Shown piece after piece: positions 1-64,000 of a stretch of DNA of 64,000 bases (position 1 is the first letter of the stretch; each line of letters opens with the position of its first letter). Both the position numbers and the translations under genes were made by a program. The notes below the pieces were generated by a model. The model saw only the letters and a program-made list of their open reading frames with translations. It searched no databases and was not told where the DNA came from. Origin of the DNA: Entoloma clypeatum (taxonomy: Eukaryota > Basidiomycota > Agaricomycetes > Agaricales > Entolomataceae); the NCBI GenBank assembly GCA_963565915.1, contig OY751485.1:3534001-3598000 (forward strand), read 5' to 3'.

Positions 1-519
1 ACTTAGCTCCTCCTGTCGGGCTTCTGGCGTGCTGAATGGGTTACTGGTGAAGTCTTCAAAGAAGCGCGACGTCTTGACTCGTCTGGTAGTTGCTCTCTTC
101 GCTCTGGGCGAACCTAACGAGATTTAGCAACTTGTTATGCTTAACAAACCGTTCCAAGGTTCGGGCAGAGTATGCAGGAAGTGGAAAGGCGAAGAGCAAA
201 GTGATTGCTAAATCTAAGGAATGTAGCTATGGTACATGGGGTTTATATAGTACTGGCTATGAGTGGTAGCGAGTGAGTCAGTAGCTGCGGAAGGCAGTGC
301 GGATGAGTCAGTAACTGCGGAAGGCAGTGCGAAGTGAGTCAGACGACTGCGGACTGAGTAATCCCTACTGCGGAGTGCGAGTCAGCGCGGGAGTGAAGTA
401 TACTAAAGGAGAATGGTAGAGTAAAGGTAAATGAATAAGCGGTCCGATGAGTCAAAGAAATAACGAAGGTACAATGCAAGGGAAAAGTGCGTAACATACA
501 AACCGGTAAGTCCGTAACA
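1..519 (-). mobile_element. Ty3/gypsy family A, copy A0: 5' end only (window edge)
   Basis: The first 132 bases match the leader and gag start of elements A1 (about 11733-11865) and A2 (about 25357-25489), followed by an LTR whose ends read TGTTA...TAACA. The element is on the minus strand, so its 5' LTR lies to the right and the rest of the element lies outside the window. It is inserted into the pol tail of a family-C element: the C sequence resumes at 520. The 5 bases after the LTR are GAGCT; the partner target duplication is off the window, so it cannot be confirmed. Confidence 0.9.
133..519 (-). repeat. 5' LTR of A0
   Basis: 387 bp, TGTTA...TAACA ends. On the element strand it contains a TATATAAAC box (near 241-249 on +) and, upstream of it, a tandem array of ~30-bp units each with TGAGTCA (274-280, 304-310, 335-341), more than in the A1 LTR. 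The 11-nt self-primer sequence AGATTTAGCAA lies downstream of the TATA box. Confidence 0.9.
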
Positions 520-981
520 GAGCTCAAATCTACAATCCTAGAAGCTCAACGACGTTATCAAGGCCCTGCTGATCTCCGGCATGCTCTGCCTCCTCCGCTC
601 AAAGTAGGACAGCAAGCTTTTGTGAAGGCCAAGTTTTTCCGCACTACGCGACCCTCCAAAAAGCTGTCTGAAAAGTACCTTGGCCCTTTTGACATCCTTG
701 CCAGAAATGGTTTCCACATCTCCATGCTGGAGCCATCTGTTCCAAACATCTTTCCAAACCAGACAGTAACTCTGCCTCCTCCGATTGACGGTGAAGGAGA
801 AGTGGAATACAAAATCGCCGAAATCCTTGACACCAAACTGGATCGGCATCGTTCTTGCAAACTGCTCTACCTAGTCCGTTGGCTAGGCTATGAAGGAACC
901 GATGAGGAACATGCGATGGACTTAGTTGTGGACTTCCACTCCGCGTATCTGGAGAAACCAGGCCCCTTATCACGCCTATAG
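520..981 (+). pseudogene. Family C pol 3' end (integrase C-terminus and chromodomain), C1
   Basis: Matches the last ~180 residues of the full C pol (36520-37058): a basic integrase C-terminal stretch followed by a chromodomain (EVEYKIAEILDT, then LLYLVRWLGYEG). Chromodomains of this type steer integrase to modified histones in chromoviruses. Two deletions that keep the frame are visible against the intact copy: about 54 nt near 710, removing the segment before FHISMLEP, and about 30 nt near 910, which removes the second aromatic (QSW) part of the chromodomain. It is a fragment without catalytic domains and cannot be functional. Confidence 0.85.
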
Positions 982-1048
982 AACTGTGCAAGACATTCAT
1001 CTTGCAAAATAAAAAATAATAATAAAAATAAATTAGAGGGGGGAGGGG

Positions 1049-2031
1049 CTACTGGGTTTTGGCCTTTTTGGCCGGCGGACCATCATCCTCCGACCCTTCC
1101 TCCGGCTCCTCCGCTTTGTCCTCTGTTCTTTCCTCCACTTTCCTCGCCTGCTTTTTCTCCTCCTCCTCTTTCTCCGCTTGCAGCTCCGCAAGCTCCCCCT
1201 CATCCAACCCCTCGTCTCTCCCTTTATCCTTTTCCTTGTCCCCTTCCTTGTTCTCTTCCACACCTTTTTCCTCCCCTCCGTCATCCTCTGACTCCGGAGC
1301 TGCTGCCTCCAGCAAGAAGTTCCGGTAGGCGAGGTGGTTGTTTAAAATTTGCAGCTGCCAAAGCAGCGCCCAACCAACCCTCACCAACTACTCCTCCTTC
1401 TCCTCCTTCTCCTCCCGGAGCTCCCAGAGCTCCTCCATGACCCCTGCACCGCAGCAGCTTTTTGCCCCGCTCAGGCCCAGAACCTCCATGACGACCTCCT
1501 CCATCTTTCCCTGTTTCCACTTTGCCCGCATCTCGCCGGCCTTCAGGCAAACCCGTTTGCCATCTTTACACCACTGGCATGTGGTGCCCTTCCCCTGCCT
1601 AAGGAGATTGTCAGTAAGAAAAAGAAAATGGAGAAGAGGGTACTTACAATGCCCACTTGCACTCCACCTTCGCCTGCGCACAGGCCTGACATGCCTCCCC
1701 CCAGACCTCTGACTCCTCCGCTCCACTCCCTGCCCTCTGTTTCCCTGTTTTCATTGTCTTTTTCTGCTCCGCCTCCGCCTTTGCCTCTGCCTCTGCCTCC
1801 CTCGCCCTCCTCTCGGCCTGCCTTCTTTCTTGCCTCCTTCTCCTTGCGTATCTGTGCCAGACGGTGCAGGAGCTCCTCTTCGGAGTCGTCCAGATTGGCG
1901 CTGGATTGGGTGAGCTGTGTGCTCGAGCCTTGGGGCATGTTGGTGGTAACTGGAAGAAACCCTTGAAGCCGCTCATCTCTGTTAAATAACTGAGACCACA
2001 TGACCTTGTTTATTTTCTCACGGTCTTCCAT
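1049..2031 (-). pseudogene. Antisense third ORF of family C (Zn2Cys6-like), C1 copy
   Basis: Runs opposite to the element, from an ATG at 2031 to a stop at 1049. Exon 1 (2031-1648) and exon 2 (1598-1049) are separated by a 49-nt intron (1647-1599) with GTAAGT donor, ACTGAC branch site and TTAG acceptor, at exactly the position and length found in the other copy (37667-37619). Exon 1 ends in ACQACAQAKVECKW and exon 2 opens with TTCQWCKDGKRVC, giving C-x2-C-x6-C-x11-C-x2-C-x6-C across the splice, the spacing of fungal Zn2Cys6 DNA-binding clusters. This copy keeps all six cysteines but has a 2-nt deletion in the coiled-coil part of exon 1 and a CAG-to-TAG stop at 1388-1390, so it is broken. The C-terminus is very acidic and ends in AKKAKTQ. 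Confidence 0.7.
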
Positions 2032-2057
2032 GGGTGTCAGACCTAAGAGGGGAATAC

Positions 2058-2770
2058 TGTTATATCCATCTCCAAATCTCTGATCCACTCCGATCGTCCT
2101 CCGACATTCCGGACATCTGTTACCTCCGCATCTCCACACATTGCCATCGTGCATGTCATATTCATAACTCCATGCCTTTATGCATTTCATATTCATATTC
2201 CTGTTTACTTATGCATTGCCTTTTCCACATGGTCCGTTGACCGACATCTCCGATGTTTGATACAGTCGCTGGCAACTTACACCACAACTCCGGACCTACT
2301 CCGACCATCTCTGTAAAGTAATCACATTTAGATATTTAAGCTCGTACCATACCTGTAGTTTCTCAGTTCGAATATCAACCAAGTTCACTCCTCTACTCCC
2401 AGTTCATGCCAGAGATCCTCGCTGTGGTACAATACGCTGACAACATCATCATCTTCTGCTCTTTCTCCATTGTTACCCTTCAACAAGCTCAGTACTGTGT
2501 CCGAGTCACAACTCTGATGTTGTCTGGCCACTTCCACATCAGCGTGTCTCTCACCGAGATCTCTCCAAGGACCTCCGCACCTCCAACCTCTCCTCCGACC
2601 TCCTGAAATTGGGACACCTTATCCAACAAACGGTGGCGCAACACATATGTTGAAGCCATGTCCCTCCCCTTCATCATTCCTCTGCAATTCCAGAGTTCCG
2701 CTCCGGTCTCAGTCCTACATCCGACCTCCGATGGCCTCCGACAAAGCTCTGATGTTTCACCTACTTAACA
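2058..2770 (+). repeat. 3' LTR of C1
   Basis: 713 bp, TGTTATAT...CTTAACA, preceded directly by the polypurine tract AAGAGGGGAATAC. Same organisation as the LTRs of the full family-C element. Confidence 0.88.
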
Positions 2771-5113
2771 CAATAGATAAGCACCACACCCCCAACATCA
2801 TAGCAGACCGCTCACCAAACACATGAGAACAGCAGGAGGAATGACACCATAGATAAGCACTGCACCACCCAAGTCACAGCTGACCACTCACAAAACACAG
2901 GAGGCGCACAACATGAGAACCGTGGGAGGGATGACTTATGGGCGAGGGATGTGAGAAGAGCTGGAGACACTCAAAAAACAGCACAGAAGCCACAAGAACG
3001 GTGGGTCTTGTTGCAGCCGATGATGGCCAGGAAGGGATGGAGACAGGAGTGGGGGGGCCATGTGACACGAGGCGAGGACAGGATGGCCATGTGCACTTGC
3101 CGGATAAGCATCCCACTGTATCACTCGCACGAGCCCGCTGATGCACCTAACAACAGGCGAGACCAGGAGTCCGAGGGGCAGGGATGCTGGGGGCATGGGA
3201 CAAGAGCGGGGATGAACCAATACCTAGAGAGTTTACACGTTCATAGCATAGAGGAATAATTTTAATTTTTCACGCCACATCATCATCCAAACAGTGTGTG
3301 ATTCCTACAATACCACCAGCTATTCTACTGGTTGTGGATCCAGAGTATTTCTCTATATACTGGCTGCCTCCTACAGAACACTACAGAATGCTACAGAGTG
3401 GCCAGCCAGCCTACCAGGGTCCTCTGTTTCAAATACCCTGTTTTACCACACTACAACTACAGCACTCTGTAGTGCTCTGTAGTACTCCCGGGCCAATCAG
3501 GTTTTGCTGATGTTCATGGCCAGTGTATGGAATCACATGAACCCAGAGTCAAAATGGAGCCATTTGATGAGGCCTATCAGTTGAGTATAACACCAAGGTC
3601 AGGCCTGAAGTCATTCCAGAGATATAAGTCAATATATTGAACTGGACGCATTGTCACTTGCAACAATCACTGGTATCCACCACTGGGCTGAAGTTCAGCA
3701 AGTTTGAACTTCAGGTTCAGATCCACCTGTCCTCAAGACCTGAACCTCCATAAAAAGTTCATGTTTAGCTTGGCTGCAAACTTGGATCCTGAACCTCAGG
3801 TTCAGTTCAGGTTTAAACTGAATTTACAAAGTTTGCAAACTGGACTTTGGCAGGTCTACCTACAGCAGAGCACCTCGGCCTTGAGTGAGGCCCACCCAAA
3901 ACTCACTCAAACAAACACTTGCATCAGCATTCCACAAATTACTCACAGGCTCATTTGCTCAGGGTGAGTCAAGAGTCTTCAAGAGTTTCAAGAGTTGAAG
4001 ATTAAACTATATAGTTATAGTATAATTGTTGATTTAAAGTATAAACAAAAACTTGTCAGAAAAACACATGAAAAAAAGACCCAACTCATGAGCTCTTGAC
4101 TCTTGACTCATATGCACTCATATGAGCTTGTAGGAGTTAATATGAGCAATTATGAGACCTCATGAGAAACTTGTAGGAAAACTGATGTGTTCTTCTCCTA
4201 GTTGTTTGCCTAGATAAAAGCTGCCACACATGTACTTAGTTACCGTGGAATATAGATTGTTGATTCAAAAAAAAAAACACATGTACAACATTGAACACAC
4301 ACTCCCTGGCCCATCAGTTATGGGAGCTACCTTCAGTCTCATTGTTTACACCTCCTTTGACATGGTCCGTTCACAGGGTCCTACTATTCCACTCTTTACT
4401 TTAAATAGTCTAGAGGCTGTTTCAACATGTAGTTGGATAAACTGCCTATTGTAACTAGTGATCTTGAGTGTGTTTTTTATAACATTTTGCTGAGAAACCT
4501 CAATGCTTACTGGTCCTAGGTTTGGCTGCATTGCTGGCTATTTCAACTGTCTGTCTGTTAGGCAATCACTCTGATTGCTTTTACTATTCACAGTGACCTA
4601 GTACTGGGTTAATGACAGGCTCCTAAAACCAGCACTCTCGTAGGGCAAGAGGGGTTCCGTGATGCTTCATATGATTTGAAGCCACATGATTAATGAACAA
4701 ACAAACAAAACTAAAAACCCAACCTTGCCCTAGAGAGGTGTTATGGATTCACTACCCATGGCATTGATCGCTCAGACGCTCAGACAAGATACAAGACATA
4801 GAGGCCATATCTGATTAATGGCCAGTCTTGTCTTGTCTATTGGTTTTCACACTTACTATTCACTTTTACATCATTCAGGCCCTGGCCCCTGCTTACTCAC
4901 TATAGTATGGTCATCATTACCATATCTAGTTTTTAGATGGTTACTCTCACACATCCTTGACATTGTGTTACTTATTGGACTATACTTAGATACTCTGACT
5001 TGCGCCACAGCAGTTACCATAGACACCTACTCCGGGTCCGCTTCTGGAGTCAGACTGGAACCACTCTAGAGTCATCTAGATGACTCAACCTTCTAGTATA
5101 TATAGGGTAGATA
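2771..5113. other. Gene-free repeat-derived stretch
   Basis: No credible gene. 2771-2935 holds a roughly 80-bp direct duplication (units starting ATAGATAAGCAC). 3363-3484 is an imperfect inverted repeat. 3690-3840 repeats the word GAACCTCAGGTTCAG-like several times, and 3965-4180 repeats AAGAGT/TCATATGAG words. The short ORFs here have no recognisable domains and biased composition. Confidence 0.6.
3363..3484. repeat. Imperfect inverted repeat (possible MITE remnant)
   Basis: The left arm has CTACAGAACACTACAGAATG and the right arm, reversed and complemented, gives CTACAGAGCACTACAGAGTG, with about 80 bp between them. Foldback structure is clear, but no target duplication was identified. Confidence 0.45.
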
Positions 5114-5644
5114 CTGTTAAGTAGGTGAAACATCAGAGCTTCATTGGAGTCCGTCAGAGGTCAGACATAGGACTGAGACCGGAGAGGAACTCTGGAAATG
5201 CGGAGGAACAACAAAGGGGAGAGACATGGCTTCAATGTATGTGTTGCACCGCCATTTGTTGGATAAGGTGTCCCAATTTCAGGGGGTCAGAGGAGAGGTC
5301 GGAGGTGCGGAGGTTCTCGGAGAGATCTGGGTGAGGGACACGCTGACATGGAAGTGATTGGACAATGTCGGAGTTGTGACTTGGACACAGTACTGAGCTT
5401 GTTGAAGGGTAACAATGGAGGAGGAGCAGTAGATGATGATGTCGTCAGCATATTGTACCACGGCGAGGATCTCTGGCATGAACTGAGAGTAGAGGAGTGA
5501 ACTTTGTTGATATTCGAACTGAGAAACTACAGGTATGGTACAAGCTTAAATATCTAAATGTGATTACTTTACGGAGATGGTTGGAGTAGGTCCGGAGTTG
5601 TGGCATAAGTTGCCAGTGACTGTATCGAACATCGGAGATGTCAG
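5114..5644 (-). repeat. Family C LTR fragment, reverse orientation
   Basis: Starts TGTTAAGTAG, the reverse complement of the 3' end of a C LTR, and follows it up to the GAGATGTC word, where similarity stops; the first ~170 bp of the LTR are missing. It lies just left of the A1 insertion. No matching target duplication, so treated as a truncated remnant. Confidence 0.8.
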
Positions 5645-5666
5645 TAACAGATACATTGCATGTATG

Positions 5667-6034
5667 TGTTATGCGTAACAAACCGTTCCAAGGTTCGGGC
5701 AGAGTATGCAGGAAGATGGAAAGGCGAAGAGCAATGTGATTGCTAAATCTAAGGAATGTAGCTATGGTACATGAGGTTTATATAGTACTGACTATGAGCG
5801 GTAGCGAATGAGTCAGTACTGCGGAAGGCAGTGCGCATGAGTAAGGCGACTGCGGAAGGCTATGCACTAATGAGTAAGCTGACTGCGGAATGAGTCAGAC
5901 AGCTGCGGAAAGCGAGTCAGCACGGGAGCGAAGTATACTAAAGGAAATAAAGTATAATATGATATGTGTAAGCGGGGCCAATGAGTAAAAGTGAAAAAGT
6001 AAGCGTATACGTCCGTAGTCGTTAGTCCGTAACA
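5667..6034 (-). repeat. 3' LTR of A1
   Basis: 368 bp, TGTTA...TAACA on +. About six differences from the right LTR, mostly C/T and G/A changes. Confidence 0.93.
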
Positions 6035-6071
6035 TGTTCCCCTCCTCAAGGTCTGTGTCCTCACAGACTAC

Positions 6072-6440
6072 CTACTCCCATCCATCGTTGCCATTTGGAT
6101 CGGCCCAGGCAGGGTCAACTCGGTTACCCCAATCCTTTATCAGTTCATCGTTTACTGCCGTGGCAAACTCTAAACCTCGAACGGCGAGGCGAAGGCGTCG
6201 ATTCTCGACAGCAAGGGTGTTGGTATAGTTTTTGAGGATGAGCTTCTCCTCAGCGGTGGGGGCGGTTGGCAAATCGGAGAGGGTATGAAGGCGGATATGC
6301 ATCTGCCGGTGGAGAATGTCGGCGACGGAGGTTTCGAGCGCATGGATCTGGTCGCGCATGGAGAGCGCTTCGCCGATGAGGGTGGTGATGGTGGGGTTGA
6401 TATCGGAAGCATCGGTGGAGGCGGCGGTGATGTTGGACAT
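6072..6440 (-). CDS. Third ORF of family A, coiled-coil protein (A1)
   Basis: 122 codons from an ATG at 6440, 117 bp after the pol stop and ending 37 bp before the 3' LTR. The product is hydrophilic, with a predicted helical or coiled-coil stretch (EALSMRDQIHALETSVADIL) in residues ~24-60, a second basic helix (ENRRLRLAVRGLEFA) and a Trp-containing acidic C-terminus. No known domain is recognised. The A2 (19682-20053) and A3 (59965-60336) copies encode 123-aa homologues with mostly conservative replacements, and all three reading frames are open although each gag-pol is broken. That suggests a real element-encoded protein expressed from the genomic or a subgenomic RNA. Function unknown; it carries no signal peptide or membrane segment, so an envelope role is unlikely. 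Confidence 0.6.
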   Translation of the reverse strand: MSNITAASTDASDINPTITTLIGEALSMRDQIHALETSVADILHRQMHIRLHTLSDLPTAPTAEEKLILKNYTNTLAVENRRLRLAVRGLEFATAVNDELIKDWGNRVDPAWADPNGNDGWE

Positions 6441-6557
6441 GGCAGAAATGATGTTTGAAAGGTATAAGAAGAACGGCGTGTTGGGCGAGAAGAGTTGGAG
6501 CGGGGAACTCGATGTGACAGAAGTCGATGTGGAAAATGGCTCTCAAAGTTTGTTCTT

Positions 6558-9500
6558 TTATCGTGGACACGATGGATTTTGCCGATGAAAATCTTGGATC
6601 AAGTCTTGAGCGTTCTGAATATTAGTCCGAGGTTCCCACGTGTTCTCTTCTGGGCCATACCCTTCCCATTGGACAAGGTACTGGATCTTTCCACGGAATT
6701 TCCGAGAGTCCAGGATCATGGAGACATGGTATTCTTCTCATCCTTCGACAATGATCGGATCAGGGGCTGGCTTCTTTTTCTGAATGGTATACTTCGGGGT
6801 TTCGTATGGCGATAACAGGGTCTCGTTGAACACAGGGTGGATCATCTTCCAGGTTTTGGGAAGATCAAGACGGTATGCGCTAGCTCCTTTCTTCTCTAGG
6901 ACTTTGAACGGTCTGTGTCGGAGGGCGTCAAGTTTCTTTGAGGGACGATCAGTCCTGATGTTAGTCCCTTCCAGCCACACCTTGTCTCCGATGCGGTAAT
7001 TCCGAGACGGGCTTCATCGTGTGTCAACTGTCTTCTTCATCTGATCCTGGGCCTGTTTCAGTGCTGCGTTGGCTTCTTCTTGTGCCTGTTTGAGTTTTTT
7101 CAAGAAGTCGTTTGCCGCTGGATTGGTGTCTTCCAACACAAGTTCTCCCTTCCAAGGATGCAGACCGTAGTTGAGATAGAATGGTGTGTACTTTGTCGCT
7201 TGATGTTCTTTGTCATTGTACTGGAATTCTGCGATTGCGATCCATTCCGCCCAATCATCTTGTAGATGGTTGACAAAGTTTCGTAAGAACACCTCGGTTT
7301 CCTGATGCGATCGTTCGGCTTGTCCATCAGTTTGTGGATGGTACACAGTGGACAGGTTTCTCTTGATTCCCAACATGCGGCAAAGTATCTCCATGAACTT
7401 CGCGGCGAACTGTGGTCCTCTGTCGCTAATGATCTTCTTAGGGATCCCATGAAGCTTCCATATCTGGTCCCGATAGATCTTGGCTAATCCTTCAGCTGAT
7501 AGTTCCACGGTTGTCGGGATGAGATGAAGCATCTTCGAATGTCTGTCCGTGATGACCAGAATTGCATTCTTCCCATCAGATTCTGGTATCGGTCCCACAA
7601 CGTCAATCCCTATGTCTTCCCATGGTTGACTTGGCGCGGCGTTAGGGTGCAGAGGGGCGTGTCTCCTTTGGCGGCTGATCTTGTTACGTTGACAGGTGTC
7701 ACAACCTTTCACATACTTCTTTACGTCATGTAGGATGGTGGGCCACCAGTAGGTGCGAGTGAGGAGTTCATGTGTTCGATACTGTCCTGGATGTCCTGCC
7801 ACTGGTGCGTCGTGCGCTTCAAACATCAGTTCTTGGCGCAATTGTGGGTCTGGTGGAACATAGACTCGTTCTCCTGCGTAGGTGATGCCATTTTCCTGCT
7901 GGTACCAGTGAGGATTCTTCTTCAGACCCTGGGCTACTTCTGTCTCCATGCGATTCGAGGCCTTGATGCGTGCGATCCATGGGTTTTCGATGGTTGTGAT
8001 GTTTCCGATTTTGATGGAATCAGATGTTTCACCCCCTTCAAAGAATTGTTCCTCCGTGAACATCTCCATTTGTATCACATCTTCTGATTCCAATCGTTTC
8101 AAAAATAGCCCCTCCTTGAGCATTTGGTCGCTGTCCTGCGGCTCGAGTTCCGTCTCATACCAGGGTAAACGTGACAGGATGTCTGCTTTCGCGTTTGTGT
8201 TCCCAGGTACATGTCGCAATTCGAAGTCATAGTCTTGTAACTTCATCTTCCAGCGCCTCTGTCGTTGGTTTAGGTCCTGAGGACGCCGGAAATACTCCAG
8301 GTTTTTGTGATCAGTTAAGATCTCGAAACGTTCCTTGGCTTCAAGTAGATAATGTCGCCAGTCCTTCAGTGCTTCCATGACTGCCAAGAGTTCCTTGTCA
8401 TATATCTCGTAATTCTGTTCGGCCACGGACATGGTCCACGACAAGAACGCGATAGGATGCCACTTGTCGTCTTGTTTCTGTGAAAGTACCGCTCCAATCG
8501 CATAACCCGATGCATCGGTTTCGACCCTGAACTGTCCGTCCGGTTTGGGCAATGCCAAAACTGGTGCCGTCGTGATTGCCCGTATGAGACCTTCAAATGC
8601 TTCTTGCGCCGCTGGTCCCCACGTGAATGCTGTATTTCCCGTAAGTGTTGTGAGTGGCTTTGCGATGTTTGAGTATCCTTCAATGAAGCGTCGATAAAAA
8701 TTGGCAAATCCCAGGAACCTCTGGACTTCCTTTTTTGATGTGGGTACTCGCCAGTTCCGGATTGTGTCCACCTTTTCAGTTTCCATCTCAACACGTCCTT
8801 CTCCAATGACATATCCCAATATGGGGCATTTCGTTACTTCCCAAAGACACTTCTTCTCCTTTAGGAACAGGTCATTGTCTGACAGAATCTGCAAGATCTC
8901 TTCGGTGTTCCGGGCAAGTTCTTCCTTGGTTTTACCAATAACCACTATGTCATCCATGTAAATCACACAGATGCGCCGACGGATCTGATCCCTGAATAGA
9001 CTGGCCATCATCCGAGAGAACGTTCCCGGGGAGTTGCAGAGACCGAAAAACATGACCAATGGTTCAAACAATCCTCGGCTGGTCAGGAAGGCGGCTTTCC
9101 ATTCGTCGCCCTTCTTGATCCGCATGTTATTGTATCCCCACATGATGTCCATTTCATTGAAGTAGACTGCGTCCTTCAATACATCCAAGAGGTCGTTGAT
9201 GCGTGGGAGTGGGAATTTGTCCTTAACCGTGAATTTATTGACCGTGCGATAATCCTGTACCAATCGTTTGGAACCGTCTTTCTTGTTGATGAAGAAGCAG
9301 GGTGATGCATAAGGGGATTTGGACGGTTGGATCTTTCCGGTTGCCAGGCCTTCATCGATGAATTCGTCCAGTTCTTCTTGCTCCTTTTGGGTCATAGGGT
9401 ACGTGTTTCCTCCTAGCTCCTTTGGTGCGTCCGGTGTAAGTTCGATGCCGTGGTCCCATTCTCTTTCCTTTGGGATCTTGTCAAAGTTTTCTTTTTCAAA

Positions 9501-10240
9501 GAGATGGGCAAAACGTTCAACGTATGAGGGTCGTTTGGTTGTGGGAGGTGGTGTGGGAGTAACTGCTTCCAATATGGGGTCTCCGGGCTTCCATTTCTGA
9601 TCCGATTTCTTGGGCGCGTCCTTGTCTCATACTTCCACAATGCGAACCCGATGTTTGCGACCATTAAGGTTAACCCTGAAATCCGAGTGTTTGGTTTGAC
9701 ATGTTGATGGGCACCGGTTGAATGTTACAGCGCCGGTCGTCCAATTGATTGTGGGGTTGTGGTGCACCAACCAGTCATGTCCCAAAAGCATGTCCGTTCT
9801 CCCAATGTCCAATACCATTGCTTCCATGGTTTCCTGGTGTGTTCCTAAGTCCAGCTTGACTTCGGCAAGTTTTTCTGCTTTCTGTTGTCGGTTCGGCGAT
9901 CCATCCGCATTTAGGATTGATATGGGCTTTATTCCACGTGTGGGAAGGTTCTGTTCGCGTACTATTCTGGGATGGATACATGTGCGTTCACATCCGCTAT
10001 CAACCTCGGGTCGAATGGCCTTTGGTCCTCGTCGTGTTTTGATCTGAGCTTGCAGCTTGATCTCTCGTCGTTTCGGAGGTTTATCTCCCTTGACAATCTT
10101 AGTTGACGCAACGGCTTGCTTTGCAGGGATAACATAAGTTATATTGTCTGTAGCTGCACCAGGCAAGCGAGTTCGTTTAATGGATAAGGGTCGCGACTTA
10201 GCGTCGTTCAATCGGACCCTTTGGGAAAATCCTTCTCATC
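6558..10240 (-). pseudogene. Family A pol (protease-RT-RNase H-integrase-chromodomain), A1
   Basis: Read on the minus strand in the -1 frame relative to gag, overlapping the gag end (stop at 10208). Domains in order: aspartic protease with DSGC and DMLLGHDWL (about 10015-9790), RT with IYMDD (near 8965) and GFANFYRRF, RNase H with ETDASGYAIGAVL and LTDHKNLEYF, integrase with an HHCC finger (GHPGQYRTHE ... CDTCQRNK, 7800-7680) and DDE residues ([24 protein letters not shown]), and a chromodomain ([18 protein letters not shown], near 6630). Three in-frame TGA codons break it, at 9627-9629, 7014-7016 and 6738-6740; at the last the A2 copy has CGA. The protease motif is DSGC rather than the usual DSGA/DTGA in every A copy, so that is a family trait, not damage. 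Confidence 0.93.
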
Positions 10241-11074
10241 GGTCTCTATGGTGATGGTTTCATCATCATCGGTATCTCCATCAGACACCTTCCTAATCTT
10301 TCCAGAATTCTTCTTCGGCTTGCGGCAGTTGCGCGCGATATGTCCTTCTTGGTCGCAGTTGAAACACTTACGACCATCTTTCTTCTTTTGGGCTTTGCAG
10401 TCTTTGGCAAGGTGACCAAAGTGCTGACAGTTGTAGCAATGGGCTACTCCTGCTTTGTCGATCTCCATGGCTTTGCCTTGACCACCATAAGTGGTGCCCG
10501 ATCCGGTGCGTGTGTCGCCACCCCCTCGGATGACTAATGCATGTCCCTCCATCTGTCGTCCCTTGTTTCGGATCTCCTTTGCATAATCAGTGTACGTCTT
10601 GCCATCGCTAGCCACTTGTTCAGAAATTCTGCGGTTGACGTTCTTTTCCAGGATGTATTTCCCAGTTTCTTCGCCAAGGTTTGACAGCTTCAAGAGCTCT
10701 TCGAATTCGTCCAAGAATTCGTCGATGGTGCGTTTCTCCTGTTTCAGGATTTCGAGTCTCGCCTTGGCCGCTGCCGACTTGTTGGCAATAGAGAATCACG
10801 TAGCGATGTCGTCTGAGAACCCTAACCAGGTGATGTTCTCGCCATCGGTGGCAAGGTCGTCTAACTTGTTGCTGGCCCAGTGTTTACCGGATCCTTCCAT
10901 CATGCGGGATAACACCGCAAGAATCTTCTGATCGTTGGACAGGCCCTTCTGGAACCTGATGTATAATTTGGTGGCTTTCCACCACTCGTCGAAGGTGTGT
11001 CTGTCTTTGAACATCCCAGGATCTTTGATGATCTTGGATGTATCCATTGTTTGTACTGTCGGTGCTTCTGCCAT
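10208..11074 (-). pseudogene. Family A gag (capsid and two zinc knuckles), A1
   Basis: From the ATG at 11074 the product begins MAEAPTVQTMDTSK, has a Ty3-type capsid region (FDEWWKATKLYIRF) and ends with two CCHC knuckles (CYNCQHFGHLAKDC and CFNCDQEGHIARNC). A TGA at 10796-10798 interrupts it where A2 has CGA (plus-strand TCG at 24424-24426). The same frame continues 5' of the ATG through a region with protein-like composition towards the primer site, but it contains a TAG shared with A2 and no upstream ATG; A1 also has a 5-nt insertion near 11514 relative to A2. Gag assembles the particle and packages RNA. Confidence 0.9.
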
Positions 11075-11852
11075 GTCTAGAACCTGCGGAGTAGGAGAGG
11101 TGTCGGATTGTTGGGATGAAGATGGGGTTCGGGATACAGGTAGGGGTTGAAAATCAGTCCCTGTTCTAGGCGTCTGTTCGGTATCTGACTGCGCGGAGTC
11201 AAAAGTAAATTCGTCAGGGGACTCGTCGGCGGAATCGGTGGCAAAATGTTCGGGGTATTTCCTCTGTAGATCTCTAAGGAATCTCTGTTCCTGCGCGTCT
11301 GTTGGTCGCGAGAAGGGGTCAAGTCTCTCGTTTCGTGCCCAACGGTTGTACTCGGTCTGTTGCTCGTCGGTGGTGAAGTGGCCGTAGATCTGCTGCTTCG
11401 AGTAAGATGTGGTGATGCGGCTCTGGGACGTCTCAATGTGAGCGTCCTAATCAATCTTCTGATAACGGTTGTCTGGACACCGATAAACTCTCTGATCTCT
11501 GTGATCCGACCTGTCTGAGGTCCTTCTTGAACGCGAAAGCTTTCGAGTTCGTTCTGTCGGGCGTTGTAGCGCGCGATCTGGTGTTGCCAAGCAAGATGGA
11601 TGCTCTCTGCTATCTCGCCGTGGGGGCGATGCTCGTCGTTGTCTAGTTCTTCATCAAGCACCTGCTGTAGGATGCGACGGATCTCCGATTCGATGTACTG
11701 CTGGATGAGTGTAAAATCGATACTGTCTCGAGGACTTAGCTCCTCCTGTCGGGCTTCTGGCGTGGCGAATGGGTTACTGGTGAAGTCTTCAAAGAAGCGC
11801 GACGTCTTAACACGTCTGGTAGTTGCTCTCTTCGCTCTGGGCGAACCTAACG

Positions 11853-11863
11853 AGATTTAGCAA
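11853..11863 (-). promoter_or_regulatory. Self-primer binding site of A1
   Basis: On the element strand TTGCTAAATCT lies 2 nt inside the 5' LTR. It is the exact reverse complement of 11 nt in the LTR (AGATTTAGCAA on the element strand, 11949-11939). There is no TGG start as expected for a tRNA primer site. The same pair occurs in A2. Confidence 0.75.
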
Positions 11864-11865
11864 CT

Positions 11866-12234
11866 TGTTATGCGTAACAAACCGTTCCAAGGTTCGGGCA
11901 GAGTATGCAGGAAGATGGAAAGGTGAAGAGCAATGTGATTGCTAAATCTAAGGAATGTAGCTATGGTACATGAGTTTTATATAGTACTGACTATGAGCGG
12001 TAGCGAATGAGTCAGTAACTGCGGAAGGCAGTGCGCATGAGTAAGGCGACTGCGGAAGGCTATGCACTAATGAGTAAGCTGACTGCGGAATGAGTCAGAC
12101 AGCTGCGGAAAGCGAGTCAGCGCGGGAGCGAAGTATACTAAAGGAAATAAAGTATAATATGATATGTGTAAGCGGGGCCGATGAGTAAAAGTGAAAAAGT
12201 AAGCGTATACGTCCGCAGTCGTTAGTCCGTAACA
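11866..12234 (-). repeat. 5' LTR of A1
   Basis: 369 bp, TGTTA...TAACA. On the element strand it holds TGACTCA-type motifs, a TATATAAAA box and, 34 nt after the start of that box, the 11-nt AGATTTAGCAA primer. Confidence 0.93.
11975..11983 (-). promoter_or_regulatory. TATA box of the A1 5' LTR
   Basis: TATATAAAA on the element strand. The predicted transcript start about 30-35 nt downstream falls at the AGATTTAGCAA self-primer. Confidence 0.7.
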
Positions 12235-12239
12235 GTATG

Positions 12240-13100
12240 TTCCAGATCTAGCAATCACCTTGGTATCTGCCTTTGCTACTTAAGCCTCTCTGCCTAAGCA
12301 TTGCATGGGTTTGTCAAGCATAACAAGAGGCTGGCAAACTTTCCACCCTGACATCATTGGAGGACCCAGTCAAGCAGAAAAATTGTCTCACTCTCCTGTC
12401 ATAACCATATGATTCACATCCCACTTATCCGACGACTCCAACAATTCATCCGATCTGACATCTGCTCCAACAATATTCTATTTATATTTGATTATACTTC
12501 TACTACATAACATCTCAACCATACTTACAAGTAGACATGTGTTGTTCACTTTTCATTTGCTACTCTCCATACTCTGAATGTTCCAATGGTCAACTCTGAT
12601 ATCTGCACATCACTTATAGTAATACTGATCATTCTAGTTTACTATAAATAGTGTATCAAACCTGTCATAGAACCTCTGTTCAAATATCATATGTTACACC
12701 TCATTTGCACCAGCCTCTCCTTGCCTTTGAGCCGTCACCTCCACTCTTCCGCACTTCCACTCATCCGACATCCGCCAATCCGAAATCGAGGACCACATCA
12801 AAGACTGGGGCGCAACATACAAGTTGAAGCCAGGTCCTTTCCGCCAGATGTCGCATCTGTCGCATCCGCTCATCCACTACTCTGCTCCAACTCATCCAAC
12901 GTTTTCCGACATTGAGAAAAATGCTACGTGACATCTCCCATCTTTTCTTTGAATTTATTTGTGTTTATCCTTGCCAAGCCAGATTGTTCCCTCATCTCAT
13001 CTGGTCCCATTGCTAATCCTTAGCCTCTCAAGATCTCATGGTCCATCATCTGACAGATCCAGTTACATTACCCCCCCTGTATTTGACTTGGATGCTCAGT
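12240..13100. other. Gene-free stretch with a diverged LTR-like remnant
   Basis: 12430-12920 resembles family-C LTR sequence in style (TCCGACATC words, GGGGCGCAACATACAAGTTGAAGCC-like core near 12810) but is strongly diverged; a TATA-like ACTATAAATAG is at 12640. 12950-13100 is probably upstream region of the glycosyltransferase gene. No other gene seen. Confidence 0.5.
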
Positions 13101-13211
13101 GGTGAACTGGAAAGTGGAAATCCAAAACCCAAACAAGTCATAAGAAAGCACATAGCTTTCAGCTTTGCTCTGCTATTTGTTGCTGCGCGATATCTAGTAT
13201 TCCGTCTCTTC

Positions 13212-14505
13212 ATGTCCACTCTCTTCCGGCGGCCGAGGTCCAAAATTCTTCTGATCCCTGTGTTGCTGGTGACGCTAGGGCTCGTCCACTTTTTGATCCA
13301 GAACCAATACCAACTGCGAAACACCCTTTCTTATGCCACACGCCCATTGTGGGATGCTGCCGATGGACCCAAGGAGGTTATCACGCACTATTATGCAGAA
13401 GGCATGGAGATGGATTCTCATGTCTGTCTACTGCATGGATGGAAGGAACGGCAGATGAAGGGTATCGTGGTCATGGACGCCGTTCTCATGAGCAGCGAAG
13501 TTGACTTGCTCGAGATAAGAATGAATGAGCTGGACTCAGTCGTCGACCACTTTCTCATCATCGAATCCAACGCAACATTTACTGGTTTGTTGAAGGAAAC
13601 TTACTTCGCGAAGAATCGCGATAGATTTTCCAAATTTGAGAAGAAGATCATATATGGCTTGTATGAACTTTTATGCTAATACCAACAAAAAAGCTTATAC
13701 GTTGACAGCCTACCGGGATATCCATTGCCGCCAGGGGGTTCGCCATGGGAAGTCGAGGCTGCCACCCGCAACGCCATGACTAAAATGCTTCAATCTCATG
13801 CAAGGACCCTGGCCGAAGGCACGGAGAGTTTTGTTATCATGTCGGATATCGACGAAATTCCCTCCAGACATACTATTGCACTTCTCAAAGCTTGCGACTT
13901 TGGCGGCTCTATCCATCTTCAATTGCGCAATTTCCTATATAGGTGAGTACTCCTTTTGATTCGCTGCGAGGCTGCTTTGTGGACCAGACATCAGCTTTGA
14001 ATGGCAGGTAGATATGTCCAGCTGGCGTGCAAGCGTCCACATGTGGCGGGACAATGCCTATTATCGACATTCAAAGAGCGGTGACCGTATCTTAGCTGAT
14101 TCCGGCTGGCATTGCAGTTATTGCTTCAGAACTATTCCAGAGTACATCGTCAAGATGAAGGGTTTCTCTCATTCGGATCGTATCGGTGGAAATATGAGAT
14201 TGCTTGACCCCCGCCGAATTCAAGACACCATTTGTCGCGGAAAAGATATTTTTGGGATGCTACCAGAGGCATACAGTGTGCGTTATGCGATTCTTTCGAA
14301 GACCAAAGTTCACTGTATGTCTATTAGTATGTCGATCTTCTCTCTCGAATGAGCCTCGAACCGTAAGGCTTTTCGATCCCACTGTTTCTATGTTCTGCTT
14401 AAACGCCTCAGGCTCAAAACCGCCGTTGGCCTCCCAGCGTACCTAATTAACAATGCCGAAAGGTTCCGCTTCCTTCTACCTAACGGATGTATGCGTGAAA
14501 GTTGA
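13212..14505 (+). CDS. Glycosyltransferase family 17 (beta-1,4-mannosyl-glycoprotein N-acetylglucosaminyltransferase type)
   Basis: Predicted exons 13212-13660, 13709-13942, 13995-14277 and 14368-14505 join in frame to about 367 codons. The start was chosen at the ATG at 13212 because it gives a short basic N-terminus and then a hydrophobic signal anchor (ILLIPVLLVTLGLVHFLI, residues ~12-29), the type II Golgi topology of GT17. Family landmarks follow: LHGWKER, MNELDSVVDHFLIIESNATF, LPGYPL, the DxD-like IMSDIDEIPS, and SGWHCSYCFRTI. GT17 enzymes transfer N-acetylglucosamine to N-glycan cores in the lumen. Introns 1 (48 nt) and 2 (52 nt) have good GT..AG ends. Intron 3 is uncertain: a donor at 14278 or 14315 and an acceptor at 14367 or 14411 are possible, and only 14278/14367 keeps frame. 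The C-terminus (VGLPAYLINNAERFRFLLP) fits the family. This is the best host gene in the window. Confidence 0.85.
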
Positions 14506-15373
14506 AACCGCCACGATCCCATCTACACGAAGAAGGGGGTTGATACGGAGGACCAGGCGGGTGTCGCGTTTCGAGCAAAACTGCCGCGGGCTGATGATGG
14601 ATGCCATGCCTGTCATGCGTTTCTGTCTAACGTCCTATCATAAGTACATACTGACTGTAACACTTGCGTGGGTCTTGCAGGTTCCGATTTGTTACCACCT
14701 TCCGAATAGAGTTATCCCTTTGTTCGACCCAGACAATGTGCTCCGGATAGCATTGATGTAACCCTAAACCCCCTCCATCTTCCTAAGCCTTAACACGCAG
14801 TCTTGCCTCACCCTTCTCAGGCCGTAATACTCGGTATAAAAATGGACAAATACACATCCTGTCTCCAACACCTACAAAACCTCACAACCCGCCGTACGCC
14901 CTGATTTATTTTTGAACGAATAATCCCCTTTTCTCAACATATATGGGCCAACTTAGCCCCAACATGAATTCTGATTCCCGCCGCCAACGCTATGTTCCTC
15001 AAAAGCGAGCATCAACACAATCATCAAGTCCAATACTTTCCCCTGCACAGGGGATTGCGGACGCTTGGAAACGGGAATCCGTTGAGAGCCAGAATATGTG
15101 GAAAAGGATAGATGGGCGGGTCAGGTTACGATATGAGATACCTGTGAGGACAGCTCCAAAATCGAAAATGTGACCGAGTGTTGTAGGGTGAGCAATCTCA
15201 TAATTCGTGACCCGTCCCATAATTTGTCATTTTTTGCACCAAGAACTAGAAGGCTTGTGGCTTCATCCAGCACCAAGAGGGTTGGTCACTGCAGGGACAA
15301 CTATTGGGTTCCTTGGATCAGGAAAGTCGATGACACGTACATGTCTCGAGCAGCTATCGAGCACATGGTATTT
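14506..15373. other. Intergenic region with one weak small ORF
   Basis: An ORF at 14943-15173 (+, 76 codons, ATG preceded by ATATAT) encodes a basic, Ser/Arg-rich peptide with no recognisable domain. It could be a small gene, but nothing beyond its openness supports it. 15180-15373 is probably the 3' untranslated part of the minus-strand zinc-finger gene. Confidence 0.35.
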
Positions 15374-17149
15374 CTACACATCTGGGTGTCCATCGCTGGC
15401 CCCCTCATTCTCCTCTTCATCGACGTCTTCTTCTTCCTCCAGAGCCGCTTCGGCTTCGGCCTGGGCTTGTGCAGCCGCCGCCGCACTAGCTATTGCTTCC
15501 TCAAGCATTTTTGTTTGTTCATCAGAAAGACCATACATAGATAAGGATGGTGTCGTTGTGAGTTCTGGTCGAATGGGATTGTCGGTGTTCGCGTGAAACA
15601 GCGGTGATTGTCCTTGGTGGGCATGATTCTCTAGAGTGCTGACTTCCAAGGACGCATGGGTCGCAGACGAACCAATAGTTGAATCCGGTAATGAATCGAT
15701 TTGCGAGGGCAAATTCTGCAACTGAGCACGAGCGATCACACTGGCCAACGTAGCTTGACCTGCACTGGGATCCAGCGGTGCGATTTGTTCCGCGGGCGTA
15801 CCCAGGGCGTTCCCCACGTGAGCTTGCAAAAGGCCATGCAGGGCCAAGATGATTGATTGGATACCAGAGATGACGGAAGGTTGGAGCTCTCCTTCCTCTA
15901 CTCGATCCTCATGTGAGGGCGATAGCGAACCAGGGAGATTTCCTTGGCTCGTGGCGATACCATTCCAGAGCTTGGCTCTTCTCTCCTCTCGAACCGCTTC
16001 TTCGCCTTCCTCTTCATCAAGCTCCACTTCCACGACTTCTGAATCCAAACACATTTCCCCTTTCGGTCCTCGAGCCTTGCTGCTATTCTTGTGCCGTTTG
16101 ATGGCATCCCTTCGAGAAAATATTTTATGACAGCCACCACACTTCCACGCCTTTCTGTCATGTAGTTTAACATGTCGTTTGAGGTCATGGTTTCGTGCAA
16201 ATGATGCAGGGCAGGCGTTGCAACGGAACGGTCTATGAACGGCATGGAGGCGCTGGTGCGAGCGAAGGTTGTACAATCGTGAAAATGTTTTCTTGCAATC
16301 AGCAACAAGACAGGGATACACAGCGGTGCCGATATCAGGAGGATGTGATGGAGTGTGGTTGGATAGCCAAGGATAGCCAGAGTTTGGAGTAAAAGGCTGA
16401 GGATTGGTGTGTGATGACTGCCCGATTTGAATGCCACTAAGGACCCCAATAACCTGTATAAGTCCGCTGATCTCCTGGAGGGCATGCATATCCTGTCCAC
16501 CGCGGGCCGAAGACGTCACAGCGAATAGAAATACTTGATGAAGTTGAAGACGTATCGAAGAGACAAGGGTGGGATCAAGTGAGCGAGTCGGTGAGGTACT
16601 CAACGCATATGTTATCACGCAGACTGCTTCGTTGACCTGGGCTTCGAGATCCGACTCCAGGATACACGGTCGTTTGAATGCGGAAGGTTCACGTTCGTCA
16701 AGCCCTTCATCTCCTTCGTCTCGCTTGCGCTTTCCTTTATCAAGCTGTATAGACGAGGTGTTCGAATGACGCATGTTGCTGAACAAAGTAGGGGACCGAG
16801 CTAATGATACGAGCATATTGCTCAGGGGCATTGCAACAGCTTTCGAGACCTCTCCGGAAGCTACAATTCCGTTGAGCATGTCAAGAACATTTTCGCCATT
16901 GAAATTTGGAAGCACGGCAGAGGCCAGTGATGAGCGAGCGACAGGATCATTGTCGATGAAGGCCAGGATAGTTTTTATGGTGATGATTATAGCATCTCCT
17001 TTCCGCACCGATGACAGCTCTTCGCCCAAGCGACGAGCTATTTCTTCGGCCTCTGCGTCGATGTCGGCGTCATCTTCGTCGGCGTCATCGGCGTAGTCAT
17101 CCTCATCCCAGTCTTGCTGATTGTTGAGAGGATTTTCGGTGTCTATCAT
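15374..17149 (-). CDS. C2H2 zinc-finger protein, probable transcription factor
   Basis: Single open frame of 591 codons from the ATG at 17149; an in-frame upstream extension exists only through a non-ATG codon. Residues ~13-45 are strongly acidic (DEDDYADDADEDDADID). A basic patch (KGKRKRDEGDE, ~138) could be a nuclear signal. Three fingers follow: CLVADC...HQRLH (~280-302), CNACPASF...HVKLH (~310-330) and CGGCHKIFSRRDAIKRH (~337-353); the third lacks the canonical second His and may use a later Cys (GEMC). The C-terminal third has Ala/Gln/Glu-rich helix (AIASAAAAAQAQAEAEAALEEEE) ending in an acidic tail. The finger triplet with SRRDAIKRHKN resembles many uncharacterised fungal regulators. 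Likely nuclear DNA binding; targets unknown. Confidence 0.8.
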   Translation of the reverse strand: MIDTENPLNNQQDWDEDDYADDADEDDADIDAEAEEIARRLGEELSSVRKGDAIIITIKTILAFIDNDPVARSSLASAVLPNFNGENVLDMLNGIVASGEVSKAVAMPLSNMLVSLARSPTLFSNMRHSNTSSIQLDKGKRKRDEGDEGLDEREPSAFKRPCILESDLEAQVNEAVCVITYALSTSPTRSLDPTLVSSIRLQLHQVFLFAVTSSARGGQDMHALQEISGLIQVIGVLSGIQIGQSSHTNPQPFTPNSGYPWLSNHTPSHPPDIGTAVYPCLVADCKKTFSRLYNLRSHQRLHAVHRPFRCNACPASFARNHDLKRHVKLHDRKAWKCGGCHKIFSRRDAIKRHKNSSKARGPKGEMCLDSEVVEVELDEEEGEEAVREERRAKLWNGIATSQGNLPGSLSPSHEDRVEEGELQPSVISGIQSIILALHGLLQAHVGNALGTPAEQIAPLDPSAGQATLASVIARAQLQNLPSQIDSLPDSTIGSSATHASLEVSTLENHAHQGQSPLFHANTDNPIRPELTTTPSLSMYGLSDEQTKMLEEAIASAAAAAQAQAEAEAALEEEEDVDEEENEGASDGHPDV

Positions 17150-19246
17150 GACATCGAGGGAGTTCAAATATTTTCTCACAACAACCTATTGAATAATTGA
17201 TGCCACAGCCGAAATGTACCCTGGCACGTAGTGATGCCACACTCCTCCGCTGGACCCAGCTTTCGGCCACCTCAAATATCTCCCTCAATCACAGTAAAAT
17301 GAGCTCAAACTTTTCCCACAGCGGCGCCGGACAAATGTTTCTCTTGGAAACATTTTGAACATATGATGATCTAATAGAGCATATTTGCAACAGCCAGAAC
17401 ATCGATTTAAACAAAAATTTGTTGGCTGATGAACCAAATTTTGGTTCGTCCCAATTTGGTTGAGGGTGACACGAGACTGTCACTCGCCGCCATGCTCCTC
17501 GCCACGTCGCCTGTTGATCAATCCCTGGAATTTTGCTTCAGTGGACAAGAAATGGACAAGGAGTGCTTCGCATCTGTCACACTATCCAAATTCGGCATGT
17601 GACCTATCCAAAAACGGTCAACAGAAATTTCCACACCTTTCAACAGAAATTTGAAACACGTTGCAAATATGCTCTAATATACTTGGTATTTTTCAGCTCT
17701 GTAAACAATGTGAACATTGATGAGATTATATAAGCACAAGATGAGCCCTGAATATTCTCAAGACAAATCTTTTGGAAATATCATTTTCACACAAGATTTC
17801 TAAGGAACACATAGGGATTACTAGTCTCAGCTCCAGACATTCTATGCACTCTTGCCCTCACGCTTATGCACTGATCTATGCCATGTGTCTTGATGGTGAA
17901 TTTGATGGGCAGAGAGTGCTGTAGAACATCTGGTGCAGTTTGTATTGTGAAACAAGGGTACTGTCACACATCAGCATTTCCACAAACTTTACTATTCGGG
18001 CTATCTGGAGCTAGTACGAGCCTCCACAAGGCCAAAATACCCAATAGTTCACAAGTTGAATAATCTAGGTCAAATGTGTCACTAGCTAGTTACCTGGGTG
18101 ATGTCGACTAGTCGCCAAGAGACCAATACTTCATGAGCAACCTGATGCTCATGAGTTTCAGTTCAGTACTGTAATGCTAATAATTGATTGATCAATAAAT
18201 ATTAAAATGCTTATTTCCAACTATCAATACAAATGAGATGGCCTTGACCTGTCGGATTGCAGACCATTGGCTGGCTCTGCATCAACAAGCACACCTGCTG
18301 CTGTCAGCGGTTGTTCAGGGACACCTCATTCTCCGCTATCCCAACACACACCGCATGGACTGCGAGCAATTGTCACCAGTGATGCTGAACCAGTCATTGT
18401 ACATTTCTGAAAAAAAATTATTGAGATCTCAAGAGCGGTGAGTGCTGAGAACATTGAGACTGGGAGCAGTGAGTGAGAAGTAGAAGTGAGGCTGATGGTG
18501 GATGAAACTTGACAAAGTCGTTTCAAACTCCCCTGACAACAGGCTGTGTTGATCCCGCCAAGACCGATACAATCATCATTCTGGTGGATTATCTCTTGAT
18601 TCTCGGCGCCCATGTCCCACTACCCCCACCTCTTCCCTGCTTCTCCCCTCCCCTGTTTCTGTAGCTGTGCTATGACAGACCTCCTATCCCTGCCTCTCGC
18701 TCCTGGGTCACTGCCTATCTGCCTGTTTGTTGTCCAGTGGTCCTCATGAGTTGGATATCTGAATCTGGAACCTAGTATGTCCCTCCTCTTTGTCTCCAAT
18801 CCACTAGAATTGACACTGCACCTTGGCAGCAATTTTTTTGGTGGTGATTTTGGGAAGTAATTGAAGATTTTTGTTCTGTCAAACTGCATAGCGTAGTCTG
18901 TAGAAATGAGATTACATATAAATGCTTTCTATTGCCTAAAATTTATGTGAAATAGCAAGTGAACTATTGACCTCTTCAGCCCATGACGAGGCCAACAGCT
19001 CCAAATAGATCAATAATTTTTGTGAAAATGCTGATGACATCAGCCTCAGCTATCAACTTGTCTTTACTTCTCAATCAAAATCTTTTTTTTTGTTATTTTT
19101 GTTGCTTGATGTGAATGCTTATAAATGCATCAACATGTGGTCTCAAGAACTCCACCAAAAGGCTTGTAAAGCAGCTGTGAAGACTCAGAAATGTTACAAC
19201 TCAGCTGACAAGGCTTTTCCACAAGCAATTCAACGACAAGCCTTAT
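17150..19246. other. Gene-free stretch with degraded mobile sequence
   Basis: 17150-17500 is the likely promoter region of the zinc-finger gene. 17890-17950 matches, in reverse orientation, 42525-42570: both translate to a DGEFDG..VL.NIWC-like word, so they are copies of one unidentified coding repeat, here with a stop. 19132-19246 is an open stretch (MWSQELHQKACKAAV) that continues, after removing A2 and B, at 25896-25904 and 42176; its family is not recognised. The rest is AT-rich without genes. Confidence 0.5.
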
Positions 19247-19647
19247 TGTTATGCTTAACAAACCATTCCAAGGTTCAGGCAGAGTATGCAGGAAGTGGAA
19301 AGGCAATGAGCAATGTGATTGCTAAATCTAAGGAATCTACTACAGTACAAGAGGTTTATATAGGTACTGACTATAGGCGGTAGCAGATGAGTCAGTGCTG
19401 CGGAAGGCAGTGCGCATGAGTAAGGCGACTGTGGAAGGCTATGTACAATGAGTAAGCTGACTGCGGGAAGCGAGTCAGCGTGGGAGCGAAGTATACTAAA
19501 GGGGATGATGAAGTAATGTAGTGAGTCAGACTGGGAATCGAAGGTTGTGAAAGTAGACATTAGACATAGTAAGTTCGTAAGAGGGCGCCGAGTCGGGCCG
19601 ATAAGTAAAAGATATGACATGGTCCTCATACTGTAGAGTCTGTAACA
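19247..19647 (-). repeat. 3' LTR of A2
   Basis: 401 bp, TGTTA...TAACA, preceded on the element strand by the purine-rich tract GGAGCAGGGAACA. Confidence 0.92.
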
Positions 19648-19681
19648 TGTTCCCTGCTCCAAGCTCTGTGTCCTCACAGAG

Positions 19682-20053
19682 TCACTGTCCCCATCCCTCG
19701 TTGTTGCCAGGATCGGACCAGTTCGGACTCTCCTTGAGGCTCCAATCATATATCAACTCCTCATTGATGGCTACGGCGAGTTCAAGGCCTTTGATGGCCA
19801 GCCGAATACGTCGATTTTTGATGACGAGGGTGCTGGTGTAGTTCCCGAGAATTTGTTTCTTTTTGGGAGTCGGGGCGACGGGGAGATTGGACAACAAATG
19901 AAGTCGGATATTCATCTGGCGATGAAGGAGGTCGGCGAGGGAAGTTTTGAGGGCATCAATTTGGTCTCTCATGGAGAGCGCTTCATTCATAAGGGCGGCG
20001 ATGGCAGGGTTGATGTCGGTGGTGGAGGTGGAGGTAACAATGGTGTTTGACAT
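19682..20053 (-). CDS. Third ORF of family A, coiled-coil protein (A2)
   Basis: 123 codons from the ATG at 20053 (CCGCCATGTC context), starting 133 nt after the pol stop. The frame is also open upstream to 20224, but the A1 homologue supports the ATG at 20053. Conserved blocks shared with A1 and A3 are NEALSMRDQI, HRQM.IRLH, NYT.TL, NRR.RLA and a final NEGWGQ. Replacements between copies are mostly conservative (I/V, L/I, E/D). Predicted helical, cytoplasmic or nuclear, no cysteine motif. Unknown function; see the third-ORF findings. Confidence 0.6.
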   Translation of the reverse strand: MSNTIVTSTSTTDINPAIAALMNEALSMRDQIDALKTSLADLLHRQMNIRLHLLSNLPVAPTPKKKQILGNYTSTLVIKNRRIRLAIKGLELAVAINEELIYDWSLKESPNWSDPGNNEGWGQ

Positions 20054-20186
20054 GGCGGTGAGGATGGTTGAGAGATAAAAGAAGAATGGGGTGGCTATAT
20101 TGGGCAGGAAAAAGACTAGAGTGGGGAACTCGGTGTGTGGTTGACTGATGAGGTCGATACTGCCATGGGTTTTGAGAACTCGTCTT

Positions 20187-23100
20187 TTATCGTGGACGAG
20201 ACAGGTTCTGCCGATGGAAATCATGGATCAAATCTTGAGCGTTCTGAACATTAGCTCGAGGTTCCCATGCGTTCTCTTCTGGGCCATATCCTTCCCACTG
20301 GACGAGGTACTGGATCTTTCCACGGAACTTTCGAGACTCTAGGATCATAGACACATGGTACTCTTCTCGTCCTTCGACAATGATCAGATCAGGGGCTGGT
20401 TTCTTTTTCTGGATGGCGTACTTCGGAGTTTCATATGGTGACAACAGGGTCTCGTTGAACACAGGGTGAATCATCTTCCAAGTCTTCGGAAGATCAAGAA
20501 GGTACGCGCTAGCTCCTTTCTTCTCTAGGACTTTGAATGGTCCATGTCGGAGTGCATCAAGTTTCTTTGAGGGGCGATCGGTCCTGATGTTAGTCCCTTC
20601 CAGCCACACCTTGTCTCCGATGCGGTAGTCCCGATACGGACTTTGCCGTGTGTCAACTGTCTTCTTCATCTGATCCTGTGCTTGTTTCAGCACAGCATTG
20701 GCTTCTTCTCGTGCCTGTTTGAGTTTTTTCAAGAAGTTGTTGGCAGCTGGGTTGGTATCTTCTAACACGAGTTCTCCCTTCCAAGGATGTAAACCATAGT
20801 TGAGGTAGAACGGGGTGTCCTTCGTGGCCTGATGTTCTTTGTCATTGTACTGGAACTCTGCGATTGTGATCCACTCAGCCCAATCATCCTGTAAATGGTT
20901 GACAAAGTTCCATAAGAACGCTTCCGTTTCCTGATGTGATCGCTCGGCCTGTCCATCAGTCTGTGGGTGGTACGCGGTGGACAGGTTCCTCTTGATCCCT
21001 AGCATGCGGCAGAGTATCTCCATGAACTTCGCAGCGAACTGCGGTCCCCTATCGCTGATGATCTTCTTGGGGATCCCATGAAGCTTCCATATCTGATCCC
21101 GATAGATCTTGGCTAATCCTTCAGCTGATAATTCCACGGTTGTCGGAATGAGATGGAGCATCTTCAAATGTCTATCTGTGATGACCAGAATCGCATTCTT
21201 TCCATCGGACTCTGGTATTGGTCCCACGACGTCGATCCCTATGTCTTCCCATGGATGACTTGGTGCTGCATGGGGATGTAGCGGAGCATGTCGTTTCTGT
21301 CTGTTGATCTTGTTGTGTTGACAGGTGTCACAACCCTTTATGTACTTCTTCACATCATGCAGGATAGTAGGCCACCAGTAGGTACAAGTGAGGAGTTCAT
21401 GTGTCCGATATTGTCCTGGATGTCCAGCCACTGGTGCATCATGTGATTCAAACATCAGTTCTTGACGCAGTTGTGGGTCTGGTGGAACATAGACTCGTTT
21501 GCCTGCATATGTGATGCCGTTTTCCTGTTGATACCAATGAGGATTCTTCTTTAGACCCTGGGCTACTTCTGTCTCCATGCGGTTTGAACCCTTGATGTGT
21601 GTGATCCACAGATTTTCGATGGTCGTGATGTTTCCAATTTTGATGGAATCAGATGTTTCACCCCCTTCAAAGAATTGTTCCTCCGTGAACATCTCCATTT
21701 GTACCACATCTTCTGATTCCAACCGTTTCAAGAATAGTCCCTCCTTGAGCATTTGGTCACTGTCTTGTGGTTCGAGTTCCGCTTCATACCAGGGTAAGCG
21801 CGACAGGATGTCCGCTTTTGCATTGGTCTTGCCAGGTACATGTCGTAATTCAAAGTCATAGTCTTGTAACTTCATTTTCCAGCATCGCTGTCGTCGATTC
21901 AGGTCCTGAGGATGACGGAAATATTCCAGGTTCTTGTGATCAGTCAAGATTTCGAAATGTTCCCTGGCTTCGAGCAGATAGTGTCTCCAATCTGTTAATG
22001 CTTCCATGACCGCCAGGAGCTCCTTGTTGTATATCTCATAATTCTGTTCAGCCGCGGACATGGTCCGCGACAAGAACGCAATGGGGTGCCATTTGTCGTC
22101 TTGCTTCTGAGAGAGTACTGCTCCAATTGCATAGCCCGATGCATCGGTTTCAACCCTGAACTGTCTCTCTGATTTTGGTAATGCCAAGACTGGTGCCGAT
22201 GTAATTGCCCGTATGAGACCTTCAAAGGCTTGCTGCTCTGTTGGTCCCCAAGTAAATGCCGTACCACCTGTGAGCGCGGTGAGAGGTTTTGCAATGTTTG
22301 AGTACCCTTCAATAAAACATTGATAGAAGTTGGCAAATCCAAGGAACTTCTGAACTTCCTTTTTTGATGTGGGTGCTTGCCAGTTTCGGATTGTATCCAT
22401 CTTCTCAGTTTCCATCTCGACACGTCCCTCACCAACCACATATCCCAATATAGGACATTTCGTTACTTCCCATAAACACTTCTTCTCCTTTAGGAACAAA
22501 TCATTGTCCGATAGAATCTGTAGGATTTCTTTGGTGTTTCGCGCGAGTTCTTCCTTGGTTTTACCGATAACCACGATGTCATCCATGTAGATCATGCAGA
22601 TACGTCGGCGGATCTGGTCCCGGAATAGACTAGCCATCATTTGAGAGAATGTTCCCGGGGAGTTGCAAAGACTGAAAAACATGACCAATGGTTCAAACAA
22701 TCCTCGACTGGTGAGGAAGGCAGCTTTCCATTCATCGCCCTCCTTAATCTGGACGTTGTTATAGCCCCACATGATGTCCATTTTATTGAAGTAGACTGCA
22801 TCTTTCAGCACGTCCAGGAGATCAGATATTCATGGGAGTGGGAACTTGTCTTTGACCGTGAATTTATTGACCATGCGGTAATCTTGTACCAATCATTTGG
22901 AGCCATCCTTCTTGTTGATGAAGAAGCAAGGGGAGGCATACAGGGATTTGGATGGGTGGATCTTTCCTGTTGCTAGACCCTCGTCAATGAATGTGTCCAA
23001 TTCCTCTTGTTCCTTTTGTGTCATAGGATATGTATTTCCCCCTAGTTCCTTTGGTGCGTCCGGTGTAAGTTCAATACCATGGTCCCATTCCCTCTCCTTT

Positions 23101-23836
23101 GGGATCTTATCAAAGTTCTCCTTCTCGAAGAGATGAGCAAATCATTCAACATATGAGGGTTGTTTGGTTGTGGGAGGTGGTGTGGGAGTGACAGCTTCCA
23201 AAATAGGGTCTCCAGGCTTCCATTTCTGATCCGACTTTTTGGGTGCATCTTTGTCGCGCACCTCAACCATGCAAACCCGGTGTTTGCGACCATCAAGGTT
23301 AACCCTGAAATCTGAGTGTTTGGTTCGACATGTTGTTGGGCACCAGTTAAATGTTACCGCACCGGTTGTCCAATTGATTGTGGGGTTGTGGTGTACCAAC
23401 CAGTCATGTCCCAAGAGCATGTCCGTCCTCCCAATGTCCAGTACCATTGCTTCCATGGTTTCCTGATGTGCTCCCAAATCCAGCTTGACTTCGGCAAGTT
23501 GGCTCGCTTTCTGTTGTCGATTTGGTGATCCATCCGCATTTAGAATTGCTATGGGTGGTATTTCTCACGTGGGGAGGTTCTGTTCACATACTATTCTGGG
23601 ATGGATGGATGTGCGTTCACATCCGCTGTCAACCTCAGGTCGAATAACCTTTGGTCCTCGTCGTGTTTTGAGCTGAGCTAACAGCCTGATCTCTTGTCTT
23701 TTCGGAGGTTTATCTCCCTTCACAATCTTAGTCGACGCAGCGGCTCGCTTGGCAGGGATGACATAGGTTCTATTGTCTGCAGTCATACAAGGCAAGCAAG
23801 TCCGTTTAATAGATAAGGGTCGCGACTTAGCGTCGT
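20187..23836 (-). pseudogene. Family A pol, A2
   Basis: Same domain order as in A1. The stretch 20187-22811 is a continuous 874-codon frame from RT (IYMDD) through RNase H, integrase and a complete chromodomain ([20 protein letters not shown]). Upstream, TGA codons break it at 22830-22832 (shared with A3), 22893-22895 (A1 and A3 have CGA), 23142-23144 (A3 has CGA) and about 23565-23567 in the protease region (shared with A3). The protease keeps DSGC. Because two stops are shared by A2 and A3, they descend from an already damaged or trans-complemented lineage. Confidence 0.92.
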
Positions 23837-24703
23837 TTAATCGGACCCTTTGGGAAAATCCTTCTTGTCGGCTTCTAAGATTGTGGTTTCATCATTCTCG
23901 GCATCTTCCTCGGACACCTTCCTAACCCTTCCGGAGTTCTTCTTCGGCTTGCGGCAGTTGCGCGCGATATGGCCTTCTTGGTCACAGTTGAAACACTTGC
24001 GACCATCTTTCTTCTTTGGAGTGCTACAGTCTTTAGCCAGATGACCGAAGCGTTGACAGTTGTAGCAACGGGCTACTCCTGCTTTGTCGATCTCCATGGC
24101 CTTGCCCTGACCACCATAAGTGGTACCCGATCCGGTGCGCATGTCGCCGCCACCTCGGATGACCAGTGCGTGTCCTTCCATCTGTCGTCCTTTGTTTCGG
24201 ATCTCCTTTGCGTAATCGGTGTATGTTTTGCCATCACTAGCCACTTGTTCAGAGATTCTGCGGTTGACATTCTTCTCTAGGATGTATTTCCCAGTTTCTT
24301 CGCCAAGGTTTGACAGCTTCAAGAGTTCTTTGAATTCATCCAAGAATTCGTCAACGGTGCGTTTCTCTTGTTTCAGGACTTCAAGTCTTGCTTTGGCAGC
24401 AACCGACTTGTTGGCAATGAAGAATCGTGTGGCGATGTCATCAGAAAAACCTAGCCAGGTGATGTTCTCGTTGTTGACAGCAAGAGCATCTAACTTGTTA
24501 CTGGCCCAGTGTCTGCCGGACCCTTCCATCATATGGGATAGCACTGCAAGAATCTTCTGATCATCTGTGAGGCTCTTTTGGAACCTGATGTATAGTTTGG
24601 TGGCTTTCCACCACTCGTCAAAAGTATATCTGTCCTTGAACATCCTGGGATCCTTGATGATCTTGGATGTATCCATTGTCTGTACTGCTGGGGCTTCTGC
24701 CAT
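23837..24703 (-). CDS. Family A gag, A2 (open)
   Basis: 288 codons from the ATG at 24703 without interruption: capsid-like region, then two CCHC knuckles (CYNCQRFGHLAKDC, CFNCDQEGHIARNC) and an acidic C-terminus. Gag binds and packages the element RNA. Pol begins in the -1 frame within the last ~35 nt; no canonical slippery heptamer is visible in the overlap (the frame reads GAT TTT CCC AAA GGG TCC). Upstream of the ATG the frame is protein-like but crosses a TAG that A1 also has, so the true N-terminus may be longer in an active relative. Confidence 0.85.
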   Translation of the reverse strand: MAEAPAVQTMDTSKIIKDPRMFKDRYTFDEWWKATKLYIRFQKSLTDDQKILAVLSHMMEGSGRHWASNKLDALAVNNENITWLGFSDDIATRFFIANKSVAAKARLEVLKQEKRTVDEFLDEFKELLKLSNLGEETGKYILEKNVNRRISEQVASDGKTYTDYAKEIRNKGRQMEGHALVIRGGGDMRTGSGTTYGGQGKAMEIDKAGVARCYNCQRFGHLAKDCSTPKKKDGRKCFNCDQEGHIARNCRKPKKNSGRVRKVSEEDAENDETTILEADKKDFPKGSD

Positions 24704-25489
24704 GTCTAGAGTCTGCAGAGGAGAAGAGGGGTTGGGTTGTTGGGATGAAGATGGGGTTCGGGATACAGGTAAGGATTGAAAATGAGTCCCTGTTCTAGGC
24801 GTCTGTTCGATATCTGACTGCGCGGAGTCAAAAGTAAATTCGTCAGGGGACTCGTCGGTGGAATCAGTGGCAAAACGTTCAGAGTATTTCCTCTGTAAAT
24901 CTCTAAGGAATCTCTGTTCCTGCGCATCTGTTGGTTGCGAGAAGGGGTCAAGTCTCTCGTTTCGTGCCCAACGGTTGTACTCGGTCTGTTGTTCTTCGGT
25001 GGTGAAGTGGGCGTAGATCTGCTGCTTTGAGTAAGATGTGATGATGTGGCTCTGGGACGTCTCGATGTGAGTGTCCTAATCAATCTTCTGATAACGGTTG
25101 TCTGGACACCGATAAACTCTCTGATCTCTGTGATCTGACTGAGGTCCTTCTTGAACACGAAAGCTTTCGAGTTCATTCTGTCGGGCGTTATAGCGCGCGA
25201 TCTGGTGTTGCCGAGCAAGATGGATGCTCTCTGCTATCTCGCCGTGGGGGCGATGCTCGTCGTTGTCTAGTTCTTCGTCAAGCACCTGCTGTAGGATGCG
25301 ACGGATCTCTGATTCAATGTACTGCTGGATGAGTGTAAAATCAATACTGTCTCGAGGACTTAGCTCCTCCTGTTGGGCTTCTGGCGTGCTGAATGGGTTA
25401 CTGGTGAAGTCTTCAAAGAAGCGCAATGTCTTGACTTGTCTGGTAGTTGCTCTCTTCGCTCTGGGTGAACCTAACGAGATTTAGCAACT

Positions 25490-25890
25490 TGTTATGCGTA
25501 ACAAACCGTTCCAAGGTTCGGGCAGAGTATGCAGGAAGTGGAAAGGTGACGAGCAATGTGATTGCTAAATCTAAGGAATCTACTACAGTACAAGAGGTTT
25601 ATATAGGTACTGACTATAGGCGGTAGCGGATGAGTCAGTACTGCAGAAGGCAGTGCGCATGAGTAAGGCGACTGCGGAAGGCTATGTACAGTTAGTAAGC
25701 TGACTGCGGGAAGCGAGTCAGCATGGGAGTGAAGTATACTAAAGGGGATGATGAAGTAATGTAATGAGTCAGACTGGGAATCGAAGGTTGCGAAAGTAGA
25801 CATTAGACATAGTAAGTTCGTAAGAGGGCGCCGAGTCGGGCCAATAAGTAAAAGAGATGACGTGGTCCTCATACCATAGAGTCTGTAACA
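25490..25890 (-). repeat. 5' LTR of A2
   Basis: 401 bp. Carries TATATAAAC and the AGATTTAGCAA self-primer (element strand); the matching site TTGCTAAATCT is 2 nt beyond its inner end, at about 25477-25487. Confidence 0.92.
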
Positions 25891-25904
25891 CTTATCCATG
25901 GCAG

Positions 25905-26457
25905 TATTACGGCGATAGCCTACAACAGCAAGTCCAAGAATCGAGTCATGTGGGTTCGAACTGTTTCCACAACAAGTCCCTCAGTAGGTCAACTTGGTCA
26001 ATCAGCGAGCTCCTCAAGAGGACGACTCGGTTCGATGCAGCTGAGCTAAGTCCTCGCAAGGCACTTAGTTTGAGAGTGTTCCAGATAAGACAAGTAAGCA
26101 TTAATTGCCTAGGTCAAGCTAAGGACCTCTACTCTAAGGTTACTGGTCTTATATACATTATCCTATGGCTATAAATAAGTATGTGCTGCGTAGGAGCTAA
26201 ATAGGCCATTGGTTAGATAGATGTTTCAAGGAGGCTGTGGCATAGGAGTCAGAGATAAGGCCTCAAGGCTGTGAGTCAGAGATAACAAGTGAAAATGTAT
26301 CTAAAAGGGGAATTGTCCGAGTTGATGTGAGTCATAGCGCTGATAGGGGGGACACGTGTCCCAGGGTCATCGGAGTTAAGTGAAACGGGGTCTGATAAGG
26401 ATTGAGGGCCGAGGGGTCGTGTGAAGGCACATAGGAAGAGGGTGAAAAAGTGTAACA
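25905..26457 (-). repeat. 3' LTR of element B
   Basis: 553 bp. The outer end reads TATTACGGC where the other LTR has TGTTACGGC, so the terminal TG has mutated. Position 26298-26299 is the unoccupied TA site that in the other LTR holds the Tc1-like element. Confidence 0.92.
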
Positions 26458-26498
26458 TTACCCCCCATCTATGCTTGAGGTCACTGGCTTCAATGTTT

Positions 26499-27413
26499 TC
26501 AGGTTGCCATGTTGTGCACGGCGTCGTCGTCAAATTCGTATGGCTCGCCCTCAAGATCTGCATAGCCAGAGCCAAGACACTCATAGTCATAATGTCCAGG
26601 CGCCTTCTTCTCGCACTTTTCGCACTGATAGAGTGCACACTGACACTCAATGTGTCCTTTAGCTCCGCACATGCCGCATTGGTGCCCTTTGTCAATGTGT
26701 GGCCATCCTGCAGGACAGCGCCAAGGTCTGCTCGGTGAGTGAGCGCGTCCGTGTGCGTCAATCTCGTAGCCAACACAATCGGGTTCGTTGGTGAGGTCGA
26801 TGGGGATTTGATATGAGGAACCATGTCCGAGTGGGACAGACATGATCGTGCATATGGTTTTTCTTCTGGAGTGCTTAGCAACTCCAAGGGACGGTTTCTT
26901 TCCTTTCACGTCAGTCTTGACGCTGGAAAGGCTTCGGTCGCTGGTTAAGGGCAACACAGATTTGGCGGGGGAAGGGGTAGTCAGGGGGTCAGGGTTTCTG
27001 ATGACAAGGGGAACTTGGTTAGGGACGGGGGTCGGTTCAGGGGTGGGTTCGGGTATGGGGACCATCGGGGTAGGGGGTCTTGGGGCGGGATTTATGAGCG
27101 CAAGGTCGGGATAGTTGGAGCGTGTGGGGAACAGTCTTTCAAAACGTCGGTAGACTCCTCTGTCTACCAGAAGATCAGTGTGATTGTCAATGAGGCGGGC
27201 GATAGAGGCAGAAGTGTTGTAATGGTACTCCCGGATAGCAATGAGTCCATACAATGCATTGACCAGAAACTGGTCTGTTTCGTCTTCAAGTCTTCCAAGG
27301 ATGTTGTTCTCGTCTTCGGGGTTGGTGAATAGGTTTAGGAGTTGGGACCGTCTGGTGTGTCTGTTGGTGTTGAAGCGCACTTCTTCGGGGGAGGCAATGC
27401 AGAGGTTGGACAT
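26499..27413 (-). CDS. Third ORF of element B: proline-rich protein with two zinc knuckles
   Basis: About 304 codons from the ATG at 27413 (ACCATGTCC context); the frame is open further up to 27515, overlapping the pol end. It starts ~30 nt after the expected pol stop and ends 41 bp before the 3' LTR. N-terminal ~120 residues are helical (NILGRLEDETDQFLVNALYG), then a Pro-rich linker (PEPTPEPTPVPNQVP), and a C-terminal cysteine domain: CGMCGAKGHIECQC fits C-x2-C-x4-H-x4-C and CEKCEKKAPGHYDYEC fits C-x2-C-x6-H-x4-C. The end is acidic. The frame is intact although gag and pol are broken. A nucleic-acid-binding accessory protein is plausible, but this is inference from the knuckles; no standard Ty3 domain accounts for it. 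Confidence 0.65.
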   Translation of the reverse strand: MSNLCIASPEEVRFNTNRHTRRSQLLNLFTNPEDENNILGRLEDETDQFLVNALYGLIAIREYHYNTSASIARLIDNHTDLLVDRGVYRRFERLFPTRSNYPDLALINPAPRPPTPMVPIPEPTPEPTPVPNQVPLVIRNPDPLTTPSPAKSVLPLTSDRSLSSVKTDVKGKKPSLGVAKHSRRKTICTIMSVPLGHGSSYQIPIDLTNEPDCVGYEIDAHGRAHSPSRPWRCPAGWPHIDKGHQCGMCGAKGHIECQCALYQCEKCEKKAPGHYDYECLGSGYADLEGEPYEFDDDAVHNMAT

Positions 27414-27442
27414 GGTGATGAGAAGATGTGGATCGTTGGGGT

Positions 27443-30400
27443 TCAAAGGTGGTGGGTCTGTTTGTAAAGACCCAGTGTTTCCTGAGCTCTTTTTAAGTTG
27501 GATTCTGGTTCCCATGTGTTATCCCTTGATGGGTATCCCACCACTTGACCAAATACTTGTACCCTCTGCCCTGTCGCTTATGGGTAAGAACTGCTTCCAC
27601 TTCGTACTTGTGTTCTCCTTCAATCAGATCAGGAGGTGGGTTGTGGAAGTTTGGTCCATCTGTGTCATTTTTCCGATAAGGTGTTAACAAGGAGGCGTGG
27701 AAAACAGGGTGGATCTTCCATTGTTCTGGCAGTTTCAGCTTGTACATCAGGGGCCTGAGCACCTCGGAAATGGTGAAGGGTCCTTCTCTTTTGGGTGCCA
27801 GTTTTCTGGAAGGGTATCCGATTCGGAGGTTCTTCCCTTCTAGCCATACCTGTTCTCCTTTTCCAAACAGAGTGAAGCCTCGTATTGATCTTTCTGCCAT
27901 CATCTGACAGGCCAGTTCGTGCGCTGCCAGTGCTTCATCTCTTGCTTGCTTTAGCTCTTTGAGCCGTTCCTCTATGCTTGGCATGTTCGTCTTATCAAAT
28001 GCCAATGATATGTCTCTTGGTTCGTATCCCATCATTAGATAGAATGGGGATCGTTTTGTCATGGAGTGGGTTCTCTGGTTATGACAGAACTCCATTGTTG
28101 AGTTGTGATTGTGCCATGTTTCAGGATTATTTGAACAGAACATCCAGAAATAGATCTCAAGTTCTTGATTCGCATGTTCCGTTTCTCCATCAGTTTGGGG
28201 GTGGTAAGTCATACTCATCATCAGTTTGATCCCTAGGAGTCGTCCTAATTCTCTGAAGACCTGAGAAGCAAATTGTGGCCCTCTGTCAGACAGAATAGAG
28301 TCTGGGAGTCCAAATCTTTGGTACACGTGGTCCAAATAAAGTTTGGCGGTGAGGGTCGCGTCGGTGGTTTTGGTACAAGGGATGGAAATTACCCCCTTCA
28401 TAGAACCATGGTCTACTATGACCATGATACTGTCAAATCTGTTGCTCTCGGGCAGGTCTGTGATGAAGTCGATCGTTGTCTGTGAGAATGGTCTGGCGTC
28501 CTTTTGTGCCTTGATCGGCATCAATCCAGGGTTTGTGGGGCGTGTGTTGACTTTCATTTGTTGGCAGGTTGCACATCCTCCAACATAATTCTTGATAAAC
28601 ACATACATTCCTGGCCACCAATAGTTTTGCCTAACCAACTCCAAGGTTTTTAGATATCCTGGATGTCTGCTTGGTAAGGAGTCGTGATATCGTTTCATTA
28701 TTTCCCAGCGCAAAGTCTCATCTGGTGGTACATAACATCTGTCATGGAAGAATAATATCCTGTCTTCTGTTCTCCATTCTGATAAATGGGATTTAATCAG
28801 GGGGGTCCCTGATTCTTTTAGGGCGGTGATGGCTTTTGAGAAGAGCTCATTGTTTTCGGTTCCTTTTAGAATATCTCCTTGTAGCTCAAGGTCCACTGTC
28901 TTGACAAAAATGTCATCTGGTAAGACAATGATGTCTTCGTTGTCTGTATCTTCTTTGGGTATATGGTCCGGTCGCCTCGACAAGGCATCAGACTGGATCA
29001 TCTTTGATCCTGGCATGTGTACTAGTTTTAGTTCAAACTCGGAGAGATACAATCTCCACCGTGCTTGCCGTCTGTTCAATTTCTGGGGTTCCTGGTAATA
29101 TGTCAGGTTCTTGTGATCTGATAGAACAACCGTTGGAAATGGTGACCCAAGGAGGTAATGCCTCCAGGTTTCCAGTGATCGGATAATTTCCAAGAGTTCC
29201 CGATCATAGATCTTGTAGTTCCGTTCTGCTGCAGAGAACGAGTGCGATATATACCCGCAGGGGTGCCAGTCTCTGTTTACATCTTGTTGGCGCAGTACTG
29301 CTCCTGTCGCCCATTTGGATGCATCAGATTCTATGATGAATGGTTTGTCAGTGTTTGGCATTAACAATACCGGTGATTCTGCGAATTTGTCCTTTAACGT
29401 GTCAAATGCTGTTTGGCAGTCCTCATTCCATTCCCATTCCTGATCCTTTTTGGTCAGATCATTCAGGGGTTTGGCAATGTCCGAGTAGTGTCCGATAAAC
29501 CTTCGATAGAAGTTCCCAAATCCAAGGAAGCATCTGACCTGCTTCACAGTTACGGGTTCCGGCCATTTTGCTATCCCCAATAACTTAATGGGGTCCATTG
29601 CGATTTCGTTTTCTTTGATAATGAGTCCGAGGTATTTGCACTGCCTGACTCCAAATTCGCATTTTTCCAGGTTGAGATAGAGGTCATTTTCTATCATCTT
29701 TCTGAGTACGCGGAGTGTCCGTCTGGTGTCGTCTTCATTGTTGACTGAGAATATGAAGATGTCGTCCAAATAAATGAGCAACCATCCTTCTTCAAGTGCT
29801 TCTTTGAAGATTTCGTTCATCATCACCTGAAACATGGGTGGCATACCTGCCAGCCCAAAGAAGGCAACCAAGGGTTCGTACAACCCTCGATTGGTTTTGA
29901 ATGCAGCCTTCCATTCATCGCCAGGTTTGATCTGTACGTTGTTGTATCTCCAACGCATGTCCAGTTTAGTAAAGACCTTTGCTCCTTTCAGTTTGTCCAG
30001 TAAATCTCTGACCAGGGGTAACGGGTATGCGTTCTTTACCATTCCTTCGTTCAATTGCCAATAGTCTTGACATGGTCTGAGTTTATCCGAGTCCTTTTTA
30101 GCCACAAAGAAAAAGGGTGATGCCATTGGTGATTTCAAGGGTCTGATGTACCCCTTTCGAAGGTTCTCATCAAGGAATTCATCCAATTTTGTTTGTTCTT
30201 CCAGTGACAAAGGATAAACCTTACAGTCTTTTGGGGTGAAGTCTGGTTTCAAGTCAATTGTGTGGTCCCATGGTTTGTGTTCCGGTAATCTCTCAGATGC
30301 CGTTTTCTCGAACACCTTCCGATACTAATTGTATCGTTCTGGTAGTTCTTTCTTTGGTTTGTCCGCGGTGTCCATATTGTGTGAGAGTTTCTGGGAGATC

Positions 30401-31137
30401 GAGGTTTTGGCTTGGATCCAAATATCCTCAATGGGTTTGTCCGTTGTGACATATGTCCTGAATAGGTCGAGGTCATCGTCTGATTCTTCATCTATCCTTT
30501 TCAGGATAGGTCCATTTGCCAGTAGAGCCTCCTTTTTTGGTTTAAGGGTCTCTTCATCATTAATTTCTTCTATCGTCGCATAGATCTTTTGTTTGGGTCT
30601 TTCTTTCATCCATGCAGCAATTGCAATGGGTTTCTTGTCTTTTGATGCCAAGAGCTCATCAAATTTCTTCCTCATGACTCCTGCTAGGGTTTTTTTGAAC
30701 CTGATAGTTTCAATATCCAAGGTTCCTTTTTCCCAATCAATCTTCGGGTTGTATTATTTCAACCATGGTAACCCCAAAATGGCGGTTTCCTTTCCAAGTC
30801 TGGTGACCAAGAATCTGATGTTGAGTTCTTTGTCATCAATCCAGGTCTTCTTCCATGTGCAATGGGTGATCGTTCTTTCTTTGTTCTTTGTCCCATCCAC
30901 ATTGAACACATGAATGGGCTTTAGTAACGGAATAAGCTCCATTTGGTTGGCTGTGGCGAACTTCTGATCCAAGAAGGTTCCTCCTGCTCCTGAGTCTATC
31001 AGGGCATTTGTCTTTGGTTTTTCATCAATGCTTTCTCCTTCTCCTGACATTGAAATGGGGATCGAAAAAGATTTGTCATTCATGTCGGCTACAATTACAG
31101 GGGATAGGGAGATTGAAAACTGAGCGGGGGCTGACAT
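27443..31137 (-). pseudogene. Element B pol (protease-RT-RNase H-integrase-chromodomain)
   Basis: Begins near the ATG at 31137 in the -1 frame relative to gag. Protease IDSGAGGTF and ILGLPWLK; RT with [10 protein letters not shown] and GFGNFYRRF; RNase [14 protein letters not shown]; integrase finger ([13 protein letters not shown]...CATCQQ) and DDE residues ([29 protein letters not shown]); chromodomain [24 protein letters not shown]. Damage: TAA at 30754-30756 after WLK, TAG at 30325-30327, and a 1-nt deletion in the chromodomain near 27530 that throws the frame to a stop at 27493; restoring the frame by eye carries the chromodomain on to about 27443. These stops are not CGA-type. Confidence 0.92.
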
Positions 31138-31151
31138 CGGTACAGGCCGCT

Positions 31152-31481
31152 TTATTGAAAACCCTGCTTCTCCATCTTGGAGATTAAGGCGTCTTGTTCC
31201 TCATTTGGTAAGTCCTTGAAAATGCCTCGGATATGGGCATATGCATTGGAGGCTTTTTTGAATGTGTTGTTCGCAACCGGGGTCTTTCCTCCTTTGTGTG
31301 CATCAGCACGATGTCCTGCCTGATGGCAGACGAAGCACAACTCTTTCTTGAAGTGGTCGTCTCTCTCTTCGGCAGTCAGCCAGTCGATGTCCATGGCATT
31401 TGGGTCTGGGGCGAAGTGCGTGTTTTGGGGTGCAGGGTTATAGTTAACCTTGAATTTCTTCTTTTCCCCATCGGGCCTGAG
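31152..31481 (-). pseudogene. Element B gag, C-terminal part
   Basis: Contains one CCHC knuckle (CFVCHQAGHRADAH, with the last Cys replaced by His) and ends KMEKQGFQ before a TAA at 31152-31154. The gag frame is cut at 31481 by the family-C insertion and resumes at 39124. Heptamer GGGTTTT (plus 31158-31164, in gag frame as G GGT TTT) is a canonical -1 slip site just before the stop. Confidence 0.85.
31158..31164 (-). promoter_or_regulatory. Candidate -1 frameshift heptamer, element B gag/pol
   Basis: G GGT TTT in gag frame, two codons upstream of the gag stop. Pol lies in the -1 frame, open across this point, so the signal is of the right kind and place. No downstream structure was assessed. 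Confidence 0.5.
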
Positions 31482-32171
31482 TGTTATATCCGTCTCCGAA
31501 TCTCCGATCCACTCCGATCGTCCTCCGACATTCCGGACATCCATTACCTCCGCATCTCCGCACGTTGCCATTGTGCATTTCATATTCATAAATGCCTTTA
31601 TGCATTTCATATTCATATTCCCGTTTACTTATGCATCGCCTTTTCCGCATGGTCCGTTGACTGACATCTCTGATGTTCGTTACAGTCACTGGCAACTTAC
31701 GCCACAACTCCGGACCTACTCCGACCATCTCCGTAAAGTAATATCATTTAGGTATTTAAGCTCGTACCATACCTGTAGTTCCTCAGTTCGAATATCAACA
31801 AAGTTCACTCCTCTACTCCCCGTTCATGCCAGAGATCCTCGCTGTGGTACAATACGCCGACGACATCCTCATCTACTGCTCTTCCTCCATTGTTACCCTT
31901 CGACGAGCTCAGTACTGTGTCCGAGTCACAACTCCGATGTTGTCCGACCATTTCCACGTCAATGTGTCTCTCACCGAGATCTTTCTGAGGACCTCCGCAC
32001 CTCCGACCTCTCCTCCGACCTCCTGAAATTGGGACACCTTATCCAACAAACAGCGGCGCAACACATACATTGAAGCCATGTCCCTCCCCTTTGTCGTTCC
32101 GCTCCGGTCTCAGTTCTACGTCCAACCTCCGACGGACTCCGACGAAGCTCCGACTTTTCACCTACTTAACA
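31482..32171 (+). repeat. 5' LTR of element C
   Basis: 690 bp, TGTTATAT...CTTAACA. Contains TATTTAAG (31753-31760) and, 32 nt after its start, AGTTCGAATAT (31785-31795), the putative self-primer. Confidence 0.93.
31753..31760 (+). promoter_or_regulatory. TATA box of the C 5' LTR
   Basis: TATTTAAG, 32 nt before the 11-nt self-primer. The same sequence is kept in the other C LTR copies. Confidence 0.6.
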
Positions 32172-32173
32172 GT

Positions 32174-32184
32174 ATATTCGAACT
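32174..32184 (+). promoter_or_regulatory. Self-primer binding site of element C
   Basis: ATATTCGAACT begins 2 nt after the LTR and is the exact reverse complement of AGTTCGAATAT at 31785-31795. Confidence 0.75.
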
Positions 32185-32211
32185 CAAACCGTTTTTGGAT
32201 TCCTGCTAGTC

Positions 32212-33369
32212 ATGGCACTCCGAAACACCAAGACAGCAAAAGCCGCAGAAGCTGGCACTTCTAGGCAACAGGTTCTACAAAATGTCGAACAATGTTTAAC
32301 AGAACTATCCCCCGTAACTCCCACTACTCCGACACCTCCGGGTTTTCGGCCCATCACACCTCCGCATAATATTCCGATCCCCACTTCCCCCATAGAATCC
32401 ACACCCCCGTCTCCTCAGAATATTTTCGGCCCACAAGCCCTTGCGGATGCTTTCCTCTTAATGACCAATGAACTCAAACGCAGCAAAGGTCACAAGCATC
32501 ACAAAAAGGCTAAGGATCCGGACACCTTCAACGGTGCTGATCCCCGAAAACTGGACCAGTTCATCCTCCAATGCACATTGTTCTTCCGCGACAACTCCAA
32601 GTATGACGATGACTCTGCCAAAATCACTCTCGCCATCTCTTTCCTCCGAGGCACAGCTCTTGATTATTTTGAGCATTTCATCATCGAACCGGACCCGGAC
32701 AACCCCCTGGACTGGTATGAAGATTGGTCCACATTCCTCCGCATGCTCTGCACGGAATTCGGGGTCATTGACCCTGTTGTGGATGCTGCCGACTCTTTGG
32801 ACAATCTCAAAATGCGCGAAAATCAATATATTCTCAAGTATAATATTGAGTTCACATGCCTTGCTGCCAAAACGCACTGGGACAGCTCCGCCCTGCATCA
32901 CCGGTACTACTCCGGGTTGGCGGAGCGGATTAAAGATGTCCTTGGGACTCAAGCAAAGCCAAGCACGTTACCAGCACTTAGGGAGCTAGCACAGACTATT
33001 GATGCTCGCCACTGGGAACGTCATCGCGAGAAATCCTGCTCCAACAAATCTGCATCCAAATCCGACAAATCCGAAGCTAAAACCCCCTCCGCAAACTCCG
33101 ATAAAAACTCCAAAGCCAAACTGCAGACACAGAACCAGGGCAAACAGTCAAAGCCTTCCTCCGCTCCCAAGTCCGACATCTCCGACAAACTCGGAAAAGA
33201 CGGAAAGCTAACTCCGGAGGAACGCAAACACTGTTTTGACAACAACCTCTGTATGTTTTGTGGCAAAGCTGGACACGTTGCGAAAGATTGCCTGAAGTCT
33301 TTGTTCTCCGCCTCTAAGGCTAAGGCGGGCGCTGCCCAAGCCAAGACCACGGACGAAACAAAAAATTAG
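32212..33369 (+). CDS. Family C gag
   Basis: 385 codons, ATG 27 nt after the primer site, uninterrupted. N-terminal Pro/Thr-rich stretch (~33-70), Ty3-type capsid domain (~95-270: [43 protein letters not shown]), a Lys/Ser-rich linker and one zinc knuckle [14 protein letters not shown] (~345). Gag forms the particle and binds RNA. It ends at a TAG directly after the heptamer AAAAAAT, and pol continues in the -1 frame. Confidence 0.92.
33360..33366 (+). promoter_or_regulatory. -1 frameshift heptamer at gag/pol, element C
   Basis: A AAA AAT in gag frame, followed immediately by the gag stop TAG (33367-33369). Fits the canonical X XXY YYZ slip site; pol is open in the -1 frame from here. Confidence 0.65.
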
Positions 33370-36300
33370 CAGGCAGTCCACAGGACTCTGTACGGCCTGA
33401 GGACTGCGTTGAACCCATCTGTACTACCGCTCTACTCAACGCTTCTGCTCTTTCCGATCCCAATTCCCTCCGTGTCCGACTTACATCTCTGCTTATCTCC
33501 GATTCTTCTCCGATAGCCGCCCTTGTGGACTCCGGCTCTACTCATTGTTTTATTGACTCCTGTTACGCTTTATCCTATAAACTCCCTTTCACCTCCATAC
33601 CTCTGATCGAACTTAAATTATTTGACGGAACGTCCAACTCCGTCATTACTCAGGCGGTTGATCTCCCTGTATACTTTTCCTCCGGTGAATATATGGCCAT
33701 TACAGCCTACGTGACTCCGCTCGATTCCTCCTGTTCTATGGTTCTTGGATACAACTGGCTCACCCGCTACAATCCTATGATTGACTGGGTATTGGGCAGT
33801 ATTACTTTCCGTCCACAGCTCTTGAAGGAGTCTCTGACCTTGACATCTTCTGCCAGGTCAGCTCCGCTACCTCCGCAGACCTCTCCCGATACTCCGACCT
33901 CCGACTCCGGCACACCCACTGCTACTCCGGACGTTGTCCCGAATATTGCATTGATAAATGCAGCCGCATTTGTGCGCGCTTGCAAACTTCCGGGTGCCCA
34001 ATCTTTCTGAATTCACCTCTCCGACCACACAATCTCTGTCCAATCCGTTTCCATGTCCGAGGAACCTCCAGACCTCTCCCATATCCCAGAGGAATATCAC
34101 GATTTTGCCGATGTTTTTAGCAAGACAAAAGCAGACACCCTCGCTCTGCATCGTCCATATGACCTCTGTATCGAGTTAGAAGACGGATCAACTCCCCCTA
34201 TTGGCCCTATGTACTCCATTTCACAATCCAAACTATCTGCCCTGCGAAACTTCATAGACGAACATTTGGCCATTGGTTTCATTCGCCCCTCTCGCTCTCC
34301 ACATGGCACTCCAGTCCTCTTTGTCCGAAAGAAGGACGGTTCCCTCCGCCTGTGCGTCGACTATCGGGGCCTCAACAAAGTTACCAAGAAGGATTGATAC
34401 CCTCTTCCGCTCATCTCCGACCTCCTTTCCACTGCCGGAAAAGCGCGCGTTTATACCACTCTCGATCTCCGGCATGCATATCATCTTGTCCGCATTGCCG
34501 ACAGAGATGAATGGAAAACCACTTTCCGCACTCGTTACGGATCGTTTGAATGGCTTGTTATGCCTTTTGGACTATCCAACGCCCCTGCTGCTTTTCAGCG
34601 ATTTGTGAATGACATCTTCAGTGACCTCCTCAATGTTACAGTGGTGGTCTACCTCGACAACATTCTCATTTACTCCGACGACCCCGCCAAGCACCCCGAC
34701 GATGTCAAGGAAGTTCTCCGACGTCTCTGCAAGAACGGACTTTACGTCTGCTCCGACAAGTGCGAATTTTCTGTCGACACAGTCGAATATCTTGGTTTCA
34801 TCCTTTCTCCCTCCGGTCTCCGCATGTCCAAAACCAAGGTGAAGACCATTCAAGAGTGGCCTGAACCTCGAAAAGTGAAGGACGTACAGTCTTTCCTTGG
34901 ATTCGCAAATTTCTATCAATGTTTCATTCACGGTTATTCGGACATTGTTGTTCCGCTCACCCGACTCACCCGGAAGGGTACTCCGTTCCGTTTCTCCGAC
35001 TCCGCACAGAGTGCATTCAACGAGTTGAAGCTCGCTTTTACCAAAGCACCGGTCCTCACTCATTGGATTCCTGATCGACCTATTATCATCGAGACGGACG
35101 CCTCTGACTATGCACTTGGTGCTATTTTGTCCATCCGGACCTCCAATGAGGAGATACACCCAGTAGCGTTCCACTCCCGCACCTTCACTGCCCCGGAACT
35201 CAACTACGACACGCACGACAAGGAGTTACTTGCTATCCATGAAGCATTCAAGGTATGCCGACATTACCTTGAAGGCTCCGCTGGTCCGATCGACATTGTC
35301 ATGGACCACAAGAACCTGGAGTACTTCGCCACTACAAAGGTTCTCACCCGCCGACAGGCCCGGTGGTCTGAGTTCCTCTCTCAGTTCAATCTCTTGATTC
35401 GCTTCCGCCCCGGACGTCTCGGTACCAAGCCGGACTCTTTGACTAGACGATGGGACATCTATCCCAAAGAGGGGAATAGCGACTATGCATCGGTAAACCC
35501 AAGCAACTTCCGACCAGTCTTTTCCCAAGAACAGCTGTCCACATCTCTCCGAGCTACGGAGTTGTTCACCCCTGTTCTCCGCGCCACAGTCATAATGGAC
35601 ATTGAACAGTTGCACTCCGACATCCTCCGTTCACTCCCATCTGACCCAATCTATGCTGACCATCTCAAGGAGCCCAAACCACACTGGTCTGTAGACTCCG
35701 ACGGTTTCCTCCATCATAGTGGTCGCATTTATGTCCCCGACTCTGATAACCTCCAGCTCCGCATCCTCCGCAACAAGCACGACCATATTCTCTCTGGACA
35801 CCCCGGACAGAACAAGACAGTTAGTCTCATTCAACGAGATTATACTTGGCCTGGTGTTCGAGACTTTGTCAAAAAGTACTGCAAATCCTGCACCACTTGC
35901 ATGCGCTCTAAACCTCAACGCCACAAGCCCTATGGTATGCTGAAGCAACTCCCAGTTCCGAACCTTCCGTGGAACTCCATATCCATGGACTTCATCGAGA
36001 CACTTCCGACCTCCGGCGGTTTTGACACAATCCTTGTTATTGTTGACCGAATGACAAAACAAAGCATTTTTGTTCCGACTACGATCCACTGCACCTCCGA
36101 AGATCTAGCCACCATCCTGCATGTGTTCTCCAAGCACGGAGTACCAGAACATGTCACCTCCGACCGAGGCCCAGAGTTCATCTCCCGCTTTTCCCACTCC
36201 CTCGGAAAAGCCCTCAACATGACTCTGCACTTCACCTCTGGCTACCATCCTGAAGGCGACGGTCAAACCGAACGTACCAACCAAACCTTGGAACAGTACC

Positions 36301-37058
36301 TCTGCATCTTCTGCAACTATCAGCAGGACAACTGGTCCGAGCTACTTCTGCTTGCGGAGTTCGCGTACAACAATGCTCTGAGTGCTACAACCGGGATCTC
36401 GCCCTTCTTTGCCAATAAAGGTTATCATCCGAACCTCTCCGTCCATCCGGAGCGCGACCTCGCATCCGCCCGTGCCCGACAATTTGTCGTAGACCTGGAT
36501 GAGCTTCACCAAGAACTCAAATCTACAATCCTAGAAGCTCAACGACGTTATCAAGGCCCTGCCGATCTCCGGCGTGCTCCACCCCCTCCGCTCGAAGTAG
36601 GACAGCAAGCGTTTGTGAAGGCTAAGTTTTTCCGCACTACACGACCCTTCAAAAAGCTGTCTGAAAAGTACCTTGGCCCCTTTGACATCCTTGCCAGGAA
36701 TGGTACACACTCTTACACCCTCCGACTTCCGGACACCATACGCGGTGTTCACCCCGTTTTCCACATCTCCATGCTGGAGCCATCTGTTCCGAACGACATT
36801 CCAAACCGGACAGTAACTCCGCCTCCTCCGATCGACGTTGAAGGAGAAGTGGAATACGAAATCGCCGAAATTCTTGACACCAAACTGGATCATCGGCGTT
36901 CTTGCAAACTGCTCTACCTAGTCCGTTGGCTAGGCTATGAAGGAACCGATGAGGAACAGTCCTGGCTACCTGCCACGGAACTCGAACACGTGACGGACTT
37001 AGTCGCGGATTTCCACTCCGCGTATCCGGAGAAACCGGGCCCCTTATCATGCCTATAG
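33367..37058 (+). pseudogene. Family C pol (protease-RT-RNase H-integrase-chromodomain)
   Basis: About 1230 codons in the -1 frame to gag. Protease [12 protein letters not shown] (~33520) and VLGYNWL; RT from [10 protein letters not shown], with [11 protein letters not shown] and the active site VVYLDNILIYSDD near 34650; RNase H ETDASDYALGAIL; integrase finger (HPGQNKTVSLIQRDYTWPG...CTTCMRSK), DDE residues (SMDFIETLPTS, SDRGPEF, GQTERTNQTLE) and chromodomain (VEYEIAEILDTKLD...LLYLVRWLGYEG). Two in-frame TGA codons lie at 34008-34010 and 34395-34397 (after KKD, where family members have Arg or similar). The RT motif reads YLDN instead of YLDD, removing a catalytic Asp. 34560-37058 is otherwise uninterrupted. 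Confidence 0.93.
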
Positions 37059-37079
37059 AACCGCGCAAGACACTCATAT

Positions 37080-37110
37080 TGCAAAATAAATAAAATAAAA
37101 AAACAATTAA
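37080..37110 (+). terminator. A-rich AATAAA cluster between convergent pol and antisense ORF
   Basis: Several overlapping AATAAA/AATAAAA words lie between the pol stop (37058) and the antisense ORF stop (37123). A similar cluster is at 1008-1033 in C1. It could supply polyadenylation for a subgenomic pol message; the full-length RNA must read through it. Confidence 0.35.
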
Positions 37111-37122
37111 AGGGGGGAGGGG

Positions 37123-38068
37123 CTACTGGGTTTTGGCCTTTTTGGCCGGCGGACCGTCATCCTCCGACTCTTCCTCCGGTTCTCCCTCCGCCTCCTCTTT
37201 CTCCGCTTGCAGTTCCGCAAGCTCCCCATCTGCCAATCCCTTGACCTCCCCCTTGTCCTTTTCCTTGTCCTCTTCCTCTCCTTCTTCCTCTTCTCCATCC
37301 TCTGTCTCCGACTCCAGAGCCGCTGCCTCCAGCAGGAAATTCCGGTAGGCGAGGTGGTTGTTCATGATTTGTAGCTGCCGGAGCAGCGCCCAACCGACCC
37401 TCGCCGACTGCTCCTCCCTCTCTTCCAGAGCCTCCCAGAGCCCCCGGAGCTCCTCCGCGACCCCTGCGCTGCAGCAGTTTTTCGCCCCGCTCGGGCCCGC
37501 GACCTCTGCAACGGCTTCCTCCGTCCTTCCCCGCTTCCGCTTTGCCCGCGTCTCGCCGGCCCTCAGGCATACCCGTTTGCCATCCTTGCACCGCTGGCAT
37601 GCAGTGCCTTTTCCCTGCCTAAGGAGATTGTCAGTAGGAAAAAGAAAATGGAGAAGTGGGTACTCACAACGCCCACTTGCACTCCACCTTTGCCTGCGCA
37701 GAGGCCTGACACGCCTCCCCCCAGACCTCCGACTCCTCCGCTCCGCTCTCCGCCCTCTGTTTCCCCGCCGTCTTTGCCCTCTTCTTCTCCGCCTCTGCCT
37801 CTGCCTTTGCCTCTGCCTCTGCCTCCCTCGCCCTCCTCTCGGCCTCCGCCTTCTTCCTTGTCTCCGCCTCCTCCTTCTCCTTGTGTACCTGCGCCAGACG
37901 GCGCAGGAGCTCCTCTTCGGAGTCATCGAGGTTGGCGCTGGAGCACGCAGGTTGTGTGTTTGAGTGTTGGGGCATGTTGGTGGTAACTGGAAGAAAACCC
38001 TTGGGCCGCTCATCTCCGTTAAATAACCGAGACCACATGACCTTGTTTATTTTCTCATGGTCTTCCAT
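37123..38068 (-). CDS. Antisense third ORF of family C: spliced Zn2Cys6-like, coiled-coil acidic protein
   Basis: Exon 1 38068-37668 and exon 2 37618-37123 total 897 nt, 298 codons in frame. The 49-nt intron (37667-37619) has GTGAGT donor, ACTGAC branch site and TTAG acceptor. Start chosen at MEDHEKINKVMWSRLF, the first ATG outside the 3' LTR; the frame is also open into the LTR up to 38233. Residues ~45-110 are a charged coiled coil (DDSEEELLRRLAQV, then AEA/KKA repeats). The cysteine region spans the splice: ACQASAQAKVECKW + ALQGKGTACQRCKDGKRVC; the second Cys is Ser here but Cys in the C1 copy. A conserved LLRQLQIMNNHLAYRNFLLE helix and an acidic tail ending AKKAKTQ follow. It is tail-to-tail with pol, 64 bp apart. 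Probably a nuclear DNA-binding-like protein; that is inference from spacing only. Confidence 0.7.
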
Positions 38069-38093
38069 GGGTGTCAGACCTAAGAGGGGAATA

Positions 38094-39123
38094 CTGTTAT
38101 ATCCGTCTCCGAATCTCCGATCCACTCCGATCATCCTCCGACATTCTGGACATCCGTTACCTCCGCATCTCCGCACGTTGCCATTGTGCATTTCATATTC
38201 ATAACTCCATGCCTTTATGCATTTCATATTCATATTCCCGTTTACTTATGCATCGCCTTTTCCACATGGTCCGTTGACCGACATCTCTGATGTTCGTTAC
38301 AGTCACTGGCAACTTACGCCACAACTCCGGACCTACTCCGACCATCTCCGTAAAGTAATATCATTTAGGTATTTAAGCTCGTACCATACCTGTAGTTCCT
38401 CAGTTCGAATATCAACAAAGTTCACTCCTCTACTCCCCGTTCATGCCAGAGATCCTCGCTGTGGTACAATACGCCGACGACATCCTCATCTACTGCTCTT
38501 CCTCCATCGTTACCCTTTGATGAGCTCAGTACTGTGTCCGAGTCACAACTCCGATGTCGTCCGACCATTTCCACATCAATGTGTCTCTCACCAAGATCTT
38601 TCCGAGGACCTCCGCACCTCTGACCTCTCCTCCGACCTCCTGAAATTGGGACACCTTATCCAACAAACGGCGGCGCAACACATATGTTGAAGCCACGTCC
38701 CTCCCCTTCGTTGTTCCTCCGCATTCCTGGAGTTCCACTCCAGTCTCAGTCCTACATCCGACCTCCGATGGACTCCGACAAAGCTCCGACATTTCATCTA
38801 CTTAACAACTTTGGTGAACTTCTATCCATTGTTGATGAGACCCTTGTGGAACCCGATAAAGTAAGCAAACCGATGATTGGGGAATATGGCAATACAACGA
38901 TAAATTTACCTGGTGCTTAATCCAGAAGAATATCTGTAAGGATCAGTTTTGTAATATTGAAATTGGGACATCTTATCCAACAAACGGCGGCGCAACACAT
39001 ATGTTGAAGCCACGTCCCTCCCCTTCATCGTTCCTCCGCATTCCTGGAGTTCCGCTCTGGTCTCAGTTCTACGTCTGACCTCTGACAGACTCCGACGAAG
39101 CTCCGACTTTCACCTACTTAACA
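38094..39123 (+). repeat. 3' LTR of element C, chimeric and enlarged
   Basis: The LTR runs from 38094 to a complete 3' end at 38807 (CTTAACA), then 151 bp of non-LTR sequence (38808-38958), then a second copy of the last ~165 bp of the LTR (38959-39123) ending CTTAACA beside the CTGAG duplication. The 151-bp block appears identical to 52199-52349, where it also directly follows a C-type LTR end. Confidence 0.88.
38808..38958 (+). other. 151-bp block captured inside the C 3' LTR
   Basis: Reads the same as 52199-52349 at every position I compared, although the adjoining LTR parts differ at several sites. At 52 kb the block continues directly into Ty1/copia gag sequence, so it is probably copia-derived and was carried here next to a C LTR. 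Confidence 0.8.
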
Positions 39124-39722
39124 CTGAGCCTTTGAGAGACTGCCCTGGCTCTCCTCCACTGGTTGTCCAATCTGGACGCCATGGTGTACCATTCATCGAC
39201 TGTTCCTGGGATCTTGTCAAGACCCAAGATCTTGTCTCGGAGCGCGTGTGGCAACGCCTCCATGAAGTAATCTTTGAGAGATCGCTCCTCTGTGATCAAC
39301 CTCTCTGCAACCCATAGTTTGAATTTCTCTATGAATTCATCGGCTGTCATGCCTTCCATCTTCTGCGTCTTCATCATAGTCAATGCATCTCCTTCTTTGT
39401 CAACCGGGGAAAACAATTTCCTCAGTTTCTTGATGAAGTCCGTGTACTTCGGGTAGGTGGGTACTCCGGCGGTGGTGATGTCTCTGTACCAGGACTCTTT
39501 CCATGGCCCGGCAGTTCCTCCTTTCATGTATGAGACCGTGAAGAGGATTTTCTTTTTATCGGAGTTGTAGATGTCATCGTTCATTTCCAAGTATAAGTTC
39601 GTGTCGAACAAAAATTCTGACAGTTTTCTTCTGTCTCCATTGAAGATCGCTGGTGGGCTGATCTTGATTTCTTTGTCTGGGGTTCTTGCCTGAGAAGTCA
39701 TTTCTACAGGTGCTGGTTTCAC
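39124..39722 (-). pseudogene. Element B gag, N-terminal part
   Basis: About 200 codons of Ty3-type gag: PPAIFNGDRRKLSEFLFDTN, KKKILFTVSYMKGGTAGPW, DALTMMKTQKMEGMTADEFIEKF and WYTMASRLDNQWRRA are capsid landmarks. The first in-frame ATG encodes MTSQARTPDKE near 39700. The same frame stays open upstream through a Pro-rich stretch almost to the primer site but without an ATG. The frame is cut at 39124 by the C insertion; the C-terminal part lies at 31152-31481. Confidence 0.88.
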
Positions 39723-40001
39723 TGGGGTGTCTGGGGTCTTTGGTCTGAGTGCAGCAACAGCAACAGCTGGCGGCGGTGGGATTCGTCTCGGGGAGAGATA
39801 AGAGGGTGATGTGGGGTTGACTGGTACGAAAGAGGAGGTTACTCTTCTGTATGGTGTCGGCGGTTGTTGTGGTGTGATGGGTGTGTCAATGAACTCCTGT
39901 TCGTCTTCTGAGTCGGACGAGACGCCAAAGGTTGATCGTCGGGGAGGAATCTTTGCATCTAAAACCGCGGTGGGTTGACGACATAGATCAGCTTGACCTT
40001 T
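39723..40001 (-). other. Element B leader
   Basis: Between the 5' LTR and the first gag ATG. On the element strand it encodes an open, Pro/Ser-rich extension of gag lacking a start codon. Primer site at 39990-39999: AGGTCAAGCT on the element strand, 2 nt inside the LTR, complementary to 10 nt in the LTR (40208-40217 on +), which lies 35 nt after the start of a TATATAAG box (40245-40252 on +). Confidence 0.65.
39990..39999 (-). promoter_or_regulatory. Self-primer binding site of element B
   Basis: 10-nt perfect complement to the predicted transcript start in the B LTR; 2-nt spacer from the LTR, as in families A and C. Confidence 0.65.
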
Positions 40002-40396
40002 TGTTACGGCAATAGCCTACAACAGCAAGTCCAAGGATTGAGTCACGTGGGTTCAAACTGTTTCCACAACAAGTCCCTCAGTAGGTCGACTTGGTCAATC
40101 AGTGAGCTCCTCAAGAGGACGACTCGGTTCGATGCAGCTGAGCTAAGTCCTCGCAAGGCACTTAGTTTGAGAGTGTTCCAGATAAGACAAGTAAGCGTTA
40201 ATTGCCTAGGTCAAGCTAAGGACCTCTACTCTAAGGTTACTGGTCTTATATACATTATCCTATGGCTATAAATAAGTATGTGCTGCGTAGAAGCTAAATA
40301 GGCCATTGGTTAGATAGATGTTTTAAGGAGGCTGTGGCATAGGAGTCAGAGATAAGGCCTCAAGGCAGTGAGTCAGAGATAACAAGTGAAAATGTA

Positions 40397-42015
40397 CAGT
40401 GCCTCACAAAACTGATTCAATGTTTGTTGCTTTTTGAATACCTTCAAGATAACTCTGCAAAGAATACCAATTGAATTAAACCTTTGGTATATAATTGAAA
40501 GCCCTACTTCAGGGCTTTCAGAATATAAAGGAATCATATGATTTAGATCAGAATCCATGGAGATATGATTAAATTAAATCAGCAACTCATTGAATCAGTT
40601 TTGTGAGTACCTATGGCAATTATCAGAATCAAATGCTTCACTGGTTGTATGGTAACCAGTTGCCATGACTTACTGATGGAACTTGAATAGAACCCTGATG
40701 GGTTGTCAAAGAAAGTTGTATAAGAAGAATCCAACCTCAACAGCCTCCATAATTAATCATGCGCCCTATCTCCTCTTTCCACAAGGAAAACATTCTTTCT
40801 CTGGCCTCCAATGGTCACTCCACTCGTCATATTGCCTCTAACCTGGGTGTCAGCCAACCAACTGTCTCCAGAGTGCTTCAGAATCTTCTTCCTCATCGCA
40901 ATCTCTCTTCTGGTGGTCGTCCATCCAAGCTTTCTCCCACCAACACATGAAACATACTTTCACAAATCACCTCAGGGAGAGCCTCCAATGCTGTGCAGGC
41001 TACCAAACACATCAACACTGTCATCTCCAATCCTGTCTCCCCAGAAACTGTGAGAAGGGTTCTCAGAAAACATGAATTCAAGGCTGTAACAAAGAAGAAA
41101 AGACCTTTCTTAAAGGCCATACATTGGAAGAGGCGGTTGGCATTTGCTATGAAGCACAGGGAATGGACAGTGGAGGACTGGAAGAGGGTCATTTGGTCAG
41201 ATGAGACCAAAATCAACAGGTTTGGGTCAGATGGCAAGGAATGGGTCTGGAAAAAGAAGGGTGAGGGGCTTATTGAAAGAGAGGTTCAGGGCACAGTCAA
41301 GTTTGGGGGAGGAAATATTATGGTTTGGGGTTGTATGGGTTGGAAAGGTGTGGGGAGACTTGCAGAGGTTGAAGGGAGGATGGATGCTGATCAGTATGTG
41401 TCCATTTTGGAGGACAATTTGCTGCCCAGCATGGAGGAGAGTGGAATCTCTGAAGAGGAGATCATTTTTCAGCAGGACAATGACCCCAAGCACACCTCCA
41501 AGAAGGCCAAAAAATGGATGGACAGCAAGAATATTGCTCTGCTGGATTGGCCTGCACAGTCCCCAGACCTCAATCCTATTGAACACCTCTGGGTTCATAT
41601 TAAAAGGAAGTTGAATGAATATTCAACACCACCCAAGGGAGTCTGGGAGATTTGGGACAGAGCAGCAGAGGTGTGGAATAATATAGAGCCAGAAGTGTGT
41701 CAAAACCTGATAGAAAGTATGCCAAGAAGGGTAGAGGCAGTAATCAAAGCTAAGGGGGGTAATACCAAGTACTAAAGTATAAAATACTGTATTTATTGTA
41801 CATACTCACAAAACTGATTCAATGAGTCCCTGGAGTAATTTGATCATATATTGATCATTTTTTATGGGAATTACATAATTATTGCAGATTCTGAGAGTCC
41901 TGAAGCAGAACTTTTAAACAGGTACCAATACCTTCTTTTGATTGGCATTATTTGCAAAGTTATTTTGAAGGTATTCACAAAGTAGCAAACATTGAATCAG
42001 TTTTGTGAGGCACTG
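40397..42015 (+). mobile_element. Tc1-like DNA transposon 1
   Basis: 1619 bp between duplicated TA dinucleotides (40395-40396 and 42016-42017). The other B LTR retains the single TA, an empty site. Terminal inverted repeats of about 213 bp begin CAGTGCCTCACAAAACTGAT; the outer ~29 bp are identical at both ends. The inner edge of each repeat carries the same motif reversed (CATTGAATCAGTTTTGTGAG at 40588-40607). Confidence 0.93.
40759..41775 (+). pseudogene. Tc1-type DD34E transposase, one stop codon
   Basis: About 338 codons from MRPISSFHKE. An N-terminal helix-turn-helix (GHSTRHIASNLGVSQPTVSRVL) binds the inverted repeats; the DDE catalytic domain shows VIWSDETKIN (first Asp), IIFQQDNDPKHTS (second Asp) and SPDLNPIEHLW (Glu). 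The single lesion is TGA at 40948-40950 after SPTNT, between the DNA-binding and catalytic parts; the frame is otherwise open to the stop at 41775. Catalytic residues are all present, so this copy lost activity recently or only by this stop. The transposase cuts and pastes the element at TA. Confidence 0.9.
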
Positions 42016-42175
42016 TATCTAAAAGGGGAATTGTCCGAGTCGATGTGAGTCATAGCGCTGATAGGGGGGACATGTGTCCCAGGGTCATCGGAGTTAAGTG
42101 AAACGGGGTCTGATAAGGATCGAGGGTCGAGGGGTCGTGTGAAGGCACATAGGAAGAGGGTGAAAAAGTGTAACA

Positions 42176-42850
42176 GGCAGCTAGACATGACAGAGGCCCT
42201 TTTGCTCAGACTCGACACTGTTATTATTGGGGGGGGGGACTGGCTCAGCTGGGCAACACCATACCATTTATGTTACCACTACTAATGTTGCACACAGACA
42301 AAATTTCATTGACCCTCTCACCTCTCAAAGTCCTTCAAAAAGACCAGGTACCATCCAAACAAGTTTCTCATCTTTGACATGTCATGGCATGCCCAAATCT
42401 GGAACATTGAATAGATCCTTGTCTTCAACAATTGATAAGATTATAGCAGACAGCTAGCCGAGTAACAGATATCACAAACATGACAAAAGTGATAGCCAAG
42501 CGATGTCACACAGTACCCTCGAAATCAAGACAAATTGCACCAGATGTTGTAGAGCACACCATGCCCATCAAATTCACCATCACTGACCGCGTTATCTGAC
42601 AAGAGTGTCGGACCAGAGCTCTGTGCCACCAGACATGGGTACAGTTCTGAACCAAGTTCATCATGGAGTTCACTCCAAAAAACAAAGAACAAGATGCATT
42701 GCTTATTCTTGAGGGAGAAGCCTACTACCAAGATAGTCAAGATGTGGAGGCTTACATTGATGACTTCAAAGATTATGTCGAAAAGGCTGGGTACACTGAA
42801 GGAACAAACATAGTACCCAAGTTCCGACATTCCTCTGTTAATTGACCAAA
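42176..42850 (+). pseudogene. Ty3-type gag fragment and unidentified coding remnant
   Basis: 42600-42830 (+) encodes a capsid-like segment: KNKEQDALLILEGEAYYQD, VEAYIDDFKDYVEKAGYTEG, matching the conserved central part of Agaricomycete Ty3 gag. A run of about ten G at 42229-42238 disrupts upstream reading. 42525-42570 is the reverse-oriented relative of 17890-17950. Too broken to assign ends. Confidence 0.55.
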
Positions 42851-43846
42851 GCGTAGAAAATGATCATCTGTCAGAAGATGATTTTTGTACCATTGGCATT
42901 GCGTTAGATGGAGATCATTCTTTAGATGTGTTGTGTCCAGATGTGTGTATGTCAAACCCCATCCAAGTGATCCATGTGGAAAGAGTAATGGATACTGCAA
43001 AGGTTTATAATGTCGACTAAAGAGTGGTACAAAAGACGGTTCTTCATCTGTCTTTTCCCAGATCAAGATGCTGCATGGTCAAACAGTAGTACTGTTATTA
43101 GCATGCATGAGTACAGCAAAGTCACCTGTTGAGGTGACATCACCAAGTTCAAGAGCTGTCATAGATTCATAATTGTGACACCACATGTTGGCAAGGGCAT
43201 AGAGGCGATGGACATAGGGATTATAGAGGTCAAGATCATGTTTGATAGCCCGAGTCCAGTCAACAGGAACATTCCAAGTTGAGCCTTCTGTTTCACATTC
43301 CTTCTCATCATACAGAAACCAATGAATCAAATGGTTGGGTCACAAGATATCAAAGATATGATGGTATGTGTGTCCTGTTATAGCAACACTTGAGATGCCA
43401 GTGTTGAAGTGTTGAAATCCTTTATATATGCCGATAGTAGTAAAAGAGAAGAGATTGTTCAAACATTGTGAAGAAGAGGAGAAATTTGGGAGTGTAGTGA
43501 GGTGGGAAATCATGGGAGGAAGATTTGGAAGGGGAGGAGCAATATGTTTTCTGTCTGAGCAACAGAACCCAGGTTGTTCGCTAGACAGTAGAAGAGCATG
43601 ACAATGGGGACAAAAATGGTTCCATAGAGGAGGCTGCCATCGTGTCTGCTTCATCTTGGCAGAAAGGGTTAACCACCATTCTATAGAAAAATAATAATAA
43701 TGAGAATAGTTTTGAATCAATAACTTCTTTGAAAACAAACTCCATTCGATTGCACATATAAGGTGTTTGGTTGTAGACTTGGAAGCTGAAGTAGCCAACT
43801 GTTGTTGTTGAATAGACTTGCGATAGCTTCTGTTGCACATTGTCAA
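42773..43846 (-). pseudogene. Helitron Rep-helicase, N-terminal fragment
   Basis: Minus-strand pieces read CPHCHALLLSSEQPGFCC followed by PPLPNLPP, LNNLFSFTTIG and GHTYHHIFDIL (43620-43340), then HWFLYDEKE...YNPYVHRLYAL (43330-43190), then YKPLQYPLLFPHGSLGW and QCQWYKNHLLTDDHFLRFGQL (43020-42870). These are the successive landmarks of the Helitron-like N-terminal domain. Frameshifts or stops separate the pieces. The rolling-circle Rep and helicase domains that should follow are missing; the sequence ends near 42840 against gag-like DNA. Coding upstream of 43620 is not recognisable. Confidence 0.75.
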
Positions 43847-43849
43847 TGG

Positions 43850-45341
43850 TGGCTGTGTTCACAATCTTTGAGTTTCGATAGAGGCATGACTGTAGAAGAG
43901 GAAATGTATTTAGCAACGAAAACACATTGGCATAATACCAAAAAAGTCTCAGATTACATATTACAATTTTTCCTCTCGTTTTTGTTTCTTTGTTGCAGGA
44001 GGATCATCAGGGTCAGAAAGGTTACTAGATAGAGTAGGAGATGATCTTTCGTCAGTCAAGGATGAATGTTGATCTGTAGTAGATGAAGATGATTGAGGAA
44101 TAGGAAGTGCTGATGTGCTTGGTTGAGACGTAGAAGGAGGCAGTTGATATTCTTCATTGTCATCATCATTGCCGACAAAATAAGCACCTTGAGGTGCAAG
44201 CTGCCCTGACTAATGTTACAATTGAGAAAAGAGAGTAGTAGATTTTAACAATACCTGTAACACTTTGAGGTTCAGCAATATCTTGTTTTGTGGAAACATG
44301 CGTAAGTTTGAAGAAGCGTATGGGGATATGCTTAATAGAACCCACAGAAGCATAAGAGCTGATGCCGCATATCTGTCCGGCGATTGCACAGGGTGTCACA
44401 GCGAAAGGAGGTTTGAGACTTTTGAATCAAGCATTGCTAGAATCAAAGTAGATGTTGAAGGCCACCATCTTGTCACTAGATCCAGCAAAGTATTGTTGCA
44501 TGTCGATTTCAAACTGGAGGTTGGAAATGACATGGCCTGTCTGGAAAGAATAAGCATGTATTAGATGATATTGTCAATAAAGAACACACTGTTCCCATAA
44601 TTGTTACAACTGGTGCGATGAAAATTTTGTGTGTTACCTCAACCATCTATAGCACAAGAATCAGAAAGGGATGGAAACTAGGTGAAAAAAAACCATTAGT
44701 ACTTTGAAGGCTTCAATTTTGAGATGGTAATTGTTCAGCATATATCCTATTTCCACAGGTGTATCACATTTGATACTCGTTACTCTACCACTGATGAAGT
44801 AGAGGAAACCCTCAGGCAAATCAGAAGTTCCCTGAGGCACAAAATGATGCACCAGTGCAGTAATAATCTGTCGTTTCTTTTGGTTGTTGAAACCAATGAA
44901 GATTTTGCCATTGTAGGTAGAAGTTTTTGGTTTTTGAGGGTTGAGTACATGACGTTTAGTGCAATGCACAAAGCCAGTGATAAGAGCAGCACCAGGCATG
45001 ATGGCAGTTTAGAAAGAGACAGGTGAGACATCAATGAGGACAATGACACATGAACATGAGATAGAGCTGAGTATCCGACGAAATCAGTCTGGTCATGATT
45101 ATAGCCAAGGGCAGAGTAAGAGAGTCCATGAACATGTTTTGCAAAGTGTGAAATTGTTAGAGAAGAAGAGGAAATGTTTGTCGTCGCCGTCAACAGTATC
45201 GAAGTTCTTAATCTAGATGAACCATGCTGTGGAGCTAGTTGATCGAAGAGGTGTCAGAGGTGTTGAGTATGCTCAACTGAACATGTAGGCCACACACATG
45301 AGGATCAGGAAATCAAAGAGGACGTAGCCAATGGCATGAAG
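43850..45341 (-). pseudogene. Degenerate coding remnants upstream of the Helitron fragment
   Basis: 44661-44999 (-) encodes a coherent-looking segment (FVHCTKRHVLNPQKPKTSTY, IFIGFNNQKKRQIITALVHH, GFLYFISGRVTSIKCDTPVE). 44166-44399 and 44780-45193 hold further open pieces. The FISGRVTSI segment might be a single-strand-binding OB-type fold, but I cannot confirm that. Same strand and upstream of the Helitron fragment, so it may be an accessory or captured gene of that element. Confidence 0.4.
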
Positions 45342-45944
45342 TAGTGTTTTGAAGTCCAGTCTCAAAGACCTAGAACTGAACCAGAACCAGACTGGTAAAG
45401 ACTGGTGAGAGACTGGACTGCAGTCTCAAGTTTCAGATTTTTGAGCATTGACCAGTCTCAGATTCTTCAAATTTTGGAAAAAAAGAAGACTGGTTCAACA
45501 CCAGTCTTGATTTGAGACTGGACTGCAGTCTCAAGTTTCAGATTTTTGAGCATTGACCAGTCTCAGATTCTTCAAATTTTGGAAAAAAAGAAGACTGGTT
45601 CAACACCAGTCTTGATTTGAGACTCAAAAAATGTAAACTGGTCATAGGTTCACACAGGTTCATGTAGGTTCACATAGATTTTGTTCATCAAAGCTTCTAT
45701 AAAATGTTTTGAAATGTGTTATAAATGATATTTTGAAACAGTTTTAATAAATTGGAAATAATCAGTTTAAACCAGTTCGAACCAGTCCTGGTTTACCTTT
45801 TTGAGAAAGAAAAGACTGGTTCACCAGTCTTTGACCAGTCCAGTCCTAGTTTCAGTTTTTTGGAGAAACCACTCAACCAGTCTTGGTTCTAGGTTCTCAA
45901 TTTTTTGGGCAAAAAACCGGACTGGACTGGACTTTCAAACACTA
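45342..45944. mobile_element. hAT-like non-autonomous element M1, copy a
   Basis: 603 bp flanked by GCATGAAG on both sides (45334-45341 and 45945-45952), an 8-bp duplication. Ends TAGTGTTTTGAAGTCCAGTC and, reversed, TAGTGTTTGAAAGTCCAGTC. No ORF. Internally it carries a perfect 2 x 106-bp tandem duplication (45408-45513 and 45514-45619). Confidence 0.88.
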
Positions 45945-46076
45945 GCATGAAGTAGAAGAAGGCGCTAGCGTCAAGAGAAGCAAAAAGGAAGAAGAGAGAA
46001 AAGAGGGTAACTCATGTCAACATTGCCATGTGGGGTGGACAGGCTGTGGAGCAGCACTTTTCTTTATATTCTTTAG

Positions 46077-46111
46077 ATTTGAACTCAAACCATTTTTGGA
46101 TTTTCTGCTAG
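46077..46111 (+). repeat. Family C 5' internal fragment (continues at 47429-47476)
   Basis: Matches 32178-32225: primer-site region, TCTGCTAGTCATGGCACTCCG and the first gag codons. Split by element H1. Confidence 0.75.
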
Positions 46112-47428
46112 TAGTGATGGACAAGGGTACACAAAACCCTCAGGGTTTTGGGTAAGGGTGAGGGAGGGTAAGGGTGAGGGTCAGAATTTCTCACCCTCCG
46201 AAAACCCGTACCCTTTTGGACAGGTTTGGGGGGTCACATGGTATTTGATTGAGCCAAACAATCAACAATCAACAAGTTGAAGTTGATGTTTAAGTGATTG
46301 ACACTTTTCTCCTCCCACCCAGACATCCTTCCAACGGCCACCTTTCATGCTAAACTGCCACCACTTGTGCCCAATGACCTCAACTTGTGCCCAATGACCT
46401 CCCTTCACACCCAACAGCCAGTACTCATGCCCAACGGCCCTCACTCACACCCAACAGCATCAACTCATGCCAACAACCTCGATGCATGCCCAACGGCCCT
46501 CATTTGCGCCCAACGACCTCAACTCCCGCTGAACGACCTCTCTGTGCACCCAACAGCTGATACTTATGCCCAATGGCATTGACTCATGTCAACAACCTTG
46601 ACATGTGCCCAACGGCCCCCCTTTGTGCCCAACGGCCCTCACTTGCGCCCAATGGCGTCGACTCATGCCCAACAACCTCAACTCGCGCCCAACAACCTCT
46701 CTTTGCACCCAACAGCCATTACTCACATCCAATGGCCCTCACTCACACCCAACGGTTCCCCTTCTTGCCCAACGGCCTTTACTCATGCCCAACAACCTCT
46801 CTTCATGCCCAGCGGCGTCGACTCATGCCCAACGGCATCCCTTCGTGCCCAAATGCTGCCACTCGTGCATAACAACCTCCCTCCATACACCTAATGCCCC
46901 CCCTTCACGCCCAACTGCTGCCACTCATGTCCAATGACCTCAACTCGTGCCTAACAACCTCGAGTCGTGTCCAACGGCCCTCATGCACACCCAATGGCAT
47001 CAACTCGCACCAACCACTGCCCACCATCCTATACTCACACACTGCCACCACTTACCTGTCCACCAAATGGCACAGGAGGCGAAGGCAGTGGCCAGAGAGG
47101 GGGAGGTGGGCTGGGAGGTCATGACCGGATGGATGCAGTACATGAGGGCACTGGGACATGACATGACGCGCATGTGAGGAGTGAGGGGGGGTCATGTGTG
47201 CACCCCCATGAACATGCAGAGGTCTGCGATGGCACACAGGCAGGATGCATAGCACCAAGAGGTGTCACCCTTGGGTGCCATCCCGCTGGTATTCCGTACC
47301 CCCGCATACCCTCAAAAACCCTCACCTGTAGGTGAGGGTTTCCTTACCCTTGGCGAGGGGTACGGTTTTTCGAGGGTAAGGGTAAGGGCACGATTTTTTT
47401 ACCCATGGGATACCCCTGTCCATCACTA
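46112..47428. mobile_element. hAT-like non-autonomous element H1 carrying a minisatellite
   Basis: 1317 bp flanked by TCTGCTAG (46104-46111 and 47429-47436), an 8-bp duplication confirmed by the uninterrupted family-C sequence at about 32200-32210. Inverted ends TAGTGATGGACAAGGGTA and TAGTGATGGACAGGGGTA. The subterminal regions are G-rich (46150-46180 on +). The core is a 20-bp tandem array. No transposase. Confidence 0.88.
46325..47010 (+). repeat. 20-bp minisatellite inside H1
   Basis: Units such as ACTCATGCCCAACGGCCTTT repeat with a period of exactly 20 bp (clear over 46620-46860), more degenerate at the edges. All three forward frames are open over ~300 nt because the unit lacks stops; these are not genes. 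Confidence 0.88.
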
Positions 47429-47476
47429 TCTGCTAGTCATGGCACTCCGAAAAACCATCCAACATCTCTGACATCT

Positions 47477-47774
47477 CTGCATTTTTTTGGTCTTCATTGC
47501 CCATTCATTTGTGGTTGATCACCTCCGACCTCTGGTTTTGTCCCTCTGTGGACATAGTGATTGAAAGTTTGGTTTGGTCTTGTTTTTGACCCCCAAAAAG
47601 GAAGGACCGAGGACCATACCGGTCTCAATTTTACATAGTCACCTTGGAAAACCAGACCAGTCCATGTATTCAGGTCTGATGAGACTGGACCAGTTTAAAC
47701 CGGTCCAGACTCGTAATATGTACTGTACTAGGCTACGAGTGTGCTACTGGATGGCGCATGCATGTATCATCTGA
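47477..47774. other. Repeat fragments, no gene
   Basis: Contains M1-like words (TAGTGATTGAAAGT at 47555, GGACCAGTTTAAACCGGTCC-like near 47690). No boundaries found. Confidence 0.4.
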
Positions 47775-48830
47775 GTCTCGCCGTCTGACGCCGTTGGGCA
47801 CGAGTGGATGCGTTGTGTGTGAGTGGACGCGACACGTTGGGCACGAGTGGGCACGTTGGGCATGAGTGGATAGTGTTCAAAAGTTCAGTCCAGTCCAGTT
47901 TTTTGCCCAAACAATTAAGAACCTAGAACCAAGACTGGTTGAGTGGTTTCTCCAAAAAACTGAAACCAGGACTGGACTGGTCAAAGACTGGTGAACCAGT
48001 CTTTCCTTTCTCAAGAAAGTAAACCAGGACTGGTTCAAACTGGTTTAAACTGGTAATTTTCCAATTCATTAAGACTGTTTCAAAATATCATTTATGACAC
48101 ATTTCAAAACAACTTATAAAAGCTTTGATGAACAAATCTATGTGGACCTATAAGAATCTGTGTGAACCTAGAACTGGTTTATATTTTTTGAGACTCAAAT
48201 CAAGACTGGTGTTAAACCAGTCTTCTTTTTTTCCAAAATTTGAAGAACCTGAGACTGGTCAATCCTCAAAAATGTGAAACTCAAGACTGCAGTCCAGTCT
48301 TTTACCAGTCTTTACCAGTCTGGTTCTGGTCCAGTTCTAGGTCTTTGAGACTGGACTTCAAAACACTATGAGTGGACGCCGTTGGGCATGAGTGGACATC
48401 GTTGGGCATGAGTGGACGCCGTTGGGCGTGAGTGAGATGAGTGGGGGGCTGTTGGGCTCGAAGGGAGGGCATTAGGCATGAGTTGAGGCCGTTGGGCTCA
48501 AAGGGAGGGCATTGGGCATGAGAGGACGCCGTTGGGTGTGAAAAGGGGCCGTTGGGTGCTAGAGGGGGCCGTTGGACACGAGTGGGGGCTGTTGGGCTTG
48601 AAGGGACAGCGTTGGGCATGAGACGACGCCATTGGGCGCTAGGGGGGGCCATTGGGCACGAGTGGAGGCCGTTGGGCTCGAAGGGACAGCATTGGGCAGG
48701 AGTGGACAGTGTTGGGCATTAGAGGCTGCCAGTGGGCATGAGAGCGGGCTGTTGGGCACTAGAGGGGCCATTGGGCATGAGTGTGGGCCGTTGGGCATGA
48801 GTGGTGGCTGTTGGGCGAAGGTGGCGACCA
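47775..48830 (-). repeat. 20-bp minisatellite, second array, split by M1b
   Basis: GTTGGGCATGAGTGGACGCC-type units with 20-bp period, the reverse complement of the H1 array. Array parts 47775-47870 and 48369-48830. Confidence 0.85.
47871..48368. mobile_element. hAT-like element M1, copy b (reverse of copy a)
   Basis: 498 bp flanked by TGAGTGGA (47863-47870 and 48369-48376). Ends TAGTGTTCAAAAGTTCAGTC and TAGTGTTTTGAAGTCCAGTC. Single copy of the segment that is duplicated in M1a. It has inserted into the minisatellite. Confidence 0.9.
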
Positions 48831-49620
48831 GATGGAGTGGAGGTGGGGGAAAAGAAAACTGTGGGAACGTTTTGCTGGCAATCGACTTATGGTTCGAGTT
48901 TCGGCAATTGCCAAAAATGCTTGGCAGTCAATGCCAAGCGATGCACATCGTCGAAACTTGTACTCTCAATGCCCAAACTGTGGCACCACCAGTCCCAAAA
49001 ATTATTTATAACTTATGTAGAGATACTTGAAACCAATAGTAAGTATATATACAGTTACATACATTAGCTATGTCTGGTAGAGAGTCTATGTAGCAGAATT
49101 ATGCATCAAAACACCCTGTAAATCGTGATAAACAGTGCAGCATGAGTTCCCTTAAACACAAAAAGCAACATTTCTTACTTCCTTCTTTCCACAACCACAT
49201 TAGATTACATGTAATATATATATACTATTTAACCATTGCATGTGAACCTATTGAGACCATTCAAACACAATTCAAGGACTTCATAAGGTGAATATGAGCA
49301 GAATAGGTCGAAAATTTGACCAAAAAAATTTATTTCAGATTTGGATTCTCCACATTCAGGGGATCTTATAGCACATTTGTTTTTCAAATTTGGTTGATTC
49401 ATTATGGAGATTTAACACTTTTACTGAAATCTGCACATTTCATTATTTCTATCATATCTAGACTTCTAAAAATTATACAAAGTGTGTCAGAAGGTGAATA
49501 CATATCCCATAAGTAGTTCTATCACTTTAAGCTATTATTAGGCTATGAGGAAGGCACCGCACGTGCCTGTGCAATGCATTTTGCGCATTGTTTACTATTA
49601 TTTGTTGCAGAGCATGGCAC
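48831..49620 (+). repeat. Dispersed repeat R, copy 1
   Basis: Similar over several hundred bases, in inverted orientation, to 56640-57420. Both flank a 20-bp minisatellite on the same side. An ORF at 49316-49516 (MTKKIYFRFGFSTFRG) has a counterpart at 56624-56917 (MTKKFCFSFGFSSFRG). Family unknown. Confidence 0.7.
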
Positions 49621-50042
49621 CTCTATAACTTAAAATCTGTGGCAAAATTTCAGAAAAACAATATATATTGAGTGAGATATAATCCCCTCCTACATAATTG
49701 ATATAGTAGAAACCCTTACTTGTTCCTGTGTATACATAATAAGCAGATGTGCGATGTTTTTGGGGATTTGTTTACATGTATTTGACACATTTGATGTGCG
49801 CTTGATGTGCGTCATCCAATGTTGAAACGACGCATCCACCCATTCCTGACCTTGCAATGAGGGGCACACATGTTGAAAAGGTTAAAATTTATTTATAGAT
49901 TTTATTGAAAGCCTGTGATTGGGGCAGGGGGGGGTGCACACACACCTTTTGTCTTTTTTGGCTGGTTGTGCCTATTTTGGAAGTGGCCTATTTGGGAAGT
50001 GAAAAAGTGGGTATGTAGAGTGAGTGAGCAAGAAATTACAAT
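49621..50042. other. AT-rich, no gene seen
   Basis: Contains a G run at 49928-49936 and no ORF with recognisable features. Confidence 0.5.
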
Positions 50043-50125
50043 GGTTCTGTGGCTTAGTTGGTTAAGTTGTTAGAATAATAGTATATACCATAGAGGCTGA
50101 GAGTTCAAGTCTTACTGATGGCACA
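50043..50125 (+). pseudogene. tRNA-like sequence (tRNA pseudogene or SINE head)
   Basis: TGGCTTAGTTGG matches the A box of RNA polymerase III promoters, and AGTTCAAGTCT resembles the B box. A 5-bp T-arm (TGAGA / TCTTA around GTTCAAG) forms, but the 7-bp acceptor stem does not pair, so it is not a functional tRNA. Confidence 0.5.
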
Positions 50126-50399
50126 AATTTTGCTTGGTGCTGGGCCCTTGGAGCATTCCATGAAAAAGACCGGTTTAAACCTGTCTGAACTGGTCTTTCA
50201 CTGGTCTTTCAAATCGTAAAATTCGGAGAGAACCGAGGACTGGTTGTGATCGAAAACCTTAAAACTTGAGACCATGGTCTGGTCTCAATCCGGTTTGTTC
50301 AGGTCCGGTTTCGGTCTGGTTTTAGGTTCTTGAGACTGGACTTAGAAACACTATGTGGACACTCTGTCACTTTTTTGTGAACCCTCACTTGGCTCGAAT
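50126..50399. other. M1-related fragment
   Basis: 50160-50362 contains GACCGGTTTAAACC and ends GAGACTGGACTTAGAAACACTA, like the M1 terminus; the other end is lost. Confidence 0.5.
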
Positions 50400-51425
50400 T
50401 TATCTGGTTCTAGGATCCCACTAGCTCACCCACTGCACAATCTTTGCATTGTATGGGTATTGGGCCAGTACCTTTTCCATCCATTTTCTGAAGAGTGCAA
50501 GCCCCGACATCTCATTGCTTAAGTTGGTATTAATGCCACTTTTGCAAACACTCCACTTCAACCTCTGATCCCCTCCGATATCTAATTTTCTAGACACCTC
50601 CGACACCTCCATCTCCGACATCTCCATCTCTGACATCAGATCTACTCCGATGTTTTTCATACCACCTCTGATGTTTTTCATACCACCTCTGATGTTTTTC
50701 ATACCACCTCTGATTATCTCCGCACACCTCCGATGTTTTTTATACCACCTCTGCACACATCCAATGTTTTCTGTCATTTTTCTCTTGTGTCTTAAGATAG
50801 ATGTCGGGACATCTATCCTAAGGGGGAAATAGTCATCCAGCAAAAACACCACTTACTCTCTTCATCGCCTCCGACATTGGCCTCATCCAATCACCATCAC
50901 CAACCTCTTGGACATCTCCTCCAGTCGGAATGGAGTCCATCCTGACACTGTTTCCCAGTTTCCTCCATTCATCCATTACAACTCCGCATTTTCTCCTTGA
51001 CCTCCGACATGTCTGCCCCGCTTCAGTCAGCTTCGACATTTTTGACATTTGTCAACTATTGGACCAAAAGGCTTTGTTCTCTCTACAACCACCTCATCTG
51101 GCTCATTCAACACTTCCTCATTTGAATCTATCTCTGACCTTTCCGCTTTTTCCAACTCCTCCAACTTCATCTAACTAAAGAAAATCATATAGTACACATA
51201 GAACTGTGTCTTCCAATGCATCCTCCAATCCCATTTCTACAGCCTTCCCCTTGCCCTTGAACTTCACCATGCTCCAACCACCTCCAACCTCCTCCAATTC
51301 TTGGCCATTAAGCAGCCAAGTATAAAGGGCCTTACAGTGTGGAGTGGTGACATTTCTCTAGGGTAACATGTGATTATATGGCATATCCTATGGGCCTCAT
51401 GGGTTCGACCATAAGGGGGAAATAC
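50400..51425 (+). repeat. Degraded 3' internal region of a family C relative
   Basis: No intact ORF. Ends in a purine tract (AAGGGGGAAATAC) directly before the LTR at 51426, as in C. 50649-50712 is a 21-bp unit repeated three times (GATGTTTTTCATACCACCTCT at 50649, 50670 and 50691). Confidence 0.55.
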
Positions 51426-52198
51426 TGTTATACCATTCTGGCTCCAACAACCTCTGATCATCTCCGATCAATTCCGATCAATTCCGATCAATTCCGATCA
51501 ATTCCACTCCAATGATCTCCGATCAATTCCAATATTCTGGACATCTGTCACCTCCACATCTTTGCATGTTGCCATTGTGCATTTCATATTCATAACCCCA
51601 TGCCTTTATGCATTTCATATCCATATTCCCATTTACTTATGCATCGTCTTTTCCACATGGTCCATTGACCAACATCTCCAATGTTCGATACAGTTGCTGG
51701 CAACTTACGCCACAACTCCGGACCTACTCTGACCATCTCTGTAAAGTAATTACATTTAGATATTTAAGCTCGTACCATATCTGTAGTTCCTCAGTTCGAA
51801 TATCAACCAAGTTCACTCCTCTACTCCCAGTTCATGCCAGAGATCCTCGCTGTGGTACAATATGCCGACAACATCATCATCTTCTGCTCTTCCTCCATTG
51901 TTACCCTTCAACAAGCTCAGTACTGTGTCTGAGTCACAACTCCGACGTTGTCCAACCACTTCCACATCAGCGTGTCCCTCACCAAGATCTCTCTGAGAAC
52001 CTCTGCACCTCTGACCTCTCCTCTGATCTCCTGAAATTGGGACACCTTATCCAACAAACGGCGGTGCAACACATACATTGAAGCCACATCCCTCCCCTTT
52101 GTTGTTCCTCTGCATTTCCGGAGTTCCACTCCAGTCTCAGTCCTACATCCGACCTCCAATGGACTCTGACAAAGCTCCGACATTTCATCTACTTAACA
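51426..52198 (+). repeat. Family C-type LTR
   Basis: TGTTATAC...CTTAACA, with a 10-bp expansion (ATCAATTCCG, about four times, 51468-51510). The TATA and self-primer region is conserved (AGTTCGAATAT near 51796). Left and right 5-mers (AATAC, ACTTT) differ, and a polypurine tract precedes it, so it reads as a 3' LTR of a truncated element, not a solo LTR with its own duplication. Confidence 0.8.
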
Positions 52199-52431
52199 AC
52201 TTTGGTGAACTTCTATCCATTGTTGATGAGACCCTTGTGGAACCCGATAAAGTAAGCAAACCGATGATTGGGGAATATGGCAATACAACGATAAATTTAC
52301 CTGGTGCTTAATCCAGAAGAATATCTGTAAGGATCAGTTTTGTAATATTTCTCACATGAATAGTTCCCATGGAATGTGGGGGCTCTCAAAGCTACCCATG
52401 AGGAAAAGGGGCATCAAATAGTGCTTGTGAT

Positions 52432-52998
52432 TAGGCAAAAGCACAGGTAGTTCTGTGGGTATCCAGAGCTCTCCCCGTACTCGTACCCATATGGGGAGTA
52501 ACCTGTGACCCATGGGTTGATACCAGGTGGTTGCAGGCGGAATTGAAGGGTACGGGTTCCTGTGTGGGTTTTGTGGACATTATATATATTAAAACTATTT
52601 AAATAAAGAAATATACTACCCCCACCTTGCATTTGCAAGCAAGAGGGGGTGTTATGGTGGAGGTGGGTGCTGGGTTGGTGCCAGTGGCTGTTGAATACAC
52701 AAGGGGTGGCCATTAGGCATGAGACACAGCTGTTGGGCGCGGGATATGGCTGTTGGGCTTGGGAGAGGGCTGTTATATATGGGTGGGGGCCGTTGGGTGT
52801 GAGATACGCTGTTGGGCACAAGTGGAAGCCATTGGGCACGAGAGAGGGAGGGAGGGAGAGGTAGTGGGGTTGTTGGAAGTGGTGTACATAGCGTGACTTG
52901 TGATGGGTTGCAGATTACGAAAACACAACCCATACTCAGACTCATGACAACCTGTACCCATGACCCTCATGGGTTACCCATATCCATGCTATTGCCTA
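52432..52998. mobile_element. hAT-like non-autonomous element H2
   Basis: 567 bp. Ends TAGGCAAAAGCA and, reversed, TAGGCAATAGCA. Flanks CTTGTGAT (52424-52431) and CTTGCAAT (52999-53006) are an 8-bp duplication if the ancestral site was CTTGCGAT, with CG mutated to TG on one side and CA on the other. The removal joins copia gag in frame. The core (52670-52860) is the 20-bp minisatellite in GTTGGGC orientation. Confidence 0.72.
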
Positions 52999-53050
52999 CT
53001 TGCAATTCAGCACACTTTATTCCAAACACGTGCCATGGAGGGTGATGATA

Positions 53051-54643
53051 CAGTGGCTTACAAAACTGCCCCAATGTTACCTTGTTTTTGAATGTTTTAT
53101 ATATAGCTTGGGAATGAGAACAAATAAAACCAAAGTGTAAGTTGATGACTAATACTAATCAATCCTGGCTATCCACCAAAAAAGAATTATATAAGTCCAA
53201 TCAAAAATGATGGAGATATAATCAAAATAAGACAGGGACTCATTGGGACAGTTTTGTAACTCAGCAAATTTTTACTATCTAATATTTGGTATGACCTCCT
53301 TTTGCCTTAATAACTGCCTCAATCCTTCTAGGCATGCTTTCTATTAGCCTTTGGCATACCTCTGGTGGTATTTCATTCCACTCCTTCACCACTCTGTCCC
53401 ATAACTCATGCACTCCTTTTGGTGGTATCTTGTACTCCAGAAGTTTGCGCTTGATGTGAACCCAAAGGTGTTTGATGGGATTGAGATCAGGGGATTGTGC
53501 AGGCCAGTGAATCACAATGATATCGTTGTCTTCAAACCACTTGTCAGCCAGTTTGGAGGCATGTTTTGGGTCGTTGTCCTGCTGGAAATACCGCTTGCCC
53601 TCATTCATCTCCAACTTCTCAAAGCTTTCCACCATTCCCTCATCCAAAATCTTACTGCTTTGCATCCATCTTTCCCTGAACCTCCACAAGCTTTCCCACC
53701 CCATTCCAGCCCATGCAACCCCATACCATTAGATTGTTTCCCCCTCCATGCTTGACAGTCGGTGTGGTGGTGCGATCAGATACTGGCTCACCTAGTGTTT
53801 TCCACACATAAACCTTTCCATCAGATCCAATCCAATTAATCTTTGTCTCATCACTCCATAATACCCTCTTCCAGTCCTCCACAGTCCAGTTTTGATGATA
53901 TTTAGCAAACTTGAGACGAGATGCACAATGTGCAGCCTTGAGAAGAGGAACTTTCTTCTTGGTTGCTGAGCGAAGACCAGCCTCTTTAAGTGCTCTTCTG
54001 ACTGTTTGAGGATTGACAGGATTGGGAATGATGGAATTGATGAACTGTGCAGCTTGAACAGCATTATTGAGCTTGCCGGTAATGATTTGGTGAATAACAG
54101 TCTGTTTGTCGCGTGCAGAGAGCTTGGATGGATGACCTCCAGGATGGTTCCTTGTCTCCCTCCACTTCCTTGCTGATTCTCCCAATAGTACCCTTCCCCA
54201 CACCAGTTCTGGACTTGATTTGGCGATGAGAGTAGCCTTCAGCAAGAAGAGAAACCACAGAAGAGTGCTTAGCAGCAGAGATAGGTCTCATGATGGTGGT
54301 AAGAAGTAAAGAAGAGAGTTGAACCAAGTTCAACATGTCAAATTGATACAAACAAGGTCACATGACATTGTTTATTACTCCCACAGTGTACTATTACTGC
54401 ACAATAGGAATAAAATCAGAAAACTTTACTGAGTTACAAAACTGCCCCAATGAGTCCCTGTCTTATTTTGATTATATCTCCATCATTTTTTAACGGACTT
54501 ATATAATTCTTTTTTTGGTGGATAGCCAGGATTAATTAGTATTAGTCATTAACTTGCACTTTGGTTTTATTCGTTCTCATTCCCAAGCTATATATAAAAC
54601 ATTCAAAAACAAGGTAACATTGGGGCAGTTTTGTAAGCCACTG
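53051..54643 (-). mobile_element. Tc1-like DNA transposon 2
   Basis: 1593 bp between TA dinucleotides (53049-53050 and 54644-54645), inside copia gag. Terminal inverted repeats of ~213 bp differ at few positions and start CAGTGGCTTACAAAACTGCC; the inner edge repeats the motif reversed (GACAGTTTTGTAAC at about 53248). Different sequence from element 1 but the same architecture. Confidence 0.92.
53279..54291 (-). pseudogene. Tc1-type transposase of element 2, inactivated
   Basis: From MRPISAAKHSSVV near 54291 (-). Helix-turn-helix GYSHRQIKSRTGVGKGTIGRI; catalytic landmarks VLWSDETKIN, YFQQDNDPKHAS and SPDLNPIKHLW. The third catalytic residue is Lys where Glu is required (element 1 has Glu). 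Frameshifts lie near 54165 and 53655. The last part (53279-53704) is open to ...KGGHTKY. Dead by several independent lesions. Confidence 0.88.
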
Positions 54644-55762
54644 TATCGCAACCCATGTGCATAAGTTAATGGAATATTGGAAACATCTTAACAACTTTAA
54701 TGTCCAAGTGTTTCTAATCTCAAATGAATTATTTAAAGGTGCTGTCGCCACTTCCTTACCTCCTTTGTGGGACATGTATGTTCAACCCTATGTTGGGAAA
54801 CACGTCAGGGATAAAGCCAAAGATGTTAAACTTGATATCAATGCACAAGATTTTATTGGATTGGTGAAAGTGGAATACAGGCAATGACAGGGAACAGTGG
54901 ACCCTGAGGACAAAGAAATTGCACAAGCTTTCTATCCACAGGTGTTGAACACACCCAAATTGGGCAAGCGTCATCACACCGAAGCTTTTGGGAATCATGA
55001 TTTGTCCCAAAATAAATGTCCCTTCATCAATCGCATTGGCCATTTCAAGAAATGGACCAATTGCCACCAAGATGGCCACCTTATCAAAGATTGTTGGTTC
55101 CTGAAACCAAAGTGTTCAAACTGTCACCTATTCAGGCATAATGCCAACAATTGTAGGCAACCCAAAGGAATTTGGAAATATGGAAAGAAAAGGTTCATGG
55201 GAGATGAAAATAATGGTAAGAAGGGGAACAAAATGATGAACACTGAGCAAACACACATTGCTATAAACACAGACGTTGTTGCTCAGACATCAAAAGTTGA
55301 TCAAACTCACATTGCTACATCATCAAAGGTTGAAGAGGTCAATAACAATGAAAAAGATGAAATGTATTATGATAGCGAGACTGATGAAACTATTTCTTAT
55401 TATGATTGGTTGGGAGATACATGTGCTTCGTCACATATAACCAACCAGCATGATATTTCTATTAAATTCCATCCCTTCAATAAACCTCAAGTACAAGGTG
55501 TTGGAGGTTCTGCTGTTGGGGTGGGGGGCCATGGAACCATCAAAATTCAATCAAAAGTCAATGGGGAAACATATGTTTCAACCCTGAAAGATGTCCTATA
55601 TATTCCAACTAACCGCAATAATCTACTTGCGTTGGGACTAGTGTTTGAAGGTTCAGTCTACATAGACCTGAACCAGACTGAACTGAACTGAAAAATAGAC
55701 TATGTTGGACTGAACCACGGTCCATTTTTGGAGATTTTTCAGTAATCTGCATAATATTCTAG

Positions 55763-56459
55763 AAGGAACGACGAAGGGGAGGGACGTGGCTTCAACGTAT
55801 GTGTTGCGCCGCCGTTTGTTGGATAAGGTGTCCCAATTTCAGGAGGTCGGAGGAGAGGTCGGAGATGTAGAGGTCCTCGGAAAGATCTCGGTGAGAGACA
55901 CGTTGACGTGGAAATGGTCGGACGACGTCGGAGTTGTGACTCGGACACAGTACTGAGCTCGTCGAAGGGTAACGATGGAGGAAGAGCAGTAGATGAGGAT
56001 GTCGTCGGCGTATTGTACCACAGCGAGGATCTCTGGCATGAACGGGGAGTAGAGGAGTGAACTTGGTTGATATTCGAACTGAGGAACTACAGGTATGGTA
56101 CAAGCTTAAATACCTAAATGAGATTACTTTACGGAGATGGTCGGAGTAGGTCCGGAGTTGTGGCGTAAGTTGCCAGCGACTGTAACAAACCTCAGAGATG
56201 TCGGTCAATGGACCATGCGGAAAAGGCAATGCATAAGTAAATGGGAATATGAATATGAAATGCATAAAGGCATGGAGTTATGAATATGAAATGCACGATG
56301 GCAACGTGCGGAGATGCGGAGGTAACGGATGTCTGGAATATCGGAATTGATCGGAGATCGTTGGAGCGGAATCGATCGGAATTGATCGGAATTGATCGGA
56401 ATTGATCGGAATTGATCGGAGATGATCGGAGGTTGTTGGAGCCAGAATGGTATATAACA
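55763..56459 (-). repeat. Family C LTR fragment, reverse orientation
   Basis: Right end TATATAACA is the LTR start; about the last 100 bp of the LTR are missing at the left. Contains ATTGATCGGA repeated about five times (56370-56420), the same 10-bp expansion as the 51-kb LTR. Confidence 0.85.
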
Positions 56460-57640
56460 GTAAACAAACTCAAAAAACATCATATTTCTCCTTAATATGG
56501 CTACACAGGAGGAAGTAAGCTTACAGACTATATCAATTATGTACCAGAGTATCATATGTCAATGAATATGTATTTATTTTATGAATTTTCATCACAGATT
56601 TGAGCATATAGCAATGTGATGCTTTACACCAAATAACAGTAAACAACATGCAAATGCATCGTGCAGGCAGGCGCGGTGCCTTCCTCATGATCTAATAATA
56701 GTTTAACATGATAGAACTCATCAATATATATGTATTCACCTTCTGAAACACCTTGTATAATTTTTAGATCTCTAGATAAGATTGAAATGATGAAATGTGT
56801 ATATTTCAGTAAAAGTGTTATATCTCTATAATGAATGCACCAAATTTGAAAAACAGATGTGCTGTGAGGTCCCCTGAATGAGGAGAATCCAAAGCTGAAA
56901 CAAAATTTTTTGGTCAAATTTTCGATCTATTTTGCTTCTATTCACATTATTAAGTCCTTGGGCTTGATTTGAATGGTCTGAGTAGATTTACATACAATGT
57001 TACAATGGTATATATACAGTACATATAGACTACAGTGGTTGTGGAAGGGAGGAAGTAAGAAAAGATTGTTTTTGTGTTTGAGAAAACCCATGATGCACTG
57101 TTGCATCATGATTTTGACTATGTTTGATGTATAATTTTGGAATACAGGCTCACTACTATACATAGTTCATGTATTCAACTGTATATATACTTCTTATAGG
57201 TTTCTACACATCTCTACATAAGTTAGCAAATACATCTGTGGCCTGTGATGCCACAGTTTGGGCATTGAGGCCTTGAGTTTCATTGCTTGGCATTGACTGT
57301 CAAGCACTCTTGGCAATCGCCGAAAGTTGAACCAATAATTTCGACAGGCAATGAATGTTCCCACAGTTTTTTTATCCCCCACCTCCACTCCATCTGGCCA
57401 CCACATCCGCCAATGGCCACCACTCGTGCCCAACGACTCCAGTACTCACGCCCAACATGCCAAATGGCCCCACCTAACGCCCAATGGTCCCCTCTAATGC
57501 CCAGCCACCCCTTTTGGCGCCCAACGGCCCACTCTGGGCCTCAACTCACGCCCAACGCCCCCGACTCACGCCCAATGTGCCAAACGGCCCCCTCTAACGC
57601 CCAGCCACTGTAAGGGCAACCATCCGATTTCCTCAATCCA
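56460..57640 (-). repeat. Dispersed repeat R, copy 2, with minisatellite
   Basis: 56640-57420 is the inverted counterpart of 48831-49620. 57420-57610 is a short 20-bp minisatellite (CACGCCCAACG words). The ORF at 56624-56917 is open but not recognisable. Confidence 0.65.
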
Positions 57641-58104
57641 ACACCTCTGACCCATCCTCCGACCCTCTGACTGTTGTGGTACATCTATTATTTATATTAC
57701 TATACTTTACGTTTCCTTTCGTTTCCATCTATCCTTCAACACCTCCGACCTCCGACACTTCCGACCCATCCTCCGCGTCGGAGTGCACGTCAGAGCAATG
57801 ATTTATACCACCACATGCACGCTTCCGATTTACATATTCTGTTCCCATCCCTACTCCCGATCTGTGTTGTATTTCAACATTCCTCTCCTCATTTCCAATT
57901 CTCGTTGTCTATATAGCTGTCTAGCCTGCAAGGGAATCCTCAGAACTTTCTCTGACGCAGAATGAACCCTCAGTCACACCTACCCCGACTCTGAAAGTCG
58001 TCCGACCCCGACTCCAAAAATGGGAACAACGACTTCCGAAAAAATACATCCTGGCCTCCGATGGCTCCGACAACGCTATTGAACTAGATGTTGTTCTGGA
58101 GACA
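57641..58104. other. Possible leader or LTR remnant of the D fragment
   Basis: Pyrimidine-rich CTCCGAC words and a TCTATATAGC box (57910). No gene recognised; coding similarity to Ty3 starts downstream. Confidence 0.35.
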
Positions 58105-59560
58105 ATGGATACCCTTTGTCAAAAGCTCTCCTCAATAGTGGAGCGACTGGCTCTCATTGACTGCTCGCTGGTAGAGAAACATCGACTCAGTACCCAATGG
58201 CTACAACGCGTAATCCCTGTTTACAATATCGACGGTACTCCGAACGACGCCGGAGCAATATCAGAGGTCCTGGACGTTATACTCCGATATCAGAATCACA
58301 CAGAGCAGACCCAGCTCGCTGTAACTGGACTGGGAAAGCAGGATATTGTACTTGGATTCACGTGGCTCAAGGAGCACAATCCCGAGGTAGATTGGACCTC
58401 TGGGGAGGTGAGAATGAGTTGCTGTCCCGCTTGCTGTCAGACTTGCCATCAGGAGGCCATTCAGGAGCAGAAGGTCCGCAAATTTGAGCAGGCACGCATC
58501 TGCACTTGTCAGATGGGTCCGATGCCAGATCCTGGATTAGTGGAGGAAGCTTCACGAGGCCCTTGGGTGGAAGACGTAAGCGAGGACGATGAACAATCAT
58601 CGGATGAGCTGTTGGAAGACGATGCGGAGGAGGAAGACGAGTTCAAAGAGGGAGATCGCCTCTTCATTGGAGCCCTACCTCCGATGTCGGAATTCATCCG
58701 AGCATCGTCAACTACCTCACAACGCCTATCAGAGGCGTTCCTCCAAAATCAGAAACCCAAGTCTTTTCGCGATTCTGTACCTAATCACTTACATGATTTT
58801 GAAGATGTATTTTCCAAGACCTCCTTCGACAATCTGCCAGAGGAACGCGTATGGGACCATGCCATTGAGCTGATCCCCAACGCAACTCTGACAGGTTGCA
58901 AGGTGTATCCGCTCACTCTGAAGGAACAGAAGGAACTCAATGCATTCTTGGAAGAAAATCTGGCCACTGGTCAGATCCGACCTTCAAGATCTCCGATGGC
59001 CTCTCCAGTCTTTTTCATCAAGAAGAAGGACGGTTCCCTCTGACTCGTTCAGGATTATTGATCGCTCAATTCCAAGACTATCAAAAACAAGTACCCTCTT
59101 CTGCTCATCTCCGAACTAGTCAACAAACTCCAGAATGCTCAATACTTCACCAAGCTCGATATCCGATGGGGCTACAACAATGTCTGAATCAAACCCGGAG
59201 ATGAATGGAAAGCGGCCTTTCAGACAAATCAGGGACTCTTCGAACCCCTTGTAATGTTTTTCGGACTCACTAATAGTCCTTCAACCTTTCAGACTATGAT
59301 GAACAATATCCTACAAGATCTTATTACTGAAGGTGGCATATGTGTTTATCTTGATGATATTCTCATCTTTACGTCGGACCTGTTGGAGCATCGGAGGATC
59401 ACACACATAGTATTAGAGCGGCTCTGACAACACGGATTGTATCTCAAACCGGAGAAGTGTGAATTTGAACAGACACAGATTGAATACCTTGGCCTTATTA
59501 TTGAGAAAGGATGTGTGAAAATGGACCCCGTCAAGGTCGCCGGAGTGTCGGAGTGGCCGA
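58105..59560 (+). pseudogene. Ty3 family D protease-RT fragment
   Basis: Protease region with VIPVYNIDGTPNDAG and DIVLGFTWLKEHNPEVDW; at the position of the catalytic DSGA the sequence reads IDCSLVEKH, so the active site is not recognisable. Then a Cys cluster (CCPACCQTC), an acidic linker and RT: FEDVFSKTSFDNLPEERVWD, SRSPMASPVFFIKKKDGSL, LFEPLVMFFGL, ICVYLDDILIF. In-frame TGA at 59041-59043, 59059-59061, 59185-59187 and 59425-59427, each at a position normally Arg in the RT. Cut at 59560 by A3. Gag, RNase H and integrase absent. Confidence 0.85.
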
Positions 59561-59930
59561 TGTTATGCTTAACAAACCGTTCCAAGGTTCGGGCAGAGTA
59601 TGCAGGAAGTGGAAAGGCGAAGAGCAAAGTGATTGCTAAATCTAAGGAATCTACTACAGTACAAGAGGTTTATATAGGTACTGACTATAGGTGGTAGCGG
59701 ATGAGTCAGTACTGCGGAAGGCTATGTACAGTGAGTAAGCTGACTGTGGAAAGCGAGTCAGCGTGGGAGTGAAGTATACTAAAGGGGATGACGAAGTAAG
59801 GTAGTGAGTCAGACTGGGAACCGAAGGTTGCGAAAGTAGATATTAGACATAGTGAGTTCGTAAGAGGGCGCCGAGTCGGGCCGATAAGTAAAAGATATGA
59901 CGTGGTCCTCATACCGTAGAGTCCGTAACA
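59561..59930 (-). repeat. 3' LTR of A3
   Basis: TGTTA...TAACA, 370 bp; polypurine tract GAGGAGGGGAACA adjacent at 59931-59943 on the element strand. Confidence 0.92.
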
Positions 59931-59964
59931 TGTTCCCCTCCTCAAGCTCTGTGTCCTCACAGAG

Positions 59965-60336
59965 TCACTGTCCCCATCCCTCATTGTTGCCGGGATCGGA
60001 CCAGTTCGGACTCTCCTTGAGGCTCCAATCATATATCAACTCCTGGTTGATGGCTACGGCGAGTTCGAGGCCTTTGATAGCCAGCCGAATACGTCGATTC
60101 TCGATCACGAGGGTGCTGGTGTAGTTTCCGAGAATTTGTTTTTCCTCGGGACTCGGGGCGACGGGTAGGTTGGACAGCAAGTGGAGCCGGATATGCATCT
60201 GGCGATGGAGGAGGTCGGCAAGGGAAGTTTCGAGAGCATGGATTTGGTCTCTCATGGAGAGTGCCTCGTTCATGAGGGCGGCGATGGCGGGTTTGATGTC
60301 GGTGGTGGAGGTGGAGGTGACAATGGTGTTTGACAT
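59965..60336 (-). CDS. Third ORF of family A, coiled-coil protein (A3)
   Basis: 123 codons from the ATG at 60336, intact, about 94% identical by eye to the A2 product and clearly related to A1. Same position, 133 nt after the pol stop and 34 bp before the LTR. Conserved helix SMRDQIHALETSLADLLHRQ. Function unknown. Confidence 0.6.
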   Translation of the reverse strand: MSNTIVTSTSTTDIKPAIAALMNEALSMRDQIHALETSLADLLHRQMHIRLHLLSNLPVAPSPEEKQILGNYTSTLVIENRRIRLAIKGLELAVAINQELIYDWSLKESPNWSDPGNNEGWGQ

Positions 60337-60469
60337 GGCGGTGAGGATGGTTGAGAGATAAAAGAAGAATGGGGTGGCTATATTGGGCAGGGAGAAGACT
60401 AGAGCAGGGAACTCGGTGTGTGGTTGACTGATGAGGTCGATACTGTCATGGGTTTTGAGAACTCGTCTT

Positions 60470-63400
60470 TTATTGTGGTCGAGACGGGTTCTGCCGATGG
60501 AAATCACGGATCAAATCTTGAGCGTTCTGAACATTAGCTCGAGGTTCCCATGTGTTCTCTTCTGGGCCATATCCTTCCCACTGGACGAGGTACTGGATCT
60601 GTCCGCGAAACTTTCGAGAGTCCAGGATCGTAGACACATGGTACTCTTCTCGTCCTTCGACAATGATCAGATCAGGGGCTGGTTTCTTTTTCTGGATGGC
60701 GTACTTCGGAGTTTCATATGGTGACAACAGGGTCTCGTTGAACACAGGGTGAATCATCTTCCAAGTCTTCGGAAGATCAAGAAGGTACGCGCTAGCTCCT
60801 TTCTTCTCTAGGACTTTGAATGGTCCATGTCGGAGTGCATCAAGTTTCTTTGAGGGTCGATCGGTCCTGATGTTAGTCCCTTCCAGCCACACCTTGTCTC
60901 CAATGCGGTAGTCCCGAGACGGACTTTGCCGTGTGTCAACTGTCTTCTTCATCTGATCCTGTGCTTGTTTCAGCGCAGCATTGGCTTCTTCTCGTGCCTG
61001 TTTGAGTTTTTTCGAGAAGTCGTTGGCAGCCGGATTGGTATCTTCTAACACGAGTTCTCCCTTCCACGGATGTAAACCGTAGTTGAGGTAGAATGGGGTG
61101 TGCTTCGTTGCCTGATGTTCTTTGTCATTGTACTGGAACTCTGCGATTGCGATCCATTCAGCCCAATCATCTTGTAGATGGTTGACAAAGTTTCGTAAGA
61201 ATGCTTCTGTTTCCTGATGCGATCGCTCGGCCTGTCCATCAGTCTGTGGGTGGTATGCGGTGGACAGGTTCCTCTTGATCCCTAACATGCAGCAGAGTAT
61301 CTCCATGAACTTCGCGGCGAACTGCGGTCCCCTATCACTGATGATCTTCTTGGGGATCCCATGAAGCTTCCATATCTGATCCCGATAGATCTTGGCTAAT
61401 CCTTTAGCCGATAGTTCCACGGTTGTCGGAATGAGGTGAAGCATCTTTGAATGTCTATCTGTGATGACCAGAATTGCGTTTTTTCCATCAGATTCTGGTA
61501 TCGGTCCCACGACGTCGATTCCTATGTCTTCCCATGGGTGACTTGGTGCTGCATGGGGATGTAGCGGAGCATGTCGCTTTTGTCGGTTAATCTTGTTGCG
61601 TTGACAAGTGTCGCAACCCTTCATGTACTTCTTCACATCATGCAGTATGGTAGGCCACCAGTAGGTGCGAGTGAGGAGTTCATGTGTCCGGTACTGATGT
61701 CCAGCCACTGGTGCATCGTGTGATTCAAACATCAATTCTTGTCATAATTGTGGATCTGGCGGGACATAGACTCGTTCGCCTGCATATGTGATGCCGTTTT
61801 CCTGTTGATACCAATGAGGATTCTTCTTTAGACCCTGGGCTACTTCTGTCTCCATGCGGTTTGAACCCTTGATGTGTGTGATCCACAGATTTTCGATGGT
61901 CGTGACGTTTCCAATTTTGATGGAATCAGATGTTTCACCCCCTTCAAAGAATTGTTCCTCCGTGAACATCTCCATTTGTACCACATCTTCTGATTCCAAC
62001 CGTTTCAAGAATAGTCCCTCCTTGAGCATTTGGTCACTGTCCTGTGGTTCAAGTTCCGCTTCATACCAGGGTAAGCATGACAGGATGTCCGCTTTCGCAT
62101 TGGTCTTGCCGGGCACATGCCGTAATTTGAAGTCATAGTCTTGTAACTTCATTTTCCAGCATCGCTGTCGTTGATTCAGGTCCTGAGGACGATGGAAATA
62201 TTCCAGGTTCTTGTGATCGGTCAAGATTTCAAAATGTTCCCTGGCTTCGAGCAGATAGTGTCTCCAATCTTTCAATGCTTCCACGACTGCCAGAAGTTCC
62301 TTGTCGTATATCTCATAATTCTGTTCGGCTGCGGACATGGTCCGCGACAAGAACGCGATGGGGTGCCATTTGTCGTCTTGCTTCTGAGAGAGTACTGCTC
62401 CAATTGCATAGCCCGATGCATCGGTTTCAACCCTGAACTGTCCCTCTGGTTTCGGTAATGCCAAGACCGGTGCCGATGTAATTGCCCATATGAGACCTTC
62501 AAAAGCTTGCTGCTCTGTTGGTCCCCAAGTAAATGCCGTACGGCCTGTGAGCGCGGTGAGAGGTTTTGCGATGTTTGAGTACCCTTCAATAAAACGTCGA
62601 TAGAAGTTAGCAAATCCAAGGAACTTCTGAACTTCCTTTTTTGATGTGGGTGCTTGCCAGTTTCGGATTGTATCCATCTTCTCAGTTTCCATCTCGACAC
62701 GTCCCTCACCAACCACATATCCCAATATAGGACATTTCGTTACTTCCCATAAACACTTCTTCTCCTTTAGGAACAAATCATTGTCCGATAGAATCTGTAG
62801 GATTTCTTTGGTGTTTCGCGCGAGTTCTTCCTTGGTTTTACCGATAACCACGATGTCATCCATGTAGATCACGCAGATACGTCGGCGGATCTGGTCCCGG
62901 AATAGACTAGCCATCATTCGAGAGAACGTTCCCGGGGAGTTGCAAAGACCGAAAAACATGACCAATGGTTCGAACAATCCTTGACTGGTGAGGAAGGCAG
63001 CTTTCCATTCATCACCCTCCTTAATCCGGACGTTGTTATAGCCCCACATGATGTCCATTTTATTGAAGTAGACCGCATCTTTCAGTACGTCCAAGAGATC
63101 GGATATTCATGGGAGTGGGAACTTGTCTTTGACCGTGAATTTATTGACCATGCGGTAATCTTGTACCAATCGTTTGGAGCCATCCTTTTTGTTGATGAAG
63201 AAGCAAGGGGAGGCATACAGGGATTTGGATGGGTGGATCTTTCCTGTTGCTAGACCCTCGTCAATGAATGTGTCCAATTCCTCTTGTTCCTTTTGCGTCA
63301 TAGGATATGTATTTCCCCCTAGTTCCTTTGGTGCGTCCGGTGTAAGTTCGATACCATGGTCCCATTCCCTCTCCTTTGGGATCTTGTCAAAGTTCTCTTT

Positions 63401-64000
63401 CTCGAAAAGATGAGCAAATCGTTCAACATATGAGGGTCATTTGGTTGTGGGAGGTGGTGTGGGAGTGACAGCTTCCAAAATAGGGTCTCCAGGCTTCCAT
63501 TTCTGATCCGACTTTTTGGGTGCATCTTTGTCGCGCACCTCAACCATGCGAACCCGGTGTTTGCGACCATTAAGGTTAATCCTAAAATCCGAGTGTTTGG
63601 TTCAACATGTTGTTGGGCACCGGTTAAATGTTACCGCGCCGGTTGTCCAATTGATTGTGGGGTTGTGGTGTACCAACCAGTCATGTCCCAAGAGCATGTC
63701 CGTCCTCCCAATGTCCAGTACCATTGCTTCCATGGTTTCCTGATGTGCTCCCAAATCCAGTTTGACTTCGGCAAGTTGGCTCGCTTTCTGTTGTTGATTT
63801 GGTGATCCATCCGCATTTAGAATTGCTATGGGTGGTATTCCTCACGTGGGGAGGTTCTGTTCGCGTACTATTCTGGGATGAATGCATGTGCGTTCACATC
63901 CGCTGTCAACCTCAGGTCGGATAACCTTTGGTCCTCGTCGTGTTTTGAGCTGCGCTAACAGCCTGATTTCTCGTCTTTTCGGAGGTTTATCTCCCTTCAC
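60470..64000 (-). pseudogene. Family A pol, A3 (protease part truncated by window)
   Basis: Chromodomain ([18 protein letters not shown]), integrase, RNase H and RT (IYMDD near 62870) all recognisable. Lesions: a 6-bp deletion near 61696 that shortens the integrase finger (GHQYRTHE instead of GHPGQYRTHE), TGA at 61742-61744, TGA at 63107-63109 (shared with A2), TGA at 63437-63439 where A1 has CGA and A2 has CAA, and a protease-region TGA near 63842 (shared with A2). Confidence 0.92.

Follow-up and report, generated by a model that had tools for sequence, protein, structure and literature searches.

A predicted spliced antisense gene with a six-cysteine cluster and a one-orientation CTCCG array in a clade of Ty3 elements of Entoloma clypeatum

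The literature on antisense open reading frames in LTR retrotransposons goes back to the 1990s, and reviews from 2020 and 2025 still give the function of these frames as unknown (PMC7264820, PMC11963269). Those lying between pol and the 3′ LTR, termed aORF-3R, are known chiefly from plants, with the fungal element Boty as a further case; examples are maize Grande gene23, rice RIRE2, Silene Retand and Botrytis Boty brtn. As far as that account goes, their proteins in general lack clear database similarities, two having SMC and transposase-28 domains, and some products are nuclear (PMC7264820). In plant Retand, an antisense frame of the pol–3′ LTR region encodes TRP28, with predicted DNA binding and a suggested regulatory role (PMC11963269). 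The human retrovirus HTLV-1 has a spliced antisense gene beside its 3′ LTR that encodes a regulator, HBZ, from proven transcripts (PMC1459196). A different kind of precedent is Arabidopsis VANDAL21, where VANC binding and loss of methylation have been shown; the VANC21 motif is dense, of one orientation and family-specific, and it changes between related families (PMC5735166).

Here we describe an antisense gene in a Ty3 element of the basidiomycete Entoloma clypeatum, found in a 64,000-nucleotide stretch of the genome (the window). Like aORF-3R genes, it is antisense, lies between pol and the 3′ LTR, is attached to its element and is kept in most copies; it differs in its six-cysteine cluster, in a conserved intron that splits the cluster and in a motif array over the whole element (the comparison with Boty brtn is by description only; PMC7264820, PMC8365987). 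It shares strand and region with Retand TRP28, but Pfam matched neither TRP28 (PF04195) nor bZIP in the antisense proteins, and the Retand repeats form local tandem arrays whereas here a short motif is written through gag and pol (PMC11963269). With HBZ it shares a spliced antisense layout adjoining the 3′ LTR; HBZ, however, is a bZIP factor of an infectious retrovirus, and our intron is supported by comparison (PMC1459196). The likeness to VANDAL21 is that a short motif, in one orientation, is densely repeated across a transposable-element family, yet the VANC motif is mainly non-coding whereas here the coding regions are filled, and ours is a retrotransposon known from sequence alone, for which binding is proposed by analogy (PMC5735166).

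The earlier note on this DNA knew of no standard Ty3 gene of this kind. Antisense frames at this place have in fact been described, in plants and Boty (PMC7264820). Searches of the openly licensed literature showed no Zn2Cys6-like antisense gene of an LTR retrotransposon among the matches listed. Here an antisense frame encodes a six-cysteine cluster that can be recognised as such, and its own element carries a candidate target motif, which makes the role of the frame directly testable. If the pairing is functional, VANC-like self-recognition would extend to retrotransposons, and a DNA-level code would be superimposed on gag and pol.

The host element and its antisense gene

The element is a chromodomain Ty3 copy with the following parts:

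31482 to 38807, forward strand: whole element, chromodomain Ty3 of Tf1/sushi type
31482 to 32171, forward strand: 5′ LTR, TGTTATATCC...TACTTAACA, with 17 CTCCG in sense and 0 on the other strand
32170 to 33369, forward strand: gag open frame, stop to stop, with weak DUF4939 and zinc-knuckle matches
33324 to 34010, forward strand: protease open frame (RVP_2)
34398 to 37058, forward strand: remainder of pol, with RT (from profile position 61), RNase H, integrase H2C2 and rve
within 34398 to 37058, forward strand: Tf2-1-like SH3 and chromodomain of the pol remainder (Pfam)
38082 to 38093, forward strand: polypurine tract AAGAGGGGAATA, adjoining the 3′ LTR
38095 to 38807, forward strand: 3′ LTR, with 16 CTCCG in sense and 0 on the other strand

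RT, RNase H, H2C2 integrase, SH3_Tf2-1 and chromodomain are all present, the domain set of a Tf1/sushi chromovirus. The pol frame is closed upstream of 34398 and begins inside RT, so the window element is defective. Its 5-base flanks, CTGAG at 31477–31481 and ACTTT at 38808–38812, are unequal and show no target-site duplication, possibly through recombination between copies. Just past the 3′ LTR, at 38958–39117, lies another LTR fragment of this family, which resembles 38641–38807. Elsewhere in the genome (a 60-Mb assembly of 20 contigs), the two ends of the full-length young copy L055 (C13:2834000-2843900) share a 300-nt LTR stretch with 100% identity, and the gag, pol and antisense frames of this copy are all open; together these indicate that the window element's family, family A, moved recently.

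The antisense gene lies past the pol stop (37058), ahead of the polypurine tract:

37976 to 38068, reverse strand: codons 1–31, the N-terminus in the earlier note, in frame in the window copy's subfamily
37668 to 37975, reverse strand: exon 1 from the probable start Met32, with a charged coiled-coil-like stretch and the first half-cluster
37619 to 37667, reverse strand: intron of 49 nt, phase 2, GTGAGT...CTACTGAC...TTAG
37123 to 37618, reverse strand: exon 2, with the second half-cluster, a basic stretch, a coiled-coil-like region and an acidic tail
within 37123 to 37618, reverse strand: end of exon 2, C-terminal PPAKKAKTQ and then the stop
37567 to 37711, reverse strand: six-cysteine region C-x2-C-x6-C-x10-C-x2-C-x6-C, second Cys replaced by Ser here, spanning the intron
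1049 to 2031, reverse strand: second window copy of the antisense gene, with a frameshift and stops, intron and cysteine region recognisable

As first proposed, the two exons of the window copy join in frame (38068–37123, reverse strand; 897 nt, 298 residues) across a 49-nt intron at 37667–37619 with GTGAGT, ACTGAC and TTAG signals. The copy at 1049–2031 had been offered as a second example; its intron and cysteine region are there, but its exons have no single open frame (934 nt), and it is a pseudogene.

We collected 60 family-A copies: a first set of 41 (39 fetched from the best 40 of 152 candidates, with the window copy and the second window copy), four more older copies and 15 copies of a young subfamily. 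The sample consists mostly of best matches and is therefore enriched in intact copies. Judged by 70% identity to the window copy, the gene is attached to the element on the LTR side in 57 of the 60 and on the pol side in 53 (the sequence retrieved for L054 stops short). Variation among copies is lowest in a 30-nt block that holds the polypurine tract.

A GTGAGT or GTAAGT donor and an AG acceptor occur at the same place in 60 of 60 copies. Intron length ranges from 46 to 49 nt in older copies and from 48 to 63 nt in young ones, the longer introns arising through a T-tract. These lengths cover all three phases, while the exon lengths of open copies remain in frame, and family B behaves likewise (introns of 49–57 nt, exons of open copies in frame). 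Such a contrast between a freely drifting intron and frame-keeping exons supports splicing of the predicted gene. No intronless copy was present among those fetched; L048 and L049 looked continuous in a protein search and were considered as processed copies, but they contain the intron.

The earlier note began the protein at the ATG at 38068. The third-position excess of codons 1–31 is small, though their dN/dS is 0.48 (0.30–0.96), a value that leaves some doubt about reading them as a 5′ UTR. A length change puts N-terminal codons (1–22, within codons 1–31) out of frame in 15 of 15 young copies, and lineages B and C begin at a position aligned with Met32. For these reasons the common start is probably Met32 (37975) and codons 1–31 are probably 5′ UTR, although the older subfamily may translate the extension up to 38068. 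The promoter presumably lies in the 3′ LTR.

Selection and a six-cysteine cluster in three lineages

The whole spliced frame is open in 20 of the 41 copies of the first set. Read from Met32, it is open in 36 of 60 (23 of 45 older copies and 13 of 15 young ones, the remaining two being L054, cut by the fetched end, and L060, with a stop). Among open copies, NG86 dN/dS is 0.28 in the antisense frame, far below 1 as the earlier note's proposal required, compared with 1.12 and 0.97 in the other two frames of that strand and 1.25, 0.41 and 1.04 in the sense-strand frames; we think that the sense frame at 0.41 is the one that shares the wobble position with the antisense gene. A codon model (MG) gave 0.297. 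Copies with broken frames have a dN/dS of 0.29, close to that of open copies, which would follow from selection having acted before those copies lost their frames. Compared within one set of six copies, dN/dS was 0.38 for the antisense gene and 0.40 for the pol C-terminus, so the gene is conserved like other element proteins, as in aORF-3R systems. An eight-copy comparison gave 0.73 for pol (antisense 0.35) and was set aside, since two of its copies, L002 and L004, are full of stops in the pol frame. Taken on sequence evidence, the antisense gene is almost certainly real. Many Arg to Trp or Gln changes, the pattern expected of CpG decay, occur in L009–L051 and the window copies and suggest past cytosine methylation in family A.

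The cysteine region has the lowest dN/dS of the gene (0.14–0.15). Each of the six cysteines is kept in 58–60 of 60 aligned copies. The window copy has one Cys replaced by Ser, as the earlier note reported (CQAS-x6-C...C-x2-C-x6-C), at a position that is Cys in 58 of 60. The linker of 11 residues given in the earlier note did not survive: between Cys3 and Cys4 there are 10 residues in the 44 of 60 copies where the six-Cys motif appears when the spliced frame is translated across any stops; in one of these copies, L022, a stop lies inside the motif. Zn2Cys6 clusters follow the pattern C-x2-C-x6-C-x(5-12)-C-x2-C-x(6-8)-C, to which these 44 copies conform. None of 20,000 shuffles of an A protein, and none of 20,000 of the C protein, reproduced the cysteine pattern; together with the low frame-specific dN/dS, this indicates that the gene is not a product of chance.

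Two further lineages were reached through a genome search for paired motifs. The pol of lineage B (L083) is 79–81% identical to that of A and the pol of lineage C (L070/L088, with a gene known from one copy) is 73–76% identical; by sequence, the three lineages form one clade. The B and C genes occupy the same antisense place, and their proteins differ from A nearly everywhere outside the cluster. They nevertheless keep the order C-x2-C-x6-C, phase-2 intron at the same place, C-x2-C-x6-C, acidic tail and basic C-terminus (AKKAKTQ in A, NKKQRTK and NKKQRK in B and C). Each has exactly six cysteines, all within the motif, and the linkers, 8 and 11 residues long, fall within the Zn2Cys6 range. Of the 11 lineage-B copies examined, 9 have an open frame; the exceptions are L069, shifted near its end, and L092, where no donor was found. 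L069 (C1:169146-172164) is accompanied by stretches 97% identical to the E1 element; one of these two Ty3 elements may have inserted into, or next to, the other.

The resemblance to fungal Zn2Cys6 factors (PF00172) extends to the cysteine pattern, a basic patch and a coiled-coil-like stretch. In the Zn_clus profile search, which the earlier note had put forward as a check, no version tested reached the cut-off of 21 bits: A gave no match, the Cys pieces gave 12.6 bits for B and 14.5 bits for C, and half-domains alone gave no match. In the partial, sub-threshold alignments, the first half of B aligned to profile positions 19–35 and the second half of C to positions 2–15; as a weak lead, the order of the halves may be reversed relative to Zn_clus. 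PDB searches with the Cys regions returned nothing meaningful. "Zn2Cys6 factor" is accordingly a resemblance, not membership. The earlier proposal of an element-borne nuclear regulator of this type thus stands as to a spliced antisense gene of the element with Zn2Cys6-type spacing in three lineages, and falls short at the Zn_clus cut-off. The cluster may bind zinc, and the basic C-terminus, which looks like a nuclear localisation signal, makes a nuclear product probable.

A one-orientation CTCCG array

The same elements carry a short motif, (T)CGGAG on one strand and CTCCG(A) on the other, that the earlier note missed and that is the best clue to function. Across the 7.3 kb of the window element (31482–38807), CTCCG occurs 105 times in sense and 10 times in antisense, at 24.6 per kb in the LTR and 10–13 per kb in the gag–protease and pol stretches; CCG/CGG triplets in one orientation number some 230. 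The sense and antisense counts are 131 and 17 in L055, 87 and 3 in lineage B, and 34 and 0 and 25 and 1 in lineage C. Elsewhere in the window, three other Ty3 regions have 6/4, 5/2 and 4/1, and positions 40001–64000 have 29/26. The motif is thus dense, of one orientation and specific to the element family. An antisense C-x2-C-x6-C downstream of pol was found neither in the three other Ty3 elements of the window nor in the distant L077, by a six-frame scan that does recover the half-clusters of B and C and, in A, the intact one.

Shuffles that preserve protein and codon usage never reached the observed CTCCG count (0 of 500 in gag and in pol, for both the window element and L055), which indicates that CTCCG is written into coding DNA beyond codon preference. 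The opposite motif, CGGAG, is also raised in pol, with 5 against 1.9 expected in the window element (8 of 500 shuffles reach the count) and 9 against 3.5 in L055 (0 of 500); it reaches a fifth to a seventh of the CTCCG number there. Bare CCG shows no excess in window gag or pol (302 and 72 of 500 shuffles).

Repeats are often spaced 8–12 bp apart: 47 against 13.8 expected in A, 69 against 22.0 in L055, 38 against 13.3 in B, and 18 against 5.3 and 11 against 3.8 in C, all relative to uniform placement, a control that ignores general clustering. In the 3′ LTR the spacing peaks at 10–11 bp (8 seen, 1.1 expected under uniform placement), with no such peak inside window gag–pol (4 against 3.4). Among six-mers, CTCCGA is the most enriched in lineages A and B, and TCCGCT/CCTCCG in C, a difference of degree between the lineages.

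Genome-wide, the paired motif occurs 987 + 903 times, against 11 + 19 for the reversed control, numbers that are multiplied by element copies. We searched for counter-examples to the link between gene and array in 20 loci cut around motif pairs. L069 and L081–L087 are lineage B or hold a lineage-B gene or pol, and L070 is lineage C. L072–L076 are family-A LTRs (92–95% identical) with no gene or pol match inside the fetched stretch. The remainder belong to an E1-type family (L068, L071) or are distant Ty3 or unassigned (L077–L080); with CTCCG counts in 3 kb of 3/12 and 18/9, and of 7/12, 9/14, 9/13 and 9/13, respectively, they are less dense and less one-sided, L068 (3/12) coming nearest to an exception.

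Proposed self-recognition and its alternatives

Zn2Cys6 factors typically contact CGG triplets, their usual half-site. A conserved six-cysteine protein and CCG/CGG triplets in one orientation in the same elements therefore suggest self-recognition. Gene, intron, purifying selection, conservation in three lineages and array can be read directly from the DNA; for the step beyond them, that the element encodes a factor which binds DNA at the element's own CGGA arrays, the best-supported explanation, we put the probability at roughly 0.5. In such a scheme, this clade of chromodomain Ty3 elements would carry a spliced accessory gene, antisense and between pol and the 3′ LTR, transcribed from the 3′ LTR. 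Its product would be a nuclear protein with a charged coiled coil, a split six-cysteine cluster, a basic patch, an acidic tail and a C-terminal NLS-like AKKAK/NKKQR. By binding (T)CGGA(G) repeats, which run in one orientation at 10–25 per kb over the LTRs and coding regions of the window element, the protein would mark its own copies and might act as a transcriptional activator or, like VANC, as an anti-silencer of the element. More tentatively, and with the odds somewhat against it, a fast-evolving protein and the motif flanks may diverge together, which would confine regulation or un-silencing to each family's own members; it is equally tentative that the target array of such a co-diverging pair was written into the LTRs and, synonymously, into gag and pol.

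Several observations tell against self-recognition. Gene and array co-occur in one clade only, with a single origin, and may therefore be co-inherited without a functional link. Opposite-strand CGGAG in pol, though far less numerous, also exceeds synonymous expectation, bare CCG in the gag and pol of the window element does not, the 10–11-bp LTR peak is missing from window gag–pol, and even the best Zn_clus score, 14.5 bits, misses the cut-off of 21. The sites fill coding regions, unlike those of VANC21; VANDAL21 is, moreover, a plant transposable element of another class.

DNA-binding sites also need no strict orientation, and an RNA-level motif fits it too. The main rival, though an unlikely one, is accordingly that the protein (or Gag) binds an oriented CUCCGA in the sense genomic RNA, in an accessory role in its export, stability or packaging. 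Strict strand orientation across LTR, gag and pol, a protein rich in lysine and arginine and the synonymous-level enrichment in coding RNA are all consistent with such a role, whereas the 3′ LTR spacing of 10–11 bp, about one helical turn (though not in gag–pol), and the likeness of the six-Cys pattern to DNA-binding clusters point back to DNA.

Slightly less probable again is an HBZ-like regulator that would affect LTR or host transcription by way of protein partners, with some other use for the array. The layout is the same, an antisense spliced gene adjoining the 3′ LTR with a coiled-coil-like and acidic protein; this reading leaves array and cysteines unexplained, the bZIP search drew a blank, and HBZ, to our knowledge, has no zinc cluster.

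Capture of a host Zn-cluster gene that is retained for an unrelated accessory task, such as a structural one or integration targeting, seems improbable. In its favour, fungi are rich in Zn2Cys6 factors, and the lineages differ strongly outside the cysteines. Weighing lightly against it, the own-genome protein matches listed (131 of 331 candidates) are all at least 56% identical, all 60 own-genome matches inspected are element copies or fragments, and residues 116–236 of one family-A copy match nothing at E ≤ 10 in the protein collection. A search of that collection with five spliced family-A copies, which passes over single-exon pieces outside its length limits, found nothing among the best 7989 candidates by shared words, probably low-complexity ones. 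As a control, pol gave 5463 matches among 7981 candidates scored; the named relatives among the matches listed are mostly Agaricomycetes (Coprinellus, Trametes, Leucocoprinus, Lentinula, Pisolithus), so the collection holds such fungi, and one bears a bacterial metagenome label.

That the stretch encodes no functional protein, its GA-rich low complexity holding several frames open or an antisense RNA alone being made, is very improbable and, unless the alignments are at fault, largely refuted by the frame-specific dN/dS, the in-frame exons of open copies beside a drifting intron and the six cysteines conserved across three lineages.

The other Ty3 elements of the window have sense frames downstream of pol. 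Two of them carry similar ORFs just after pol (6072–6542 and 19682–20227, both reverse strand; 156 and 181 residues) that share an EALSMRDQI...HRQM.IRLH stretch. In the third, a sense ORF of 339 residues follows pol (26499–27518, reverse strand) and ends in a zinc-knuckle-like CGMCGAKGHIECQC...CEKC, suggestive of a gag-like gene placed after pol.
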